Below are positions 1 to 64,000 of a stretch of 64,000 nucleotides of DNA, piece after piece. Source of the DNA: Companilactobacillus tucceti DSM 20183 (lineage in GTDB: Bacteria; Bacillota; Bacilli; Lactobacillales; Lactobacillaceae); the NCBI RefSeq assembly GCF_001434665.1, contig NZ_AZDG01000006.1:1-64000 (forward strand), written 5' to 3'. Every line of letters starts with the position of its first letter. The first letter of the stretch is position 1. Position numbers and translations under genes: made by a program. The notes beneath the pieces were generated by a model. The model had not been told where the DNA came from, searched no databases, and saw only the letters and a program-made list of their open reading frames with translations.

Positions 1-64
1 GGGAAATCTTACGATTTCCACGTTCTGATCTTTTTTCTTAGGACTTTTGTCACAGCCCCTTTGT

Positions 65-185
65 CTAAACGTGTAACAAAAAGTTGCAACCTACACATAG
101 CTACGAACCACAAATGATTGATGCTATCAATCATCAGTAGTTCTAGGCTATGTTACGGTGGCAGACCACCTTTTGTCACACTCTT
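65..185 (-). repeat. Dispersed palindromic repeat, family 1, copy 1
   Basis: Imperfect palindrome of about 120 bases. The outer arms carry ACAAAAAG on the left and CTTTTGT on the right; side hairpins are GTTGCAAC and GGTGG...CCACC; a longer central stem is built on ATGATTGAT/ATCAATCAT. Near-identical copies lie at 20621-20749 and, inverted, at 34488-34613. On the minus strand it starts 8 bases after the hpf stop codon, so it probably forms the 3' end of that transcript. Positions 1-64 hold no gene that I can see. Confidence 0.8.
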
Positions 186-193
186 GGTGAAAC

Positions 194-742
194 TTATTCG
201 TTTGTTTCGATCAAACCATATTTACCATCATTACGTTTATAAACGATACTTGCTCCATTTGTTTCTGCATCTTCAAAGATGAAGAATTCATGTCCAAGCA
301 TTTCCATTTGTAAAACAGCTTCTTCGGCATCCATTGGTTTCAATGATAGACGCTTTGTTCTTACGATTTCTGATTCGTCTTCTTTAGTGTCCTCAGGTGA
401 AACTGCATCTAATGGAATGTCTTTGATGCTGCCCTTTTCACGTCCCTTACGGTTTACACGTGTCTTAAATTTCTTAACTTGTCTTTCAAGTTTATCAATT
501 ACTAAATCAATACCGGCATACATATCGTCATTGATTTCCTCGGCTCTCAATGTCATGTATGGTAGTGGAATAGTTACCTCAACTTTTGTTCCCTTTGAAG
601 GGTAAGTCTTCAAGTTAACATGAGCAATAGGAGAACTCCCATCACTGAAATATTTTTCCATCTTGGATAATCTTTTTTCAACATATTCACGCATTGCTGA
701 AGTTACTTCAATATTTTCGCCACGTACATTAATTGTTAACAT
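194..742 (-). CDS. hpf: Ribosome hibernation promoting factor, long form
   Basis: Long-form HPF/YfiA, 182 aa. Residues 1-105 are the S30-binding beta-alpha domain (starts MLTINVRGENIEVT). Residues 125-182 are the C-terminal dimerisation domain, with the typical LKPMDAEEAVLQMEMLGHEF segment. In this family the long form pairs 70S ribosomes into inactive 100S dimers in stationary phase. The ATG is preceded by AAGGAGAG. A strong sigma-A promoter with a perfect cre site lies about 60-95 bases upstream, so carbon catabolite control by CcpA is likely. secA is the usual downstream neighbour and would lie outside the window. Confidence 0.95.
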   Translation of the reverse strand: MLTINVRGENIEVTSAMREYVEKRLSKMEKYFSDGSSPIAHVNLKTYPSKGTKVEVTIPLPYMTLRAEEINDDMYAGIDLVIDKLERQVKKFKTRVNRKGREKGSIKDIPLDAVSPEDTKEDESEIVRTKRLSLKPMDAEEAVLQMEMLGHEFFIFEDAETNGASIVYKRNDGKYGLIETNE

Positions 743-801
743 AAAAATCTCTCCTTCCGATGAGTAGGAAATATTAGAGCCTTAATCAACTCTTCTATTC
801 A

Positions 802-838
802 ATTATATAATTCTATCGGCAATGTGACAACGTTTTCA
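802..838 (-). promoter_or_regulatory. hpf promoter with overlapping cre site
   Basis: On the minus strand: -35 TTGTCA (825-830), 17-base spacer, -10 TATAAT (802-807). The 14-mer TGAAAACGTTGTCA (825-838) fits every position of the cre consensus TGWAANCGNTNWCA and covers the -35 box. That placement predicts CcpA repression of hpf while preferred sugar is present. Confidence 0.8.
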
Positions 839-1519
839 CTATCTAGATAATGAAAAAGTATAAATATTTGTTAAACCGATTGCATTTAGAGCCATCTTTG
901 CATGTAAAATTGTTCTTCCAGTGGTATATATATCATCTAACAGCAAAACCTTAGTTTCACTAGAATAAAGTTGATCGTTAATACACCTAAAAGTTTGCGG
1001 AGTATTCAATCTTTCGCTTCGATTTTTCTGAGCTTGAGGTTTGTCGGCATCCACTTTTATCAATAAAGGTGTTAATTCAAAAACTCGATGATACATTTCC
1101 CAAACTGGATCAAATCCACGCAATTCTTGATGACTTTTACTAGCTGGAATATATGTAATTAAATCAAATTTATTTGATTGAGACCAAGTCAGCAAGTCTT
1201 TCAAAAAAAGATCTGCTAATAAAATATCTCCATACCTTTTATACTTCTTAAAATAATTGTGTATGAACTGATTATACCCAAACAAAGACTGATGACAATT
1301 AATTATGTTATATTTATCCTCCCAAAAACGACAATCATCGCAAATTGTCTTAATTTCAGGCTTAAAACAGCGGGAACATCCATTAGTGGAGGATAATGGT
1401 TTTAATTGGTTTCGACAAAGTTGACATAAATTATCCTCAAATATCGGATTAAAACTAAATATTTCTTTAATAGTTAAGTTATATGAAAAATCATTATTGC
1501 AATAAAGACACTTAGACAT
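839..1519 (-). CDS. comFC: Late competence protein ComFC, phosphoribosyltransferase family
   Basis: ComFC/GntX-type protein, 226 aa from the ATG at 1519. The N-terminal half holds four CxxC pairs (CLYC, CQLC, CSRC, CDDC) that should bind zinc. The C-terminal half has the PRTase signature VLLLDDIYTTGRT that binds phosphoribosyl pyrophosphate. It is needed for uptake of transforming DNA in other Firmicutes; its exact reaction is unknown. Its start overlaps the end of comFA, so the two are one operon and probably translationally coupled. No strong Shine-Dalgarno is visible, which supports coupling. The stop codon abuts the hpf cre site. Confidence 0.92.
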   Translation of the reverse strand: MSKCLYCNNDFSYNLTIKEIFSFNPIFEDNLCQLCRNQLKPLSSTNGCSRCFKPEIKTICDDCRFWEDKYNIINCHQSLFGYNQFIHNYFKKYKRYGDILLADLFLKDLLTWSQSNKFDLITYIPASKSHQELRGFDPVWEMYHRVFELTPLLIKVDADKPQAQKNRSERLNTPQTFRCINDQLYSSETKVLLLDDIYTTGRTILHAKMALNAIGLTNIYTFSLSR

Positions 1520-2816
1520 TTTTTGCACACCAATTTAAGTATTTAATTTCATTGCAAGCCTCTTTGATCTGCTTATTATAATTTTGATAGTAAAAGTGAA
1601 CTTCGTCATCAAAAGAATCTGCAGATCTCCCAGCACGCCCCGCTATTTGAATCAGAGCAGTTTTGGAAAATTCACTAGCATCAGCATCGATCACGATGAC
1701 CGCAACATTTTTAAAAGTAACTCCTCGTTCTAAAATAGTAGTCGTCAAAATGGCATGTTTTTTAAAATCTCTAAATTGTTGAACTTTTGAGAGTCTATCA
1801 TCATCTTTTGAACTAACACTGATCATTTCTAATTGAGGGAATTTTAATTTTAAATATTTTTCAAAATAAAGCATTTGGGGAATATTGGAAAAGAACATCA
1901 TGAATCTTTGATTTCTTTTTATTAATTTTTTAACCGTAAATTGAATCATCGGATTGATTTTCAAAAAGGTCGTGGACTTATAAAGTAAATGACACCTAGG
2001 TTCAGGCAAGGGATGACCATGGAATCTTTGATATAATTTAGACATACCAAGTTGCTTATTTCTTACCTTATCTAACAATACCTTAGGCGGTGTTGCGGAA
2101 AGATAATAAATACTATTAATAACCTTAACGGATTTGATAATGGCATTTTGTAACATAGAACTTCCCGCTAATGGATAAGAATCCACTTCATCAACGATCA
2201 ATACATCAAAGGCCTTTTCAAAGCGTATCAATTGATGTATCGTGGCAATCATAATTTGTGTGATTTGATATGATTCTTCACTTTTACCATGGTACAGACC
2301 TATCGTGGTTTGGGGAAATGCAGCCTTTATCCTTGGGAATAATTCGATACAAACATCAACTCTTGGCGAGCAGAGTGCAATTCTTTTACCAGATTTAATA
2401 ATCTCTGATATCAATGGAAATGTCATCTCAGTTTTCCCAGCACCAGTTACAGCCCAAATCAGGTGATCGTCATTCTGATAAAATGCATTAATAAGCTCCT
2501 GGGAAGCTTTTTCCTGTAATTGAGTTAATATACCATCCCACATCATTGGGCTTTCCTGAAATTCAAAATAAGCCTCTGAAGGACTAATTAATAGCTGATC
2601 TTCTCTTGTTATCTTCCCCATCCCTAAACAACTTCTACAATAATTGATTTTGGAATCGATCTTAGATAAACATCTGCGACAATACTCATGTTTATCTTTT
2701 TTATAAAAAGCTGGGACCACTTCTCCTCCCAAATCTAATAATTGCTTTACAGTTATCTCATCTACACTCTTTAAATCTAAGATTCGTCCACCTAAAAATT
2801 CATTTAAATTATTCAT
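1512..2816 (-). CDS. comFA: DNA-uptake ATPase/helicase ComFA
   Basis: Superfamily 2 helicase-like ATPase that drives single-stranded DNA through the competence channel; 434 aa. Visible features in order: a four-cysteine zinc motif (CRRC...CRSC, about 48-68), Walker A AVTGAGKTE, DEVD box (VDEVDSYP), SATPP motif III, and motif VI (QIAGRAGRS). The ATG at 2816 matches the family N-terminus (LxGR motif), but no Shine-Dalgarno precedes it. Instead a 13-base motif shared with coiA ends 4 bases upstream, which suggests a very short or absent leader. comFC follows in the same operon. yigZ diverges 29 bases away. Confidence 0.93.
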   Translation of the reverse strand: MNNLNEFLGGRILDLKSVDEITVKQLLDLGGEVVPAFYKKDKHEYCRRCLSKIDSKINYCRSCLGMGKITREDQLLISPSEAYFEFQESPMMWDGILTQLQEKASQELINAFYQNDDHLIWAVTGAGKTEMTFPLISEIIKSGKRIALCSPRVDVCIELFPRIKAAFPQTTIGLYHGKSEESYQITQIMIATIHQLIRFEKAFDVLIVDEVDSYPLAGSSMLQNAIIKSVKVINSIYYLSATPPKVLLDKVRNKQLGMSKLYQRFHGHPLPEPRCHLLYKSTTFLKINPMIQFTVKKLIKRNQRFMMFFSNIPQMLYFEKYLKLKFPQLEMISVSSKDDDRLSKVQQFRDFKKHAILTTTILERGVTFKNVAVIVIDADASEFSKTALIQIAGRAGRSADSFDDEVHFYYQNYNKQIKEACNEIKYLNWCAKNV

Positions 2817-2820
2817 AACT

Positions 2821-2833
2821 AAAATTACGAAAA
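2821..2833 (-). promoter_or_regulatory. Putative competence (ComX/SigH-type) promoter box for comFA
   Basis: TTTTCGTAATTTT on the minus strand. The identical 13-mer occurs upstream of coiA (26237-26249), the other late competence gene of the window. Streptococcal ComX boxes also have a CGAAT-like core, so I infer an alternative-sigma promoter element rather than chance. Confidence 0.55.
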
Positions 2834-2845
2834 GGAAATGATCAT

Positions 2846-3481
2846 TTGCAAAATTATCGAACAATAGCAACGAATGGAAGTTTTGAAAAAGATATTAAAA
2901 AATCTCGTTTTATAGCTAATATTGCCCAAACGAATTCAGAAGATGAAGCAAAGGAATTTATTGAAACAATTCGTGAACAAGAAAAAGACGCCACACATAA
3001 TTGCACTGCCTACATCGTTTTAGAAAATGTCAAAATAGAAAGAATGTCAGATGATGGTGAACCAAGTGGTACCGCAGGATCCCCCATTTTAAATGTTATT
3101 CAACAAAATAATTTAGAAAATGTAGCAGTCGTTGTCACTAGATATTTTGGTGGGATCAAACTCGGTGCTGGTGGTTTGATTAGGGCGTACTCTTCAACAA
3201 CAGCTGATGCAATTAAAGAAATCGGGCTGGTAGAGAATAGGATTCAACAAGGATATTCTTTATCGATTCCTTATAACCTATATGACAAATTTGAAAATTA
3301 TGCTAAAAATCAAAAAATCACGTTGGAAGATAAAAGTTTCTCTACCGACGTGAAATGTAATATCTTTTTGGATTTAAGTGAGCAAGAAGAGTTGATTCAA
3401 GACATAAGAGATCAATTTCAAAATCAAATCTCATTTGAGAAAACAACTAAAGAATTTAAGCAAGTACCAATAAAGGACTAA
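2846..3481 (+). CDS. yigZ: YigZ/IMPACT family protein
   Basis: UPF0029/IMPACT protein, 211 aa. It shows the N-terminal KKSRFIA motif, the conserved core DDGEPSGTAGSPIL (about 71-84) and RYFGGIKLGAGGLIRAYSS (about 101-119), then a small C-terminal ferredoxin-like domain. Eukaryotic relatives modulate Gcn2; the bacterial role is not settled. The start is a TTG at 2846 behind AAAGGAAAT. An upstream ATG at 2838 is in another frame. It is divergent from comFA, so the competence promoter lies across its translation start region. It ends in a terminator shared with tagO. Confidence 0.88.
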   Translation: MQNYRTIATNGSFEKDIKKSRFIANIAQTNSEDEAKEFIETIREQEKDATHNCTAYIVLENVKIERMSDDGEPSGTAGSPILNVIQQNNLENVAVVVTRYFGGIKLGAGGLIRAYSSTTADAIKEIGLVENRIQQGYSLSIPYNLYDKFENYAKNQKITLEDKSFSTDVKCNIFLDLSEQEELIQDIRDQFQNQISFEKTTKEFKQVPIKD

Positions 3482-3502
3482 GCCTAGGCTTAGTCCTTTT
3501 TT
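3472..3502. terminator. Bidirectional terminator between yigZ and tagO
   Basis: Perfect stem AAAGGACTAAGCC/GGCTTAGTCCTTT with T runs on both sides. It overlaps the stop codons of both convergent genes. Confidence 0.9.
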
Positions 3503-4575
3503 TCCATTCTTTTTACAAATTTTTGAATTGCATGAAGGAGAGGTTGTCGATTATCACCAATCAATCCAATAGATTCAACAAATAACTCTAATCCTATCAA
3601 AACACCTATTGTTAACAAGACACTCCCCCACAATGTAGAAAGTGGGTAAAGTAGTGAGATAAAAGCGAAAACCAAAGCCAAACCATAAATAACTAATACT
3701 GTTTGACGATGTGACAAGCCTAATTGCATAAGTCGATGATGTAAATGATGTTTATCAGCTTGCGTTATTGGTTTTTTATTCAAGAATCTTCTTAACATGG
3801 CATAAACTGTGTCTGTAATTGGAACTCCAAGAATAACTACCGGAATCAACATTGTAATAAATGTGACATTCTTAAGACCCTTTAAAGAAAATACTGCAAT
3901 CATAAATCCTATAAACAAGGCCCCGGTATCTCCTAGGAAGATACTTGCCGGATGGAAATTATGTGGCAGAAATCCTAGTAGGGATGCAACCATTGCAAAA
4001 ACCCAAATCGAAACATAAACATTTGTCATATTTAAGAAGAAATATCCGACAATTCCCATGGTGAATAAGGCAATTATAGAAACCCCAGTCGCTAGTCCAT
4101 CTAACCCATCAATTAGATTAACAGCATTAGTAATCGCCAAAATCCAAATTATAGTTATTGGGAAACTCCACCAACCTAACTTAAATGCTCCAAAGATCGG
4201 TAACACGACTTCATTCATCTTGATGCCGGCTAAAAAGTAAATAACCAAGGAAGCAGCAAAGATTCCACCCATTTTAGCTTTAGGTGACAACTCACGTATA
4301 TCATCAATTATACCTGTCAAAATAATAATACATTCAGCTAAAAAAACGCTAAATAACTCATGACTTGGAAATTGATTTCGCAATAAAACAAATGTAGAGA
4401 ACGTAAAAGCTATAAAGATTGCTAATCCGCCCATAGTTGGCATTGGTTTTTTATTTACTCGACGAGCATTAGGGTTATCAACCGCCCCTAAAATATAAGC
4501 AAGTTTAACTACAAAGGGTGTTATTGCAGCAGACAATATCATCGTTAAAAATAATTTTACTATTACACTAAACAT
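3490..4575 (-). CDS. tagO: Undecaprenyl-phosphate GlcNAc-1-phosphate transferase
   Basis: WecA/TagO membrane transferase, 361 aa. It moves GlcNAc-1-phosphate from UDP-GlcNAc to undecaprenyl phosphate, the first step of wall teichoic acid or related glycopolymers. About ten membrane segments are visible. Family motifs present: NLIDGLDGLATG (metal and nucleotide site), FLGDTGALFIGF, and the histidine motif HHLHHRL. Its lipid carrier is the one recycled by uppP at 19 kb. It stands as a single gene between convergent yigZ and rny. Confidence 0.93.
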   Translation of the reverse strand: MFSVIVKLFLTMILSAAITPFVVKLAYILGAVDNPNARRVNKKPMPTMGGLAIFIAFTFSTFVLLRNQFPSHELFSVFLAECIIILTGIIDDIRELSPKAKMGGIFAASLVIYFLAGIKMNEVVLPIFGAFKLGWWSFPITIIWILAITNAVNLIDGLDGLATGVSIIALFTMGIVGYFFLNMTNVYVSIWVFAMVASLLGFLPHNFHPASIFLGDTGALFIGFMIAVFSLKGLKNVTFITMLIPVVILGVPITDTVYAMLRRFLNKKPITQADKHHLHHRLMQLGLSHRQTVLVIYGLALVFAFISLLYPLSTLWGSVLLTIGVLIGLELFVESIGLIGDNRQPLLHAIQKFVKRMEKKD

Positions 4576-4665
4576 ACTTGGTATACCCTGAAACTCACTT
4601 TCTAATTAATATTACAATTATACAATATCTATTCTCGGTATTTAAATACCCAACTGCCATTGTAA

Positions 4666-4697
4666 CAAAAAAAGGACTGCAACAACTGTTACAGACC
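4666..4697 (-). terminator. Terminator after rny
   Basis: On the minus strand a stem (GG-CTGTAACA with TGTTGCAG-CC, one mismatch) is followed by seven T residues, just past the rny stop. Confidence 0.8.
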
Positions 4698-4703
4698 CCC
4701 TAT

Positions 4704-6269
4704 TTATTTCGCTAATTCAACTTTTCTGACTTCTCGAACAACCGTGACCTTAATATGACCAGGATATTCAAGGTTATCTTCAATTTCATTTTTGACATCT
4801 CGAGATAAAATTGCTGCTTGATCATCTGAAATTTCCTCTGGTTTAACCATAATTCTAATTTCATGACCAGCTTGAATTGCATAACTGTGATCAACACCTT
4901 CATGCTTATTGGCAATGTTCTCAAGTTTTTCAAGACGGTGAATATAGTTCTCCATTGACTCTGATCTTGCCCCTGGACGTGCAGCAGAAATTGCATCTGC
5001 GGCAGCCACGATAGTTGCGATTAGAGAAGTTGGTTCTACATCACCATGATGTGAAGCAATTGTATTAATAACTACTTCTGGTTCTTTATACTTAGTTGCG
5101 ATATCTACACCAATTTCAACGTGTGATCCGTCAACTTCACGATCTATAGCTTTACCTATATCGTGTAATAAACCTGCTCGTTTTGCTAACATAACATCTT
5201 CACCCAACTCGGCAGCCATTACGGCGGATAATTTTGCTACCTCAATTGAATGACTCAAAACATTTTGACCATAACTCGTTCTGTACTTCATACGTCCAAT
5301 TATTTTAATTAAATCAGGGTTAATTGAATTGATACCTAAACTATAAATAGTTTGTTCCCCAACCTCACGAATATGGTCATCCATCTCACGACGGGCTTTG
5401 TCTACCATTTCTTCGATTCTAGCTGGATGTATACGTCCATCTTCAATTAACTTTTCAAGTGCCATACGTGCGATTTCACGTCTTATTGGATCAAATCCAC
5501 TCAAAGCCACAGCTTCAGGAGTATCATCAATAATTAAGTCTACCCCAGTAAGAGCTTCAATCGTTCTGATATTTCTACCTTCACGACCAATTATTCTACC
5601 TTTCATATCCTCATTAGGTAGAGTAACCGTTGTTACTGTAGAGTCTGAAACAGTATCTGCAGCACTTCTTTGAATAGCAGCAACAATCAAGGCTTTTGCA
5701 TCTTTATCAGCATATTGTCTTGCTTGTTCGTCGCTTTCTTTGATCTTTGTAGCACGTTCATGTGTCAATTCCTGATTCAAATTATCTAAAATAATCTTTC
5801 GAGCTTGTTCACGAGTTAAATTACTTACTCTTGTTAACTCCGCCTTTTGTTCATCAAGAGTGTCGGTCAATTGTTTATTCTTTTCATCAAGTTTATGTTG
5901 TCGAGCTGAAATATCGTTTTCATTTTTTTCAATATTCTCTTCTCTTTTTTCAAGAGATTGATCTTTACGATCTAAAATATCTTGTCTTTCAAGAACTCGA
6001 TTTTCTTGTTTTTGAATGTCTTGTCGACGTTCTTTCAACTCATTTTCTTGTTCTTCTCGATACTTATGAATATCGTCTTTTGCTTCAAGTAAAGTCTCTT
6101 TCTTTAAAGATTTAGCGGCTTTATGAGCATCTGAAACAATATCGTCAGCAGTTTGTCTAGCTTGTGAAAGTTTTTTTTCATAGGAGTCTTTGCAAAAAGC
6201 ATAGCCAAAGAATACCCCCACAATTAATGTTATTAATGCGAAAGAGAAGGTTATGATAGCACCATGCAT
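4704..6269 (-). CDS. rny: Ribonuclease Y
   Basis: Membrane-anchored endoribonuclease that starts mRNA decay in Firmicutes; 521 aa, the usual length. Order: one N-terminal transmembrane helix (residues 5-25), a long charged coiled coil (about 30-190), a KH RNA-binding domain with [13 protein letters not shown] (about 221-235), and an HD domain with HDIGKAID whose metal ligands are intact. GGAGGTGATGGC precedes the ATG. It follows recA, as in Bacillus, but the recA terminator separates them. Confidence 0.97.
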
Positions 6270-6383
6270 GCCATCACCTCCAATTTTATAATACCTAATT
6301 GTTTGTAAATAACGACCTGTTACATTATTTTTACATACAACACTATATTATAGAATAAATAATCCCTGTCAATCAATTAAAAA

Positions 6384-6409
6384 GAAAAAAGAGACCTATT
6401 TGGTCTCTT
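6384..6409 (-). terminator. Terminator at the end of recA
   Basis: GAGACC...GGTCTC stem with a T run on the minus strand. It includes the recA stop codon. Confidence 0.85.
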
Positions 6410-7526
6410 CTCCAGAATTCTTAGATGATTTTTTACTATCAACATCTAATTTTAAATCAGTTGAAGCTTCTTTTTTATCATCTGTTTTTTTATCAGACTT
6501 ATCATCTTTTTTATCTGATTCTTCTTCAGGTTTACCATCCATATTGTAAGCATCACGTACTTTTTTACGAATTTCAGCCATCTTTTCAGGATTATCAGCT
6601 AAGAATTTCTTAGCGTTCTCACGTCCTTGACCAATTCTGTCTTCTTTATATGAATACCATGAACCACTCTTATTGATAATGTCTTTTTCGACAGCCATAT
6701 CAACAAGCTCACCTGTTTGAGAAATACCATGTCCATACATAATATCAACAAGTGCCACTTTAAATGGAGGGGCTACCTTGTTCTTTACGACCTTTATTTT
6801 AGTACGGTTACCAATTACATCTGAACCATCTTTAATTTGCTCAGAACGTCTTACCTCAAGTCTGACGGTGGAATAGAACTTCAATGCACGTCCACCAGGT
6901 GTTGTCTCAGGATTACCAAACATAACTCCGACCTTTTCACGGATCTGATTAATAAATAAGGCAATTGTTTTAGTTTTGTTAATTGTTCCTGACAACTTAC
7001 GTAAAGCTTGAGACATTAAACGAGCTTGCAAACCAACATGAGAGTCACCCATGTCACCATCAATTTCAGCTCTAGGTACTAAAGCCGCAACAGAATCGAC
7101 AACAACGATATCAACAGCTCCACTGGAAACTAGCGCATCGGCAATTTCCAATCCTTGTTCACCAGTATCAGGCTGTGATAGTAGCAAATCATCAATATTA
7201 ACACCTAATGCTGTTGCATATGTTGGATCCATAGCATTTTCAGCATCAATATAAGCAGCTGTTCCACCTTGTTTTTGTACTTCGGCAACAGCATGTAACG
7301 CTACAGTAGTTTTACCAGAACTTTCAGGGCCATAGATTTCTACGATTCTACCACGTGGGAATCCACCAACTCCTAAAGCATTATCCAGTGCCAAAGAGCC
7401 CGAGGAAACTGCTTGGATCTGCATATCCAAGTCATCACCCATACGCATGATAGCACCCTTACCAAAATCCTTTTCGATTTTTTTTAGGGCTTTATCAAGC
7501 GCCTTTTGTCTTTCATCATTAGCCAA
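6396..7526 (-). CDS. recA: Recombinase RecA
   Basis: Strand-exchange ATPase and SOS co-protease, 376 aa. Walker [10 protein letters not shown] (about 65-73), Walker [10 protein letters not shown], and the DNA-binding loops between them are conserved. The C-terminal 45 residues are a Lys/Asp/Ser-rich tail, somewhat longer than in Bacillus. The start is TTG (7524-7526), followed by ANDERQKAL and preceded by AGGAGG at good spacing. A LexA-type box lies 70 bases upstream, so SOS induction is expected. It is needed for transformation together with comFA and coiA. Confidence 0.98.
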
Positions 7527-7596
7527 ATTGTCTTCCTCCTAATGCATTCATCACTAGATATATTATTAGTAATTCCAAAAAAAAGCAAGAAAAAAG

Positions 7597-7610
7597 CGAA
7601 CAAATGTTTG
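7597..7610 (-). promoter_or_regulatory. LexA (SOS) box upstream of recA
   Basis: CGAACAAATGTTTG on the plus strand matches the Gram-positive LexA consensus CGAACRNRYGTTYG at nearly all positions. It lies between the cinA stop and the recA start, so recA can be transcribed separately under SOS control. Confidence 0.85.
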
Positions 7611-7615
7611 TCAAC

Positions 7616-8155
7616 TTAAATAATCTCTTCAACGAGGACAAAGGCAGCAACCACTGACTTTAAACGAATAGAATTTCTATCACCACTAAAATGAAATTCT
7701 TTAACTCTTACATTATTACTTAAACTGTTAGAAACTCCAATGAATACTGTTCCAACAGGACTGCCCTCCAGAGCATCAGGACCGGCAACACCTGTAAGTC
7801 CAACTCCAATATCTGCATGGAGAACTCTGGCTGCTTGTTGAGCCATAGCTTTTGCAACTGGTGCGCTGACAACAGTATTCTCTTCAATCAATTTAGGATC
7901 GATTCCCAAAAGTTTTGATTTAACGTCATCAGAATAAGTTACAAATCCTCCACTAAATACTTGTGAGGCACCTGGAACTTGAGAAACTGTTGATTGAAAC
8001 ATCCCCGAAGTCAAACTCTCAGCCGCCGTGATAGATAAATTTTTCCTTTTGAGAGCCGTAACGACGTTATGAGGTAAATAATAAAACTCTTCAGGTATAT
8101 AATCTTTAAATTTTATTTGATCAATTTCATTTAATATCTTTTCAGTATTATCCAT
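7616..8155 (-). CDS. CinA C-terminal-type nicotinamide-nucleotide amidohydrolase
   Basis: Stand-alone PncC/CinA C-terminal domain, 179 aa from ATG 8155 (AGGAC just upstream); ATG 8164 would add MRT. Conserved segments: AAESLTSG, GGFVTYSDDVKSKLLG, GVGLTGVAGPD, GTVFIGV. Such enzymes deamidate NMN in pyridine-nucleotide recycling. Full CinA is about 410 aa; the N-terminal CinA domain is absent, and the 15 bases to pgsA leave no room for it. In streptococci cinA-recA is a competence operon; here the neighbour order is kept although the protein is short. Confidence 0.85.
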   Translation of the reverse strand: MDNTEKILNEIDQIKFKDYIPEEFYYLPHNVVTALKRKNLSITAAESLTSGMFQSTVSQVPGASQVFSGGFVTYSDDVKSKLLGIDPKLIEENTVVSAPVAKAMAQQAARVLHADIGVGLTGVAGPDALEGSPVGTVFIGVSNSLSNNVRVKEFHFSGDRNSIRLKSVVAAFVLVEEII

Positions 8156-8178
8156 TGTCCTCATCTCTAAATTACGTT

Positions 8179-8763
8179 TTATTTTTTAAAGACATCTCTA
8201 CTTTGAATAAAGTAATCTGCTCCTGAATATACAGTAAAGAATAAGCAAATATATAGGAATATTAATCCCATAGGGAATCCAAACGTTTCAAAGAATACGT
8301 TATGTAATAACAAAAGAATAATTGCAATCATTTGTGTTGTTGTTTTGATCTTACCTGGCATTTGAGCGGCCATAACTTTGCCACCCTCTTCAAGAACGAT
8401 CATTCTTAATCCAGTAACAGCAAGTTCACGACAGACAATAATAGCAATTACCCAAGCAGGAGCCATTTTCATTTCAACTAAGAAAATAAATGCTGTCATA
8501 ACAAGCATTTTATCAGCTAATGTATCTGCAAACTTTCCAAAGTTGCTGACAAGATGATATTTACGAGCAATCTTTCCGTCAGCTAAGTCAGTCAATGATG
8601 CCAAAATAAATACTAAAGTAGCAATAAAATGATTCATTGGGATCAATGTTCCAAACAAGAAAATATCTCCCCAATTAGCAAAATTGAACGCCAATAAAAT
8701 AATAAAAATCGGTATCAAGATGATACGTAACATTGTAAGTTTATTCGGTACATTCCAAACCAT
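8179..8763 (-). CDS. pgsA: Phosphatidylglycerophosphate synthase
   Basis: CDP-alcohol phosphatidyltransferase, 194 aa. It joins CDP-diacylglycerol and glycerol-3-phosphate in the pathway to phosphatidylglycerol and cardiolipin. The family motif DGxxARxxxxxxxxGxxxDxxxD is visible as DGKIAR...GKFADTLADK (about 60-83), and several hydrophobic helices follow. The ATG at 8763 has GGAGGG eight bases upstream and is preferred to the in-frame start 18 bases earlier. It is transcribed after rodZ but behind a terminator-like hairpin. Confidence 0.93.
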   Translation of the reverse strand: MVWNVPNKLTMLRIILIPIFIILLAFNFANWGDIFLFGTLIPMNHFIATLVFILASLTDLADGKIARKYHLVSNFGKFADTLADKMLVMTAFIFLVEMKMAPAWVIAIIVCRELAVTGLRMIVLEEGGKVMAAQMPGKIKTTTQMIAIILLLLHNVFFETFGFPMGLIFLYICLFFTVYSGADYFIQSRDVFKK

Positions 8764-8819
8764 GATAAATCCCTCCGACAAATTATAGTGTGAAAAAATT
8801 AACTAATGTATAACACCAG

Positions 8820-8857
8820 AAAAATCCCGCCATTTAACAAATAACGAGATTTTTTTA
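8820..8857 (-). terminator. Terminator after rodZ
   Basis: AAAAATC..CG / CG.GATTTTT stem on the minus strand between rodZ and pgsA. The loop is long, so it may be partial. Confidence 0.6.
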
Positions 8858-8871
8858 GTTAGATCAAAGTA

Positions 8872-9738
8872 TTACTTTTCGATATTAAAGGTTAATGTTT
8901 TAACGATTGATTCATCACTGCCAACTTTACCTAAGTTAACATCCTTACCACCAATTGATATTTCTGTGTGGTTAACATTACCAGTTTGAACGGTAAATGT
9001 TGTTGTATCTGCTGAAACCTTAGTTGACTTCTTTTCACCAGAGCTAAGAGCTTGTTGCCATGTTGTACTTGAACCCTCTGAAAATTGAATCCAAGCTTGA
9101 CCGCTCTTACCAGTAACAACTACATTTACACCATCTGAAGGTACGTTTTTAATTGTGTAAGTACCATCAGTGCTAGATTCCTTAACACTTAATTCTGTTG
9201 ACTTTTTAGCAGCTGTTTTCTTTGAACTAGTTTTCTTCTTAGCCGCTTTCTTTTTATCTGATTTTTTAGAAGAAGTCTTCTTAGATGTTTGTTCAGTATT
9301 ATCTTGAGGAATATTTACTTTAGACTCATTTTGACTCTTACTGATCATTCCATAAGCGATAACACCGATGATAACTAAAATAACTATTCCTACAATAATT
9401 TGAGGAATGTAGTTACCGAGTTTTGAGAAAAATGGTGTTGAATCTTCTTTGATTGCACGTGTACTGTTCTTTTCAGAAGTTTGAACTGGTTCTTTTGGTT
9501 GAGAATCAGGAATTTCTGATTTGTATTCTTCAAGTAAATCATCACTAGAAATACCAACCGCATCTGAATATTGCTTAATAAAAGCACGCACATAAAAATC
9601 GCCGGGCAAATGATCAAATTGTCCTTCTTCAATTGCAATTAAATATCTCTTTTGGATTTTTGTGACTTGTTGTAAGTCATCAATTGTATATCCTTTTTTA
9701 ATTCTTGCGTTTCTTAATTTTTGGCCAATTTCGTCCAT
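8872..9738 (-). CDS. rodZ: RodZ-family cell-shape protein
   Basis: RodZ/YmfM, 288 aa. Residues 1-70 form a Cro-type helix-turn-helix (GQKLRNARIKKGYTIDDL) that in the family binds MreB. A single transmembrane helix lies near 112-134. A Lys/Ser/Ala-rich spacer (about 150-185) leads into a C-terminal extracellular beta domain (DUF4115 type). It helps position the elongation machinery. GGTGG precedes the ATG. Position after ymfI and before pgsA is the standard Firmicutes order. Confidence 0.92.
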   Translation of the reverse strand: MDEIGQKLRNARIKKGYTIDDLQQVTKIQKRYLIAIEEGQFDHLPGDFYVRAFIKQYSDAVGISSDDLLEEYKSEIPDSQPKEPVQTSEKNSTRAIKEDSTPFFSKLGNYIPQIIVGIVILVIIGVIAYGMISKSQNESKVNIPQDNTEQTSKKTSSKKSDKKKAAKKKTSSKKTAAKKSTELSVKESSTDGTYTIKNVPSDGVNVVVTGKSGQAWIQFSEGSSTTWQQALSSGEKKSTKVSADTTTFTVQTGNVNHTEISIGGKDVNLGKVGSDESIVKTLTFNIEK

Positions 9739-9803
9739 TTTTTACCACCGATTAACTAATTTTATTATCTATAATATATCTTATTAATGAAGCACTAGCA
9801 ACG

Positions 9804-10523
9804 TTATAGCAGCCAGCCCCCAGCAAAATAAATCGTCTGTCCTGTTAAATAATTCGATTTCATATTAACCAAATAACCAACCAAATCAGCAATTTCATCT
9901 GGCTTGGCTAATCTATTTGCCGGAATTTCTTCACGAATATTTTCCAAGTCTTCACTCGAAAATTCTTGGTTCATCTTAGTGTCTACAGCTCCAGGGGCAA
10001 CAACATTAACAGAAATGCCTAATGAAGCTACTTCCTTAGCATAGGCGTCAGCAAATGATGACATAGCACCTTTTACTGTACTGTAAACTACCTCCATTGC
10101 TGAGCCGATTTTACCATAGATCGAACCAATAAAGACTACTCGTCCTGACTTAGACTCTGCTAATTTATCTTGGAGTTCTTTCAGAATCAAAATTGGCAAT
10201 TTGATATGTATCTTCCATAGACTGTCAATTTCTTCTTCTTCAATATCAACCAACAACTTGTAGTAAGTATTACCTTGTGCAAATACAACTGCATCAAGAG
10301 TAAATAACTGTTTTGTCAAAACAGAAACACTATCGTTGACCATATCAAATTTGACAGGTATAAATTCTTGTTTTGGATATTCTTCTTGTAACTCGGTAAT
10401 CAATTTACTTACTCGTTTTTGATTACTGTTGTAATGCAGATAGAGTGACCACCCTTTCTGCGCTAATTGTTTAGCGATACTTGTTCCGATATCGCCTGAA
10501 CTTCCTAAGATCAATGCATGCAT
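9804..10523 (-). CDS. ymfI: SDR-family oxidoreductase (YmfI)
   Basis: Short-chain dehydrogenase/reductase, 239 aa. It has the Rossmann motif GSSGDIG (7-13) for NAD(P), a catalytic Ser in VVFIGSIYG, and the YxxxK pair in YSTVK. In Bacillus, YmfI reduces the 5-aminopentanone group on elongation factor P; the same job here is inferred from position in the ymfFHI-rodZ cluster. It starts two bases after the ymfH stop, with AGGAC upstream. Confidence 0.85.
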   Translation of the reverse strand: MHALILGSSGDIGTSIAKQLAQKGWSLYLHYNSNQKRVSKLITELQEEYPKQEFIPVKFDMVNDSVSVLTKQLFTLDAVVFAQGNTYYKLLVDIEEEEIDSLWKIHIKLPILILKELQDKLAESKSGRVVFIGSIYGKIGSAMEVVYSTVKGAMSSFADAYAKEVASLGISVNVVAPGAVDTKMNQEFSSEDLENIREEIPANRLAKPDEIADLVGYLVNMKSNYLTGQTIYFAGGWLL

Positions 10524-10525
10524 AA

Positions 10526-11767
10526 TTATGTCCTATCAGGTAAAAGATTGTAGTAGGTGTAATTATCTTCTTTCAATGAATCTTCAGCAATTCTTAGAAC
10601 ATCCTCTTGAGTAATTGAATCGATCAAATGAATCAACTCTAAATAATTAACGTTATAGAAATAAAGCTCAGCCATTTGATTAGCAATCGCATCAGGTGAA
10701 TTTTGAGCAAACAAATATGCACCTATTGCATCACGTTTAATTCTTTCAAATTTTTTATCATCGAGAACTTTATCAAATTGTTCATATGAAAGATGTTTTT
10801 GTAAATATTGTTGAAACTTTTCAGGATAATTAGTCGACCCACTAATTATGATAAAGCAATAGTCATTTTCTGCAACCACATTATAAGAAAAACTATCATC
10901 TATTATTTCTTGATTTGTTAATTCTTGATAATTAATCGATGATTCTCCAACTAGAGTTTCCATGATCATATTTAGTTCAAATTGTAGTTTAACTAAATCT
11001 GCTCCTCGTAAGTCTGTGTCAATTCTTATTCCAAATGAAGATCTTCCTTGACTGATCTCCATTTTTTCAGATCCACCTTTACCTATAGGAGACATAGTCT
11101 TAGCTTCGATAGCAGGAACAGCTCCAGAAGCAGAGAAGTCAGATTCAGATACAATCTGTTCGATTTTATCCGTATCCACATCCCCAACAATAACTAAATC
11201 CATATTACTTGGACGGTAATTGCCTTGATAAGTCTTTAAAAGGTTTTGATAATTGATTTTTTGAAGTGATTCACTGCTTCCAGCAATATCTTCAGCAATA
11301 GGATCACCTGGATACAATTGGTTTAAAATTCTTTGTTCCAAAACCCATTCTGGCATATCCAAATACATCTGTATCTCTTGATCAATGATTCCTCTTTCGG
11401 AAGCAACATTTTCTTCAGTAAAGTTTGGGTGCTGGATCAAATCTAGCAATACCTTTAGATTATCGTAAGGATTGATCAATGTTTGGAACAAATAGGCTGT
11501 TTTAGTGTAACTAGTATACGCATTGGAATTAGCTCCAAATTCAGCAAACTTCTCTGAAATATCGTAACCTGGTTTAGCAAATAATTTATGTTCAATAAAG
11601 TGAGCGATTCCAGCAGGCAGTTTTTGTTGATTGGGTAATAAGATATCAACCGATCCAAAGTTAGTCATTGCAACTCCGTACGTTTGATTATATCCAGGTA
11701 AATTAACGACTTCTATTTGATATCCATTTTTTAATTTCTTAGAAAATTTTTGTAATTTTTCTGCCAT
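10526..11767 (-). CDS. ymfH: M16-family zinc peptidase-like protein (YmfH)
   Basis: Pitrilysin-family protein, 413 aa from ATG 11767 with GGAG seven bases upstream. It has the inverted zinc motif HFIEH (HxxEH, about 65-69) and downstream acidic residues, so it looks catalytically competent. It normally pairs with YmfF, an M16 partner without the zinc motif. That partner (11769-13046) is broken by a stop codon here, so the complex may be lost. It overlaps no gene and is followed directly by ymfI. Confidence 0.9.
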   Translation of the reverse strand: MAEKLQKFSKKLKNGYQIEVVNLPGYNQTYGVAMTNFGSVDILLPNQQKLPAGIAHFIEHKLFAKPGYDISEKFAEFGANSNAYTSYTKTAYLFQTLINPYDNLKVLLDLIQHPNFTEENVASERGIIDQEIQMYLDMPEWVLEQRILNQLYPGDPIAEDIAGSSESLQKINYQNLLKTYQGNYRPSNMDLVIVGDVDTDKIEQIVSESDFSASGAVPAIEAKTMSPIGKGGSEKMEISQGRSSFGIRIDTDLRGADLVKLQFELNMIMETLVGESSINYQELTNQEIIDDSFSYNVVAENDYCFIIISGSTNYPEKFQQYLQKHLSYEQFDKVLDDKKFERIKRDAIGAYLFAQNSPDAIANQMAELYFYNVNYLELIHLIDSITQEDVLRIAEDSLKEDNYTYYNLLPDRT

Positions 11768-11768
11768 T

Positions 11769-13046
11769 CTAATCTCCAATCAACCTATATTGGGCAATAT
11801 CGTGAATCCCTTGAGCAACCTTAATAATATGATCTTTATCTAGCTTATCTAATTCAGCTTGATAATGCTCATCATCAAGTAATGATTTAGGATAAATATT
11901 CTCCCAAATATTATGCATTATATAATATTGAATCGAATCAGAACTTATCTTACGACGAGTTGATAATACTTTTTTAGCATGCTCAATTTGTGCTTGTGTA
12001 AACTGTCCTTCTTTAACAAAGGAAATTTGCTTATTGATCAAATCCATTGCTTGATCCACTGTTTTAGCATCAAGACCCGCTTGAATTGTTAATAAATGAC
12101 TTATTGGATGATACATACTAGAAACAGAGTATGCCAAACTATTTTTCTCTCTAACTTGTAAAAACAATTTCGACTGGTCGTCTCCACCCAAAATAAGATT
12201 CATCGCTTGAGGAGCTAGATGACTTACAGAAGGATCTGTCTTGTCGGTAACGTACGCTAAAGCCAAGCGACTTTGGTTAATATGTTTGTGCTCTTCTTGA
12301 TTCAATGGATGATCAATTAAATTTTTGAATTGATCAAAAGTTATTTTTCTATCTTGACGAGCATTCTTTAAAAATGACGACATAGCGCTATTATCCATAG
12401 CATCTAAAAGTTCTTTATCGTCCACATCACCAACAACATTGATGATTATCATGTCTTCTTGGATAGTCTTTTTATAATGCTCAAAAAGGTCTTGATTGGT
12501 TAATTTATTTAAATGAACCATATCCCCAAAAATAGGAACTTGTTTATCCGGATTATCATGATGGATCAAGCTGGACAGCTTAAGCATACTAACGAGGTCT
12601 TAATTATCATCTACTGACGATAAATTAGACATTAGATTACGCTTTTCTGTATCAAATGATTCATCTGAAAATTCATGGTCATTTTTTAAATTGGGATCAA
12701 AAATTATTTTACTCAATAAATCAATGTTCTCTTTTAACAGATCATTACCATTAAGTAAAAATTTGGGATCAGCAAACTCAATACTAAAAGCTAAATCATT
12801 GAGGTTTAGTAAATTTCTCGTATATACATTTATTTCTGAACCATATAGCTCCATTTCACGATCATTTAAAGCCCTAAAACTTGGATAACTCTTAGTTGAG
12901 TTAGATAAAACATTAGCCAAAAGTCTTCTTGTTGTCGTTTCTTCTTTATTTAGCGGACGTAAAAAATCAATTTGGATTTTAATTGTTCTAAATTTTTTAA
13001 TAGGATCTATATTTAAAACTACATTTTTAGCGATTTCTTGTTTCAC
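11769..13046 (-). pseudogene. ymfF: ymfF, M16-family partner, interrupted by in-frame TAA
   Basis: One reading frame is split by TAA at 12600-12602. Residues 1-148 (GTG start overlapping the ftsK stop as GTGA) end ...LSSVDDN. After the stop the same frame continues DLVSMLKLSSLIHHDNPDKQ without shift, to the normal end. The joined length of about 425 aa matches full YmfF. A single AAA to TAA change would explain it. The HxxEH motif is absent, as usual for YmfF. Re-initiation at ATG 12587 could give the C-terminal 272 aa, but no Shine-Dalgarno is evident there. Confidence 0.85.
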
Positions 13047-15436
13047 TTTTTCACCTGATTCTTCTTAATTGCATCTAACTGTTCTGGTGTTAATAATACT
13101 TTTCTTGGTTTACTACCTTCCGATGGTCCAACGATACCCTTTTCTTCCATTTGGTCAACCATACGTGCGGCACGATTGTACCCGATTTGGAATCGACGTT
13201 GTAACATTGAAACACTCGCTGACTGTTGTTTAACGATCAAATCGACCGCATCATCCCAATACTCATCATTAGGTGTATCTCCATTACCACTATTTTCTTC
13301 AATATCAGTTGGTATCATATCTTCATCATATTCAGCTGATTGTTGTTCACTGACAAAGTTAACAACGTTCTCAACTTCTGATTCAGAAATATACGCTCCC
13401 TGTATACGAACTGGCTTACTCTTACCAATTGGCTGGAATAACATATCGCCTCGACCTAGCAATTTCTCTGCACCTACTGAGTCTAAAATTGTTCTAGAAT
13501 CAACTCCACTAGACACCGCAAATGCCATTCTAGAAGGAATATTGGCTTTGATCAAACCAGTAATAACATCAACTGACGGACGCTGTGTAGCAATAATAAT
13601 ATGTAATCCAGCGGCACGAGCCATTTGAGCCAATCTAACAATTGCTGCTTCAACTTCGTGACCAGCAACCATCATCAAGTCAGATAACTCATCAACAATA
13701 ACGACAATAAATGGTAAACGTTCCATTTGTTTGTCTTTATCCGCTGTTTCGTTAAATTTGTCAACATCTGCATTATACTCACCTATGTTTCGGTGATTAG
13801 TATCCGCAAACAATTTATAACGTCGTTCCATTTCTTTAACTGCCTTTTGTAAGGCACCAGCTGCTCTTCTTGCATCGGTAACAACTGGGATCAAGAGATG
13901 AGGTATACCGTTATAAACATTTAGCTCGACCATCTTTGGATCAATCAAAATTAATTTTACTTCATTTGGTTTAGCCTTCATTAAAATACCAGTAATAATA
14001 GTATTTATGGCAACGGATTTACCACTACCAGTAGAACCAGCAATCAATAAATGGGGCATTTTAGTGATATTAGCTTCAATTATATTACCAGAAACATCCT
14101 TCCCCAAAGGAACTATCAGTGGATGAGTTTTATCTTTTTGATTTTCTGTAATATCTCTAAAGGAAACTGTAGAAATAGTTTTATTAGGTACTTCAATACC
14201 AACAAATGATTTACCCGGAATTGGAGCCTCGATTCTTATATCCTTAGCTGCCAAGGCTAATGCCAAATCATCAGCTAAGTTAACTATCTTACTTACTTTG
14301 ACACCGACAGCAGGCTGGACTTCATATTTAGTAATAGTTGGTCCAAGACTAGCCTTTTTGACTTCTACATTGACTCCAAAACTCTTGAAGGTTTGTTTTA
14401 ATTTATCTTTATTCTCATCAATTAATTGAACTTCTCCACTTTGATCAACTTGTGGAATTTGTTTTAAAAGATCTGAGCTGGGTAACTTGTAGTCATCATT
14501 ATCTGATGCCTTATAACTTATTGGCGTTGGTAAGTCTTTTTCATCGCCAACTGTATGAGGATTAGTTACAACTTGTGCTTGATCATTATTTGACTTAACT
14601 GAACTAGAATCAGCAGTTGACGATTGACTTGGAACATCAATATGAAATTCAGCTTCCGGTTCTTCTTTCTTAGGTTTAGCAAAACTATTTACATCTTGGA
14701 ATTTGTCATCATCGCGTTCAACTGTTTTTTCAACTTTAGGTTCAGCTTTTTTCTTTTCACTACGATTATCTACGTAATTATTGTAACCACCTGATAAAGA
14801 TTCTTTGGTATTAGACAAAACATGTTTAAAGTGCAATAAAATATTAGTAAATACAATTCCAACTTGTTTCATCGTTACATTGAATAACATTAAAATGCCT
14901 ATAAAAATCATCAGGAAAATAATAAAATATGTTCCCCACGTAGAGAATAATGGCATACATAGGCTAAATAGATAAGAACCTATCATACCGCCACCAACTG
15001 ATTCCGCAACAGAGAACTTTGCCATATCGGTCGATAAAATATTCCACGTTATCATATTGTAATTATGATAAAGGGCTAAATTTGAAAAAAGAATTGCATG
15101 CAAAGCTAGCAGTATTCCTAAGTACGTAAAAAGAAAACCAAAGTTTCTCTTTGGAGTCATTACAGGAACCCTGCCCGTAGCAATTATAAATACTCCGATA
15201 AAAATGCTGATCAATATCAATGCTGGATAACTATCACCAACGAAAATACGGTAAACATTATCAAAAAAACTTCCAACCATTCCAAACTTAAATAAACCAA
15301 GAACGGATAAAACTATCCAAATCAAACTGATAATAGATTTAACTAAGCGTCCATTATCATTCTTCTTTTTCTTGGTTGTTCTGGTTGATTTTGCTGTTGT
15401 TTTTCTAGGCGTCGTCTTCGCCTTTCTTCTTGCCAT
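13043..15436 (-). CDS. ftsK: DNA translocase FtsK/SpoIIIE
   Basis: Septal DNA pump, 797 aa. Residues 1-30 are basic; about five transmembrane helices follow (to about 180); a low-complexity linker reaches about 310. Then come the alpha/beta motor with Walker A GSTGSGKSVA, Walker B VIVDELSDLMM, and a C-terminal winged-helix gamma domain (SVSMLQRRFQIGYNRAARMVDQ, read in pieces) that recognises polar DNA motifs. ATG 15436 has GAGG at good spacing. The stop overlaps the GTG of ymfF. Confidence 0.97.
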   Translation of the reverse strand: MARRKAKTTPRKTTAKSTRTTKKKKNDNGRLVKSIISLIWIVLSVLGLFKFGMVGSFFDNVYRIFVGDSYPALILISIFIGVFIIATGRVPVMTPKRNFGFLFTYLGILLALHAILFSNLALYHNYNMITWNILSTDMAKFSVAESVGGGMIGSYLFSLCMPLFSTWGTYFIIFLMIFIGILMLFNVTMKQVGIVFTNILLHFKHVLSNTKESLSGGYNNYVDNRSEKKKAEPKVEKTVERDDDKFQDVNSFAKPKKEEPEAEFHIDVPSQSSTADSSSVKSNNDQAQVVTNPHTVGDEKDLPTPISYKASDNDDYKLPSSDLLKQIPQVDQSGEVQLIDENKDKLKQTFKSFGVNVEVKKASLGPTITKYEVQPAVGVKVSKIVNLADDLALALAAKDIRIEAPIPGKSFVGIEVPNKTISTVSFRDITENQKDKTHPLIVPLGKDVSGNIIEANITKMPHLLIAGSTGSGKSVAINTIITGILMKAKPNEVKLILIDPKMVELNVYNGIPHLLIPVVTDARRAAGALQKAVKEMERRYKLFADTNHRNIGEYNADVDKFNETADKDKQMERLPFIVVIVDELSDLMMVAGHEVEAAIVRLAQMARAAGLHIIIATQRPSVDVITGLIKANIPSRMAFAVSSGVDSRTILDSVGAEKLLGRGDMLFQPIGKSKPVRIQGAYISESEVENVVNFVSEQQSAEYDEDMIPTDIEENSGNGDTPNDEYWDDAVDLIVKQQSASVSMLQRRFQIGYNRAARMVDQMEEKGIVGPSEGSKPRKVLLTPEQLDAIKKNQVKK

Positions 15437-15508
15437 AGAAACCTCACTAACTCTCAATTACTCAATAAAAATTATACATTATTTCCAATACAAAAATCCC
15501 TTTTGAGT

Positions 15509-15541
15509 AAAAAAATAAGTTTGGGACCATTTCTCCCAAAC
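15509..15541 (-). terminator. Terminator after the DUF1149 gene
   Basis: AGTTTGGGA...TCCCAAACT stem followed by a T-rich run on the minus strand. Confidence 0.85.
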
Positions 15542-15549
15542 TCGAATAA

Positions 15550-15990
15550 TTATTTATCCTTATTTTTCTTCTCTTCAGGCTGTTCATCAGGTTTGATCTC
15601 TGAATGAGCTGTAAAGTTCAAGGAAATTCCTTGGTTTAAGGTAACCGCTGTTACTTGATATGTCAAGGTTTCAATATACTCAACAACCGGACGAGAAATT
15701 TTTTGAACATCCTTTGGTTCAAGATCATCTGGATTCCCATGAAAGTCTGTTAGTTGAACAACTTGTCCAATCAAACCAGAAACTTTAAAAGGTGCACCTT
15801 CTGGATGAATATCAAATGGAATAATCACTTGAAATATCTTCCCTTTACTTTCATCCATTGGTTTTCCCTGTTCATCTTTCAAATCAGGATGATCAATTGA
15901 GATGTGTAAATCTTGCTTTGCATCTGCTGTTGGTGATTCAACATCATAATGGAATGAATTTACTGTTACAGGTCCCTTTAGTGTCTTCAT
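15550..15990 (-). CDS. DUF1149 family protein
   Basis: Conserved lactic-acid-bacterial protein of unknown function, 146 aa, resembling the DUF1149 (SecB-like fold) family. Beta-rich core with no membrane segments. The last 15 residues are a charged Lys/Glu tail. It is transcribed after trmL with a 12-base gap and ends in a strong terminator, so trmL and this gene probably share a transcript. Confidence 0.8.
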   Translation of the reverse strand: MKTLKGPVTVNSFHYDVESPTADAKQDLHISIDHPDLKDEQGKPMDESKGKIFQVIIPFDIHPEGAPFKVSGLIGQVVQLTDFHGNPDDLEPKDVQKISRPVVEYIETLTYQVTAVTLNQGISLNFTAHSEIKPDEQPEEKKNKDK

Positions 15991-16002
15991 GTTTATACCC
16001 CT

Positions 16003-16512
16003 TTAATCTAATTTATCGTGTTCATAATGATGAGATAATTCTAAACCAGCAAATTTTTGTTGGCGTACTGCCTCATAAATTACTAAAGCACAGCTATTAG
16101 ACAAATTCAATGCTCTAATATTATCACTCATTGGAATTCTCAAACATTTTTCAGGATTTTCACGCATGAAATCTTCAGGTAATCCAGTAGTTTCCTTACC
16201 AAATAAGAAATAATGATCAACAGAAGTATCACTAAAATCTCGATCACTATAGACTTCATCAGAGAACTTAGTAATCAAGTACAGATACTTATCATCTGGA
16301 ATAGATTTCATAAAATCATCCAAAGTATCGTGATAAGTAATATCTACTTTGTCCCAATAATCCAATCCAGCACGTTTCATATGAGCATCATCAGTGCTGA
16401 ATCCAAGTGGCCTTATTAAATGAAGTTTAGTATTCGTCCCCGCACAAGTTCTGGCAATATTTCCAGTATTAGCTGGCATAAGTGGTTGATACAATACAAT
16501 ATGATTAGTCAT
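16003..16512 (-). CDS. trmL: tRNA (cytidine/uridine-2'-O-)-methyltransferase TrmL
   Basis: Small SPOUT methyltransferase, 169 aa, methylating the wobble ribose at position 34 of leucine tRNAs using SAM. The trefoil-knot motifs are present: NTGNIARTC near the start, FGKETTGLP in the middle, and [19 protein letters not shown] at the end. It lies behind a strong terminator (16531-16577) that could be an attenuator of this gene or the end of a separate small RNA. Confidence 0.93.
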
Positions 16513-16530
16513 TTTCTACTCCTTTGAATT

Positions 16531-16577
16531 AAAAAAACGCATACCCTCGGTGACACTCACAGCAAGGACATGCGTTA
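16531..16577 (-). terminator. Strong terminator upstream of trmL
   Basis: AACGCAT...ATGCGTT outer stem with an inner CCT...AGG stem, followed by seven T on the minus strand. Confidence 0.85.
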
Positions 16578-16645
16578 GTTAAACCCGTCAATTTACTTGC
16601 TTTTGTCAAAACGACTTCTGAGAAAAACAAATAACCACAAAGTTT
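16531..16645 (-). ncRNA. Candidate small RNA or attenuated leader
   Basis: A full promoter (TTGTAT at 16675-16680, 17-base spacer, TATAAT at 16652-16657, minus strand) and a strong terminator bound about 115 bases without a reading frame, between the AI-2E permease and trmL. It could be a stand-alone small RNA or a trmL leader that terminates by default. No known riboswitch motif was recognised. Confidence 0.45.
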
Positions 16646-16651
16646 ATAAAC

Positions 16652-16680
16652 ATTATAGACGATAATTTAGCGCTATACAA
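16652..16680 (-). promoter_or_regulatory. Sigma-A promoter for the candidate RNA/trmL
   Basis: TTGTAT, 17-base spacer, TATAAT on the minus strand, 23 bases past the stop of the upstream gene. Confidence 0.6.
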
Positions 16681-16702
16681 TATAAATTTGAATAAACTAT
16701 GA

Positions 16703-17893
16703 TTATTTCTCGATATTTTTATTATCCTTTGGTTCCTGCAACTCTTTTATATCTTGTTCGTCATACCAAGTTGAATTGCGTTTAAACCAATTAAATATTC
16801 TAGTACAAATAATCTTTAAGATGGCAAATATTGGAATACCGGCAATCATCCCAATTAAGCCAAACATACCAGCTGATACTAGTAAAACTAAAATTGTAGT
16901 CACTGGATGCATTTGCATTTTATTTCCTACGATAATTGGTGAAATAACACGAGTTTCTATTGTTTGTTCTACTATAAATACGATCAATACCTTAATTACC
17001 ATCGCTGGAGCTACAAAAGCGGCTATAACTAATGACGGGATCAAGGCTAAAGTTGAACCAATATATGGTATTAAATTCAAAATTCCGGCGGCAATTCCAA
17101 GAACTAATGCATACCTTTGACCGATAATCAGATAACCTACAAAGAACATTACCGCTACCCAAAATGCAACGGTAAGTTGTCCAGTGATATATGAACTAAG
17201 AGATTGGCTCATTTCAGATAACATATCCTCAGCCGAAGGACGCAATCTTGTAGGAACGAACTTTACAACAGACTTCTTAAACTTCTTATCATCCTTTAAC
17301 ATAAAGAACAATATGAAAGGTGCAGTAAGTAAAATAATTATTACATTAGTTACAACACTCAGAGCCGAACTAATATTATTAAACGTTTGAGGCAATACAT
17401 GATCGATAGATTTTTCAAAGTTAGCGCTGAACTTTGCATTAGCATCTGCTAGACGATCTTTGAAAACATGTAGTTTAGGATCTTTAAATAGGTCTTGTAA
17501 ACTCTTATTAAGTGAATCCCAATATTGCGGCCAATTTTTAACTAACGAATCAATTTGATTTTGAACAAAAGGAATCAGTGACATTACTCCCCAAACTAAT
17601 AACGCCGCTATAATAATGAAAACAAATGCAATAGAAATAACTCGTTTAACATGAAATTTATTTTCTAGTACATTGATCAAGGGATTTATTAAGTAATAAA
17701 GGACTAATGCCAGTATTACTGGAGGCATTGTTATACCTAAAATTTGATTAATTGGAGTGAAAACAAATTTTATTTTTGAAAAGAGAAAAACAATTAAAAA
17801 TACCAAAAAAATGTTCAATAGAATAACTGTTAATTGATTATTCAAAAACCATCTGTAAAATAAACTCTTATCTTTTTTGGGAGATTCTCTCAT
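16703..17893 (-). CDS. AI-2E family transporter
   Basis: Polytopic membrane protein of the AI-2E exporter/UPF0118 family, 396 aa. Eight or so hydrophobic helices are seen: two near the N-terminus (20-75), one near 90-110, and a block from about 185 to 370. A soluble segment of about 70 residues sits in between. Members transport varied substrates (Na+/H+ exchange or peptide/autoinducer export), so the substrate is unknown. ATG 17893 has AGGTGATAAAT upstream and is preferred to the GTG nine bases earlier. It is divergent from the lactonase gene. Confidence 0.85.
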   Translation of the reverse strand: MRESPKKDKSLFYRWFLNNQLTVILLNIFLVFLIVFLFSKIKFVFTPINQILGITMPPVILALVLYYLINPLINVLENKFHVKRVISIAFVFIIIAALLVWGVMSLIPFVQNQIDSLVKNWPQYWDSLNKSLQDLFKDPKLHVFKDRLADANAKFSANFEKSIDHVLPQTFNNISSALSVVTNVIIILLTAPFILFFMLKDDKKFKKSVVKFVPTRLRPSAEDMLSEMSQSLSSYITGQLTVAFWVAVMFFVGYLIIGQRYALVLGIAAGILNLIPYIGSTLALIPSLVIAAFVAPAMVIKVLIVFIVEQTIETRVISPIIVGNKMQMHPVTTILVLLVSAGMFGLIGMIAGIPIFAILKIICTRIFNWFKRNSTWYDEQDIKELQEPKDNKNIEK

Positions 17894-17923
17894 ATTTATC
17901 ACCTATTTACTTCTTCATAATAA

Positions 17924-17956
17924 TTGGTTTACTGCATTTATAATGTATACTATACA
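17924..17956 (+). promoter_or_regulatory. Lactonase gene promoter with palindrome
   Basis: TTGGTT (17924-17929), 16-base spacer, TATACT (17946-17951). The perfect palindrome TGTATA-C-TATACA (17944-17956) covers the -10 box, so it could be an operator for an unidentified regulator. Confidence 0.45.
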
Positions 17957-17977
17957 ATAGTTTGGAGGTAATTATAA

Positions 17978-18991
17978 ATGTTAGAAAAGGTGCTACTCAG
18001 TGGCTACACCAATAAAGGTCAAGGAATATATCAGGCAAAACTAGATACAGATTCCAAAAGTCTATCAGAACCAACCCCTTTAATTAAAATTGATAGTCCA
18101 ACATATGTGGATGTCACAAATGATTTAAAATTGATCACACTATTAAAAAAAGACGGTAGAGGTGGAATTGCAGTCTATGATATCAATTCTGATCCAAAAT
18201 TATTAGACGAGGATATTTCAGAAAACACTTCCCCTTCTTATGTAAAATTTGATGCCAGTCGTAATTTAATTTTTAGTTCATACTTCCATTTAGGCAAAGT
18301 AAAAGTTGACCACTTGTCAACTGATGGCAAAATAGAAAATTACGCTACTTTAAATTTTGAAGGTTCTGGTCCAAGACCTGAACAAGATCAATCAAAACCT
18401 CATTTCAGTGCTTTAACTCCAGATGGCAAATTAATTATCTGTGATTATGGAGCTGATCGTATTTACATCTACGGTCTAGAAGATCCTAAAAATCCTAAAT
18501 TATTGAATAATTATATAGTTCCAAGTGGCTATGCTCCTAGACACTTAGTCTTTAACCCTACAGAACCATATGTCTATGTTGCATGTGAACTTTCGTCAAA
18601 AGTCTTAGTTCTTGAATATGATCCAAAATATTCCCGCTTAACTTTAGTTGATGAAGTTGATGCTGCTAAGGATGAGAAAAAGAATACAACCGCTGCAATC
18701 CGTATAAGTAATGATGGTAAATTTCTTTATGCTTCAACTAGAGGTGCAAATACTATCGCTATTTTCTCAGTTGATTCTGACGGTTCACGTTTGAAGAAAA
18801 TTGACACTATCAAAACTAAAGGAAAAGGTCCAAGAGATTTTGATATCGATCCTTCACAAGACTTTGTGGTTGCAGCTAATCAAGATAGTGATAACTTAAC
18901 CCTATATAAGAGAAATTCAAAAAAAGGAATTTTAACAATTCTTGAAGATGATATTGCTATTCCAGAGTGTGTATGTGTACACTTTATCTAG
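17978..18991 (+). CDS. Lactonase family beta-propeller (6-phosphogluconolactonase-like)
   Basis: Seven-bladed propeller of the YbhE/Pgl lactonase family, 337 aa, no signal peptide. Repeated blade strands of the type DGKFLYASTRGANTIAIFSV and GYAPRHLVFNP are visible, as is the family C-terminal RDFDIDPSQDFVVAANQDS. The likely reaction is hydrolysis of 6-phosphogluconolactone in the oxidative pentose phosphate pathway. Clear Shine-Dalgarno GGAGG. It is read in the same direction as uppP, 30 bases apart, so they may be co-transcribed. Confidence 0.85.
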   Translation: MLEKVLLSGYTNKGQGIYQAKLDTDSKSLSEPTPLIKIDSPTYVDVTNDLKLITLLKKDGRGGIAVYDINSDPKLLDEDISENTSPSYVKFDASRNLIFSSYFHLGKVKVDHLSTDGKIENYATLNFEGSGPRPEQDQSKPHFSALTPDGKLIICDYGADRIYIYGLEDPKNPKLLNNYIVPSGYAPRHLVFNPTEPYVYVACELSSKVLVLEYDPKYSRLTLVDEVDAAKDEKKNTTAAIRISNDGKFLYASTRGANTIAIFSVDSDGSRLKKIDTIKTKGKGPRDFDIDPSQDFVVAANQDSDNLTLYKRNSKKGILTILEDDIAIPECVCVHFI

Positions 18992-19021
18992 TTTTAATTA
19001 ATTTTAGGAGAAAATTTTATA

Positions 19022-19861
19022 ATGTTCATTGAAATAATAAAAACTATTATTCTGGGTATTATCGAAGGTTTTACTGAGTTTCTACCTATCAGTTCGACTG
19101 GACATTTATACTTAGCCGATGAGTTTGTTAAATTGAATGAATCTGCTGCATTTATTCACATGTTTATGGTTGTTATCCAATTTGGTGCGATCTTAGCAGT
19201 TATCTTAATTTATTTTCACAAACTTAATCCATTTTCACCAAGAAAATCTAGTCACGAAAAAAAGTTAACATGGAACATTTGGTTTAAAGTTTTAGTAGCC
19301 ATCATTCCATCAGTTGTAATTGGATTTCCTCTAAATGATTGGATGGATGCTCATCTAACAAGCTGGCAAGTAATTGCTGCAACACTTTTGATCTATGGTA
19401 TCTTATTCATCATCGTTGAGAACTACTTTAAAAACAAACGTCCACAAGTAACTGATCTCGATAACCTTTCATATAAGACAGCTCTTGAAATCGGACTTTT
19501 CCAAGTATTGTCATTAGTTCCCGGAACATCACGTTCTGGTGCAACTATCTTAGGTGGTATTTCTATTGGTACCTCAAGATTTGTAGCAACTGAGTTTTCA
19601 TTCTTCCTTGCTATTCCAACAATGTTTGGAGCTAGTTTATTGAAGATTTTGAAATACTTTAAAAATGGAAACACATTCACATCTAGCCAAGCTATTATCC
19701 TACTTATCGGTACTTTCGTATCGTTTGTTGTAGCCTATGTTTCAATCAAGTTCTTATTGAACTACATTAAGCATAACGACTTTAAGGCTTTTGGTTGGTA
19801 TAGAATTATCCTAGCTGTTATTGTTATCTTATACTTTGGATTCTTCAAAGCTTTTGTATAG
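19022..19861 (+). CDS. uppP: Undecaprenyl-diphosphatase
   Basis: BacA/UppP integral membrane phosphatase, 279 aa. It recycles undecaprenyl pyrophosphate to the monophosphate carrier used by peptidoglycan and TagO; overexpression gives bacitracin resistance in relatives. Both signature regions are intact: [14 protein letters not shown] (about 15-28) and [13 protein letters not shown] (about 167-179). AGGAGA precedes the ATG, and a perfect terminator follows. A link to the BceRS-BceAB module at 36-41 kb is functional only, not positional. Confidence 0.95.
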
Positions 19862-19883
19862 AACGCCATCTGGCGTTTTTTTT
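19862..19883 (+). terminator. Terminator after uppP
   Basis: AACGCCA/TGGCGTT stem with two-base loop and eight T. Confidence 0.9.
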
Positions 19884-19896
19884 ATGAAAAAAATTA

Positions 19897-20553
19897 ATGA
19901 AAGAAGTGACTATTATTTTTAAAGAAATTGCTTTAGAAAACTTTACTAATATTCCTCAAGCTGTTTTGGCTGGTGCTAATCGTATTGAATTAAATGACAA
20001 TTTATCTGCAGGTGGAACTACTCCAAGTTTGGGGGTTCTTAAAGAAAGTAGTAAATATCTCCAAGAAAAATCAATTCCATTAGTTGAAATGATCCGTCCA
20101 CGTGGTGGCAATTTTGTCTATAACGACTTAGAAATCAAAATGATGGAAACAGACTTGTTTGAAGCCCAAAAATTGGGTATTGATGCCGTTACATTTGGTG
20201 CTTTAACACAAGAAGGAGAAATTGATGAAGATGCTATGGAACAATTGATTGCTGCAAGTTCTGGTATGCAAGTAGTCTTCCATATGGCTTTTGATGATAT
20301 ATCATCTGATAAACAAAAGGAAAGCATCGATTGGCTAGCTGACCATGACGTTGATCGTATTCTTACTCATGGTGGACCATTTGAAATTCCTATCATGGAT
20401 AATTTAGATAGCCTCCAACAACTAATTGATTACGCTGATGGTCGTATTACGATTCTACCTGGTGGTGGAGTTACATATGAAAATTGTGATGAAATTGCAT
20501 CTAAATTAGGTGTTAAAGAATTGCACGGTACACGTTTGATTGATTTGGCATAA
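19897..20553 (+). CDS. cutC: CutC family protein
   Basis: TIM-barrel CutC protein, 218 aa, once linked to copper homeostasis, though its role is disputed. Motifs: ENFTNIPQAVLAGANRIEL, MIRPRGGNFVYND, VFHMAFDD, DRILTHGG, LPGGGV. The ATG at 19897 has no clear Shine-Dalgarno and its first seven residues are atypical. The usual family start (about IFKEIALENF) suggests initiation near 19917, possibly at a non-ATG codon, so the N-terminus is uncertain. Confidence 0.87.
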   Translation: MKEVTIIFKEIALENFTNIPQAVLAGANRIELNDNLSAGGTTPSLGVLKESSKYLQEKSIPLVEMIRPRGGNFVYNDLEIKMMETDLFEAQKLGIDAVTFGALTQEGEIDEDAMEQLIAASSGMQVVFHMAFDDISSDKQKESIDWLADHDVDRILTHGGPFEIPIMDNLDSLQQLIDYADGRITILPGGGVTYENCDEIASKLGVKELHGTRLIDLA

Positions 20554-20562
20554 TTTATAGAT

Positions 20563-20608
20563 AAAAAGGACCAACTATTCCAGAATTTGAAATAGTTGGT
20601 CCTTTTTT
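20563..20608 (+). terminator. Terminator after cutC
   Basis: Sixteen-base stem AAAAGGACCAACTATT with its complement, followed by six T. Confidence 0.92.
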
Positions 20609-20620
20609 ATTTTTTTTAAA

Positions 20621-20749
20621 TATGCTGCTTAAACGTGCGACAAAAGGTTGCAACCTCCATATAGCTACGAACCACGAATGATTGATGATACCAATCATTC
20701 ATGGTTCTAGGCTATATTCCGGTGGCAAACCACCTTTTGTCACACTCTT
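20621..20749 (-). repeat. Dispersed palindromic repeat, family 1, copy 2
   Basis: Nearly the same sequence as 65-185: outer arms GTGCGACAAAAGG and, reversed, GTGTGACAAAAGG; side hairpins GGTTGCAACC and GGTGG...CCACC; a central stem around ATGATTG/CAATCAT. It ends 7 bases from the mgtE stop codon, the same spacing and orientation as the hpf copy. Confidence 0.85.
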
Positions 20750-20756
20750 CTAATAT

Positions 20757-22130
20757 TCATGCACCAACAAATGACTGTAAAAACATACCTGCAATACTGA
20801 AGTAAATCAATACACTTGTTAAATCACTTAGAGTTGAAATAAATGGTCCACTTGCAACGGCTGGATCAAATCCAAAGCTAGACATTAGCATTGGAATTAA
20901 GCTACCTGCTAAGTTAGCCACCGTTATAGCGGCACACATTGCCAACCCTATAACCATCCCTAAAATGAAATTGTGCTTCCAAAATCCAACAAGTAACAAT
21001 ACTGATGCACCCGTTACAACGCCGGTAATAAATCCAGTTAATAATTCCTTACCAACTAGTTTAAAGAACTCATTGCGATTTATTTCTTCAACAGCTAGTC
21101 TTCTGACAGCCACAGCTAAACTTTGCGTACCAGCATTACCGGCTGTACCGGTTATGGTAGAAATAAATACTGCTAGAATACTTGCTTCAGCCAATAATCC
21201 TTCATAATGATTTATCAATGTAGCAGTAATCATACTTAATAATAATAGCGTAATTAACCATGGCAAACGTTTCGATGCTGCTTTAAGTGGATTATCCTGA
21301 ACGGTCTCATCAACACTAACACCGGCAAGTCCTGAATAGTCTTGCAATGATTCGTCATCAATAACTTCAATAACATCATCAACCGTAACAATTCCGACCA
21401 TTTGATTTGAATGGTCTAAAACGGGAACTGCCAAGAATTCATAATCTCTAAATACTTGTGCAACTTCAGCCTGCTCGGCATCAACGTTGACTGTAATAAT
21501 ATCTGAATTCATGTGATCTTTTAAGGTTGCATTATCGTCTAACATTATCAAATCACGTAAAGACATTACACCAACCAAATCGTCATGATTATCTAAAACA
21601 TACAAGTAATAAATCGTTTCAGCAGTTTCGGCAAATCTCTTTAAATTCCCAATTGCTTCTTTAGCTGTTTCATCCTCATGAAACCTCACGTAGTCGGTAG
21701 TCATAATACCACCGGCGGTTTCTGTATCATAATGTAATAATCCACGTAGATTATTAGCATCCGCTCGAGGCATTTGTCCTAAAAATCTGTCTACTTCTAC
21801 CTTATCTAGGTGTTCCAAAATATCAGCAGCATTATCATCATACATATCGTTTAACATTTGAGAAGCATACGATAAATTCATTTCATTCAAATACTCTGGG
21901 ATCTCTGGTAGATCATCCTCAAGAGTATCGAACATGTCTCCCATTTCATCTGGTTCAAGAATTGTATAGATGCTCAAGCGCTCATCTTTATTTAAGGTTA
22001 GGTAGAAAGTACTCTGGTCATAAAAATGCATATCTAGATAGGTTTTTCGAAATCGCTTTTTATCACCTTTATCTAGATATTTTTTCAACTGGGTAAATTT
22101 TTCCTGCAGTCTTTTTTCATTTTCATCCAT
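20757..22130 (-). CDS. mgtE: Magnesium transporter MgtE
   Basis: Mg2+ channel/transporter, 457 aa. Order: MgtE N domain of superhelical repeats (about 1-130), paired CBS domains (about 131-255) that sense Mg2+, then five transmembrane helices (about 285-455) with GTAGNAGTQSLA and the acidic pore motif DLTSVLIYF. ATG 22130 has AAGGGGTG at good spacing and follows the rluD-like stop by five bases, so it closes the relQ-nadK-rlu-mgtE operon. Confidence 0.95.
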   Translation of the reverse strand: MDENEKRLQEKFTQLKKYLDKGDKKRFRKTYLDMHFYDQSTFYLTLNKDERLSIYTILEPDEMGDMFDTLEDDLPEIPEYLNEMNLSYASQMLNDMYDDNAADILEHLDKVEVDRFLGQMPRADANNLRGLLHYDTETAGGIMTTDYVRFHEDETAKEAIGNLKRFAETAETIYYLYVLDNHDDLVGVMSLRDLIMLDDNATLKDHMNSDIITVNVDAEQAEVAQVFRDYEFLAVPVLDHSNQMVGIVTVDDVIEVIDDESLQDYSGLAGVSVDETVQDNPLKAASKRLPWLITLLLLSMITATLINHYEGLLAEASILAVFISTITGTAGNAGTQSLAVAVRRLAVEEINRNEFFKLVGKELLTGFITGVVTGASVLLLVGFWKHNFILGMVIGLAMCAAITVANLAGSLIPMLMSSFGFDPAVASGPFISTLSDLTSVLIYFSIAGMFLQSFVGA

Positions 22131-22135
22131 TGTTT

Positions 22136-23041
22136 TCACCCCTTTAACGCACTCCTTAACAATACCATATCTTCAGGAATTGGTGCCGTTAATTTTAATA
22201 GCTTTTTAGTAACTGGATGAATAATTTGAAGTTGATAACAATGCAATGCCTGGCGATTTATCCGAGGGTCCTTTTTTAAACTATACATTTCATCCCCAAT
22301 GATCGGGTGCCCTATAGCTGATAAATGAACCCTTATTTGATGTGTTCGTCCTGTTAATAATTTAAGCTTCAACATACTGTCATTTTCATAATTTTCAACA
22401 GTTTCATAGATTGTCCTTGACTCTTTGCCAAGTTTATAATCGATTGATCTCAAATAAAAAGCCTTAGGATCAATACCAATTGGCAAATCTATCAGTCCGT
22501 TTTGAGGTTGAACTTCACCATATACAAGAGCCAAATAATACTTTTTAAAATCATCTGAATGAAGTATTTGGTCTAAAAGCGAATGAGTATAAGAATTTTT
22601 AGCAAAGACCATTAATCCCGAGGTTTCTCGATCCAATCTAGTAACAAGATGAATTGAAGAATTCTCTTCTTTAGATTGAAGATAATATTTTACAACATTA
22701 GCCATAGTCCTACTCGAACGTGCTTTGGCAGGCAAACTTGCTAGCCCCGGTGGTTTATTAACTACAAGTAAATACTTATCTTCATAAATAACATCCAGTT
22801 GTCCTTCCATAGGCTCAATTAAATCCGAAGGTTGCTCATTATTTAAAACGACTAACAAGGTGTCTCCCGTTTGCATTTTAAAATTAAAATGACGCTGTTT
22901 ATGATTTACGTAGATTTGCCCGCCCTTATTTTTTAAATTATGTAATTGACTAGAAGAGAAATTGTGTTGGATCAAGAATTTCCTTAGTATCTTTTTATCC
23001 GTTTCTTGAATTATGAATTTTAAAAAGCGATTATTCTGCAT
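22136..23041 (-). CDS. RluA/RluD-family pseudouridine synthase
   Basis: Isomerises uridine to pseudouridine in rRNA or tRNA; 301 aa. An N-terminal S4-like segment (about 20-70) leads into the catalytic domain with HLVTRLDRETSGLMVFAK, where the Asp of RLD is the nucleophile, and TGRTHQIRVHLSAIGHPIIGD near the C-terminus. By position it corresponds to Bacillus YjbO. Its ATG overlaps the nadK stop. Confidence 0.93.
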   Translation of the reverse strand: MQNNRFLKFIIQETDKKILRKFLIQHNFSSSQLHNLKNKGGQIYVNHKQRHFNFKMQTGDTLLVVLNNEQPSDLIEPMEGQLDVIYEDKYLLVVNKPPGLASLPAKARSSRTMANVVKYYLQSKEENSSIHLVTRLDRETSGLMVFAKNSYTHSLLDQILHSDDFKKYYLALVYGEVQPQNGLIDLPIGIDPKAFYLRSIDYKLGKESRTIYETVENYENDSMLKLKLLTGRTHQIRVHLSAIGHPIIGDEMYSLKKDPRINRQALHCYQLQIIHPVTKKLLKLTAPIPEDMVLLRSALKG

Positions 23042-23840
23042 CTTGACCTAAGAAAGCTGTCCCAACTCTAGTCCAAAAATGGCGATGTCGATATTGTGCA
23101 AACTGTGCACGTTGACTATTTAAACGAATTGAAATTCTTTTTACTTTCATCAATTTTGTCGTAATCCCATCACAACTAATAACATAATCATCTGCAACTT
23201 GTGGATAAAGATCAACTTGTTGGTTGTGAGGAATCAACAATGGTGATGAAATAGTTCTATAAACACGATTATTTATAGAAGCCATTTCCACCATTTGAAA
23301 TACGCTAATTTTAGGATGTACTAAAGCCCCACCAATGGCTTTTGAATATGCGGTAGAACCAGTTGGTGTTGAAAAGCACAATCCATCTCCACGAAAACTT
23401 TCAAAAAATTCTCCATCTATATCAACACTAGTCTTCATAGTCATTGACGATAAACGTCTTACTACAGCCTCATTGATTGCGATCTCATGCAAGTAACGAC
23501 CATCTTCACTCTCAACTTTAATATCGATCAGTGGATAACTTGTTGAAGGGATTTTGTCTTTATATTCTTTGATCCTCTGTGTTAGTTCAGGTATTTCTTG
23601 ATCGGTCCAATCAGAATAGAATCCTAAATGACCTGTATGTAACGCCAGAAACTTAACTTTATCTAGATGATTAGCATACGCATGAAAGGTACTCAAAAGA
23701 GTTCCATCACCACCCACACTAATTACTAAATCGGGACTGCGGCGATACTCTTCTAAGCCCAAGTCTTTTAAATTAGACCTGATCTTATCGCCAGCAATTA
23801 CTGATTGTTTCTTATTGTTATTATTGACCCAAAATTTCAT
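23031..23840 (-). CDS. nadK: NAD kinase
   Basis: Phosphorylates NAD to NADP; 269 aa. The GGDG motif (ISVGGDGTLLS, about 40-50) and the conserved GDGLCFSTPTGSTAYSKA segment are intact. It starts in a TAATG overlap with relQ and ends overlapping the next gene, so relQ, nadK, rluD-like and mgtE appear to be one coupled operon, as in Bacillus (yjbM-nadF-yjbO-mgtE). Confidence 0.97.
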   Translation of the reverse strand: MKFWVNNNNKKQSVIAGDKIRSNLKDLGLEEYRRSPDLVISVGGDGTLLSTFHAYANHLDKVKFLALHTGHLGFYSDWTDQEIPELTQRIKEYKDKIPSTSYPLIDIKVESEDGRYLHEIAINEAVVRRLSSMTMKTSVDIDGEFFESFRGDGLCFSTPTGSTAYSKAIGGALVHPKISVFQMVEMASINNRVYRTISSPLLIPHNQQVDLYPQVADDYVISCDGITTKLMKVKRISIRLNSQRAQFAQYRHRHFWTRVGTAFLGQDAE

Positions 23841-24493
23841 TAATTTTTATCCTTCGTAGAATTATTGATATCTCTTTTACTATCCGTAAAATATTGTTGG
23901 GCATCTTGAATTTCACCTCTGATTTTCGACATCTCTTCATCAAGCATAAAAGATGCTTCAGCGGCTCGTTTCAATCGTTCATTTATTTCTTCTGGAAAAT
24001 CACCACGATATTTGTAGTTCAATGAATGTTCGATCGTTGACCAAAAATTCATGGCTAAAGTTCTAATTTGTATCTCGGCAATAATATTTTTTTGCCCTTT
24101 AGAAGTTTGAATAGGATACTCAATAACAACATGATATGATCTATAACCACTAGGTTTACTATTGGCAATATAATCACGTTCCTCAACTACTTGCATATCT
24201 TCTCTAGCATGAAGTAACTTAGCAACATCATAGATATCCTCAACAAATTGACACTGAATTCTGATACCAGCAATGTCTTGCATGTCTTGTTCTAAAAGAT
24301 CCTCTGAAATATATCTTCGACGCATCTTTTCTTTGATACTATCGACAGTTTTAACACGTCCAGTTACAAATTCGATTGGCGAATGCTCATTTTTCTCTAA
24401 AAATTCTTTTCGTAAGTTTCGAAACTTCAATTTAAGTTCGTCGACTGTTTGCGAATAGGGTATTAAAAACTCGTTCCATTTAATTCTTGTCAT
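23840..24493 (-). CDS. relQ: Small alarmone synthetase RelQ
   Basis: Single-domain (p)ppGpp synthetase, 217 aa, without hydrolase or regulatory domains. Synthetase motifs include the conserved MQDIAGIRIQC, SKPSGYRSYHVVI and AEIQIRTLAMNFWSTIEH. It makes ppGpp/pppGpp (and pGpp in relatives) under cell-wall or other stress. ATG 24493 follows AAGGTGGG; the upstream in-frame extension has no such signal. It is divergent from spxH. Confidence 0.93.
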   Translation of the reverse strand: MTRIKWNEFLIPYSQTVDELKLKFRNLRKEFLEKNEHSPIEFVTGRVKTVDSIKEKMRRRYISEDLLEQDMQDIAGIRIQCQFVEDIYDVAKLLHAREDMQVVEERDYIANSKPSGYRSYHVVIEYPIQTSKGQKNIIAEIQIRTLAMNFWSTIEHSLNYKYRGDFPEEINERLKRAAEASFMLDEEMSKIRGEIQDAQQYFTDSKRDINNSTKDKN

Positions 24494-24636
24494 ATTAACC
24501 CACCTTACCACTTTAAATATATCGTAATTCACCTGAAGATTCATCTAAATAGCAAAATTGGTCCATAGAGTTATTATTTTACCTTTTATAAGTTTGCTGT
24601 TATGATGACTATGCTAGAGATATGGAGGGAAACAAA

Positions 24637-25290
24637 ATGTGGGAAGTATTCTTATATATTAATCCCTTGTGTTCGTATTGCTTGAAAGTTGAACAAGCTA
24701 TTATAGATTTCACAAGAAAACACGATATTGAAACTCAATACCACTTTGTAACCACTAATAACATGGAAACAATTAATGAATATATGCAATTAAAAGGATA
24801 TCAACTTTGTGACCTGCAAAACCGGTCAAAAGTTTCAACAGATATTTACGAAGCCGCTAGCCTTTATAAGGCAGCATCCTGTCAGGGAAATAAGAAAGCT
24901 CGTAACTTCTTAATGAATTTACAAGAACAGATCAATGTTTTGGATAATCCTTTTAATGCTGAATCAGTCAAAGTGGCCATCAATGACAGTGGGCTTGATT
25001 ACGAAGCTATAATGGAAGACAAACAAAGCGAATGCGTCGAACAAGGTATTCAAAGAGACCAGCAATTAGCGATTGAAATGAATATTACCAAAGCGCCTAC
25101 AGTTGTTGTCTTCGATTTAAACAATGAAGACAGACCTGGCGTAATGATCGATGATTTCGGAAGTAAAACATCTGAAGAAGTCATCAATAGTAATCTAACA
25201 GCAATGTTAGAAGCAGCTATACCAGAAGTTGCTGAACAACCTACTATTAATAGCAGTACAGTAATTAGTTTAGATAAATTTAGAAGATAA
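24637..25290 (+). CDS. spxH: ClpXP adaptor SpxH (YjbH), DsbA-like
   Basis: DsbA-like thioredoxin-fold protein, 217 aa. CSYC near residue 13 is the redox-type motif, and the cis-proline segment TKAPTVVVFD is present near 150. In Firmicutes SpxH delivers Spx to ClpXP. Its target gene spxA is in this window (34.7 kb). ATG 24637 has GGAGGG at good spacing; the ATG 15 bases earlier overlaps that Shine-Dalgarno. Gene order spxH-coiA-mecA-spxA is the conserved Firmicutes one, apart from insertions. Confidence 0.88.
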   Translation: MWEVFLYINPLCSYCLKVEQAIIDFTRKHDIETQYHFVTTNNMETINEYMQLKGYQLCDLQNRSKVSTDIYEAASLYKAASCQGNKKARNFLMNLQEQINVLDNPFNAESVKVAINDSGLDYEAIMEDKQSECVEQGIQRDQQLAIEMNITKAPTVVVFDLNNEDRPGVMIDDFGSKTSEEVINSNLTAMLEAAIPEVAEQPTINSSTVISLDKFRR

Positions 25291-25304
25291 TTTTAGTTTC
25301 TACT

Positions 25305-25338
25305 TAGAACTTGTTCAATAGAGCAAGTTCTTTTTTTT
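25305..25338. terminator. Terminator between spxH and coiA
   Basis: AGAACTTGTTC/GAGCAAGTTCT stem and eight T on the plus strand. The A-rich left flank could also serve coiA. Confidence 0.85.
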
Positions 25339-25359
25339 TACCAAAAATCATAAAAAAAC

Positions 25360-26220
25360 TTAATTCATACCTTTGTAAAGTAATGGTTGTTCCAAGTTTC
25401 TTGGCTTTTCTCCACAAACTATTCTCCAATAATGATTGCTGTATATTGGTTTTTGGCAATGCAAGATTTTACTAGATAAAAATTCTTCCACAGTTTTCTC
25501 ATGTTTATTAAAGAAACTTTCTTTAAGTTTATCCACTTTTACACCACGGATATTCCTTATTTTATTAATTTGATAACCATCCACTCTAATCGGTGGATAA
25601 CTTTTAAATTCAGTTTTGAATTTTAACAATTCTCTTATTCCATCTGTGCGAAACTCGATCTTGTTATAAATGATTTTATTAAATAGGCCCACATATCTGA
25701 TCTGATAAAATAATTGATACACTTTTTTATCTGAATCTAACATGATCAAATAAAATCCCCAATTATTATCGTACGATAAAAACTTGAGATGTTTCTTCAG
25801 TATCTTATTGTTTAAATAACTACCTCCAAGTATCCAGACACTCTTAATCCCCAGTTTATTGTAGCCCTCTATGCGCTCTTTTAATTTAGAAGTTTTAATA
25901 ATGGCACATTGATATTCTAAAACAAGATTATCAGCCAGCATTATATCTGGTCTTTGTTTGATTTCTGACAAAAACGCTTCCTGCTTTATATCGAGATATC
26001 CTAACTCTGAAAAATCTCTCACCAAAATATCTTTTCCACATTTATGAATATCACGTTCATTTATTTCGTTAAACTTCTTATTCAAGTGTTGAAAATATGA
26101 TGTATCATTTTTTTGAATCAACTTAACTTCCTTTAGGCACTTGGGACAACGGAATTGTTCAATTCTATCCACCTCAATTGCGTAAATAAGTTTATCTGCG
26201 TCATTTAATGCTGCATACAT
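25360..26220 (-). CDS. coiA: Competence protein CoiA
   Basis: Nuclease-like transformation protein, 286 aa. N-terminal zinc-type cysteines (CPKC) plus HKCGKD, then a PD-(D/E)XK-like core RPDIMLADNLVLEYQCA followed by the conserved IEGYNKLGIKSVWILG. It promotes recombination of incoming DNA. ATG 26220 has GAGGTG upstream, so earlier in-frame codons were rejected. Its promoter region carries the same 13-base motif as comFA. A palindromic repeat lies between it and the heme operon. Confidence 0.92.
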   Translation of the reverse strand: MYAALNDADKLIYAIEVDRIEQFRCPKCLKEVKLIQKNDTSYFQHLNKKFNEINERDIHKCGKDILVRDFSELGYLDIKQEAFLSEIKQRPDIMLADNLVLEYQCAIIKTSKLKERIEGYNKLGIKSVWILGGSYLNNKILKKHLKFLSYDNNWGFYLIMLDSDKKVYQLFYQIRYVGLFNKIIYNKIEFRTDGIRELLKFKTEFKSYPPIRVDGYQINKIRNIRGVKVDKLKESFFNKHEKTVEEFLSSKILHCQKPIYSNHYWRIVCGEKPRNLEQPLLYKGMN

Positions 26221-26236
26221 TATTATCACCTCAATA

Positions 26237-26249
26237 AAAATTACGAAAA
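26237..26249 (-). promoter_or_regulatory. Putative competence promoter box for coiA
   Basis: TTTTCGTAATTTT (minus strand), identical to the comFA element. Here it is 16 bases upstream of the ATG, leaving room for the Shine-Dalgarno. Confidence 0.55.
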
Positions 26250-26269
26250 AAGTATATATGCTAGTTAAA

Positions 26270-26390
26270 TATGCAGCATAAACGTGCAATGACACACAGC
26301 TTTTTCCACTTAGAACAAAAGGTCCTATCAATCCAAAATCGGATTGATAGGACCTTCTGAACATGTATCATTACACTCTCAGACTTTGTA
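26270..26390. repeat. Dispersed palindromic repeat, family 2, copy 1
   Basis: Palindrome centred on GGTCCTATCAATCC and its complement GGATTGATAGGACC with a six-base loop. The left flank (CACAGCTTTTTCC) and right flank (GAACATGTATCATT) match copy 2 at 49551-49680. The right arm runs into the ATPase gene and contains its last codons and TAA stop. The left flank (GCAGCATAAACGTGC) resembles the left end of family 1. Confidence 0.8.
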
Positions 26391-27087
26391 TCAAACGTTT
26401 ATTCCCCGAATCATCTTGATAAATTTTAAATTCGGTTCCAAAAACTTTTTTCAAATTGTCTTCATTCAAAATCTCAGTTGAACCTGATTCAACTATTCTT
26501 CCATCTTTATATAACAAAATATTATCCGCCAAAATAGCTAAAGTATCTAAGTCATGGTCAACTATAAAGAAATGTTGATCAGAATTCTTTATTAACTTTA
26601 CTAAGCTCTCTTTATACAACGGATCCAAATTATTAAATGGCTCATCAAGGTAAACATATGGTGTTTGCTCACACAATACGGCCAAAACTAAAATAACTTG
26701 TTGTTGTCCACCAGACAATTGATTGAACGGTAAATCCAATTTGTCAGTTAAATCAAAATAATCCAAATACTTAAAATAATCGATATTTTGTATATTGCTC
26801 ATTTCAAAAATCGACCGTACACTGATTAATCCATAAATTTGTTCTCTTTGATTAAAATATGACAACAATCGGCTTTTTTTAGAAATCGATAAATACTTAA
26901 TATCCTTATGATCGTATTCAATGATTCCTTGATAGTTTTTTATTTGACCTGATAATATCTTTAATATCGTACTTTTACCACTCCCATTTGGACCAATCAA
27001 AGCTGTAATTCCTTGATCAAATTTCAGTGAAATATCATATATGACCTGTTTTTTTTCATATGAGAAATTAATATTCTTTGCTTCCAT
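26371..27087 (-). CDS. Heme/iron ABC transporter ATPase
   Basis: ABC ATPase, 238 aa. Walker A GPNGSGKST, signature LSGGQQQV, Walker B PYVYLDEPFNNLD, and switch His in FIVDHD. It should power the IsdF-like permease encoded just upstream; the genes overlap by 20 bases, and ATG 27087 has GAGGTAG upstream. It is the last gene of the five-gene heme operon. Its final codons lie inside a family 2 repeat arm, so the C-terminus (SLRV) may have been altered by the insertion. Confidence 0.9.
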   Translation of the reverse strand: MEAKNINFSYEKKQVIYDISLKFDQGITALIGPNGSGKSTILKILSGQIKNYQGIIEYDHKDIKYLSISKKSRLLSYFNQREQIYGLISVRSIFEMSNIQNIDYFKYLDYFDLTDKLDLPFNQLSGGQQQVILVLAVLCEQTPYVYLDEPFNNLDPLYKESLVKLIKNSDQHFFIVDHDLDTLAILADNILLYKDGRIVESGSTEILNEDNLKKVFGTEFKIYQDDSGNKRLIQSLRV

Positions 27088-28039
27088 GGCTACCTCGTAA
27101 AACAATATAAAATAGAACTGGTGCACAAATCAGACTGCAAATCAGACCAGCTGGTATTTCCACTGGGTAAAACAAATTTCGACCTATAAAATCAGAAATC
27201 AACATTAAGTTTGCACCTAACATAAAAGTATCGATGAAATAGTGTTTAACATTAGTCCCATTAATTACCTTAATGATATTAGGGATAACGATCCCAATAA
27301 AGAAGAACTCTCCGACTATTCCTACAATGGCTGAAATAGCGAGACTGATTATTAACAAAATAGACAAATTAGTCTTCTTGACGTCAATACCTAATTCAAT
27401 TATTTTCTGGTCATTAAACGAATAGTACGGTATATATTTTTCAAATAAAATTAGTTCCGTAACTATCACTACACCTAAAATTATCATCAAATAAGTCACA
27501 CTCGGACTTATCAAATTAAATCCAGAAAACAAGTTGATCTGAACGTGCGTAAAATAACTTAAAACTTGATTGAGACTTATAAAAAGAATCGTTAGACATA
27601 CTCCGAATAAAACAAATCTTGTCGGACTGATTTCTTTATTTTTCAACCAAATCAAAATAACAACTAATATTAACGCACCTACTAATCCATAGACAACTTT
27701 CGATCCTAAAAATGCCGGCAAAAATATTGCCAGTAAATTTTTGAAAAAGCTAGTTCCTGAAGTTAATCCAACTAATCCTGGGTCAACCAAATTATTTCTA
27801 AAAATCAATTGCAAAAATAATCCTGATAAACTGATCAATCCACCAGTAAATAAGGCAACCATCGTTCTCGATAATCTTAATTGAAGAATCGGATAATCAT
27901 TAATTCTTAAATTGAACAAATTTAGCAGACTGTTATCACCTGAGATAATATTCAATATTCCAAACACAATCAGTGCCAAAATATTAAAGCTCAAAAAAAG
28001 ATTAATTTTATTTTTCGTTAACAATTTTATCAATTCCAT
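27068..28039 (-). CDS. isdF: FecCD-type heme/iron permease (IsdF-like)
   Basis: Polytopic permease of the BtuC/FecCD family, 323 aa, with about nine to ten hydrophobic helices. Family motifs: LRLSRTMVALFTGGLISLSG near residue 55, DPGLVGLTSGTSF, and GEFFFIGIVIPNI near 240. It forms the membrane channel of the heme importer. AAGGCG precedes the ATG. It overlaps the upstream isdE end and the downstream ATPase start, indicating tight coupling. Confidence 0.9.
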   Translation of the reverse strand: MELIKLLTKNKINLFLSFNILALIVFGILNIISGDNSLLNLFNLRINDYPILQLRLSRTMVALFTGGLISLSGLFLQLIFRNNLVDPGLVGLTSGTSFFKNLLAIFLPAFLGSKVVYGLVGALILVVILIWLKNKEISPTRFVLFGVCLTILFISLNQVLSYFTHVQINLFSGFNLISPSVTYLMIILGVVIVTELILFEKYIPYYSFNDQKIIELGIDVKKTNLSILLIISLAISAIVGIVGEFFFIGIVIPNIIKVINGTNVKHYFIDTFMLGANLMLISDFIGRNLFYPVEIPAGLICSLICAPVLFYIVLRGSHGSKEY

Positions 28040-28898
28040 TCAACGCCTTAATGACGTTCATATTTGCGGTTGAAGAATAAACAGGTTCTCTCAGGTAATG
28101 AACTTGTTTATTTTGAAAAGCTGGCAATTCTTGCCACATCTGATTATTAGAAAATTCTTCCTTAAATGATTTCTCTACCATATCTGGCATCGCATGAGCT
28201 AAACAAATAACAATATCCGGCTTAGCCTTTTGAATCTCTTCCATATTGACCGATATATACTCACCCTTACTATTTTTAGGTTGAATGACGGTATTATGAG
28301 TGTATTTAACTAATGAACCAATATAAGAATTAGTCGTTGCCTGCAAGTAACCTCCTCCAGGCATCCCAAATAAAACCAAAACTTTTTTGGGATCATTATT
28401 CTTATTCTTTTGTTTTATACGATCAACATTACGATTTAATTTATTAATAAACTTTGTAGCATAAACTTCTTTGTCGTATCTTTTTCCTAAAACATTAAGC
28501 GATTTTTTCAAATGATTGACTGTTTGTAAATTCATATAAGTCACATCAATGTTATTAGATTGATAACTTTTTCCCTGCATAGACTTCAAGGTAGTAACTG
28601 AATAAACCGTATCTGGATTTAATTTTTTTATCTTTTCCATACTAGGAGCATTAGGTGCTCCTACTTTTGCCGTATCTTTGTATCTATCAGGAATTTGGTA
28701 CTGTGTATTTGGAACACCTGTCAGATACATATGTAAAGTATCGGCTATTTGTGTCAAAGCATAAGTTGTCATTACGACAGAGTCGTCTTTTTTATCTTGA
28801 GTCTTATTTAAATTGCTCAATGCAAAAATTGCTGCAAAACTAACGATCCAAAGAGACAGGACAAAAATAATTTTTTTAGAAGAATCTCTTCTTAACAA
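28008..28898 (-). CDS. isdE: IsdE-like heme-binding protein with membrane anchor
   Basis: Substrate-binding component similar to IsdE, about 296 aa. TTG 28898 is chosen because AGGTGG lies seven bases upstream; GTG 28910 is the alternative. The two lobes are recognisable: YALTQIADTL, NPDTVYSVTTLKS, GYLQATTNSYIGSLVK, and the segment LAHAMPDMVEKSFKEEF, whose His matches the heme-ligand position of IsdE as I recall it. Unlike typical IsdE it has no lipobox Cys; one N-terminal transmembrane helix probably anchors it. Confidence 0.85.
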   Translation of the reverse strand: MLRRDSSKKIIFVLSLWIVSFAAIFALSNLNKTQDKKDDSVVMTTYALTQIADTLHMYLTGVPNTQYQIPDRYKDTAKVGAPNAPSMEKIKKLNPDTVYSVTTLKSMQGKSYQSNNIDVTYMNLQTVNHLKKSLNVLGKRYDKEVYATKFINKLNRNVDRIKQKNKNNDPKKVLVLFGMPGGGYLQATTNSYIGSLVKYTHNTVIQPKNSKGEYISVNMEEIQKAKPDIVICLAHAMPDMVEKSFKEEFSNNQMWQELPAFQNKQVHYLREPVYSSTANMNVIKALNGIDKIVNEK

Positions 28899-29631
28899 AT
28901 AAACCGCCACCTATCGCAATAGCAATCAAAGTTATTCCTGCCGAGATCTTTGGTACATTAGATGTCTTTTTATCTGACTTGTCAGCTTTTTTGGCTGATT
29001 TCTTTGCTTGCTTATTTTTTTTAGGTGCTTTTTTATTAGACTTTTTCTTGTCTTTTTTATCTTGTGTTTTACTTTTAGCAGCATCATCTTGTTTAACAGG
29101 ATCAGATTGGTTCACATCAGCTGTTGCATCTGGTTGTTTTGTGTCTGTATTTGGTTTTGCTTCAGTACTATTTTGAGTGTCTTGATTATTTGCTCCGGCA
29201 CTCAATTTAGGAGGATTACTGAATTTTAACCCAAATGGATGAGTTTGATGAATATTGGCTGAGTCAACATCCACTTTCATAGTTCCCGTAACGTTATCTA
29301 ATTGATTTGATTTAAAAGTAATCGATGTGTAATAGGCACCATCATCTTCTCGATTATTAATACCTGTTGTTTGCACATTCATTGAAAGAACTTTTACAGG
29401 ATATGTACCAAGATCCTTATTAGTTCTAATAGTATAAGTAACTTCATACATATTATTAACAACATTTACAGTAGCAGGTTTAACTAAATATGCATCTGCC
29501 ATACTAGTTGAACCATTAGGTTGAACGGCTGTAATGTTGACTGAATCGGCTTTAGCAGTTAATTGCGGAATCGATATTACGGCCAAAACGGTCAACATAA
29601 AACTAATAACAAAGTAAATAGACTTTTTCAT
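28876..29631 (-). CDS. NEAT-domain surface protein, second of operon
   Basis: Secreted protein, 251 aa: signal peptide 1-28 (ends TAKADS), one NEAT domain (about 34-140), Lys/Ala/Ser-rich spacer with many KK runs (about 175-222), and a C-terminal hydrophobic anchor ending KKRFF. Before the anchor stands NVPKISAG, which resembles a sortase B-type signal only loosely. At the heme-binding strand the expected YxxxY reads IHQTH, so heme binding is uncertain. Start overlaps the previous stop (TAATG). Confidence 0.82.
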   Translation of the reverse strand: MKKSIYFVISFMLTVLAVISIPQLTAKADSVNITAVQPNGSTSMADAYLVKPATVNVVNNMYEVTYTIRTNKDLGTYPVKVLSMNVQTTGINNREDDGAYYTSITFKSNQLDNVTGTMKVDVDSANIHQTHPFGLKFSNPPKLSAGANNQDTQNSTEAKPNTDTKQPDATADVNQSDPVKQDDAAKSKTQDKKDKKKSNKKAPKKNKQAKKSAKKADKSDKKTSNVPKISAGITLIAIAIGGGLFVKKRFF

Positions 29632-30848
29632 TAGTTATCAAATTTTCCCATATTATTAATACCTGCCATTGCCACTGCTAAAGTAATGAAACCGGCATAC
29701 ATGATATATATTGGTAAGTTCTTTGAACCTGTTTGAGGAAGTGATCCACTATTAGTATTAGTTGGCAAATTGGATACTGCTGAACCACTGAATCCAGGTA
29801 GAGTTGGTGTTGATGTGGATGTAGATGGTAAATTCGTTGGTCCACTTGGAGCTACGCCTTGTCCTTGACTGAATTTAAAATTAACGTTATGAGATGCATA
29901 ATATCCAAAACTTGCCACGCCTATTTTCAAACTAGCAGGAACATAGCCATTCAAAGCATCGAGACTATTTACATTGAAACTGTAACTCATATAGTTATAG
30001 CTATCATCTGATGATCTTGTTACATCTGGATTGATGGACCCACCATTAATAGATGTTATTTCAACAGGATCACTTCCAAAATTCTTTGGTGTTCTCATTT
30101 GCATCGAAACAGTATAAGTTCCATCATCATTTTTCGTTACTGTTGATTGATTTGTAAAAAATTGTGCGGCAACTGACTCCCCTGCACTTGGATCTTCTTG
30201 AAGAACTTGATAACTATATGCAATAGATTTAGTTGCATCATTTGTAGTATTTGTATTCGTATCTACATTTGTATTTGCATTTGTGTCTGTGTTCACATCT
30301 GTATCGGTACTTGTATCGGCATCATTATCTGATGTTGCAATTGAACCATTTCCGCCATCGATATTTGGAATATATATACCATTTCCTGTATTAACGTTGG
30401 TATCAGTATCACCATTTTTGGGATCAGCGATACTTACTTGCATTGGAAAAGTCTTAGGTTCTGTTGTATTAGGTATTAAAATACTTACCATTACATCACT
30501 GTTTGAACCATCCGCATTTATAGGTATATTTAAATATCCGTTTTCTGGAGTATAAGCTGTACCATTAATTGTCATTGACTGCAAACTTGAAATAGCAGCT
30601 TTTGAAAGTGGTATTTTTGCATATGTGCCACTACCATCAGTAGTAATTTCTGCATCCCCTGAAAAAACAGGAATCATTGTAAAAGGCTTGCCGTTAAAAT
30701 CTAAATTGATTGCTGATTTATAAGTGTTCCCTGACACTTCAGCAGCTGAAACCGTACTGGAATCAGTTATTAAAGAAGTTGTGGCGGTTCCAACTCCACC
30801 TACCAATAAAAGTAAAGTGCTTAAATATGTAACACCTTTATTCTTCAT
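29631..30848 (-). CDS. NEAT-domain LPXTG surface protein, first of heme operon
   Basis: Cell-wall protein, 405 aa from ATG 30848 (AGGGGAG upstream). Signal peptide (1-36), a beta-rich N-terminal domain that may be a divergent NEAT (about 37-135), a Thr/Asp/Asn low-complexity linker, a clearer NEAT domain (about 210-335, ending GYYASHNVNFKF), then LPQTG (about 375-379) with hydrophobic tail. The ligand strand reads YYASH, that is YxxxH. It is likely the outermost heme or hemoprotein receptor, passing cargo to the second NEAT protein and IsdE. The promoter contains a cre site. Confidence 0.85.
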   Translation of the reverse strand: MKNKGVTYLSTLLLLVGGVGTATTSLITDSSTVSAAEVSGNTYKSAINLDFNGKPFTMIPVFSGDAEITTDGSGTYAKIPLSKAAISSLQSMTINGTAYTPENGYLNIPINADGSNSDVMVSILIPNTTEPKTFPMQVSIADPKNGDTDTNVNTGNGIYIPNIDGGNGSIATSDNDADTSTDTDVNTDTNANTNVDTNTNTTNDATKSIAYSYQVLQEDPSAGESVAAQFFTNQSTVTKNDDGTYTVSMQMRTPKNFGSDPVEITSINGGSINPDVTRSSDDSYNYMSYSFNVNSLDALNGYVPASLKIGVASFGYYASHNVNFKFSQGQGVAPSGPTNLPSTSTSTPTLPGFSGSAVSNLPTNTNSGSLPQTGSKNLPIYIMYAGFITLAVAMAGINNMGKFDN

Positions 30849-30898
30849 AATTTTTCTCCCCTGATAATTGATTAAAGTTTTATTCATCCCATATTCCA

Positions 30899-30923
30899 TT
30901 TTTGATAACTGAATTATCAAAAA
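30899..30923. promoter_or_regulatory. Perfect inverted repeat in the heme operon leader
   Basis: Ten-base arms TTTTTGATAA and TTATCAAAAA with a five-base centre, between the promoter and the first NEAT gene. It could be a repressor operator or a leader hairpin. It is not a canonical Fur box because the TGATAA/TTATCA half-sites are spaced too widely. Confidence 0.5.
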
Positions 30924-30947
30924 TATAAAAGTGATAAATATACTTTA

Positions 30948-30976
30948 AGAATATGATAGCGTTTCCACCGTGTCAA
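30948..30976 (-). promoter_or_regulatory. Heme operon promoter with cre site in the spacer
   Basis: Minus strand: TTGACA (30971-30976), 17-base spacer, TATTCT (30948-30953). TGGAAACGCTATCA (30954-30967) in the spacer matches the broad cre consensus WTGNAANCGNWNNCW, with one deviation from the stricter TGWAANCGNTNWCA. CcpA binding here would block transcription. Confidence 0.7.
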
Positions 30977-30991
30977 TAGAGATTAATGCTT

Positions 30992-31036
30992 AAAAAAGCA
31001 AAACAGGAGCCGCGACATACGTCGCAACTCCTGTTT
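30992..31036 (-). terminator. Terminator after mecA
   Basis: AACAGGAG...CTCCTGTT stem with inner GCGAC/GTCGC pairing, then T-rich on the minus strand. Confidence 0.88.
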
Positions 31037-31050
31037 CAATTTTTGAACTT

Positions 31051-31712
31051 TTATTTACTAAAATAATATCTAGTTAACTCGAGTGCTGTTTTACTCATAA
31101 TTTCCTTACCGTACTCTGATAATACAGCGGCTGTAACTTTAGTCTTATTACTGTATTCACTCATCAGTGCCATAACGTCGTTATAGGTCATATCGTGCAT
31201 TTCTTCCGTAAATAGTACTAATTGTAGATAATACTTACCTTTGTATTCCCAAAGATTTGAAACGCCACTTTCTAAATGCAATAAGTCAGCTAATTGAATG
31301 TAGTCTTCAAAATCATCGAATTCTACGATCAATGTCTTAGTAGGTGTGTCAGGATCCTTCAGATAAGGTGAAGTGTCACTGTCATATTCCTCAAAGCCTA
31401 CACGGTCATCATTTACATCATTATTGTCGGAGCTAGATTCTGTGTGGCAAATAAAGTTTCATCGGCATCATCAAGACTCTTGCTAATTATCAATTCCAGT
31501 CCTTGCTTATTAGGCATGATTTGGAAAGTTACCGGTTCGTTGTTAGAGAAAACATGGTCCTTGTCAACTTCATCCAAAATACTGTAGAAAAATGATTCAA
31601 TCTGTTTTTTATTTCCCAGAAGGTCTAAAACAGTTACACCACGATCTTGCAAATCCTGCGTACTAAGAATGACTTTGATTGTATTCTCATTAAGTCGATC
31701 CATTTCCATCAT
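31051..31712 (-). pseudogene. mecA: mecA, ClpC adaptor, frameshifted
   Basis: MecA normally delivers competence and other regulators to ClpCP. The N-terminal domain (MEMDRLNENTIKVILSTQDL... to about residue 95) and the C-terminal domain (IVEFDDFEDYIQLADLL... to YYFSK) are both well preserved but lie in different frames. The N-terminal frame runs past ETLFATQ to a TAA near 31413. The C-terminal frame is open upstream through FEEYDSD and SSSDNND to about 31450. One missing base near 31436-31452, in the acidic linker, explains it. Start ATG 31712 or 31709 follows GAGGTGACT; a promoter (TTTACA, 16, TAGAAT) lies upstream. Confidence 0.88.
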
Positions 31713-31777
31713 AGTCACCTCAATTCTGTATCTACATTCTAACAGTCTCAAAATTTATGTAAAGAAAAGAAACTCTA

Positions 31778-34333
31778 CTAAAGGCTATTTTGCAAGGTCC
31801 ATGTTAATGTACCAGAATAATCCCCTGCTTTAACATGTGTGCCATCAAATTTCATCAAAAATCCACGACCTCTACCCCAACTCATTGGATAATCATTCAT
31901 TGGAAAATCTCTAGTTAAAATAGTAGTATCATCTGAACCAATTACTTTATCATCCACTCCACCATCATCCCTAAAAATTAAATCACCATTGATTTTATCG
32001 CCATTACTATTAGCTATAGGATCTGACAACTTAACTTTTACATCACTCTTTACATATCTTGCCGGAGAAGTATTATTCGTTATATTTATTCTAAAAAAAT
32101 CTTCTTTTCTATAGGCAATTCCTTTAGCTGATCCAGTCTTATGAAATGACAAATCGGGAACATCTAGTTTCATATCAATAAATGGAGTTTGTTGCAAAAC
32201 ATAAGTTGCAGTAGGACCACCTTGAGCTGAGTAAAGAGATGCCAAATCGTCATTTGATATCAATTTTCCAACTGGAGCATGATCAGTACCACCATTTGCC
32301 TCATCAACCACTTGCCACTTATCTGAAATAGCTGAATATTTTTTATTTTCTTTTTGATCTATAAAATCGTTAACAGAAGCCTTTGGAAAATTAGCATCAG
32401 CTGTAAAAAAGCTTTTTGGTCCTAATTTTAGTTTCCAAATATTATATCGCCCATTATCAAAAAAGCTTTTCATATTTGCAATATTTGACATATCCCAATT
32501 TGATAAATCAAATTCGCCAATATTTTTGGCACCATAAAACATTTCAGTAATGTCAGTTACTTTCCTAGTATTCCAATTCGAAGTGTCTAATACCTTCACT
32601 CCAGAATTTGTAAACATTTCTTTCATGGTAGTTGTATTACTTGTATTCCAATTTGAAGTATCTATTGTATCCAAATTTGAAGTGTTATAAAACATATCAT
32701 TAATATATTTAACATTACTAGTATCAAAATTGGAAATATCCACATTGCTTAATTTATTATCATTACTAAACATAAAACTCATATCAGTAGCATTAGAAGT
32801 ATTCCATTTTGAAAGATTAAGTGTAGTTAGGTTGGGCATACCTTGAAACATATGAGAAAAGTTTTCCCCTGAGTCTGTTTTCCAACCCGAAATTTCTGGT
32901 AAGGCTGAAAAATTAGTTTCACGAAATGCATAGGCAAAATCTGTTACCTTATCTGTTTTCCATTCATCAATATGCAAATTAGATATATCTGAAATTGATG
33001 AATTATCAAATATACCATGAATGGTTGACACCGATGAAGTATTAAAAATTCCATTTACACTAACTAATGATTTAGTATAAGCAAACATGTCATTCATTTT
33101 ATTTGCGTTATCTGTATTAAAGTTTGTCAAATTTAAAACAGTGAATCCTGTTCCATTAAACATACTTCCAAAGTCAGTAACTTCACCTGTTTTAAAGTTA
33201 TCTAATCCTTGTAAAGTATTTTCGTTTAATTTACTATCTTTGCCAAACATCGAACTCATATTTTTAACTTTACTAGTATCCCAATTGGATAAATTTAATT
33301 TAGCTAAAGAATTACAATTATAGAATAAGGATCCCATATTGGTTACTTGAGAAGTGTCCCAACCTTCAATTTCAGGAATTTCGGTAAATTTCGTTCCATT
33401 AAACAGGCCTGACATATTAGTTACCTTACCTGTATTCCAGCCATCTAACCCAATTACTTTAGTTAATGATGTATCTCCAGAAAACATGGTTGATATATTT
33501 GTAACATTGCTTTTATCCCAATTTGATATGTCTATGCTAGTAAGATTAGATATAAATGAAAGCATCCCAGACATATTAGTTACTTTAGCAGTATTCCATC
33601 CCTCAATATCTTTGATATTAGCATAATTTGAAATCATAAACATTGAATTCATAAGACCTACATTAATCGTATCAAAATTTGATAATCCTGTAATCAATGC
33701 CGGACAATTATAAAACATATATGACATATCAGTTACTGCTTTTGTATCAAAATTTGAAACATCCAATGTTCCTAAAGACTTAGCTGAATAGAACATTCTT
33801 TGCATAGAAACTGCATTACTGGTATCTATTTTTCCCAATCCATTTATATCTTTTAATTTAGAATCATCCGAAAAGAATTGAGTAAAATCGCTCACACCAC
33901 TAGTATCTAAATTATTAATATCAATTGTTGTTGCATTTGATAAATCTTTAAAAAGACCTGTTGAATTACTATTAGCTTTTACTCCCTGTTCAACGTATAC
34001 ACTAGTAATAACAGAATTATATGAATTCCAATTAGGCAATCCTGTACCCAAAACCCCCGCATGTATCGTTAACTTACCAGTATCATCAATATCCCAGTTA
34101 CAAGTTCCAAAAGTTCCACTATTCGTAATAGAATATGCTGAAACATTCGGTGCTGAAGCTGTAGCTTCAACCTTAGTTTGATTAGGCTGATCAACAACTA
34201 GAGAATCATTTTGATTAATGACGTCTTGCATGGAGTCAGCTTTGATCAGAGTATTAGAAAATAAGAAAAGGGCCATACTAAACAGGCCTATTAAAATTAT
34301 TTGAATAAAATGTCCCTGCTCATTTCTTTTCAT
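31778..34333 (-). CDS. BspA-type LRR surface protein with WxL-like C-terminus
   Basis: Secreted adhesin-like protein, 851 aa. Signal peptide 1-32; from about 100 to 650 there are about 17-20 BspA/DUF285 repeats of about 24-25 residues with the pattern L-NMSxMFxxxxxLxxLdlSNWDTS. The C-terminal module ends AGDYSGTLTWTLQNSL, a WxL-type end that should bind peptidoglycan non-covalently. No LPXTG. The same C-terminal module closes the protein at 47468-49489. It sits between spxA and mecA, where Firmicutes normally have no gene. AGGGTGG precedes the ATG. Confidence 0.88.
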   Translation of the reverse strand: MKRNEQGHFIQIILIGLFSMALFLFSNTLIKADSMQDVINQNDSLVVDQPNQTKVEATASAPNVSAYSITNSGTFGTCNWDIDDTGKLTIHAGVLGTGLPNWNSYNSVITSVYVEQGVKANSNSTGLFKDLSNATTIDINNLDTSGVSDFTQFFSDDSKLKDINGLGKIDTSNAVSMQRMFYSAKSLGTLDVSNFDTKAVTDMSYMFYNCPALITGLSNFDTINVGLMNSMFMISNYANIKDIEGWNTAKVTNMSGMLSFISNLTSIDISNWDKSNVTNISTMFSGDTSLTKVIGLDGWNTGKVTNMSGLFNGTKFTEIPEIEGWDTSQVTNMGSLFYNCNSLAKLNLSNWDTSKVKNMSSMFGKDSKLNENTLQGLDNFKTGEVTDFGSMFNGTGFTVLNLTNFNTDNANKMNDMFAYTKSLVSVNGIFNTSSVSTIHGIFDNSSISDISNLHIDEWKTDKVTDFAYAFRETNFSALPEISGWKTDSGENFSHMFQGMPNLTTLNLSKWNTSNATDMSFMFSNDNKLSNVDISNFDTSNVKYINDMFYNTSNLDTIDTSNWNTSNTTTMKEMFTNSGVKVLDTSNWNTRKVTDITEMFYGAKNIGEFDLSNWDMSNIANMKSFFDNGRYNIWKLKLGPKSFFTADANFPKASVNDFIDQKENKKYSAISDKWQVVDEANGGTDHAPVGKLISNDDLASLYSAQGGPTATYVLQQTPFIDMKLDVPDLSFHKTGSAKGIAYRKEDFFRINITNNTSPARYVKSDVKVKLSDPIANSNGDKINGDLIFRDDGGVDDKVIGSDDTTILTRDFPMNDYPMSWGRGRGFLMKFDGTHVKAGDYSGTLTWTLQNSL

Positions 34334-34487
34334 AATTTTCTACCACCCTGGGAAATAAATATATAAATATCTTACATGATATATAATATCGGCATTCTCC
34401 AAGCCACGCGCGTCATAATCTAAAACTTATGATTTCAAAAAATGAGATATGTCAACAACTACACCTCATGTGTCTATTATTATAGGC

Positions 34488-34613
34488 AAGAGTGTGACAA
34501 AAGGCGTTCTGCCACCGGAGCATAGCCTAGAGACACGAATGATTGGCACTATCAATCATTTGTGGTTCGTAGCTATGTGGAGGTTGCAGCCTTTTGTTGC
34601 ACATTTAAGTCTA
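34488..34613 (+). repeat. Dispersed palindromic repeat, family 1, copy 3 (inverted)
   Basis: Reverse orientation of the copies at 65-185 and 20621-20749: AAGAGTGTGACAAAAGG on the left, CCTTTTGTTGCAC on the right, central AATGATTG/CAATCATT stem. It fills most of the space between the BspA gene promoter and the spxA terminator. Confidence 0.85.
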
Positions 34614-34664
34614 TAAAGGTTCGTAAGCAAAAAAGAAGTTATGACCAATGTCACAGCTCCAAAT

Positions 34665-34695
34665 AAAAAAGTCGTTCACTTTTGTGAACGACTTT
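34665..34695 (-). terminator. Terminator after spxA
   Basis: AAAGTCGTTCAC/GTGAACGACTTT stem with four-base loop, T run on the minus strand. Confidence 0.88.
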
Positions 34696-34696
34696 C

Positions 34697-35095
34697 TTAT
34701 AATCCAGCCATAAGTTGAGCTTTTTGTAATTCCATAGTTCTAACACTTCTAGGCAAGAATCTTCTGATCTCGTCTTCGTTGAATCCTACTTGGAGACGTT
34801 TATCATCCATGATGATTGGACGTTTCAATAATCCAGGGTTCTCTTGTACTAATGTTAATAATTGATCAATTGTCAAATCGTCAAGATCAACTTTAAGGTT
34901 TTGGAATGCTTTGGAACGTGTAGAAATAATTTCTTCAGTTCCATTTTCTGTCATTTGTAGGACTTGTTTAATTTCTTGTTTATTTAAGGGTTCAGAATAA
35001 ATATTTCTTTCTTTGTAAGGAATATCGTGTTGTTCGAGCCAAGCCTTTGCTTTACGGCATGAAGTGCAACTTGGAGATGTATAAATAGTTACCAT
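34697..35095 (-). CDS. spxA: Redox-sensing RNA polymerase regulator Spx
   Basis: ArsC-like fold regulator that binds the RNA polymerase alpha C-terminal domain; 132 aa. The CxxC thiol switch is CTSC (residues 10-13), and the family [16 protein letters not shown] and [25 protein letters not shown] segments follow. ATG 35095 has AAGGAG. Its degradation adaptor SpxH lies at 24.6 kb. A 13-base palindrome overlaps its likely -10 region. Confidence 0.96.
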
Positions 35096-35138
35096 TATAA
35101 TCTCTCCTTTTCTGTATATTGTGCTCCTAATTATTAAC

Positions 35139-35166
35139 ACAATAATATTGTATCGTATTACTAATA
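35139..35166 (-). promoter_or_regulatory. spxA promoter with palindrome
   Basis: Minus strand TTGTAT, 16-base spacer, TATTAT. ACAATA-A-TATTGT (35139-35151) is a perfect 6-1-6 palindrome over the -10, a form often bound by Fur/PerR-type or other dimeric repressors. The remainder of 35167-35357 holds no gene that I can see. Confidence 0.45.
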
Positions 35167-35357
35167 CAAAATCTATACTTTTTCTAATAAAAACTTACGA
35201 ATGCTTGTTCTTATTTTTATAGTTTGTGAACTTGATGAACCGTCAAATAAGCCTGTATTGTGATGGATTCACATTCTACATAACTTTTAGGTTATGTTTA
35301 GGATTATTGTTCATTTATGGTTTACAAGTGTAATACCTATAACAATAGGAATAGAGA

Positions 35358-36080
35358 TTAAACTTGAACTTCAAGACCTTGGAATGCTCTGATAACTGGA
35401 ATATCTCCAGCATATTTTTGTGATTGTTCTAACAATGTTTGCTTCTTATAGTTTTGAGGTAAATGACTGATCATCATTCGTTTAACCCCTGCATCTTTTG
35501 CCAAAGTACCTGATTCTTTAGTATTCATATGCCACTTTCTACCAGTAACTTCTTCGGGGAAGTTAGTATCAGTGATCAAAAGATCAGCTCCCTTAGCAAA
35601 GTCTACTAATCCATCAAAATAAGTAGTATCAGCAGTGTAGACTATTGTCTCATCACCCTTGGTAATACGCATTGCATATGCGGGAACAGGATGAATCGTT
35701 CTTAAGAATTCAAATTTAAATGGTCCGATATTTGTTGGCTCATAATCATTATAGGCAATTCCTTTAGTAGCATCGCCTTCTGTTAATTGAGCAAAGTTAA
35801 CAAAATCTTGTGTATGACCATAGATTGGAAGTGGTTGATCCTTATCTGCGGCTAGCCAATTATACTGCAAAACTCCTAGATCTGCGGTATGATCATGGTG
35901 ATAGTGAGATAAGACAACCGCATCCAAATCAGTTGGGTCGAGATAATTGGATAATACATTCAATACCCCACTACCGCAATCGATCAAAACATTGAAATTG
36001 TCATCTCTTAGTAAATATCCTGAAGTTCCGATACCGTTGTGTGGATATCCTCCATAGAAACCTAATACTGTAATTAGCAT
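35358..36080 (-). CDS. MBL-fold metallo-hydrolase
   Basis: Metallo-beta-lactamase fold of the RNase Z-like/YhfI type, 240 aa. The metal motif is HYHHDH (about 60-65), with further ligands HPVPAYA, ADTTYFD and SHLPQNY in the family positions. Substrate is not known; it lacks the long exosite of true RNase Z. GGAGG precedes the ATG. It is divergent from the HmoB-like gene with only 42 bases between starts. Confidence 0.85.
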   Translation of the reverse strand: MLITVLGFYGGYPHNGIGTSGYLLRDDNFNVLIDCGSGVLNVLSNYLDPTDLDAVVLSHYHHDHTADLGVLQYNWLAADKDQPLPIYGHTQDFVNFAQLTEGDATKGIAYNDYEPTNIGPFKFEFLRTIHPVPAYAMRITKGDETIVYTADTTYFDGLVDFAKGADLLITDTNFPEEVTGRKWHMNTKESGTLAKDAGVKRMMISHLPQNYKKQTLLEQSQKYAGDIPVIRAFQGLEVQV

Positions 36081-36122
36081 GTGAAAACCTCCAAAAATTT
36101 TGTTGAAAGGATTTCAATAATT

Positions 36123-36569
36123 ATGAACATAACATTAAAGCTAGGAACATATAATTTTTTAAAGAATCAACAGACTAGTGCTGATACTTTATTAAAACCC
36201 TTATTTGATGATAAAGCAGATCATCTTTTAATAAAAGTATTAGCTGAATCTGGTCAATACCGCAAGAAGACTGGATCCTTGATAAGTTCTAACAGACTAT
36301 ATTTATTGACTTATTTAAAATTCAACAAAGATCAAGCTGCTATCTTCGATAATAAAATGTATTCAGATGATTTTATCATCACCGATAAAGATTCAGAAAT
36401 CTTTCAAAAAAAAGATAATCGTCTCGAATATTTAGTTATTAGTACTTTCCCTGATGAAGAATCACTGAAAAATTGGCGAACATTCATCAAAAAGCAAATC
36501 AACGTTGAAATTCAACGCTTCTCAGAAGAACCATTTGGATTCTTCCTAAAAGAATACGAACTTAGTTAA
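36123..36569 (+). CDS. Possible ABM-fold (HmoB-like) monooxygenase
   Basis: Protein of 148 aa with no membrane segment. The start MNITLKLGTYNFLKN recalls Bacillus HmoB (YhgC), and the later strand-helix unit LEYLVISTFPDEESLKNWRTF fits a dimeric alpha-beta-barrel (ABM) domain, where heme-degrading IsdG-type enzymes carry a similar Trp. A role in releasing iron from heme taken up by the NEAT operon is attractive but inferred; catalytic Asn and His could not be placed. ATG 36123 has AAAGGA about 11 bases upstream. Confidence 0.5.
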   Translation: MNITLKLGTYNFLKNQQTSADTLLKPLFDDKADHLLIKVLAESGQYRKKTGSLISSNRLYLLTYLKFNKDQAAIFDNKMYSDDFIITDKDSEIFQKKDNRLEYLVISTFPDEESLKNWRTFIKKQINVEIQRFSEEPFGFFLKEYELS

Positions 36570-38550
36570 GTTTTTGATTAACACTGCGCCACGATATCAG
36601 GTAAGTTACAAAACCTATTATCCCATAAAGCGCAACATAACCAAGATTAATCAAAATAAATGGCACTAACATATCCATTTGAGGAAAACTGCCAAACAAC
36701 GCTATTACAATGTAGGACTGCATTACCGCAAAAACTATCGGAATAACGAATGTATAAACAGTTTCTTTTTTGACAATTTCTTTGATCTCACTTTTATTGA
36801 CTCCGATTTTATTCAACGTCTTTAGTTGTTTCCATTCTGAGTCATCCCTTAACAGTAGTCTCAATGTCAAAACACTACCTAACGCTATTAGTAATGCAAC
36901 ACTAAACAACGCTACGATAAATATTCCAAATCCAGTAATTTGATCCACTTGGATCTTGGCACTTTTTTGACGAGAATAACTAGAATCCATAAAGATAGTT
37001 CCTGTATTATTGGAGGAACCATCTATAGCAGATAACTTCGTTTCATCTAAGTTATCTGCTTTTTTTATTGAAACGCCCTTAGTGTATTCTTGGGAATCTA
37101 ATTTTTCATATTGCTTCTTAGTTAACTTGTCACCATTCTTAAAGAACCAACCATAAAATGTATTCTCTACGCTAGCATCCAAATCATTATAATAACTATC
37201 TGGAGCAATGATCATTAGGCCTTGATACATCGTCGATCCGTATGGAAATGCGGAACCGATTTTGTTTGACTTAATCGTATCTGCATTTTTTACTTTAACA
37301 ACTGCTTCTTTTGACTGATTTGAAACATAACCTGGAACACTGTAACCATAATCTAAAATCAAAAAGTCCTTTTTGCCGATCTTAGGATTTCTTGAAATAT
37401 TAGATTTCGGTAATTTTTTATAATCAGAATAAGACATGAACGTTCCAGGAATTATTTGATCATTAGAAGATCTTTGAACAACCGTCATCTTCACTTTTGT
37501 TTTATATTCACGAGTTATTTTAGAACCGTTTTCCTTCAAATCTTTCTTGATGTCTTTAACCGTATATTGGTTAGCCGTCAATTCAAAGGGATGGGCATAG
37601 TCATAATTGTTATAAATGGTTTGGTATCCCAAATAACAAATCGATAATAATACTAACGCTAAAGAAGATAACTCAGTTATAAACCATAAAATGGAAGTAT
37701 TTCTTATCAAACGCTCTTTGAAGTATTTAAAAGAAAAAACATTTATTCCTGTATAAGCGATTCGTTTAATATGTTGCAATATGGTCAAAAGACTTGGCAA
37801 AAAACCGAAGTATATTAAATATGTTCCAAACAAATAAGCCATCATCAAAAAAACTAGTTCCCACAAAACTTTATCAGCTTGACTTCCCTTGATGTCTCCC
37901 AAAAAGATAACTGTTACTAACAAACCACTAACAAAAAACAATATACCTAAAATACCAGAAGGTATTCTCAAATATAGACGTAGCGACTTTTGACGATTCT
38001 TTTTATTTTTCAACAATCTATTGACTCTAAAAGAATTCATAATACTAAAAACTAATGTAGAATAAATACCTATTTGTAGTAGCAAATTAAACGTATTACT
38101 AGTAAATAAAAAGGCAAAGCCAAACTTAACACCCATTAAGTACAGTAACAACATTCCAAAAAACTTTTGAAATATCAGTGCAACCAAAACCCCAATGACC
38201 CACGAGATCAATTGGACAACGACTGTTTGAATGAATCCTATTATAATTACTGTCCAACGAGCCATACCAAACTTTTCAAAAGTCTTAAATTCATGTGCCT
38301 GTTGTTTAATAAAGAATCCACCAACAAAACCCATATATACAAAAGCGCAAAAAATAAATATGACACTAAATCCTAAAGTAGCATTAGCGATCCCACTACT
38401 CCATATTGAAATATCTCCTTTTAGTTTGGGGTTATCAACTAAAGAAAGTAATATACTAAAAATTCCAATTGCAAAACTACAGGCAAGGATATATATCAAA
38501 TAACTATCTTTCATGGTCCTAAAACTACGTCTAATTATTTTCAGAAACAT
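36562..38550 (-). CDS. bceB: BceB-type ABC transporter permease
   Basis: FtsX-family permease of antimicrobial-peptide resistance/sensing modules, 662 aa. About ten transmembrane helices: four before residue 220, two more to about 310, then a large extracellular domain (about 320-520) that recognises peptide-lipid complexes, and a closing set with FtsX-like RLLLRDDSEWKQLKTLNKIG. ATG 38550 has GGAGGG upstream and overlaps the end of bceA. Likely substrate is a bacitracin- or lantibiotic-type peptide, not identifiable from sequence. Confidence 0.88.
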   Translation of the reverse strand: MFLKIIRRSFRTMKDSYLIYILACSFAIGIFSILLSLVDNPKLKGDISIWSSGIANATLGFSVIFIFCAFVYMGFVGGFFIKQQAHEFKTFEKFGMARWTVIIIGFIQTVVVQLISWVIGVLVALIFQKFFGMLLLYLMGVKFGFAFLFTSNTFNLLLQIGIYSTLVFSIMNSFRVNRLLKNKKNRQKSLRLYLRIPSGILGILFFVSGLLVTVIFLGDIKGSQADKVLWELVFLMMAYLFGTYLIYFGFLPSLLTILQHIKRIAYTGINVFSFKYFKERLIRNTSILWFITELSSLALVLLSICYLGYQTIYNNYDYAHPFELTANQYTVKDIKKDLKENGSKITREYKTKVKMTVVQRSSNDQIIPGTFMSYSDYKKLPKSNISRNPKIGKKDFLILDYGYSVPGYVSNQSKEAVVKVKNADTIKSNKIGSAFPYGSTMYQGLMIIAPDSYYNDLDASVENTFYGWFFKNGDKLTKKQYEKLDSQEYTKGVSIKKADNLDETKLSAIDGSSNNTGTIFMDSSYSRQKSAKIQVDQITGFGIFIVALFSVALLIALGSVLTLRLLLRDDSEWKQLKTLNKIGVNKSEIKEIVKKETVYTFVIPIVFAVMQSYIVIALFGSFPQMDMLVPFILINLGYVALYGIIGFVTYLISWRSVNQKLN

Positions 38551-39301
38551 TAAAGTAGCTCCCTCCACCAATTGTTCTTTGCATATTGATTATTTGTTCA
38601 AAAAATTTATTACGGTCACCCGGATTTACAATTTCAGAAAAAATGACGCCATCTTTGATGAATACTACGTGCGAACAATAGCTGGCCGTAAAAGCATCAT
38701 GTGTCGCCATTAAAATAGTCGTCTTTTCTTTATCATTGATCAATTGCATATAATTCAACAAGATAGTGGCCGACTTTGAATCCAGACTTCCCGTTGGTTC
38801 ATCCGCAAATAATATCTCGGGATTATTGATCAAAGCTCTTGCTGCAGCAACGATTTGCTTTTGTCCTAACGATAGATCATCAACATTTCGTTTGCTCAAG
38901 GATTCAATATTCAATAATTTAATCATATGTTTAAAATTTTGCTCGATCAGTTTTTTAGAGGCATGATTTAAGGCCATCGGCAAAATAATATTTTCCTTTA
39001 CATTCAATGAATCTAATAACTCAAAACTTTGATAAATAAAGCCCATTTTATTTCGACGATACTTTGCTTGTTCTTTATCATGCAATTGCGTCATATCAAT
39101 TCCATCTATCAAGACTTGTCCGTGATCTGGACGTTCATTAGTTGAAATAATATTTAACAAAGTTGATTTCCCGGCTCCAGATGGACCCATGATCCCTAAG
39201 AATTCACCTTGTTTTACTTCTAATCCAATATCTTTGATAGCGTGAACAGCATTAAATCTTTTTCCATAATCTTTAGCAATATTCTTTACAATAATTTGCA
39301 C
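38531..39301 (-). CDS. bceA: BceA-type ABC transporter ATPase
   Basis: LolD/MacB-like ATPase, 256 aa. Walker A GPSGAGKSTL, signature LSLGQKQ, Walker B ILFADEPTGSLDS and the MATHD switch are intact. A GTG start at 39301 with GGAG eight bases upstream is the best choice. It pairs with bceB and, in this family, with the BceS kinase in a shared signalling complex. It is divergent from bceR across 75 bases that should hold the BceR-controlled promoter. Confidence 0.92.
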   Translation of the reverse strand: MQIIVKNIAKDYGKRFNAVHAIKDIGLEVKQGEFLGIMGPSGAGKSTLLNIISTNERPDHGQVLIDGIDMTQLHDKEQAKYRRNKMGFIYQSFELLDSLNVKENIILPMALNHASKKLIEQNFKHMIKLLNIESLSKRNVDDLSLGQKQIVAAARALINNPEILFADEPTGSLDSKSATILLNYMQLINDKEKTTILMATHDAFTASYCSHVVFIKDGVIFSEIVNPGDRNKFFEQIINMQRTIGGGSYFNVSENN

Positions 39302-39376
39302 AGTGTATTCTCCATAAATTAAAAATTACTGTTATGATAATAGTTAGCCTTATTCTATCATGTGGGGGTTAATTTC

Positions 39377-40051
39377 ATGGCAAAAATTATGATTGTTGAA
39401 GATGATCCATCTATCTCCAAACTAATCAGTGAAAATCTAGAAAAGTGGCACTTGGATAACTATGTCACTCAAAATTTTGAAACAGTTATCGAGCAATTCA
39501 AAGAATATAAACCAGATTTAATTCTATTAGATATTAATTTACCAGTTTTTGATGGTTATTATTGGAACCAAGAAATAAGAAAAATATCTAAGATTCCTAT
39601 TATTATTATCTCCTCACGTAATTCAAATATGGATCAAATTATGGCAATGAATATGGGTGCTGACGATTTTGTTGAGAAACCTTTTTCAGTTGACATTCTA
39701 ATTGCTAAAATAAACGCCTTATTACGTAGAACGTATGATTTTGCAAAAAATAATAACGATGTAATTGAGTACAATGGATTAAAATTAAATCTTGCCAGTG
39801 GCACAGTAGAAATTGGTGAAGAAAAAATTGATCTATCAAAAAATGAATATAAATTATTACAACGATTATTACGTGATCAAGGTAAAATAGTCACTCGTGA
39901 GCAGCTTTTAAACTTCATGTGGGATGATGAAAGATTCGTTGATGACAACACATTGACTGTTAATATCAACCGTCTAAGAGGCAAAATTGCTCAATTTGGA
40001 CTGAAAGATTATATAGTTACTAAAGTTGGACAAGGCTACATTATTCCTTAA
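39377..40051 (+). CDS. bceR: BceR-type response regulator
   Basis: OmpR/PhoB-class regulator, 224 aa. Receiver domain with acidic pair EDD, phospho-acceptor Asp in LILLDINLPVFDG, and Lys in VEKPFS; C-terminal winged helix with LLRDQGKIVTREQLLNFMWDD. ATG 39377 is chosen for the GGGGG eight bases upstream. It should activate bceAB on peptide stress. Followed after 12 bases by its kinase gene. Confidence 0.92.
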   Translation: MAKIMIVEDDPSISKLISENLEKWHLDNYVTQNFETVIEQFKEYKPDLILLDINLPVFDGYYWNQEIRKISKIPIIIISSRNSNMDQIMAMNMGADDFVEKPFSVDILIAKINALLRRTYDFAKNNNDVIEYNGLKLNLASGTVEIGEEKIDLSKNEYKLLQRLLRDQGKIVTREQLLNFMWDDERFVDDNTLTVNINRLRGKIAQFGLKDYIVTKVGQGYIIP

Positions 40052-40063
40052 GCGAGGTTATTT

Positions 40064-41062
40064 ATGACACTATATAAATATTTAAAAGACCATATAGGGC
40101 TAATTTTGGTAATTTTATTTGGAATAACTTTCATTGAAATAGTCTTTTATTTAGATCCGCAAGTACACTTTCAAAAAGGTACTTTGATTTATACTTGGAT
40201 CTTAGCAATCCTTATCTCTGCCACTAGTCTGGTTTTATCTTTCAATAGAAAAAAATCATGGTATAACATTCTTCAAAAAAGTGACAATGATCTATCAAAA
40301 GAATTAACCGGGGCCAAAAATAACGAAGAAAAATTTATTCAAAAAAAGATAAATGATATATCACTAGACTATCGAAAAGAGTTAACAGATCTTTATCAAA
40401 GTCAAAAAGATCAACGTGAATACACGGAATCTTGGGTTCACGATATTAAAGTTCCATTAGCTGCATTGAAACTATCTCAAGATTCCGATTTGGATAAAGA
40501 ATTACTTGATGAAGAAATTGACCAAATTGATTATTTAGTAGATCAGGCATTATATTTCGCCAGACTAACGAATTTTTCCAATGATTATTTGATTCAAGAA
40601 CAAAATTTAAGTAGTATTGTAAAATCGTCGATCAGAAGTAATAAGAGAATGTTTATCTCAAAACGTATCGGAATTGATTTAGATATAAGTTCTGAAAAAG
40701 TTTTGACTGATGAAAAATGGCTCAGTTTTATCCTCAATCAAATTGTTTCTAACAGTCTTAAATATACAGACCAAGGCGGAAAAATATCTATTTTTACTAC
40801 TAATAAAAATAACAATGTCGCCTTACATATCAAAGATAACGGTATCGGTATTGCCAACCAAGATTTAAGCCGAGTCTTCAATAAAGGGTTTACCGGCAAA
40901 AACGGACGTACATCCGGCAGTAAATCCACTGGTATGGGACTATATCTTGTTAAAAAAATGGTGGATAAACTCGGTCATAAAATTGAAATAAATTCACAGG
41001 TGGATAAAGGAACGGAAATTGTTATCACCTTCTTGGATCTTCCATATTATCAAAGAACGTAA
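40064..41062 (+). CDS. bceS: BceS-type sensor histidine kinase
   Basis: Intramembrane-sensing kinase, 332 aa. Two N-terminal transmembrane helices (about 12-30 and 40-58) with almost no extracellular loop, typical of BceS, which senses through BceAB. The phospho-acceptor His is in ESWVHDIKVPLAALK (about 125-139), then the ATP-binding boxes NQIVSNSLKYT, DNGIG and GKNGRTSGSKSTGMGLYL. A terminator closes the bceRS operon. Confidence 0.92.
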   Translation: MTLYKYLKDHIGLILVILFGITFIEIVFYLDPQVHFQKGTLIYTWILAILISATSLVLSFNRKKSWYNILQKSDNDLSKELTGAKNNEEKFIQKKINDISLDYRKELTDLYQSQKDQREYTESWVHDIKVPLAALKLSQDSDLDKELLDEEIDQIDYLVDQALYFARLTNFSNDYLIQEQNLSSIVKSSIRSNKRMFISKRIGIDLDISSEKVLTDEKWLSFILNQIVSNSLKYTDQGGKISIFTTNKNNNVALHIKDNGIGIANQDLSRVFNKGFTGKNGRTSGSKSTGMGLYLVKKMVDKLGHKIEINSQVDKGTEIVITFLDLPYYQRT

Positions 41063-41081
41063 TTAAGACGTTCTTTTTTTT
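41053..41081 (+). terminator. Terminator after bceS
   Basis: AAGAACGT/ACGTTCTT stem with long T run. Confidence 0.85.
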
Positions 41082-41093
41082 AACGACAAATGC

Positions 41094-41111
41094 GAACGTA
41101 TATTCTATAAT
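41094..41111 (+). promoter_or_regulatory. LexA-like box abutting the -10 of the nuclease/sce7725-like pair
   Basis: CGAACGTATATTCT (41093-41106) resembles the recA box CGAACAAATGTTTG; its core GAACGTATATTC is one base from a perfect GAAC-N4-GTTC. The -10 TATAAT (41106-41111) follows at once, so a bound repressor would block the promoter. No clear -35 was found. Confidence 0.5.
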
Positions 41112-41144
41112 ATAATTAGATGTTTGCGTGAAAGTGAGAACGTT

Positions 41145-41873
41145 ATGAAGACTAAACTAACTAAAAATCTTGAAACTACCCTTTATCAATACTGTTTGGA
41201 ACAAGATTCTTATGTTGTTGAGGAAGTTTCAATGCCTGATAAAAAAGGTATCGTTGATACTTTGAGTTATCGGCAACTACCTAATGGTGAAATAGAATGG
41301 CGCTGTTTTGAATTAAAAATCACCAAAAATGACTTTCATTCTAAGGCCAAACTATCATTTATTGGGAACTATAACTATTTTGTTTTAACAAAAGAACTTT
41401 TTGAAGAAGTTAAAGAAGAAGTTAAAGAAGAAGTTCCCGATAATATTGGAGTTTTGATTTATCGTGCATTCGATCAAAAATCAGTCGAATTATCACCTCA
41501 AACTCAACGTGCCCCTGGATTTTTAACAATTGCTAAAAAGGCTAAATATCAAGATCTACAAGTAGATGAAAAATATCTTACAAGTCACTTCATCGCATCA
41601 TTATTCCGTGAAGTAGATAAAGCTAAACGTATAGAAAAAGGATTGCAACTATACTCTGACGATAAACTTTTTAAAGAACTCAAAAAACGTTCCAAGACCG
41701 GTTATAACGTTTATAAACCTGAACGAAATCTATACGACCGTTTTATTGAAGAATCAGAAAACGATAAAATTGCAGCTCTAGAAGAAGAGTTAGACGCAAG
41801 AAACGCAGAATACCAAGCACTAAAACTCAAATTACAATCTGAGGATTCTCCAAATATGGAGGATTTGATATGA
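41145..41873 (+). CDS. PD-(D/E)XK nuclease-like protein, first of a coupled pair
   Basis: Unassigned protein, 242 aa. A restriction-endonuclease-like core is visible: GIVD (Asp38) followed by WRCFELKITKNDF (Glu56, Lys58), then strand/helix units to GVLIYRAF, resembling MmcB- and sce7726-type DNA-acting proteins. Residues about 91-102 hold a tandem EEVK repeat encoded by a 12-base DNA repeat. The last 40 residues are a predicted coiled coil. ATG 41145 follows AAAGTGAG. The stop overlaps the next start (ATGA), so the two proteins are made together. Function unknown; a DNA repair or defence role is inferred. Confidence 0.6.
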   Translation: MKTKLTKNLETTLYQYCLEQDSYVVEEVSMPDKKGIVDTLSYRQLPNGEIEWRCFELKITKNDFHSKAKLSFIGNYNYFVLTKELFEEVKEEVKEEVPDNIGVLIYRAFDQKSVELSPQTQRAPGFLTIAKKAKYQDLQVDEKYLTSHFIASLFREVDKAKRIEKGLQLYSDDKLFKELKKRSKTGYNVYKPERNLYDRFIEESENDKIAALEEELDARNAEYQALKLKLQSEDSPNMEDLI

Positions 41874-42778
41874 CGATATATTATCCATATTTGCGCGGTC
41901 GCATGTATGATTTATTAGCACTAAAAGAATTGTGTGAAAACAATCAATTGGGACCAAACATCATCCCCATAATTGAACCGGTACGCGATTCTAAAGAATT
42001 ACAAACAACGGTGAATACTTTTTTAAAATGTAATCAATCTTTCAGTGTTATTTCAAATCCTCAAGTAAGTGTTTATGGCCTAAATGACACTAAACTTCAT
42101 CCCCTACCAGACATGTCAGCTGTTGATAACTTTTTACCGAGTGCCATTTTAGCAGCCGATTTTTCCACAGATTACTTAGATACAAATAAAAGAACTCTTT
42201 TAATCGCTAAAAACTATCCACTGTTAAAGGCTTATCAACAAACTGACCTATTAAAAAACGTCACTAATGTGTTGATTCCAGAAGAAGCTAGGTTGCATGA
42301 AATAGTTGGAGACAAAGCTGTTTCATTAACTGATCCATTGACTTTTGTAAAACATGTTGAAGATTATAAACTATTAGAAGATGAATATTTTCAACCAGCC
42401 AGTTGGTACAATCAGATTGATAATTATGATGGTTTTGGTGATTATTCAATGGTTGGAAGTTTTTACTTCGATAAGGAGATGCCTAGTCGAGCCATTGCAC
42501 TACATATAATCTATGTAACAAAAGATGGAAGTTTAAGAATCCACCACTTTGTTTCTGATAGTAATGAGAGTATGCGTGGCCAAAAGGAAAAATTCTTTGA
42601 GGCACTGAATAAATTAGTCCAATGGTCCAAAAATCATATTAATGGCATAAATAATACTTCTGCTTTACAAGAATTATTAGCTTATAATCAACAAGACAAA
42701 TTTCCAGGTTTAGGAACTGTGAAGAAACTATCATTAAAGCACCATTTTCAATTGATGAAGAGATTACTTGAATATTAA
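41870..42778 (+). CDS. sce7725-like (beta family) protein, second of a coupled pair
   Basis: Protein of 302 aa starting MTIYYPYLRGRMYDLLALKE, the opening typical of the sce7725 family related to the phage beta proteins. Further segments: NIIPIIEPVRDS (about 33-44), AILAADFSTDYL, and YSMVGSFYFDKEMPSRAIALHI. No catalytic motif is recognised. GGAGG lies seven bases before the ATG, and the ATGA overlap with the nuclease-like gene implies a fixed partnership. Such pairs are widespread and of unknown function as far as I know. Confidence 0.65.
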   Translation: MTIYYPYLRGRMYDLLALKELCENNQLGPNIIPIIEPVRDSKELQTTVNTFLKCNQSFSVISNPQVSVYGLNDTKLHPLPDMSAVDNFLPSAILAADFSTDYLDTNKRTLLIAKNYPLLKAYQQTDLLKNVTNVLIPEEARLHEIVGDKAVSLTDPLTFVKHVEDYKLLEDEYFQPASWYNQIDNYDGFGDYSMVGSFYFDKEMPSRAIALHIIYVTKDGSLRIHHFVSDSNESMRGQKEKFFEALNKLVQWSKNHINGINNTSALQELLAYNQQDKFPGLGTVKKLSLKHHFQLMKRLLEY

Positions 42779-42790
42779 TTACATTTGAAT

Positions 42791-42851
42791 AAAAAAATAG
42801 TCCTCATTTTTATAGGTTTTTAAAATCTACAAAAATTGAGGACTATTTTTA
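42791..42851. terminator. Shared terminator of convergent genes
   Basis: AAATAGTCCTCA/TGAGGACTATTT stem with T runs on both strands, between the sce7725-like and SLAP genes. Confidence 0.88.
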
Positions 42852-44441
42852 TTTAACTACATTAACTCCGTCATCCGCTTTAACAAACTCATCTGTAGAA
42901 ACTCCATAATAAACCCCACCATGCATATCGGTTCCAATTTTGTCTACTTTCCAGTTAGTTCCACCAGATAATGCTCTAACCTTTGAAACTTCTTTCTTGG
43001 AATTTTGAAGTGCATAGACTTTATGGTTCTTTGCCAGACTAATTTCCTTTGGTGTATCTAAATTTTGAATCGTCATACTTTCGGTAATTTCTCCGTTTGA
43101 AATAAAATCTACATCTGAGGCATTTACCCATTCGTGTGACGAAACTCTATATTGTTTTACACCATTAATGGTTCTGATTTTGTCTGTTTTCCATGAAGAA
43201 TTTGCCATCAAACTACGATGGGAAACTTTATTGTTATCGTCATTGTATAACGCATAATATTTTGCATCCTTATGTGTTGTAACAATACCTGAAATACCAT
43301 CATCAACAGGTTTATTAGGAACAACATCAATTTCTTGTACTACGTAGATAGTATTAACTATTGGTAAATCAAAAGAATAATTTTTTATTGAATCATCTAA
43401 TGATTTACCATTAATCTTGAGATTTAGATTATCTTTATCTGTTGACGAACCACTGTCAGAAGACATGGAATTCATTTTATTGGAGAAGAGTTTATATCCT
43501 TCAGTGTCTTTTGCATCTTTATCGCTGTCTCCAAAATCAAGCGGCATTAATCTATAATATGTTCCTGTTTTAAAAGTGTCACCCTCAAGATGTTCAAAAT
43601 CATCAGTAGGAAGTGGATTTCCGTTATTATCAAATAACTCAGGATTAATATTCATAAATAGTTTACTAAAATTAGGTCTTTTTAATCGTGCATATAATGC
43701 TTTGCGATAAAATTCAGGTTTATCATAAATGTTATTGAAGTAACTGACATAAATAGTTCTATTATTACCGTCCGAACCAGTATCGGTAAGTTTAGGATCA
43801 ACATATTTCTTAGGATCGTCTATGGATGAAATTGGCGTTCCATCCGTAACTGTTATTTTAGATTTATAAGAAAAGTTGGCCGAGGTTGTTTCACCATCCA
43901 GAATATTAAGCCTCAATCCAGTTGAACCACTAACATTATCCATAGTTTCACCATCAAGATAAAAAATACTGATATTCATTGTGTAGGAACCAACTCCCAA
44001 ATTTTGGAAATCTTTCATAGTTTTGATCCGTTCACCATTTGAATTATATATTTGCAAGCCGATCGACACTTCATTATTTTTTAAATAATCTGAATCCGAA
44101 TCAGGCAATTCTTGACTCATATATTTTTTAAAAAAATCGTAATCAAACAAAAAATATCCTTGACCTAAAAATTTATCGATTCCCGGAACTGGATCCTCAT
44201 CGTCATTCATATCATCTAAAAGATTAGCATTGTTTTCATTTGAGAAATCCGAATAAAAACTCTTCCTAATACTCATAGACTTAAATTCATTAGCAATTGC
44301 TTGCAACCTAGAAGCGTCTATTGGTTGTTGCCCTTCACTATCAGCACGAACTTCGACAGTTGGTATTACTTGAGGCACTATTGGTCCGACCATTAATAAT
44401 GCAGTAAGGACTACTTCTGAGAACTTGATAATTTTTTTCAT
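42849..44441 (-). CDS. SLAP-domain secreted surface protein
   Basis: Exported protein, 530 aa. Signal peptide 1-34 (ends VEVRADS); a large Asn/Asp-rich ectodomain of unknown fold (about 40-390); two C-terminal S-layer-associated (SLAP) domains of about 60 residues each, with parallel segments AKYYALYNDDN...NSSWKTDKIRTINGVKQYRVSS and HKVYALQNSKK...GTNWKVDKIGTDMHGGVYYGVS (given in parts). SLAP domains attach proteins to cell-wall polymers in lactobacilli. CGAGGG precedes the ATG. No sorting signal. The cargo domain gives no clue to ligand. Confidence 0.82.
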   Translation of the reverse strand: MKKIIKFSEVVLTALLMVGPIVPQVIPTVEVRADSEGQQPIDASRLQAIANEFKSMSIRKSFYSDFSNENNANLLDDMNDDEDPVPGIDKFLGQGYFLFDYDFFKKYMSQELPDSDSDYLKNNEVSIGLQIYNSNGERIKTMKDFQNLGVGSYTMNISIFYLDGETMDNVSGSTGLRLNILDGETTSANFSYKSKITVTDGTPISSIDDPKKYVDPKLTDTGSDGNNRTIYVSYFNNIYDKPEFYRKALYARLKRPNFSKLFMNINPELFDNNGNPLPTDDFEHLEGDTFKTGTYYRLMPLDFGDSDKDAKDTEGYKLFSNKMNSMSSDSGSSTDKDNLNLKINGKSLDDSIKNYSFDLPIVNTIYVVQEIDVVPNKPVDDGISGIVTTHKDAKYYALYNDDNNKVSHRSLMANSSWKTDKIRTINGVKQYRVSSHEWVNASDVDFISNGEITESMTIQNLDTPKEISLAKNHKVYALQNSKKEVSKVRALSGGTNWKVDKIGTDMHGGVYYGVSTDEFVKADDGVNVVK

Positions 44442-44595
44442 ATTTTTACCCTCGATTTGCTTTTTGTTAACAAACTCACTATATATATCTAATGTTATTA
44501 AATTAATATTTAAAAAACAACTTAAATGAATGATCTATATTTGAAGTTGACCCTCGTTCACTATATTAGATAAGACATCTTCTTTCGCCTGGTAA

Positions 44596-44784
44596 AAAAA
44601 TAATGCGCATGGCAGTGTATGCCACACGCATTATTTTAGGTAATACTCAAACTTGTGCTCTCTATCTTAAACGAACTGCGGCAAGCCAACTTCCTGTGCC
44701 TGCTACGAATAATGCTTATGGCACAAATCGCCATAAGCATTATCCTAGGCAGTGCTCAGAAGCTGAGCGTCTTGCCTCCGTTCT
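44596..44784. repeat. Tandem pair of stem-loop repeats after copB
   Basis: Two related units. Each starts with a strong hairpin (AATAATGCG..CGCATTATT at 44596-44636; AATGCTTATGGC..GCCATAAGCATT at about 44710-44741), continues TTAGGTAATACTC or CCTAGGCAGTGCTC, and ends CTCTCTATCTTA or TTCTCTATCTTA. The block stands between copB and the SLAP gene promoter and may end copB transcription. Bases 44442-44595 contain the SLAP gene leader and nothing else recognisable. Confidence 0.6.
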
Positions 44785-46824
44785 CTATCTTAGTGTCATA
44801 GCATTCAAAGCCACAATAACTGTCGACAATGACATAACTACTGCACCTACTGCTGGGCTTAATACAAATCCTACTCCAGCTAAAATTCCGGCTGCTAATG
44901 GAATTGCTAAGATATTGTATCCTGCTCCCCACCAGAGGTTTTCAACCATCTTACGATATGTTTTATGAGAAAGATTCAAGAACTTAATAATGTCACTTGG
45001 ATCGCTGTTATACAAAACAACGTCTGCGGAATCGATTGCTACATCTGTTCCGGCTCCAATTGCTACACCTACTGTTGCACTGGCTAAACTAGGAGCATCA
45101 TTTATACCATCACCGACCATCATTACATGATGACCTGTTAATTCCAAATTCTTAATAAATCCGTGTTTATCTTCTGGTAACAACTCGGCTTTAAATTCAT
45201 CGATACCTAATTGTTTTGCCATAATCGTAGCTGATTCTTTATTATCCCCGGTTAACATAACTGGAGTGATATTTCTTGCTTTTAGATCTTTGATAAATTG
45301 AATAGAATTTTTCTTGATTCTATCACCTAAAGCGATAAAGCCAATGATCTTCTTATCTGATACTAAATAACTAATGGTATTTCCTTTATCCAAATATGGT
45401 TGAATAACTGTCTTATCAATAGAAATATTATTTTCTTGAAGGTACTTCATGTTGATCAAAAGATATTCTTGACCATCTTTTTGTCCAGACATTCCGTAAC
45501 CTTTAATAGCTTTGATATTAGTTAAAGTGTCTGCCAAAATATTTTCTGATTTAGCATATTTTATAACACCACTGGCAATTGGATGACTAGAACCTGATTC
45601 CAAACCGGCAATCAATCCTAATACCTTTTTGTCATCATAATTTTTATCAAGTGATTGCATACCATTAACAGTAAATTTACCCTCTGTTAAAGTACCTGTT
45701 TTGTCCATAACTACGTAATCAATTTTTCTACTATTCTCCATAGCTTGGTTGTCACGAATGATCAAACCATTTGTGGCAGCAATTGATGTACTACGTGACA
45801 TAACTAAAGGAATTGCTAAACCTAAAGCGTGTGGACATGCAATAACCAAAACAGTAACTAATCTATTCAAAGCCATATTCATATCACCAAAAATCAACCA
45901 ATAAATAAACGATAATAATCCAGCTGTAACGGCTGCGTAGAACAACCAACCTGATACTTTATCAGCCAAGGCTTGTGTCTTAGATTTGTTATTTTGAGCA
46001 TCATTAACTAATTTACTGATCTGTGATAAGTAACCTTCTTTTGAAGACTTAGTAACTTTTACTCTGATAGTTCCATCACCATTGATCGAACCACCAACTA
46101 CTTTTTTACCAATACCTTTTTTAACAGCTTTTGATTCACCAGTGATCAATGATTCATTGATATAACTTTCACCTTGAATGATTTCACCATCAAGTGGAAC
46201 TGATTCACCAGCACGAATCTCAATAATATCGTCAGCTTTAACCATACCGATATCATGATCCATCGTTGTATCTCCGTGAACCATATGAACTTGACTTGGG
46301 ACTAGTGAAGCAATTTTTTGAAGTGCATTACCAGCATCCATTGTTGATTTCATTTCGATCCAATGACCTAGTAACATAATTACGATCAATGAAGCAAGTT
46401 CCCAGAAGAAATCCATGATATTAGCTGAACCAAAGAAATTATTCATTACAAAAGCATACAAACTGTAAATATAGGCAACACTGATACCCATTGTGATCAA
46501 GGTCATCATTGCTGGTTGTTTACTTTGCAATTCTCCTTTTGCACCATTCAAAAATGGTCTACCACCATAGAAAAACAAAATTGAAGATAAGATCAATACT
46601 ATCCAGTCTGAACCTGGAAATTGAAATTGAAATGGTAAATGTAATCCCATAAATGGTGAAAGAATAAATACGGGAATTGCCAAAACTAATGAAATCCAAA
46701 ACTTTTTACGAAGATCTCCCATATCCATCATATGACCGCCATGCATCATCATATGTCCGTTTCCCATATCTTCCATATTCATATCATCCATATTGTGCAT
46801 ATCATGATTTTTCATATTTTCCAT
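44785..46824 (-). CDS. copB: Copper-translocating P-type ATPase (CopB type)
   Basis: P1B-type ATPase, 679 aa. The N-terminal 45 residues are rich in His and Met (GHMMMHGGHMMDM), suited to metal capture. Eight membrane helices are seen, with the CPH motif (ACPHALGLAIP) that marks CopB-type exporters, the phosphorylation site DKTGTLTEG, TGES, and the hinge GDGINDAPSLA. It should export copper (or silver). ATG 46824 overlaps the copY stop as TAATG with GGAGG upstream; an earlier in-frame start is less likely. Confidence 0.95.
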   Translation of the reverse strand: MENMKNHDMHNMDDMNMEDMGNGHMMMHGGHMMDMGDLRKKFWISLVLAIPVFILSPFMGLHLPFQFQFPGSDWIVLILSSILFFYGGRPFLNGAKGELQSKQPAMMTLITMGISVAYIYSLYAFVMNNFFGSANIMDFFWELASLIVIMLLGHWIEMKSTMDAGNALQKIASLVPSQVHMVHGDTTMDHDIGMVKADDIIEIRAGESVPLDGEIIQGESYINESLITGESKAVKKGIGKKVVGGSINGDGTIRVKVTKSSKEGYLSQISKLVNDAQNNKSKTQALADKVSGWLFYAAVTAGLLSFIYWLIFGDMNMALNRLVTVLVIACPHALGLAIPLVMSRSTSIAATNGLIIRDNQAMENSRKIDYVVMDKTGTLTEGKFTVNGMQSLDKNYDDKKVLGLIAGLESGSSHPIASGVIKYAKSENILADTLTNIKAIKGYGMSGQKDGQEYLLINMKYLQENNISIDKTVIQPYLDKGNTISYLVSDKKIIGFIALGDRIKKNSIQFIKDLKARNITPVMLTGDNKESATIMAKQLGIDEFKAELLPEDKHGFIKNLELTGHHVMMVGDGINDAPSLASATVGVAIGAGTDVAIDSADVVLYNSDPSDIIKFLNLSHKTYRKMVENLWWGAGYNILAIPLAAGILAGVGFVLSPAVGAVVMSLSTVIVALNAMTLR

Positions 46825-47243
46825 TATAAACTCGCCTCCAAACAATCACATTCTACTTCATCCGGTGCTGTTTCTCGCTTATTTTGCAACAATTCTATCA
46901 ATTCATCTATGTCGCCCTTAGATATAGGTGAATTTTTAATTAGATCTCCAATGGCCTTACCTTTTCTCATACAACAAAGACTGTCAAATAAATCATTAAC
47001 ACTCTGATGTATTGCGTCTGTCTCTGCAATTAATGGTTTATAAACATAAGGTCTTGTTGATTCATCAGCTTTCAAAAAGCCCTTTTTTTGAAGTCTAATT
47101 ATCAATGTTTTAATCGTTACTGTTTTCCAAGTTGTCTTTCTCTTTAAAACTTCAATAACTTCTTTACTGGTTGCCTGACCAAGTGTCCAAATAATTCTCA
47201 TTACTTGCCATTCAGCCTTTGACATATTTTCAACTTCCATCAT
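46824..47243 (-). CDS. copY: CopY/TcrY-family copper-responsive repressor
   Basis: BlaI/MecI-type winged-helix repressor, 139 aa. The DNA-binding half has the family segment MSKAEWQVMRIIWTLGQATSKEV and TTWKTVTIKTLIIRLQKKGF. The metal region carries CC in the middle and CDC near the C-terminus, a shortened form of the CxCxxxxCxC cuprous-binding motif. Two TACAACTGTA operators stand upstream, so it should autoregulate copYB. AAAGG lies ten bases before the ATG. Confidence 0.9.
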   Translation of the reverse strand: MMEVENMSKAEWQVMRIIWTLGQATSKEVIEVLKRKTTWKTVTIKTLIIRLQKKGFLKADESTRPYVYKPLIAETDAIHQSVNDLFDSLCCMRKGKAIGDLIKNSPISKGDIDELIELLQNKRETAPDEVECDCLEASL

Positions 47244-47262
47244 TACTATCAGGCCTTTCGTT

Positions 47263-47319
47263 TACAACTGTAATCTTTATTACAATTCGTAGTTTACAAC
47301 TGTAATCCATCTTTGTAAA
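47263..47319 (-). promoter_or_regulatory. copYB promoter with two cop boxes
   Basis: TACAACTGTA occurs at 47263-47272 and 47295-47304 and fits the cop box TACANNTGTA. Minus-strand promoter: TTTACA (47314-47319), 17 bases, TAAACT (47291-47296), so the upstream box overlaps the -10. The rest of the gap to 47467 is the AT-rich leader of the WxL gene. Confidence 0.85.
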
Positions 47320-47467
47320 GTCTTTTTACTCAAAAGTTTTTCACTTAATTTTATGAGCAATTAATTTGACTCATAATATGCAAATACTTTTTATATAATA
47401 TGAATTATTATGCAGGATTATTATGTTAAACTTATGAAAGCGTAAGACATAATAAAGGAGACGATTT

Positions 47468-49489
47468 ATGAAAATAAAAAAGTTTTATATCATATTTATA
47501 ACCTTTTTATTAACTCTAAGTTGCTTCCAACTAAATGGAACAAACGTATATGCGGACGACAACGATACTGATCCTAGTGTTGAAGATGTAGGTTACTATC
47601 ACAAGCCTACTAAAGATGTTAAAAAGTTCTTTGGAATCTGGCTAACAACTGGATTTGCATTACAACCAAAGGCAGAAAATAACGTCGTAGTTGGTGATAC
47701 TGTAACTCTAAGAACTGACTCTGCTAGATCAGCTGTTTATGCGGCTGCTACTTTAGATAGATGGGCAAGATACCAATGGTATAAATTTACTCCAGGAGAC
47801 GATAAATGGACTGCCGTTATTAAAAATGATGGAGGTAAAAAAGAAAATTTAACTATAACTGGAAAGGATGCTAATCAAACCACTTATTACCAACTTCAAG
47901 TTCAATGGATAGGTATTATTCCTAATCCATTCGCAAAAAAAATCTATTCACAAGTTGCTGCTGTCCACACTGTTCCCTATCCCGTAGATGGTGAAGAAAT
48001 GACAGTTAGGACTGATGACGATTATATTTACAGTACATCTTTTGACATGGCTGCAACTTCGACTTATGCCCATGCAGATATAATCCCTGAAAATTATACT
48101 GGTTACGTAACATGGAGTGTTGATGATACATCGTTGGCAACTATCGACGAAGACACCGGATTATTAACAGCCGTAACTAAAAAAGAAGTGCACGGGACTG
48201 TAACAGTTATCGGTACTCTCCATAATCCTAACGGAGAAGATATTCAAAGAACTACTACAGTTAAGGTCGGACAAGGTCTAGAAGATCAAACTGTTAAAGC
48301 TGGAGAAAAAGCAACATTTTCTATCGAAGGTAATCTTGGTGATTTAGAAGATATCGATGATGATGGTGAAGATGGCGATGAAGGTGGAGACAACAGTGGT
48401 GGAAGTAACGAATACACAGTTAAGTGGTATAGAGATAATCCAGACGGGTCTAGAGTTCAAATAAATAAAGATGATGAAGTTAATGGTGCGCTATCTGTAA
48501 CTACTGATCCTACTACTATGGAAGATGACAACCAAAGTAAATACCAAGCAGTTATTAACGTTAAATTAGGTGTGATCAATAAGAGTTATACAACTAACAA
48601 AGCAACCCTTACTGTTATTCCTGATGGATCTCCAGATATAAAAATAGATAATAGTATTGATAATGAGGACTACAATGACGATTTAGATTATGATCTTCAT
48701 TTATTTGGAGTAAACGAAGGAGATACGATCACTAGAAAATCTACTTTGACTAATAATAGTGGTACTGGAATTCTTAATGGCGGGTCTTATCATGCGCTTA
48801 TGAGAGAAAGCTCTGTCATAAAATCAGTTATGCTAGATGACAATGAATTATCTACTGACGATTATGAAGTAGTTACAAATTCTAAGAGCAATACAAAAGA
48901 AGTAGTAATTCCTAATATGAGCTTTAAAACTAAACAGAGCCACTCTGTAGAGATAAAGTCTACTCAAGGTGCAGTTGATCAAAAAGAAACGGTCCACACT
49001 ACTCCATATATTGTTGGTCAAGTTTCAGAACCTGACGATTATAGATCGGATGGAGCTGAAGAAGTTATCAGTTATTCCACAAACACTATCAAAATGGATG
49101 TTGAAGATATTAACTTTGGTACCATATCTCCTCTTTCAGCAAACGAAACAATCTATCGTCCTGACGAATTAAATGAACCAAAAAACGTTGTTGAAGTGGA
49201 TGATCAAAGACGTATTAAAAACCCTACTGAAGTTCGAGTTACACAAAATGATAATCTGATTAACGATGATAGTATTAAACTATTAGGAAGTTTACATTTT
49301 GTTGACAACGGTACTGCCCATGATTTATTCAATAATGATCAAGTTATTCAAGCAACAGACGAAGGAAATGAAGTTCCATCTATTGGTTGGTCTAAAGAAA
49401 ATGGAATTCTCTTACATATCAATGATAATAATTTTGCTGCAGGAGTATATAAAACTCAGTTAAATTGGTCTATTGTTGAGAGTATTTAG
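47468..49489 (+). CDS. WxL-domain surface protein with Ig-like domains
   Basis: Secreted protein, 673 aa. Signal peptide 1-30 (ends NVYADD); Ig/Big2-like domains including VTWSVDDTSLATIDEDTG (about 218-235) and a second Ig-like unit after a Asp/Gly linker (about 290-310); then a middle beta domain; and a C-terminal WxL-like module ending AGVYKTQLNWSIVESI. The last module is homologous to the end of the BspA protein at 31.8 kb. It probably sits on peptidoglycan non-covalently. AAAGGAG precedes the ATG. Confidence 0.82.
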   Translation: MKIKKFYIIFITFLLTLSCFQLNGTNVYADDNDTDPSVEDVGYYHKPTKDVKKFFGIWLTTGFALQPKAENNVVVGDTVTLRTDSARSAVYAAATLDRWARYQWYKFTPGDDKWTAVIKNDGGKKENLTITGKDANQTTYYQLQVQWIGIIPNPFAKKIYSQVAAVHTVPYPVDGEEMTVRTDDDYIYSTSFDMAATSTYAHADIIPENYTGYVTWSVDDTSLATIDEDTGLLTAVTKKEVHGTVTVIGTLHNPNGEDIQRTTTVKVGQGLEDQTVKAGEKATFSIEGNLGDLEDIDDDGEDGDEGGDNSGGSNEYTVKWYRDNPDGSRVQINKDDEVNGALSVTTDPTTMEDDNQSKYQAVINVKLGVINKSYTTNKATLTVIPDGSPDIKIDNSIDNEDYNDDLDYDLHLFGVNEGDTITRKSTLTNNSGTGILNGGSYHALMRESSVIKSVMLDDNELSTDDYEVVTNSKSNTKEVVIPNMSFKTKQSHSVEIKSTQGAVDQKETVHTTPYIVGQVSEPDDYRSDGAEEVISYSTNTIKMDVEDINFGTISPLSANETIYRPDELNEPKNVVEVDDQRRIKNPTEVRVTQNDNLINDDSIKLLGSLHFVDNGTAHDLFNNDQVIQATDEGNEVPSIGWSKENGILLHINDNNFAAGVYKTQLNWSIVESI

Positions 49490-49500
49490 GTTATTTAAAT

Positions 49501-49545
49501 ATGTAGTCGAAACGCGCAACACAACATAGCTTTTTATATTTATCC
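49501..49545 (+). repeat. Partial family 2 repeat left end
   Basis: TCGAAACGCGCAACACAACATAGCTTTTT... repeats the left end of the complete copy that starts 50 bases further, here given in part. It looks like a truncated or doubly inserted element. Confidence 0.55.
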
Positions 49546-49550
49546 TTAAA

Positions 49551-49680
49551 CTTGCTGCTTAAACGCGCAGAAAAACACAGCTTTTTCCGCTTAAAGCAAA
49601 TGACCCTATCAATCCAAAATCGGATTGATAGGGTCATTTGCCTTAATGCTCGAAAGCTGAACGTGTTTTTCTACGCTCTA
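49551..49680. repeat. Dispersed palindromic repeat, family 2, copy 2
   Basis: Full palindrome. Outer arms GCGCAGAAAAACAC and GTGTTTTTCTACGC are near-perfect complements; central hairpin CAAATGACCCTATCAATCC with its complement. It fills the gap between the WxL gene and nrdJ and contains the nrdJ stop codon TAG in its right end. Confidence 0.85.
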
Positions 49681-51915
49681 TTTAATTGGACATGCTCCAC
49701 TTTCACAATCAGATTGATCTACTAACTCTAGATCTTTCTTATCATGATCACCACTTAATTCAGAAAATTCTTCAGCAACATTTCCTTTTATTTCAGATTC
49801 ACGTTCTTGATATATTTTCTTATCGATTGGTTCTTTAGGTGCTTGTTTAAACTCCCCACCACTGTATGGTAACAATGAAGTGGATTTTGTAGTATTGCGG
49901 TATTGATACATCAGTGGTGCAATTTCTTTAGCTTCATTTGGTTGGAAAGTAACGGTACAACTAACCGCATTATCTGACCAATATGTTTGCAAAAATGCTT
50001 GTGTAGCAAATTGTTCAGCAATTGAAACATTACCAGCTGATGCAAAGTTAGGGTTATCAGCATTAACTGCCTTAACTGGAAATTCAACACACATAGTATG
50101 TTTTGTATAAATATCTGGTTCGATCTTGTATCCACAAGCTTTCAATGCTGGAAGCAATGGATCGTTGTCTTGGAATCTAATTCTTTGAATTAGATAACCT
50201 GCATAATGGAAATGCATTCCTTCTGAAACACCAGCAAGTTTAGCAACAGTACCTGATGGTTTAACAGTTGTATGTTTAATTGAAGGCTGGCAATTTAAAG
50301 CCTTTGAATAATCAGCATCAGCTTTAACAACGGAATGATACAAATCATCAAATCTCTTAACAATTCTTTGATCGTAAACAGGTTTCTTAATAGCAACACC
50401 ATCATCCATAGCATCTTCAAAGCCTGTAACTACACGATTTCCAAAAGTATTTAAGATCCAGTCTTGAATACCTGACATTGAAACTCCGATACGACGATTC
50501 TTTTGAATAACATTACGTGAAACTTCCCAATCGTAATTACTGAATGTAACACGTTTTGTATATCTAGCCGCTAAGCCAAAAGCTTCTTCCAATTTCCAAC
50601 CTTGTTTTTCGGCAATAACTGGAAATACTTCAAATAGATTACATGGTTCACCGTTACTTAACGAGATTTCACCACATGGATTAGTACCTTCAACCGCATC
50701 ATCAATTCCTGGTTGGTAACCGTCGGCTATACGACCATAATTACGTGATAGTTCAAGGTTAACGATTCCTGGTTCTCCATTATGTGTAATGGAATCTGCA
50801 ATTGGTTGATACTTAGTGAACTTAGAATCAACAGAAACACTATTATTTGAAGCCCAACGATGATGATAAAGCTTCTCTTGGTCTTGCTTCATTGTAATAA
50901 AGTCATTATCTGTAGCCCCACCTAAAGCAAGCTCAGCTGAACGACGAACGTTACCAGCAACAACCGTTTTACCAATAAGGTTACCCATATCTGTACAGTC
51001 AACAGAAGTTAATTGTCTTCCTACGGCCTCATCTAAAACTTTATTAATATCAAAGAACATTTCAATCAATGGAACAGGACCTGAAGCAGTACCACCAAAT
51101 CCTTTGATTTTAGCGCCCTTTGGTCTGATATCAGTAATATCTAGAACAACATCATCGATTTTTTCTTTATTTGTAGATACAAAATGAGCATCGATCATAT
51201 TAGCATTGGCAATTACCCAACCTTCACGAGTATCCGGTAACTTATAAAAACGTACATTATCTGTACTATGTGACTTCATCCACTCTTCACGGTCAACTGC
51301 ACCAGCTTTAAGTGAATCTGCATAAGAAGCACTCTTTTTATCGATCAAAACTGTTAAATTAACATTTTGATCGACAACAGGCATTTGTTTCATATTTTCA
51401 GGAACAACGGAAAAACCAACTCCGCCACCCTTCATCAGTTGATCAAACATAAATGAAAATGGCATCGAAACAGCAACTTGATCTTTTTCCAAATATGAAG
51501 GAACAATATGACTGTCACCATAAGATTGTGGACGGATAGCGATAAACCAGCAATTATTTAAAGCATCACCATTTCTATCTTGATAGTCAGTTCCAGAGAT
51601 CCAAAGATTTCTACCTGAAGGAGTAGCAGCTAATCCATAAACCAATTTATATAATTCTTGAGCTTCACTAACAAGTCCAGAGTATGCTTCATCAGTTAAC
51701 GAATCCTTTTGCAAACGTGGATCAAGATTGATATTTCCTTCAACAACACGTTTAACGGTTTCAGACCAGTTTTCGGTACGTCCTAGTTCAGGTATCCAGC
51801 GAGCATATGTACGCTTGTAAGTGACCCAGCCTAGTTCTCCCCAATGTGGTTTGATTGTTTCTTTAACATGATCAACAAAATCTTTTTTTAAGGTAATTTT
51901 CTTTAGTAAACTCAT
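49678..51915 (-). CDS. nrdJ: Adenosylcobalamin-dependent ribonucleoside-triphosphate reductase
   Basis: Class II monomeric ribonucleotide reductase, 745 aa, close in length and motifs to the L. leichmannii enzyme. It makes dNTPs using coenzyme B12, with or without oxygen. Motifs: NCWFIAIRPQSYGD, NPCGEISLSNGEPCNLFEV holding the active-site thiyl Cys, and the C-terminal redox pair in DCESGACPIK. GGAGTG precedes the ATG. Two NrdR boxes overlap the promoter. The stop codon lies in a repeat arm five bases after the CPIK end. Confidence 0.96.
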   Translation of the reverse strand: MSLLKKITLKKDFVDHVKETIKPHWGELGWVTYKRTYARWIPELGRTENWSETVKRVVEGNINLDPRLQKDSLTDEAYSGLVSEAQELYKLVYGLAATPSGRNLWISGTDYQDRNGDALNNCWFIAIRPQSYGDSHIVPSYLEKDQVAVSMPFSFMFDQLMKGGGVGFSVVPENMKQMPVVDQNVNLTVLIDKKSASYADSLKAGAVDREEWMKSHSTDNVRFYKLPDTREGWVIANANMIDAHFVSTNKEKIDDVVLDITDIRPKGAKIKGFGGTASGPVPLIEMFFDINKVLDEAVGRQLTSVDCTDMGNLIGKTVVAGNVRRSAELALGGATDNDFITMKQDQEKLYHHRWASNNSVSVDSKFTKYQPIADSITHNGEPGIVNLELSRNYGRIADGYQPGIDDAVEGTNPCGEISLSNGEPCNLFEVFPVIAEKQGWKLEEAFGLAARYTKRVTFSNYDWEVSRNVIQKNRRIGVSMSGIQDWILNTFGNRVVTGFEDAMDDGVAIKKPVYDQRIVKRFDDLYHSVVKADADYSKALNCQPSIKHTTVKPSGTVAKLAGVSEGMHFHYAGYLIQRIRFQDNDPLLPALKACGYKIEPDIYTKHTMCVEFPVKAVNADNPNFASAGNVSIAEQFATQAFLQTYWSDNAVSCTVTFQPNEAKEIAPLMYQYRNTTKSTSLLPYSGGEFKQAPKEPIDKKIYQERESEIKGNVAEEFSELSGDHDKKDLELVDQSDCESGACPIK

Positions 51916-51942
51916 TATGCTTCACTCCATTTAAAATAAATA

Positions 51943-51990
51943 ACACAATATATAGTATCTCAAGTCATATGAGATAACAAGATATTGTGC
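51943..51990 (-). promoter_or_regulatory. nrdJ promoter with two NrdR boxes
   Basis: ACACAATATATAGTAT (51943-51958) and TAACAAGATATTGTGC (51975-51990) match the NrdR box consensus. Their centres are 32 bases apart, about three helical turns, as in known NrdR operators. The minus-strand promoter TTGTTA, 17 bases, TACTAT lies across both. Confidence 0.85.
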
Positions 51991-52219
51991 TTAAAAATTA
52001 CTATTACACAAAGTACCGATACGAACAAAAGTTTGGTATATCAAGTAGTAGCTAAAGTAGATATAAAAAAAATATTTTTTAACTTCACAAACAAGAAGTT
52101 ATATTTGAAATTTCAAACTCGCAAATTCAATTCTAATATGTTTATAAGTTGATAATCAATGGTTTTTTTAATTACTATTTGCATCTATATTTCAAGAGGT
52201 TGACAAGAAATTTTTCAAT

Positions 52220-52310
52220 AAAAAACTACTGAAATGGTCTTGACGTTTTTAAAGGCTGTTTTCTGCCGTCTAATAAATAAAGTTCCCATTTCAGCGATAC
52301 ACCTTAAATA
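52220..52310 (-). ncRNA. Possible structured RNA with terminator
   Basis: Minus strand: CTGAAATGG (from 52294) pairs with CCATTTCAG (to 52229), enclosing GACG/CGTC and GGC/GCC stems, followed by a T run at 52220-52225. It is in the otherwise empty gap between nrdJ and the LRR protein. The promoter is weak or unclear. Bases 51991-52219 are AT-rich without other recognisable features. Confidence 0.35.
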
Positions 52311-52360
52311 GATTTTGAGGGATTTAAATCGCAAAAATTTCCTTTTTCCTATATTCAATC

Positions 52361-52391
52361 AAAAAAGCATCCCTCTCATGAGGATGCTTTT
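52361..52391 (-). terminator. Terminator after the LRR-LPXTG gene
   Basis: AAAAGCATCC/GGATGCTTTT stem with T run on the minus strand. Confidence 0.88.
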
Positions 52392-54945
52392 AATTTTTTC
52401 TTTTATCAAAACCAAAAATTCCAAGAAATCCTAAAATAATTACACCTATCCACGTCATGACATTAGATTTCTCACTAGTCTGTGGAAGTTTAGTGCTATT
52501 TTCAGGAACATTACTACTTATTTCCATGTTTCTCGAATCATTATTTGCTGGTTTTACAAAATCATTTCCATCATTAACGATAATCTCAGAAGCTTGGCCG
52601 GATCGTCCATTATAGAAACCATTGGGTCTCTCAATATTTTTTTGACCATTTGACGATGGACTAAGAATATTTAAGTCTGAACTAGAATTGGAGTTTGTTT
52701 TTGAACCAGTATTTGAATTTGAATTCGTATTTGGCTTGGAATTCGAATTAGTGTCGGTATTAGTTCCCGAATTATTATCAGGTTTAGTTTCTGAGCCACT
52801 ATTCGAGCCCTTTCCTGAGTCATTATTTGTATCTTTTCCCGAGTCAGTTCCTGGATCTGTTTTTGAACCTGAATCATCGTCATCTGGATCAGGGTCAATT
52901 TCGGCATTCTTTCGATATATCACTGAATTATTAGCAGTTATCGTATCATCATTAACCGTTGCATATATGGATGCAGGACTAACTGTATAACCTGAAACCG
53001 TGGGTACTACCACTCTTACCTGTGCTCCCAGTTGGCCTTCTACTTTTGGTACAACTGGATCGTGTTCCAAATTACTAGGAATAGTAACATCAGCAATTAC
53101 CATTTTTTTCTTCAAATTCAATTCCAGATCATTAGTTCCATACCAACCAGTATTTGATCCATTTGAAGTAAGAATCAATTTCATGACAATATCTTTTCCT
53201 TGATAATCCTTTGGAAGTGATAATTCATCTTTTGATTCATCATAATCTAAAAGATTATTATCCAAAGTAAACTTTAATCCTGACAAACTATCAACAGACA
53301 ATCCCAGTTGTTTTGCTATATTCTTTTTAACGTCCAAAGCTTTGGTGACCGAAACCTCAGCATCAACTGATAAATGCTTCTGATTGGAAAAAGATCCATC
53401 ACCAACTGTCTTTATATTTTGTTCAATATTTATATTTTGTAAGTCATTACTATCAAAAGAATTATTCCCTAAATTATCTAGTGATCCCTTTAAGTCAACT
53501 CCGGTTAATCCATTATCAGCAAAAGCGCTTTCCCCAACGCTTGTAACGCTACTTGGAACAGTCAAATCACCTGATAAATTATTTTTAGCAAAAGAATATG
53601 TTCCAATAGTATCCAAGCCTTGATCCAAACTCAGATTTTCAAGTTTATTATTATAAAAGGCAGAATTTCCAACATTAGTAATATTATTGGGAAGAATTAA
53701 TTCATCCAATTCATTATTTTCAAACACACCGGTATTTATCTTCGTTACTTTATTGTTAAGTACTAAATCAGTTATTTTATTATCATCAAAAGCATAGTCA
53801 CCAATATCTGTTAATAATTCTGGCAAAGTAAGCGTGCCTGCTATTTGATTGCCTTGAAAAGCCGACGTTCCAATGGTTGCAAGTTTATCAGTACTCGTTC
53901 CAGACGTTTGATCACCAAAGACTAGTCCAGTTATCTTATTATCTAAAAAAGCATAATCACCTATGTTCTCTACCGATGCTGGAATTGTTATTACCCCAGA
54001 AATATCATTATTCTGAAAAGCTGATGTCCCAATGGTTCCAAGGCTAGATCCTAATGTTAAGTCATCAATATGATTTCCTTCAAAAGAATATCCACCGATG
54101 GTAGTAGTTTTATCCGGTATGACTAGCTTACTAAGGTCATTATCACTAAATGCGTAATCATTAATTACCGTTGCTTTATTCAAATTAATGTCGTTTATTT
54201 GATTATTGGCAAAAGCATAAGCCCCAACCGACCATGTACTGTCAGGTAAACTTACTTTAGTCAATTTATTATTTGCAAAAGCGTAATCACCAATTTGTTG
54301 CACACTATTAAATTTGATGTCACTTAATTGATTATTTTCAAAAGCATGGCTTCCAATCGACCATGTACTATCAGGTAGATAAATTGATGTCAGTTTATTT
54401 CCAGCAAAAGCATAATTCCCAATTTGTTGAATATTTTTACCAAAAGTAACTGAAGTCAATCCATCAACAATCGATAAATTATCTGAAGAACCAGCTTCGT
54501 TATTAAAAGCATTATCTCCAATTGCTGTAACTGGACTGTCTTTATATATATCAGGAATTGTTATATCTGTAGAATACGTTGGATCTACTCCACCATTTGC
54601 GGCTTTTTGAGCAGCACCTGTGTATCCAGTAACAGTATAATTTCCTTTAGAATCCTGACTAAAACTAAAATCAGATTGATCATTAGTTGATGTATCTTCA
54701 TTAGAGTTACTTGTTGAATCGTTATCGTCAGTATCAGTTGGTGAGGTGGCTTGACTGTCATCTGTTTTAGGTAAAGTTGTTGTTTGCTCAGTTTGATCCT
54801 GGTCGGAATTTACTTCACCTGTTGAATCAGCTTTAACGTTTGTTCCAATCATCATACCAGCGCCAAGACCAATCAAAGTCGCACTAGTCAAAAATAATTT
54901 TCGTTCTGTTTGATATTTTTCAGTCAATTGGATATTGCCAAACAT
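52390..54945 (-). CDS. LRR_5 (BspA-type) LPXTG surface protein
   Basis: Cell-wall adhesin-like protein, 851 aa. Signal region 1-40; acidic Thr/Asp linker (to about 90); about 19 leucine-rich LRR_5 repeats of about 23 residues (about 120-510) with the pattern IGxxAFxxNxLxxLxLPxxxxxIG; a domain with DVTIPSNLEHDPVVPKVEG and ...VSPASIYATVNDDTIT that resembles MucBP-like wall domains; an Asn/Ser/Thr spacer; then LPQTS (about 820) and hydrophobic tail with KRKN. The ATG lacks a good Shine-Dalgarno (nearest AGAGGG is about 15 bases away), so the exact start is uncertain. Confidence 0.88.
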   Translation of the reverse strand: MFGNIQLTEKYQTERKLFLTSATLIGLGAGMMIGTNVKADSTGEVNSDQDQTEQTTTLPKTDDSQATSPTDTDDNDSTSNSNEDTSTNDQSDFSFSQDSKGNYTVTGYTGAAQKAANGGVDPTYSTDITIPDIYKDSPVTAIGDNAFNNEAGSSDNLSIVDGLTSVTFGKNIQQIGNYAFAGNKLTSIYLPDSTWSIGSHAFENNQLSDIKFNSVQQIGDYAFANNKLTKVSLPDSTWSVGAYAFANNQINDINLNKATVINDYAFSDNDLSKLVIPDKTTTIGGYSFEGNHIDDLTLGSSLGTIGTSAFQNNDISGVITIPASVENIGDYAFLDNKITGLVFGDQTSGTSTDKLATIGTSAFQGNQIAGTLTLPELLTDIGDYAFDDNKITDLVLNNKVTKINTGVFENNELDELILPNNITNVGNSAFYNNKLENLSLDQGLDTIGTYSFAKNNLSGDLTVPSSVTSVGESAFADNGLTGVDLKGSLDNLGNNSFDSNDLQNINIEQNIKTVGDGSFSNQKHLSVDAEVSVTKALDVKKNIAKQLGLSVDSLSGLKFTLDNNLLDYDESKDELSLPKDYQGKDIVMKLILTSNGSNTGWYGTNDLELNLKKKMVIADVTIPSNLEHDPVVPKVEGQLGAQVRVVVPTVSGYTVSPASIYATVNDDTITANNSVIYRKNAEIDPDPDDDDSGSKTDPGTDSGKDTNNDSGKGSNSGSETKPDNNSGTNTDTNSNSKPNTNSNSNTGSKTNSNSSSDLNILSPSSNGQKNIERPNGFYNGRSGQASEIIVNDGNDFVKPANNDSRNMEISSNVPENSTKLPQTSEKSNVMTWIGVIILGFLGIFGFDKRKN

Positions 54946-55035
54946 CTGTAATTTACAAATGCCCTCTCATTTATATAATTTCTATCATATATACATTTAC
55001 TATGTTACCACTATCTATAAAATTATTTTTTAGGA

Positions 55036-56199
55036 CTAATTAGTTTGTAAATTATTTGAATACGGTATTTTCTTGATTGCCTGTTTTAACATAAATGGAG
55101 CAATAATCGTAATTAAAATAATTACCAAGATCACGTCTGAGTAGTACGCACTCGACAATAAATTAGCTGAAAATCCAATTTGAGCCGTTATCAGTGCCAT
55201 TTCTCCTCTAGAAATCATCCCTGTACCAACTAAGTAATTACTTTCTTTAGTAAATCCGTTTAATTTGGCACCGAGTCCGCATCCATACAATTTGGTCAAA
55301 ACACCCAGAATTGTCATTATTAAAATGAATGGCAATGATTTCCATACATCAGAAAAGGTCATATTCAAACCAACGCTAACAAAGAATATAGGTATGAATA
55401 AAGTGTAACCAACTGGCTCGATGTTTGTATCGACTTCTTTTTGATAGTCGGTCTGAGCAACGGCGATTCCGGCAAAAAAGGCACCAATTGCTCCACTTAA
55501 CCCAACTAAATTGGCTAACCAAGCCATCCCTAAACAAATTATCATCGACATTATGGCCGGACTAACTGCCATTAACAAATGATTACTTAGACTCATCAAT
55601 AGTGGTGCTATCCAGCGAAACAGCAAATATACCCCGGCAAAAAAAGCAATCTGCTCTATAAGTACAATACCAATGTTAGTAGTATTCTTACTTCCGATCA
55701 TTGAAATCATAATACTTAACAAAATAACTCCAATAATATCGTCCGCCACTGCTGCACCTAATATCGTTGCGCCCTCTTTAGTGTCTAAGGTATGAAATTC
55801 CTTTAAGACTTCAACTGATATTGAAACTGACGTAGCTGAAAAGATAACTCCAATAAATAAAGATTCAAATTGTGTAAAGCCAAAGAATAAGCTGACTCCA
55901 CCCATAATAACTACTGGAAATATAACCCCTATGATGGCGACAATTATTGCTGGTCGAAGATATTTTTTCAACAACTGTAAATTACTTTCCAATCCACCAA
56001 TAAACATTAAAATAACAACGCCAATTTCAGAAAATGTATTTACTAGTGTATTGAGTTTTACCAAATTAAAAATTGCTGGTCCTACAATAACTCCCACAAT
56101 TATTTCCCCTATAACCGCAGGTATTCCTACTAAATGTGAAAAATGTCCTGCCAAAGTTGTACAGAACAGTAAAAAACAAAGTGTGCCTAAAAATGCCAT
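55036..56199 (-). CDS. CPA2-family cation:proton antiporter
   Basis: Na+(K+)/H+ antiporter of the KefB/NapA type, 387 aa, with about twelve hydrophobic helices and no C-terminal regulatory domain. Characteristic segments: IGEIIVGVIVGPAIF near the N-terminus, AAVADDIIGVILLS with the adjacent Asp pair that carries ions, and TGMISRGEMALITAQIGF. GGAGGGGG precedes the ATG. It follows the brnQ pseudogene by 17 bases on the same transcript, so it may also be under T-box control. Confidence 0.88.
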   Translation of the reverse strand: MAFLGTLCFLLFCTTLAGHFSHLVGIPAVIGEIIVGVIVGPAIFNLVKLNTLVNTFSEIGVVILMFIGGLESNLQLLKKYLRPAIIVAIIGVIFPVVIMGGVSLFFGFTQFESLFIGVIFSATSVSISVEVLKEFHTLDTKEGATILGAAVADDIIGVILLSIMISMIGSKNTTNIGIVLIEQIAFFAGVYLLFRWIAPLLMSLSNHLLMAVSPAIMSMIICLGMAWLANLVGLSGAIGAFFAGIAVAQTDYQKEVDTNIEPVGYTLFIPIFFVSVGLNMTFSDVWKSLPFILIMTILGVLTKLYGCGLGAKLNGFTKESNYLVGTGMISRGEMALITAQIGFSANLLSSAYYSDVILVIILITIIAPFMLKQAIKKIPYSNNLQTN

Positions 56200-56216
56200 T
56201 TTTCCCCCTCCAATAT

Positions 56217-57590
56217 TTAATCTGTTACTTTAGAGCGTTTCATTACTAGCTGTCCATAATGGATCGTTAAACCTAATAATAAACCTATCAATGCTGGGAT
56301 AAACCAATCCATCCCTAATTTTGCAAAAGGAAGATACATTTTGTCCCATTTTAAAATCATTTGAATTAAATTTTGATCAGCAATAATTGCTGGTGCTGAA
56401 CTCAATGCATCAATGAATGCTGGAATTATCGTAAAAGCAGTTGTGATCACATAAACAATAGAATCATGTTCAAATATGGGTGACATTATGGATAAAATAA
56501 TCAGTGTAATTGCCAATGGATATAAAAACATCAACATAGGAGTTGACCAAGAAATTATCTGCTCTAGACCTATATTAGCAATTAAAAATGATGCTACACA
56601 GGAAAGAATATTCCAAAATCTGTACGATAATTTAGGAAATTTAGTGTGTAAAGCTTCTGCAAATGATGATATCAAGCCAACTGCTGTTGTTAAACAAGTT
56701 AAAGTTGCCATAATTGCTAAAATAATTTCACCAGGTATTCCCATAAAATAAGAAACTATTTGAGAAAAAGCGATTCCTCCATCAGCTGATATTTTGAAAT
56801 GCGTAAGTGAAGTAGCACCGATCCAAATTAATACTAAATATATAAAAGCTTCCAATGAAATACTAAGTAAACTAGATTTAGCAGCTGTCTTTGCAATGGC
56901 AGTTGAATTATTTTGTCCTAATCCACGAATAGAAGTAATAACTACAATTCCAAATAACAATGCGGCCAAAGCATCCATAGTGTTATATCCTTGTAAGAAA
57001 CCATTTAAGAAAGCACCACCTTGATAATCACTTGTTATATGAGAAGTTGCAGCATTTCCCATTGGACTTGAAAAAGATATGCCAAAGATTATTGCTAACA
57101 AAATTAGGAATGCTGGATTCAATAATTTTCCTATCGTATCAATGATTCCAGTTGGCTTTCTCGATGCTCAACCGGCTATTAAAAAGAAGATCAAAGAATA
57201 TCCTAATAAATATATGGGTTCTTGTGCAGATGAAACATGTGTTGCAATTCCAATTTGAAAAGGTGTAGTTGCTGTTCTTGGAGTTGCAAATAAGGGTCCT
57301 AATGTCAAACAAGTCAAAATCATAAAAAAGGTTGCGTAATGATGACCAAGAGGTTTAGCCAAATCATAAATACCATTTGAGCGAGTAACACTAATAGCAA
57401 TAATTCCTAATAGTGGCAACAGAGTGCCTGTCAATAAAAAGCCCAATCCAGCGCTTAGCCAATGTCCGCCAGCTAATTGTCCTAAATGAATCGGGAAAAT
57501 TAAATTACCAGCTCCAAAAAACATTCCAAAGAGCATTGAACCAATAATAATATAGTGTTTAAATGTTAATTTTTTATTTTTAGTTTCCAT
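56217..57590 (-). pseudogene. brnQ: brnQ, branched-chain amino acid carrier, interrupted by in-frame TGA
   Basis: LIVCS-family Na+/H+-coupled importer for Ile, Leu and Val. Residues 1-140 (METKNKKLTFKHYIIIGSML...FFLIAG) end at TGA 57168-57170. The same frame then continues ASRKPTGIIDTIGKLLNPAF to a normal C-terminus. Joined length of 457 aa fits the family. TGG to TGA would explain the stop. All other family segments (FGAGNLIFP, GPLFATPRTATT) look intact, so loss is recent or an assembly error. A T-box leader precedes it. Confidence 0.87.
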
Positions 57591-57712
57591 AAGCGAATTC
57601 TCCTAATTGAATGTATTATTTTTCTAATGAATCCAAAAATATACACTCGAATTAGTCCGCCATTACTATTAGTTAAATAATTCAAAACTGACCGCCTCCA
57701 GTTCAAATAAAC

Positions 57713-57960
57713 AAAAAAAGCGCCCCATGAAAGTTACTAAAACTTTCAAAGGACGCTCACGCGCGGTACCACCCTAAATTGTATTGTTTGCACAATACCA
57801 CTTCACGTACAAAAATACGCTAGCACTATAATGGGTGCACCCATGCAACACTCGTTTTAACTTGCATTGCCAGCTCCGTGGCTACTTTCATCAATGAATC
57901 AATACCATTTCTCAGATAACATGGCTCTCTGTAATATAACCCGACTGATTACTGCTCCAC
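57713..57960 (-). promoter_or_regulatory. T-box riboswitch upstream of brnQ
   Basis: Minus strand: Stem I starts GTGGAGCAGTAATCAG, with the AGTA/GAA loop E pair and an AGAGAG motif; the T-box AGGGTGGTACCGCG is at 57762-57775; the terminator stem GAAAGTT/AACTTTC with GCGxCC/GGxCGC flank and T run is at 57713-57757. The specifier loop reads GAAAGTAG; GUA (valine) is my best guess for the codon and is uncertain. It senses uncharged tRNA and permits readthrough. Confidence 0.93.
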
Positions 57961-57997
57961 TTTTTTGCCGTTTAATTCATTTATTTTTAATGTGATT

Positions 57998-58026
57998 AGA
58001 TTATTCTAATTTAGTCGGTTTGTCAA
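57998..58026 (-). promoter_or_regulatory. brnQ/T-box promoter
   Basis: Minus strand TTGACA (58021-58026), 17-base spacer, TAATCT (57998-58003), about 30 bases before Stem I. Confidence 0.75.
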
Positions 58027-58043
58027 CAAATTTTTATTCCAAA

Positions 58044-58080
58044 TAAAAAAATCGACCGAGTATAAACTCAAATCGATTTT
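58044..58080 (-). terminator. Terminator after ptsI
   Basis: AAATCGA..TGAG / ACTC..TCGATTT stem with seven T on the minus strand. Confidence 0.85.
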
Positions 58081-58086
58081 CAGTTT

Positions 58087-59811
58087 TTATTTGTTAATGT
58101 ATGATTCAACAAGTTTCTTATTGTCTTCGTTAGTTACTGATTCTGTAACAGCACGTTCTGCTAATTCTTTAAGATCAGCTGTACTCAACTTCTTCATCAA
58201 ACTTCTTACACGAAGTACTGAAGTAGCACTCATTGAGTATTCATCTAATCCCATACCAAGAAGTAGTGGAACCATAATGTTATCACCAGCAGCTTCACCA
58301 CACATACCAGCCCACTTGCCTTCTTTATGAGCTGATTCAATAACGTGCTTAACCAGTCTCAAAATTGAAGGGTTATATGGTTGATATAGGTAAGAAACAT
58401 GTTCATTACCACGATCAGCGGCCATTGTGTATTGAATCAAATCGTTTGTTCCAATACTGAAGAAGTCAACTTCTTTAGCAAATTGGTCAGCCAAAATTGC
58501 AGCAGCAGGAACTTCCATCATCATACCCAATTGGATCTCATCGGAAACCTTTACGCCCTTTTCAACTAACTTAGCCTTTTCTTCTTCAAAGACCTTCTTA
58601 GCATCACGGAATTCTTGAACAGTACCGATCATAGGGAACATAATACGAAGCTTACCAAATGCTGAAGCACGTAATAAGGCTCTTAATTGTGTTCTAAAGA
58701 TTTCTTGTCTGTCCAAACTAATTCTAATAGCACGATAACCTAAGAATGGATTCATTTCATCTGGAAGTGGCAAGTATGGTAAATGCTTGTCCCCACCAAT
58801 ATCCATTGTACGAACAACAACAGGTTTGCCATTCATACCTTCAACAACCTTTTTATAGGCTTCAAATTGGTCATCTTCTGAAGGTAATTCCTCAGATTGC
58901 ATGTACAAGAATTCTGTACGGTACAAACCGATACCCTCAGCACCATTATCAATAACACCTTGAAGATCATCAGGTGTACCAATATTAGCAGCAATATCAA
59001 AATGCTTGCCATCAGCAGTAACTGTGGCTTCATTCTTCAATTTTTCCCATTCTGCTTTTTGATCAGCAAAATCTTTAGCTAATTTTTGGTAATGTTTGAT
59101 ATCTTCATCAGATGGATCAAGAATAGCTGCACCATTTAATCCATCAAGGATAATAGTTTGGCCTTCTTTGGCATCTTTAGTAATAGTATCTGTACCAACA
59201 ACGGCTGGTAGTTCAAGTGAACGAGCCATAATAGCTGAATGAGCTGTACGGCCACCGATATCAGTAACAAATCCTTTAACATATTTTTTGTTTAATTGTG
59301 CAGTGTCACTTGGAGTTAAATCATGAGCCACAATAATAACTTCGTGATCGATCAATGCAGGATTTGGCAAGGCAACACCAAGAAGATGAGCCATTACACG
59401 CTTAGTAACATCACGTACATCTGCAGCTCTTTCTTGCATATATGCGTTATCTGTCATACCTTCAAAAATTGAGATAAAGTTATTTGACACATCGTTTAAT
59501 GCTTGTTCAGCATTAACGCTTTGGTCTTTAATCTGTTGTTCGACAGCACCAGTAAATTCTGGATCAGCCAAAATCATCTTGTGGGCATCAAAAACTTGAG
59601 CTTCCTCTTCACCTAATGACTCTTTAGCAGTGTCACGGATTTTAGTAAGCTCATCATCTGATGTAGAAATAGCATCTTGTAAACGACTGATTTCAGCGTC
59701 CGCATCTGAAATACTCTTCTTATCAAAAGACAAATCTGGTTGAACTAAAAGGTATGCTTCTGCGGTAGCAATGCCATCACTTGCGGCAATTCCTTTGATA
59801 GTTTTCACCAT
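58087..59811 (-). CDS. ptsI: PTS enzyme I
   Basis: Phosphoenolpyruvate-protein phosphotransferase, 574 aa. The phosphorylated His is in [21 protein letters not shown] (given in part as TAHSAIMAR, about 187-195); the PEP-binding C-terminal domain has [25 protein letters not shown] and the Cys of GMCGEAAGD. It passes phosphate from PEP to HPr. ATG overlaps the ptsH stop as TAATG, the usual ptsHI operon. Confidence 0.97.
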
Positions 59812-60077
59812 TATTCAGCAAGTCCTTCCTTTGTCATTGTTTCTGCAATAGCAGCAACTGCATCAGCAGCATCGTCACCATCAGCTGAGATTGTAACATC
59901 TGAACCTTGGCCAACACCTAGTGACATAACACCCATGATTGACTTCAAGTTAACTGACTTACCGTTAAAGTCGATGTTGATGTCTGAGCTGAACTTGCTA
60001 GCTGTTTGTACTAACATAGTTGCTGGACGTGCGTGGATACCTGTTTCTGCGATAATGTGAAATTCTTTCTTTTCCAT
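59811..60077 (-). CDS. ptsH: Phosphocarrier protein HPr
   Basis: 88 aa. His15 in [10 protein letters not shown] accepts phosphate from enzyme I. Ser46 in [11 protein letters not shown] is the HPr kinase site; P-Ser-HPr is the CcpA corepressor that would act at the cre sites upstream of hpf and the heme operon. GAGG precedes the ATG at 60077. A 10-base inverted repeat spans its promoter region. Confidence 0.98.
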
Positions 60078-60202
60078 AATATAATACCTCACCATATTTA
60101 AAATTATTCTGTAGTAATCCTACAAATATTCACTAATTAATTTAACATTAACTAGTTTTATTCACAAGGGTTTAGTTTAAAAAAATGTAACAAACCCTTT
60201 AC

Positions 60203-60248
60203 ATGTTAAGCCATATAACGCTTACAGTGCAAGTCTTTTGTAAGCGTT
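60203..60248 (-). promoter_or_regulatory. ptsHI promoter with inverted repeat
   Basis: Minus-strand promoter TTGCAC (60227-60232), 18-base spacer, TAACAT (60203-60208). AACGCTTACA (60217-60226) and TGTAAGCGTT (60239-60248) form perfect ten-base arms. Each arm is also a partial cre, so CcpA or another regulator may bind. Confidence 0.55.
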
Positions 60249-60253
60249 CATCT

Positions 60254-60282
60254 TTGTGATGCTCATTTAATTAATATATGTA
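60254..60282 (+). promoter_or_regulatory. clpE promoter
   Basis: TTGTGA (60254-60259), 17-base spacer, TATGTA (60277-60282), directly upstream of the CIRCE element. Confidence 0.55.
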
Positions 60283-60299
60283 GAAAAAATACTCAAGAC

Positions 60300-60326
60300 T
60301 TAGCACTTGCATTCGTCGAGTGCTAA
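60300..60326 (+). promoter_or_regulatory. CIRCE element (HrcA operator) of clpE
   Basis: TTAGCACTT-N9-GAGTGCTAA. It differs from the canonical TTAGCACTC-N9-GAGTGCTAA by one base. It lies just after the predicted transcription start, so HrcA should repress clpE until heat stress. Confidence 0.92.
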
Positions 60327-60371
60327 TTATATACTACCCTTGTATCCTAAAAGAGGAAAGGTGGGGTGCAA

Positions 60372-62582
60372 ATGCTTTGTCAAAATTGTCATAAAAATGA
60401 AGCAACTATTCATTTATATACAAGCGTTAATGGTCAACGGACAGAAATTAATCTCTGCCAAGATTGCTATCAACGTCTAAGAAATCAAGCTAACGAAGGT
60501 ATAAATAATATGGCACAAAATCCAAACGGTTTTTCTAGTTTCGAAGATTTGTTTAATGCCTTAGGTAATCCTCAAATGGCTAGCGGTGTTGAACAAGGTC
60601 CCCAAACCCAAACTGGTGGAGGCAACGGTAATGGACGTGGTCGCCAAGGTGGTAACGGGATCCTAGATCAGTATGGTGTTGATTTAACTGCACTTGCCAA
60701 GAAAGGTCAAATTGACCCAGTTATTGGCCGTGACAAGGAAATCCAGAGAGTTATTGAAATTTTAAATAGAAGAACTAAAAACAATCCGGTTCTTATCGGT
60801 GAAGCAGGTGTTGGTAAAACAGCTGTTGTTGAGGGACTCTCTCAAAAGATCGTTGATGGCGATGTTCCAGAAAAATTACAAAATAAACACGTTGTAAGAT
60901 TAGATGTTGTTTCCTTAGTACAAGGTACTGGTGTCCGTGGTCAATTCGAACAAAGAATGCAACAATTGATCAAGGAATTACAACAAAATGACGAAATCAT
61001 CCTATTTATAGATGAAATCCATGAAATTGTCGGAGCTGGTAATGCTGAAGGTGGAATGGACGCTGGTAACGTCTTAAAACCTGCCCTAGCTCGTGGCGAT
61101 CTACAACTAGTCGGTGCAACTACACTTAAAGAATATAGAACTATTGAAAAAGATTCAGCTCTTGAACGTCGTTTACAACCTGTTCAAGTTAATGAACCTA
61201 GTGTTGAAGAAACAGTTCAGATCCTTAAGGGTATCCAACCTAAATATGAAGACTATCATCACGTTAAATATTCAAATGAAGCTATAAAAGCTGCCGCTGA
61301 ATTATCTGCTAGATATGTTCAAGACAGATTCTTGCCTGATAAGGCAATCGATTTGATCGATGAAGCTGGTTCTAAGAAGAATCTACAAATCAATCACGTC
61401 GATATGGCTGAAATTGATAATAAGATCTCTGATGCCGAGGTTCAAAAGCAAGCCGCCCTACGTAATGAAGATTACGAAAAAGCCGCTTATTACAGAGACC
61501 AAGTTACTAAGTTCCAAGATATGAAGGACTCAGCTAAAGATGAACCCGTTGATAAGAGTATCATCAGCGAAAAAGATATTGAGAAGATCATAGAAGAAAA
61601 GACAAATATTCCTGTCGGTGAATTGAAGTCTAATGAACAAGCTCAACTAAAGAATCTTGGGCCAGATCTAAGATCACATGTTATTGGACAAGATGAAGCT
61701 GTTGATCAAGTAGCCAAAGCTATTCGTCGTAATAGAGTTGGCTTCAATAAATCCGGTCGTCCCATTGGTAGCTTCCTATTTGTAGGTCCTACTGGTGTTG
61801 GTAAAACTGAGCTTGCTAAACAACTTGCTCGTGAGTTATTTGGTACTGAAGATTCAATGATTCGTTTTGATATGTCTGAATATATGGAAAAACATAGTGT
61901 GTCAAAACTTATCGGTTCACCTCCAGGGTATGTTGGTTACGAAGAAGCTGGTCAATTAACTGAACAAGTTCGTCGTAATCCATATAGTTTAATTTTGTTA
62001 GATGAAATTGAAAAAGCACATCCAGACGTAATGCACATGTTCTTACAAATTCTTGATGATGGTCGTTTGACTGATTCTCAAGGTAGAACTGTAAGTTTCA
62101 AGGATACTATTATTATCATGACATCTAACGCCGGACAAGGATTGCAAGAAGCAAACGTTGGATTCGGTGCCGAAGCAAATGGTAATACACATTCGATCAT
62201 GAATCGTTTATCTGAATTCTTTAAACCAGAATTCCTAAATAGATTTGATGGTATCGTTGAATTCAATTCTCTAACTAAGACTAACCTCTTGAGTATCGTT
62301 GACTTAATGCTTGATGATACAAACAAGATGATTGCTGATCAAGGTTTGAGTATCCATGTTACTAAAGATGCCAAAGAAAAATTAGTTGATCTTGGATTTA
62401 ACCCTAAGATGGGTGCTCGTCCATTAAGAAGAGTTATCGAAGAACAAATTGAAGATAAAGTGGCTGATTATTACTTGGATCATCCAAATGATAAGAAACT
62501 TGAAGCCAGAATAAACAACGGTTCTATCAATATTACTAAATATGATGAACCCGCAACCGCAAATGTCAAAGAAGACAAATAA
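60372..62582 (+). CDS. clpE: ATP-dependent Clp protease ATPase ClpE
   Basis: HSP100 unfoldase, 736 aa. An N-terminal zinc finger (CQNC...CQDC) marks ClpE. Two AAA+ modules follow: D1 with [14 protein letters not shown] and D2 with [15 protein letters not shown], separated by a UVR-like coiled coil ([20 protein letters not shown]). Conserved GSPPGYVGY and GARPLRR are present. ATG 60372 is chosen over GTG 60366. Control by CIRCE is seen; I found no CtsR heptad repeat, although CtsR is the usual clpE regulator. Confidence 0.95.
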
Positions 62583-62590
62583 TTTAATAA

Positions 62591-62628
62591 AACACGAAAG
62601 AATTTAAAAAATTCTTTCGTGTTTTTTA
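62591..62628 (+). terminator. Terminator after clpE
   Basis: AACACGAAAGAATT/AATTCTTTCGTGTT stem and six T. Confidence 0.9.
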
Positions 62629-62750
62629 TATTTCTATTAAGTTATCTGATATCCAGTTCACAGAGCAAAGTTTCCGATTTTAATATGGTAGAATTACTGT
62701 AATTTATATACTGCCAGAGTAATCTGAGAAATTAAATCGGGGGAATGGAA

Positions 62751-63725
62751 ATGACAAATAATTTAATCTCTCAAAACGTAAAAAGACTAAATCGTAAAGA
62801 TGTTTCAATAACAATACGCTACATTGATTCACTTGGAAATCCAGTTGCGGATGCTGTAACTTTAGAGGGCCATTATTTAGATAAGTTAGAAATCCCTTGG
62901 AAATCGATTCCTGGTTATGTTTTATCATCTATAAGACATTTCCAACAAACATTTATTCCTAGTGAAGAAGGAATATCTTTGATCTATTCTCAACAAATAG
63001 CTGCCCCTGTTGTTGTGTACCATCGAAATACTAGAGGTGAACTTATTTCTAATCCAGAATATCTAACTGGAGAATTGAATAAATCATATAATGCTCAACC
63101 TTTAGAAGACGCTGCTAAATATCTTGTTAAAAATCAAAAGTCAGCAAAGGGCACCTTCTCTAATGAAGTAAAAGAATACGAATTCGTCTATAATACTGCT
63201 TCACTAGAAAAAGTTGATATACCTGATAACTTGTTTGTTCAAACTTTAAGTAACTCTAATGTCTACGAACAACCAAATGCACCCTACCCTTTAGAAAAAC
63301 AAATTCCCTATAATACTTCTTGGCATGTTTACGAAGCCTTAAAGGAAACTTATCGTGATACTTACTGGTATAACTTAGGTGGAAGCACCTGGGTATCTAG
63401 TCAAGAAAATATCAAAACGCTAAATATCAAGAACTATACTATGACTCAAAAAATGCTCAATACCCCATTGGCAACAAATGTTGATAATATCAGTTTTACT
63501 TATCAAATTGTTGACAGTATTGATATTAATCGTCGAGTTAAGGTTTTATATTACTCGGATAGAAGTGTAACAGCTTGGGAAACTCCTTATGGAAATATGA
63601 TAAATAATCGTTATCAAGGAGGCCAACAAGTCTTTGTTATTCGTTTGATCCAATTAGATAATCAAAGTATTTGGGCACAAATTGAGGATGGTTATTATAT
63701 AGAAAGTAAATACTTAGATCTTTAA
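62751..63725 (+). CDS. MucBP/SH3-like protein without an export signal
   Basis: Protein of 324 aa from ATG 62751 (GGGGGA eight bases upstream). Two MucBP-like beta units at the N-terminus: VSITIRYIDSLGNPV...IPGYVLSS (about 19-70) and VVVYHRNTRGELI...YEFVYN (about 80-145). Two SH3/GW- or SLAP-like units follow: SNVYEQPNAPYP...YWYNLGGSTWVSS and VTAWETPYGNMI...WAQIEDGYYIE. MucBP proteins are normally exported, yet neither signal peptide, membrane helix nor sorting motif is seen here. Function is unknown; it may leave by another route or act in the cytoplasm. Confidence 0.7.
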   Translation: MTNNLISQNVKRLNRKDVSITIRYIDSLGNPVADAVTLEGHYLDKLEIPWKSIPGYVLSSIRHFQQTFIPSEEGISLIYSQQIAAPVVVYHRNTRGELISNPEYLTGELNKSYNAQPLEDAAKYLVKNQKSAKGTFSNEVKEYEFVYNTASLEKVDIPDNLFVQTLSNSNVYEQPNAPYPLEKQIPYNTSWHVYEALKETYRDTYWYNLGGSTWVSSQENIKTLNIKNYTMTQKMLNTPLATNVDNISFTYQIVDSIDINRRVKVLYYSDRSVTAWETPYGNMINNRYQGGQQVFVIRLIQLDNQSIWAQIEDGYYIESKYLDL

Positions 63726-63732
63726 CTGCCGC

Positions 63733-63898
63733 CTCTGGACGCAAGAAATGTTTACGCTGTGGGAAACGCTTGGAGCCAAGGTCTCCAAGCTCGGTTTTGA
63801 ACTTCGCAGTTACGCGAATTTCAAAACTCGTTCCGTTGCGTAATGGCTAAAGCCATAACGCAACCTACACTGCTATCAACATTTCTTGCGTCCAGAGA
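63733..63898. repeat. Multi-hairpin palindromic element
   Basis: Perfect 20-base terminal inverted repeats (63733-63752 and 63879-63898, starting CTCTGGACGC). They enclose three hairpins: CTTGGAG/CTCCAAG (63769-63789), GTTTTGAA..TTCAAAAC (63794-63827) and GTTGCGTAATGGC/GCCATAACGCAAC (63835-63864). No open reading frame of note. Single copy in this window. Confidence 0.8.
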
Positions 63899-63937
63899 CT
63901 AATGAAGTTCTATAGTATTTAAAATAAGAAATAAACC

Positions 63938-63992
63938 AAAAAAGCTAGGTATTTTATCTTGGTATATTCGGATAAAATATCTAGCTTTTTTT
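63938..63992 (+). terminator. Terminator near window end
   Basis: AAAAAGCTAG(G)TATTTTATC paired with GATAAAATA(T)CTAGCTTTTT, followed by T. It is symmetrical, so it can serve either strand. Confidence 0.85.
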
Positions 63993-64000
63993 AAATTATA

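Follow-up and report, generated by a model that had tools for sequence, protein, structure and literature searches.

The two overlapping genes at positions 41145 to 42778 of the window, the latter being the complete stretch of 64,000 nucleotides from Companilactobacillus tucceti DSM 20183 that was analyzed, constitute a real and conserved pair, which probably specifies an SOS-controlled repair nuclease with unusual parts. On balance, we favor the view that the encoded proteins, here termed P1 and P2, represent a LexA-controlled DNA-damage repair nuclease unit which works with an XPD-type helicase. The SOS switch, coupled with the usual helicase partner, points to a DNA-damage repair unit rather than to a phage-defense island. 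This proposal draws on features established by sequence analysis, namely, conservation of the pair, the nuclease fold of P1 and its catalytic residues, the SOS boxes, and both the linkage to and the co-occurrence with the helicase.

P1 (positions 41145 to 41873, forward strand) is predicted to encode a 242-amino-acid PD-(D/E)XK nuclease-fold protein with putative catalytic residues D38, E56, and K58, and P2 (positions 41870 to 42778, forward strand) a 302-amino-acid sce7725-family protein with a TIM-barrel-like model. The ATG at 41145 is the likely start of P1, because the sequence MKTKLT is conserved across relatives, and the longer open reading frame from 41124 represents an unlikely start. 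As described in a first-pass annotation of this DNA, both reading frames are present and overlap by ATGA at positions 41870 to 41873, and the pair possesses its own promoter and terminator. The promoter, of the sigma-70 type (41083 to 41111, forward strand; -35 ACGACA, 17-bp spacer, -10 TATAAT), is located just downstream of the intrinsic terminator of the upstream two-component operon (41052 to 41076, forward strand), which was identified by a consensus scan. Since promoter-like sites in the scan scarcely exceeded the shuffle count (10 versus 9.3), support for the P1 promoter rests on its conservation in the window and in loci L148, L149, and L150. P2 is followed by a strong terminator-like hairpin with a T-rich end (42786 to 42855, forward strand; fold of -24.4 kcal/mol, z -7.4), which is common with the convergent downstream gene and was recognized by its fold, not being among the terminators of the consensus scan. 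The reading frames also fit the flanks previously assigned from their translations, i.e., a two-component/ABC transporter module upstream and a surface-protein gene downstream. The surface-protein-like frame (42849 to 44441), which lies directly 3′ of the pair in convergent orientation, is absent from that place in C. kedongensis, C. keshanensis, and C. baiquanensis.

These three species harbor the nearest named relatives of P1 (87 to 89% identity), and alignment of the relatives revealed D38, E56, and K58 to be invariant. Structure prediction yielded a PD-(D/E)XK-type core followed by a long, coiled-coil-like C-terminal helix (residues 196 to 234), in agreement with the PD-(D/E)XK-like protein with a C-terminal coiled coil envisaged by the first-pass annotation, which had made its case dependent on the prediction of such a core. 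The closest solved structure to the P1 model, as determined by Foldseek, is 3dnx, with neither the P1 nor the P2 model obtaining a PDB match below an E value of 0.001. Profiles of P1 and P2 searched against PDB sequences returned nothing useful, a sequence search with a Bacillus phage relative of P1 did not reach 3dnx, and comparison of P1 to Pfam, NCBIfam, PHROGs, and PADLOC produced no named family and one PHROG with no function assigned. Judged by its residues and its model, P1 is likely a PD-(D/E)XK nuclease-fold protein which cuts DNA.

A functional precedent may be found in MmcB, described in a review (PMC9578287) as an SOS-regulated PD-(D/E)XK endonuclease which renders Caulobacter resistant to mitomycin C and cisplatin. 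The P1 pair resembles MmcB (PF06319) in its PD-(D/E)XK fold with the D...ExK residues and, by sequence, in its SOS boxes. However, P1 falls below the family cut-off and carries the long C-terminal helix, while the sce7725 partner and the helicase association of P1 are not mentioned for MmcB in the passage on it in that review (PMC9578287). The window P1 produced no hit to PF06319 and did not reach the gathering cut-off; against this cut-off of 22, the best score was that of one P1 relative (17.4 bits), and the Bacillus phage relative, which is annotated as an "MmcB-like DNA repair protein," attained 16.8 bits.

P2 is a true sce7725-family protein, matching NF033831 over its full length (residues 4 to 300) with 302 bits against a cut-off of 60, and its earlier designation as sce7725-like thus holds. 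Its candidacy as a Beta_protein was rejected, as P2 has no match to PF14350 at E values up to 1 and just a short N-terminal motif in common with beta. Comparison to the PADLOC model PD-Lambda-2_C gave an E value of only 0.026, and an hhalign comparison to beta of phage P4 covered 33 columns with a probability of 8.7; sequence therefore links P2 to beta weakly.

The association between the two genes was assessed in the best 80 of 189 P1 relatives, all of which are, by title, Lactobacillaceae or uncultured Lactobacillus. In each of these 80 loci sce7725 follows P1, and in 75 the P1 stop overlaps ATGA, GTGA, or TTGA; since order and overlap are kept to this degree, the adjacency is not attributable to chance. 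Across 301 genomes of the family, all 81 with a strong P1 match also possess sce7725 (this count disregards weak P1 hits in G114 and G207 as well as secondary weak hits in G175, G172, G300, and G209), and four more have sce7725 without P1. The first-pass annotation had regarded a nuclease-fold protein and its sce7725 partner as a unit, which a survey finding them rarely together would have called into question; co-occurrence, overlap, and fold all support that unit. Within the order, P1 was detected in 40 of 246 genomes, of which 8 belong to the window's family, 31 to family f135, and 1 to family f2. Family f135 is taken as Enterococcaceae because an Enterococcus faecium record has its genes arranged as in L147, and L147 shares neighbors with L264. 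The 19 loci fetched among the 32 outside the family (18 of f135 and G829 of f2) present the pair in varied neighborhoods, in which the helicase is never directly upstream. Across the phylum, P1 is found in 2 of 348 genomes, the window's own and G555, the P1 relative of the latter having no adjacent sce7725.

Distant P1 relatives without sce7725 are also found in Bacillus phages. P1-like nuclease genes, some of them annotated as endonuclease or MmcB-like, are present in Bacillus phage SPG24 (L228) and 40 other Bacillus phage records, and none of these P1-bearing records was matched in an sce7725 search of the same phage collection. A phage origin of the pair was considered and rejected: the record with both genes that is labeled Listeria phage LM 4-14-1 (L147; OR848224.1) is a bacterial contig, its genes being ordered as in the E. 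faecium record L308.

Two elements had been overlooked in the first-pass annotation, namely, a LexA box at positions 41093 to 41106 and the usual third gene, which encodes a helicase. The latter is positioned directly 5′ of P1 in 75 of the 80 loci, the five exceptions being the window's three sister species and two Lapidilactobacillus loci. The linked helicase, of approximately 790 amino acids, is XPD/Rad3/YoaA-like with a weak Cas4-like N terminus; while it belongs to the DinG/YoaA/XPD (Rad3) superfamily, it misses the cut-offs of the NCBIfam YoaA, DinG, and Rad3 models. In the window genome the helicase is encoded apart from the pair (G000:C12:119820-122156; L108) among different neighbors, and neither pair nor helicase occupies the place common in the genus. 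Separation is also evident from the coordinates in G275, G123, G170, G191, and G209, and in all 19 P1 genomes fetched outside the family the helicase is encoded elsewhere. In five of these 19 genomes (G795, G819, G723, G845, and G789) it shares the strand of the pair at a distance of 7 to 13 kb, a spacing which possibly represents an intermediate between the linked and separated states. Each of the 81 P1 genomes of the family possesses the helicase, which is present in 83 of the remaining 220 (Fisher 2e-27), a contrast confounded by ancestry. As the helicase often occurs without the pair, and the pair never without the helicase in the genomes checked, it is suggested that the pair serves the pathway of the helicase. 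No literature on an operon of this helicase with P1 and P2 was found, and the pair is not named in literature on sce7725, sce7726, and beta, on SOS regulons, or on MmcB, as judged from titles and abstract openings among the matches listed.

The LexA/SOS box of the pair, CGAACGTATATTCT (41093 to 41106, forward strand), is situated between the -35 and -10 elements, touching the latter, and deviates from CRAACNNNNGTTYG by two mismatches. Because sites with two or fewer mismatches are common (81 of 573 leaders), the window's own box is convincing solely by conservation: save for single bases, the -35 to -10 block is conserved in the window and in C. kedongensis, C. keshanensis, and C. baiquanensis, and the rest of the P1 leader is more variable across the four species. 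Scanning was performed with two consensuses, a box in the family counts being a site with at most one mismatch. At that threshold, 15 CGAACNNNNGTTCG-type sites are present in this genome, five of which precede genes reading as lexA, recA, uvrB, a Y-family polymerase gene, and parE, the remaining sites being located before or inside other genes. A reversed control pattern was commoner (47 versus 15 sites), so it is the identity of the genes, not the site count alone, that carries weight. Elsewhere in the window, a recA-like frame (6396 to 7610) has a LexA box at positions 7597 to 7610, and a frame reading as the ribonucleotide reductase large subunit (49678 to 52035) is preceded, at a distance of about 107 bp, by a LexA-like box, CGAACAAAAGTTTG.

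Among relatives, a box was identified in 47 of 78 assessable operon leaders of the 80 loci, compared to 45 of 629 other leaders (approximately 7%), a contrast which is conservative because some of the other leaders share the same intergenic space, and which, like the helicase co-occurrence, is confounded by shared ancestry. Outside the family, where the pairs stand alone, 11 of 18 P1 leaders (a P1 frame was called in all but one of the 19 loci) and 2 of 121 others (approximately 2%) contain a box. The inner bases vary between genera (CGAACGTATGTTTT, CGAACAGATGTTTT, and CGAACACGCGTTCA), and the E. faecium record carries CGAAAATATGTTCG just 5′ of the P1 start, letter for letter the uvrB site of the present genome. 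Long reading-frame starts may hide a few boxes, as the long frame of L147 scored none and the same region in E. faecium has a box before the annotated start. With at most one mismatch allowed, a box is missing from leaders of several genera (Secundilactobacillus, 8 of 9; Lacticaseibacillus, 3 of 3; Lapidilactobacillus, 2 of 2; Levilactobacillus, 9 of 24 assessable). Where pair and helicase lie apart, as in the window genome and G275, boxes are present on both pieces, that of the pair with two mismatches; the separated helicases L108 and L109 have the box CGAACGTGTGTTTT, and L108, the helicase of this genome, thus has a LexA box of its own with one mismatch. In G123, G170, G191, and G209, which belong to another genus, the separated helicases have no box. 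A site with at most one mismatch occurs before 2 of the 19 helicases encoded apart from the pair outside the family (L285 and L296) and in 1 of the 13 helicase leaders scored among 14 loci fetched from genomes without P1 (L114 to L127). As read from these alignments and counts, a LexA-type box is present in the promoter of the pair and conserved in relatives, and SOS control of the pair, together with the trio organization, is well supported.

It is, therefore, from the SOS switch and the usual helicase partner that the following scheme is proposed. LexA would repress the P1-P2 bicistron from the box inside the promoter until, upon DNA damage, its cleavage would allow P1 and P2 to be made together through the coupled ATGA junction. 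P1, as an MmcB-resembling PD-(D/E)XK nuclease, is presumed to cut damaged or branched DNA, with the TIM-barrel protein P2 as a partner which probably controls or targets it. The unit would act with the Cas4-like/XPD-type helicase, whose gene lies directly 5′ of P1 in most Lactobacillaceae loci analyzed and at another place in the genome of the window species. From these data we infer the repair role, LexA binding, nuclease activity, the physical contacts of P1 with P2 and of the unit with the helicase, and the kind of lesion.

The relatives of sce7725 in toxin or defense-like cassettes count against the repair reading, as do the pair leaders and separated helicases lacking a box, the two mismatches in the window's own box, the subthreshold MmcB score of P1, and the Foldseek E values of both models. 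Away from P1, sce7725 occupies the middle position in sce7726-sce7725-RES, an arrangement encountered in Lactobacillaceae, other Bacillota, and plasmids (those of Rhizobium, NT-25, Moraxella, and Shinella were looked at). Seven Lactobacillaceae sce7725 loci without P1 were fetched, with the cassette families confirmed on representatives; six have all three genes and L082 lacks sce7726, and the arrangement looks like a mobile toxin or defense cassette. In the phylum sample, sce7725 is present in 8 of 348 genomes, and, besides the window's own, L301 to L306 have all three genes (RES being in two pieces in L303) and L307 is broken. The pair resembles this cassette in that P2 is sce7725 and in that a D...ExK-motif protein is encoded directly upstream (the sce7726 motif having been read by eye). 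It differs in that P1 has no detectable similarity to sce7726, RES is absent, and the pair has SOS boxes, whereas no box with two or fewer mismatches precedes the five sce7726 genes scanned. P1 did not match the sce7726 model NF033832, and its candidacy as a divergent sce7726 was dropped as not detectable (hhalign probability 0.1, which, with shallow alignments, is weak evidence of absence). No RES-type frame was labeled in P1-type loci, the frame downstream of the pair in the window being convergent and surface-protein-like. In phage P4, beta is annotated as "beta family" and the adjoining cII as "sce7726 family protein."

This kinship with defense cassettes keeps alive an SOS-triggered anti-phage or abortive-infection role, which we regard as rather unlikely. 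Phage infection or prophage induction would elicit the SOS response, P1 would degrade DNA, and P2 would act as trigger or sensor, the module descending from cassettes of the sce7726-sce7725-RES and gop-beta-cII types. According to the respective reports, gop-beta-cII protects against phages lambda and P1 (Rousset et al. 2022; PMC9122126), and the beta-like third protein of PD-lambda-2, PD-lambda-2C, is required for defense by that system (Vassallo et al. 2022; PMC9519451). Beta and sce7725 share the short N-terminal motif, and cII carries the sce7726 family annotation; however, no Gop or HigB-type gene was recognized beside the pair, and P2 misses the Beta_protein family. The window's pair has no third gene that could encode a toxin, and none was recognized by reading the helicase-P1-P2 loci; P1 itself could be harmful. 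A PADLOC scan of 10 neighbors gave hits for four at E values up to 0.001, which are read as generic (an ABC-type ATPase, a response regulator, a histidine kinase, and a fourth hit at 0.0009), so that no defense island is evident. The first-pass annotation had proposed a repair or anti-phage module in an accessory position. Its repair half is favored by the SOS boxes in two families and by the co-occurrence with a helicase also common in genomes lacking the pair; its anti-phage and accessory half is weakened by the absence of an evident defense island and by the distribution of the pair, which was detected in 14 of the 15 genomes sampled from the window's genus and, in 8 of 11 other own-genus loci fetched, at one shared chromosomal place.

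Less probable still is an arrangement in which P1 is a harmful nuclease that P2 restrains until damage occurs, the output being growth arrest or death instead of repair. The tight ATGA coupling, the intact nuclease residues of P1, and the presence of sce7725 in all 81 strong-P1 genomes would suit such a pair, as would the toxicity of P4 Gop without beta reported in PMC9122126. Yet the order, nuclease then partner, does not favor synthesis of an inhibitor first, P2 is just remotely like P4 beta, P1-like genes occur without sce7725 in Bacillus phages, and in 75 of 80 loci a repair-type helicase is encoded immediately 5′ of P1. That P1 and P2 are unrelated housekeeping genes merely sharing a promoter is scarcely credible and disfavored as far as genomics can do so, for although neither protein has a tested function, their order is kept in all 80 loci, outside the family the pair turns up again in very different neighborhoods, and in the window's clade it stays together apart from the helicase.

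Returning to the repair unit, its possible origin was addressed with a tree of 52 sce7725 proteins, in which 35 P1-linked and 17 RES-type rows are split by a branch with support of 98/93; the tree has no outgroup, so that the direction of change is not given, and it contains several long branches, two of which meet. As placed in this tree, P1-linked sce7725 would form one separate branch, which fits one partner swap. We tentatively entertain, while considering it somewhat doubtful, that in Lactobacillales the sce7725 of a mobile toxin or defense cassette, having lost the RES toxin and exchanged its nuclease partner once, became part of a chromosomal LexA-controlled three-protein repair machine composed of an XPD-like Cas4-helicase, an MmcB-like nuclease, and a TIM-barrel partner. 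If true, this machine would represent an unnamed equivalent, in Gram-positive bacteria, of excision or crosslink repair by helicase and nuclease, and it would suggest how parts of toxin or defense cassettes can become chromosomal repair genes. The repair reading would offer a testable function for two proteins so far annotated just as "hypothetical" and "sce7725 family," and, for lactic acid bacteria and probably enterococci, would extend the SOS response by a candidate nuclease-helicase pathway. Complete three-gene cassettes were observed in other Lactobacillaceae (L081, L084, L085, L086, L087, and L088), and two genomes of the window's genus, G260 and G175, carry second sce7725 copies in such cassettes.
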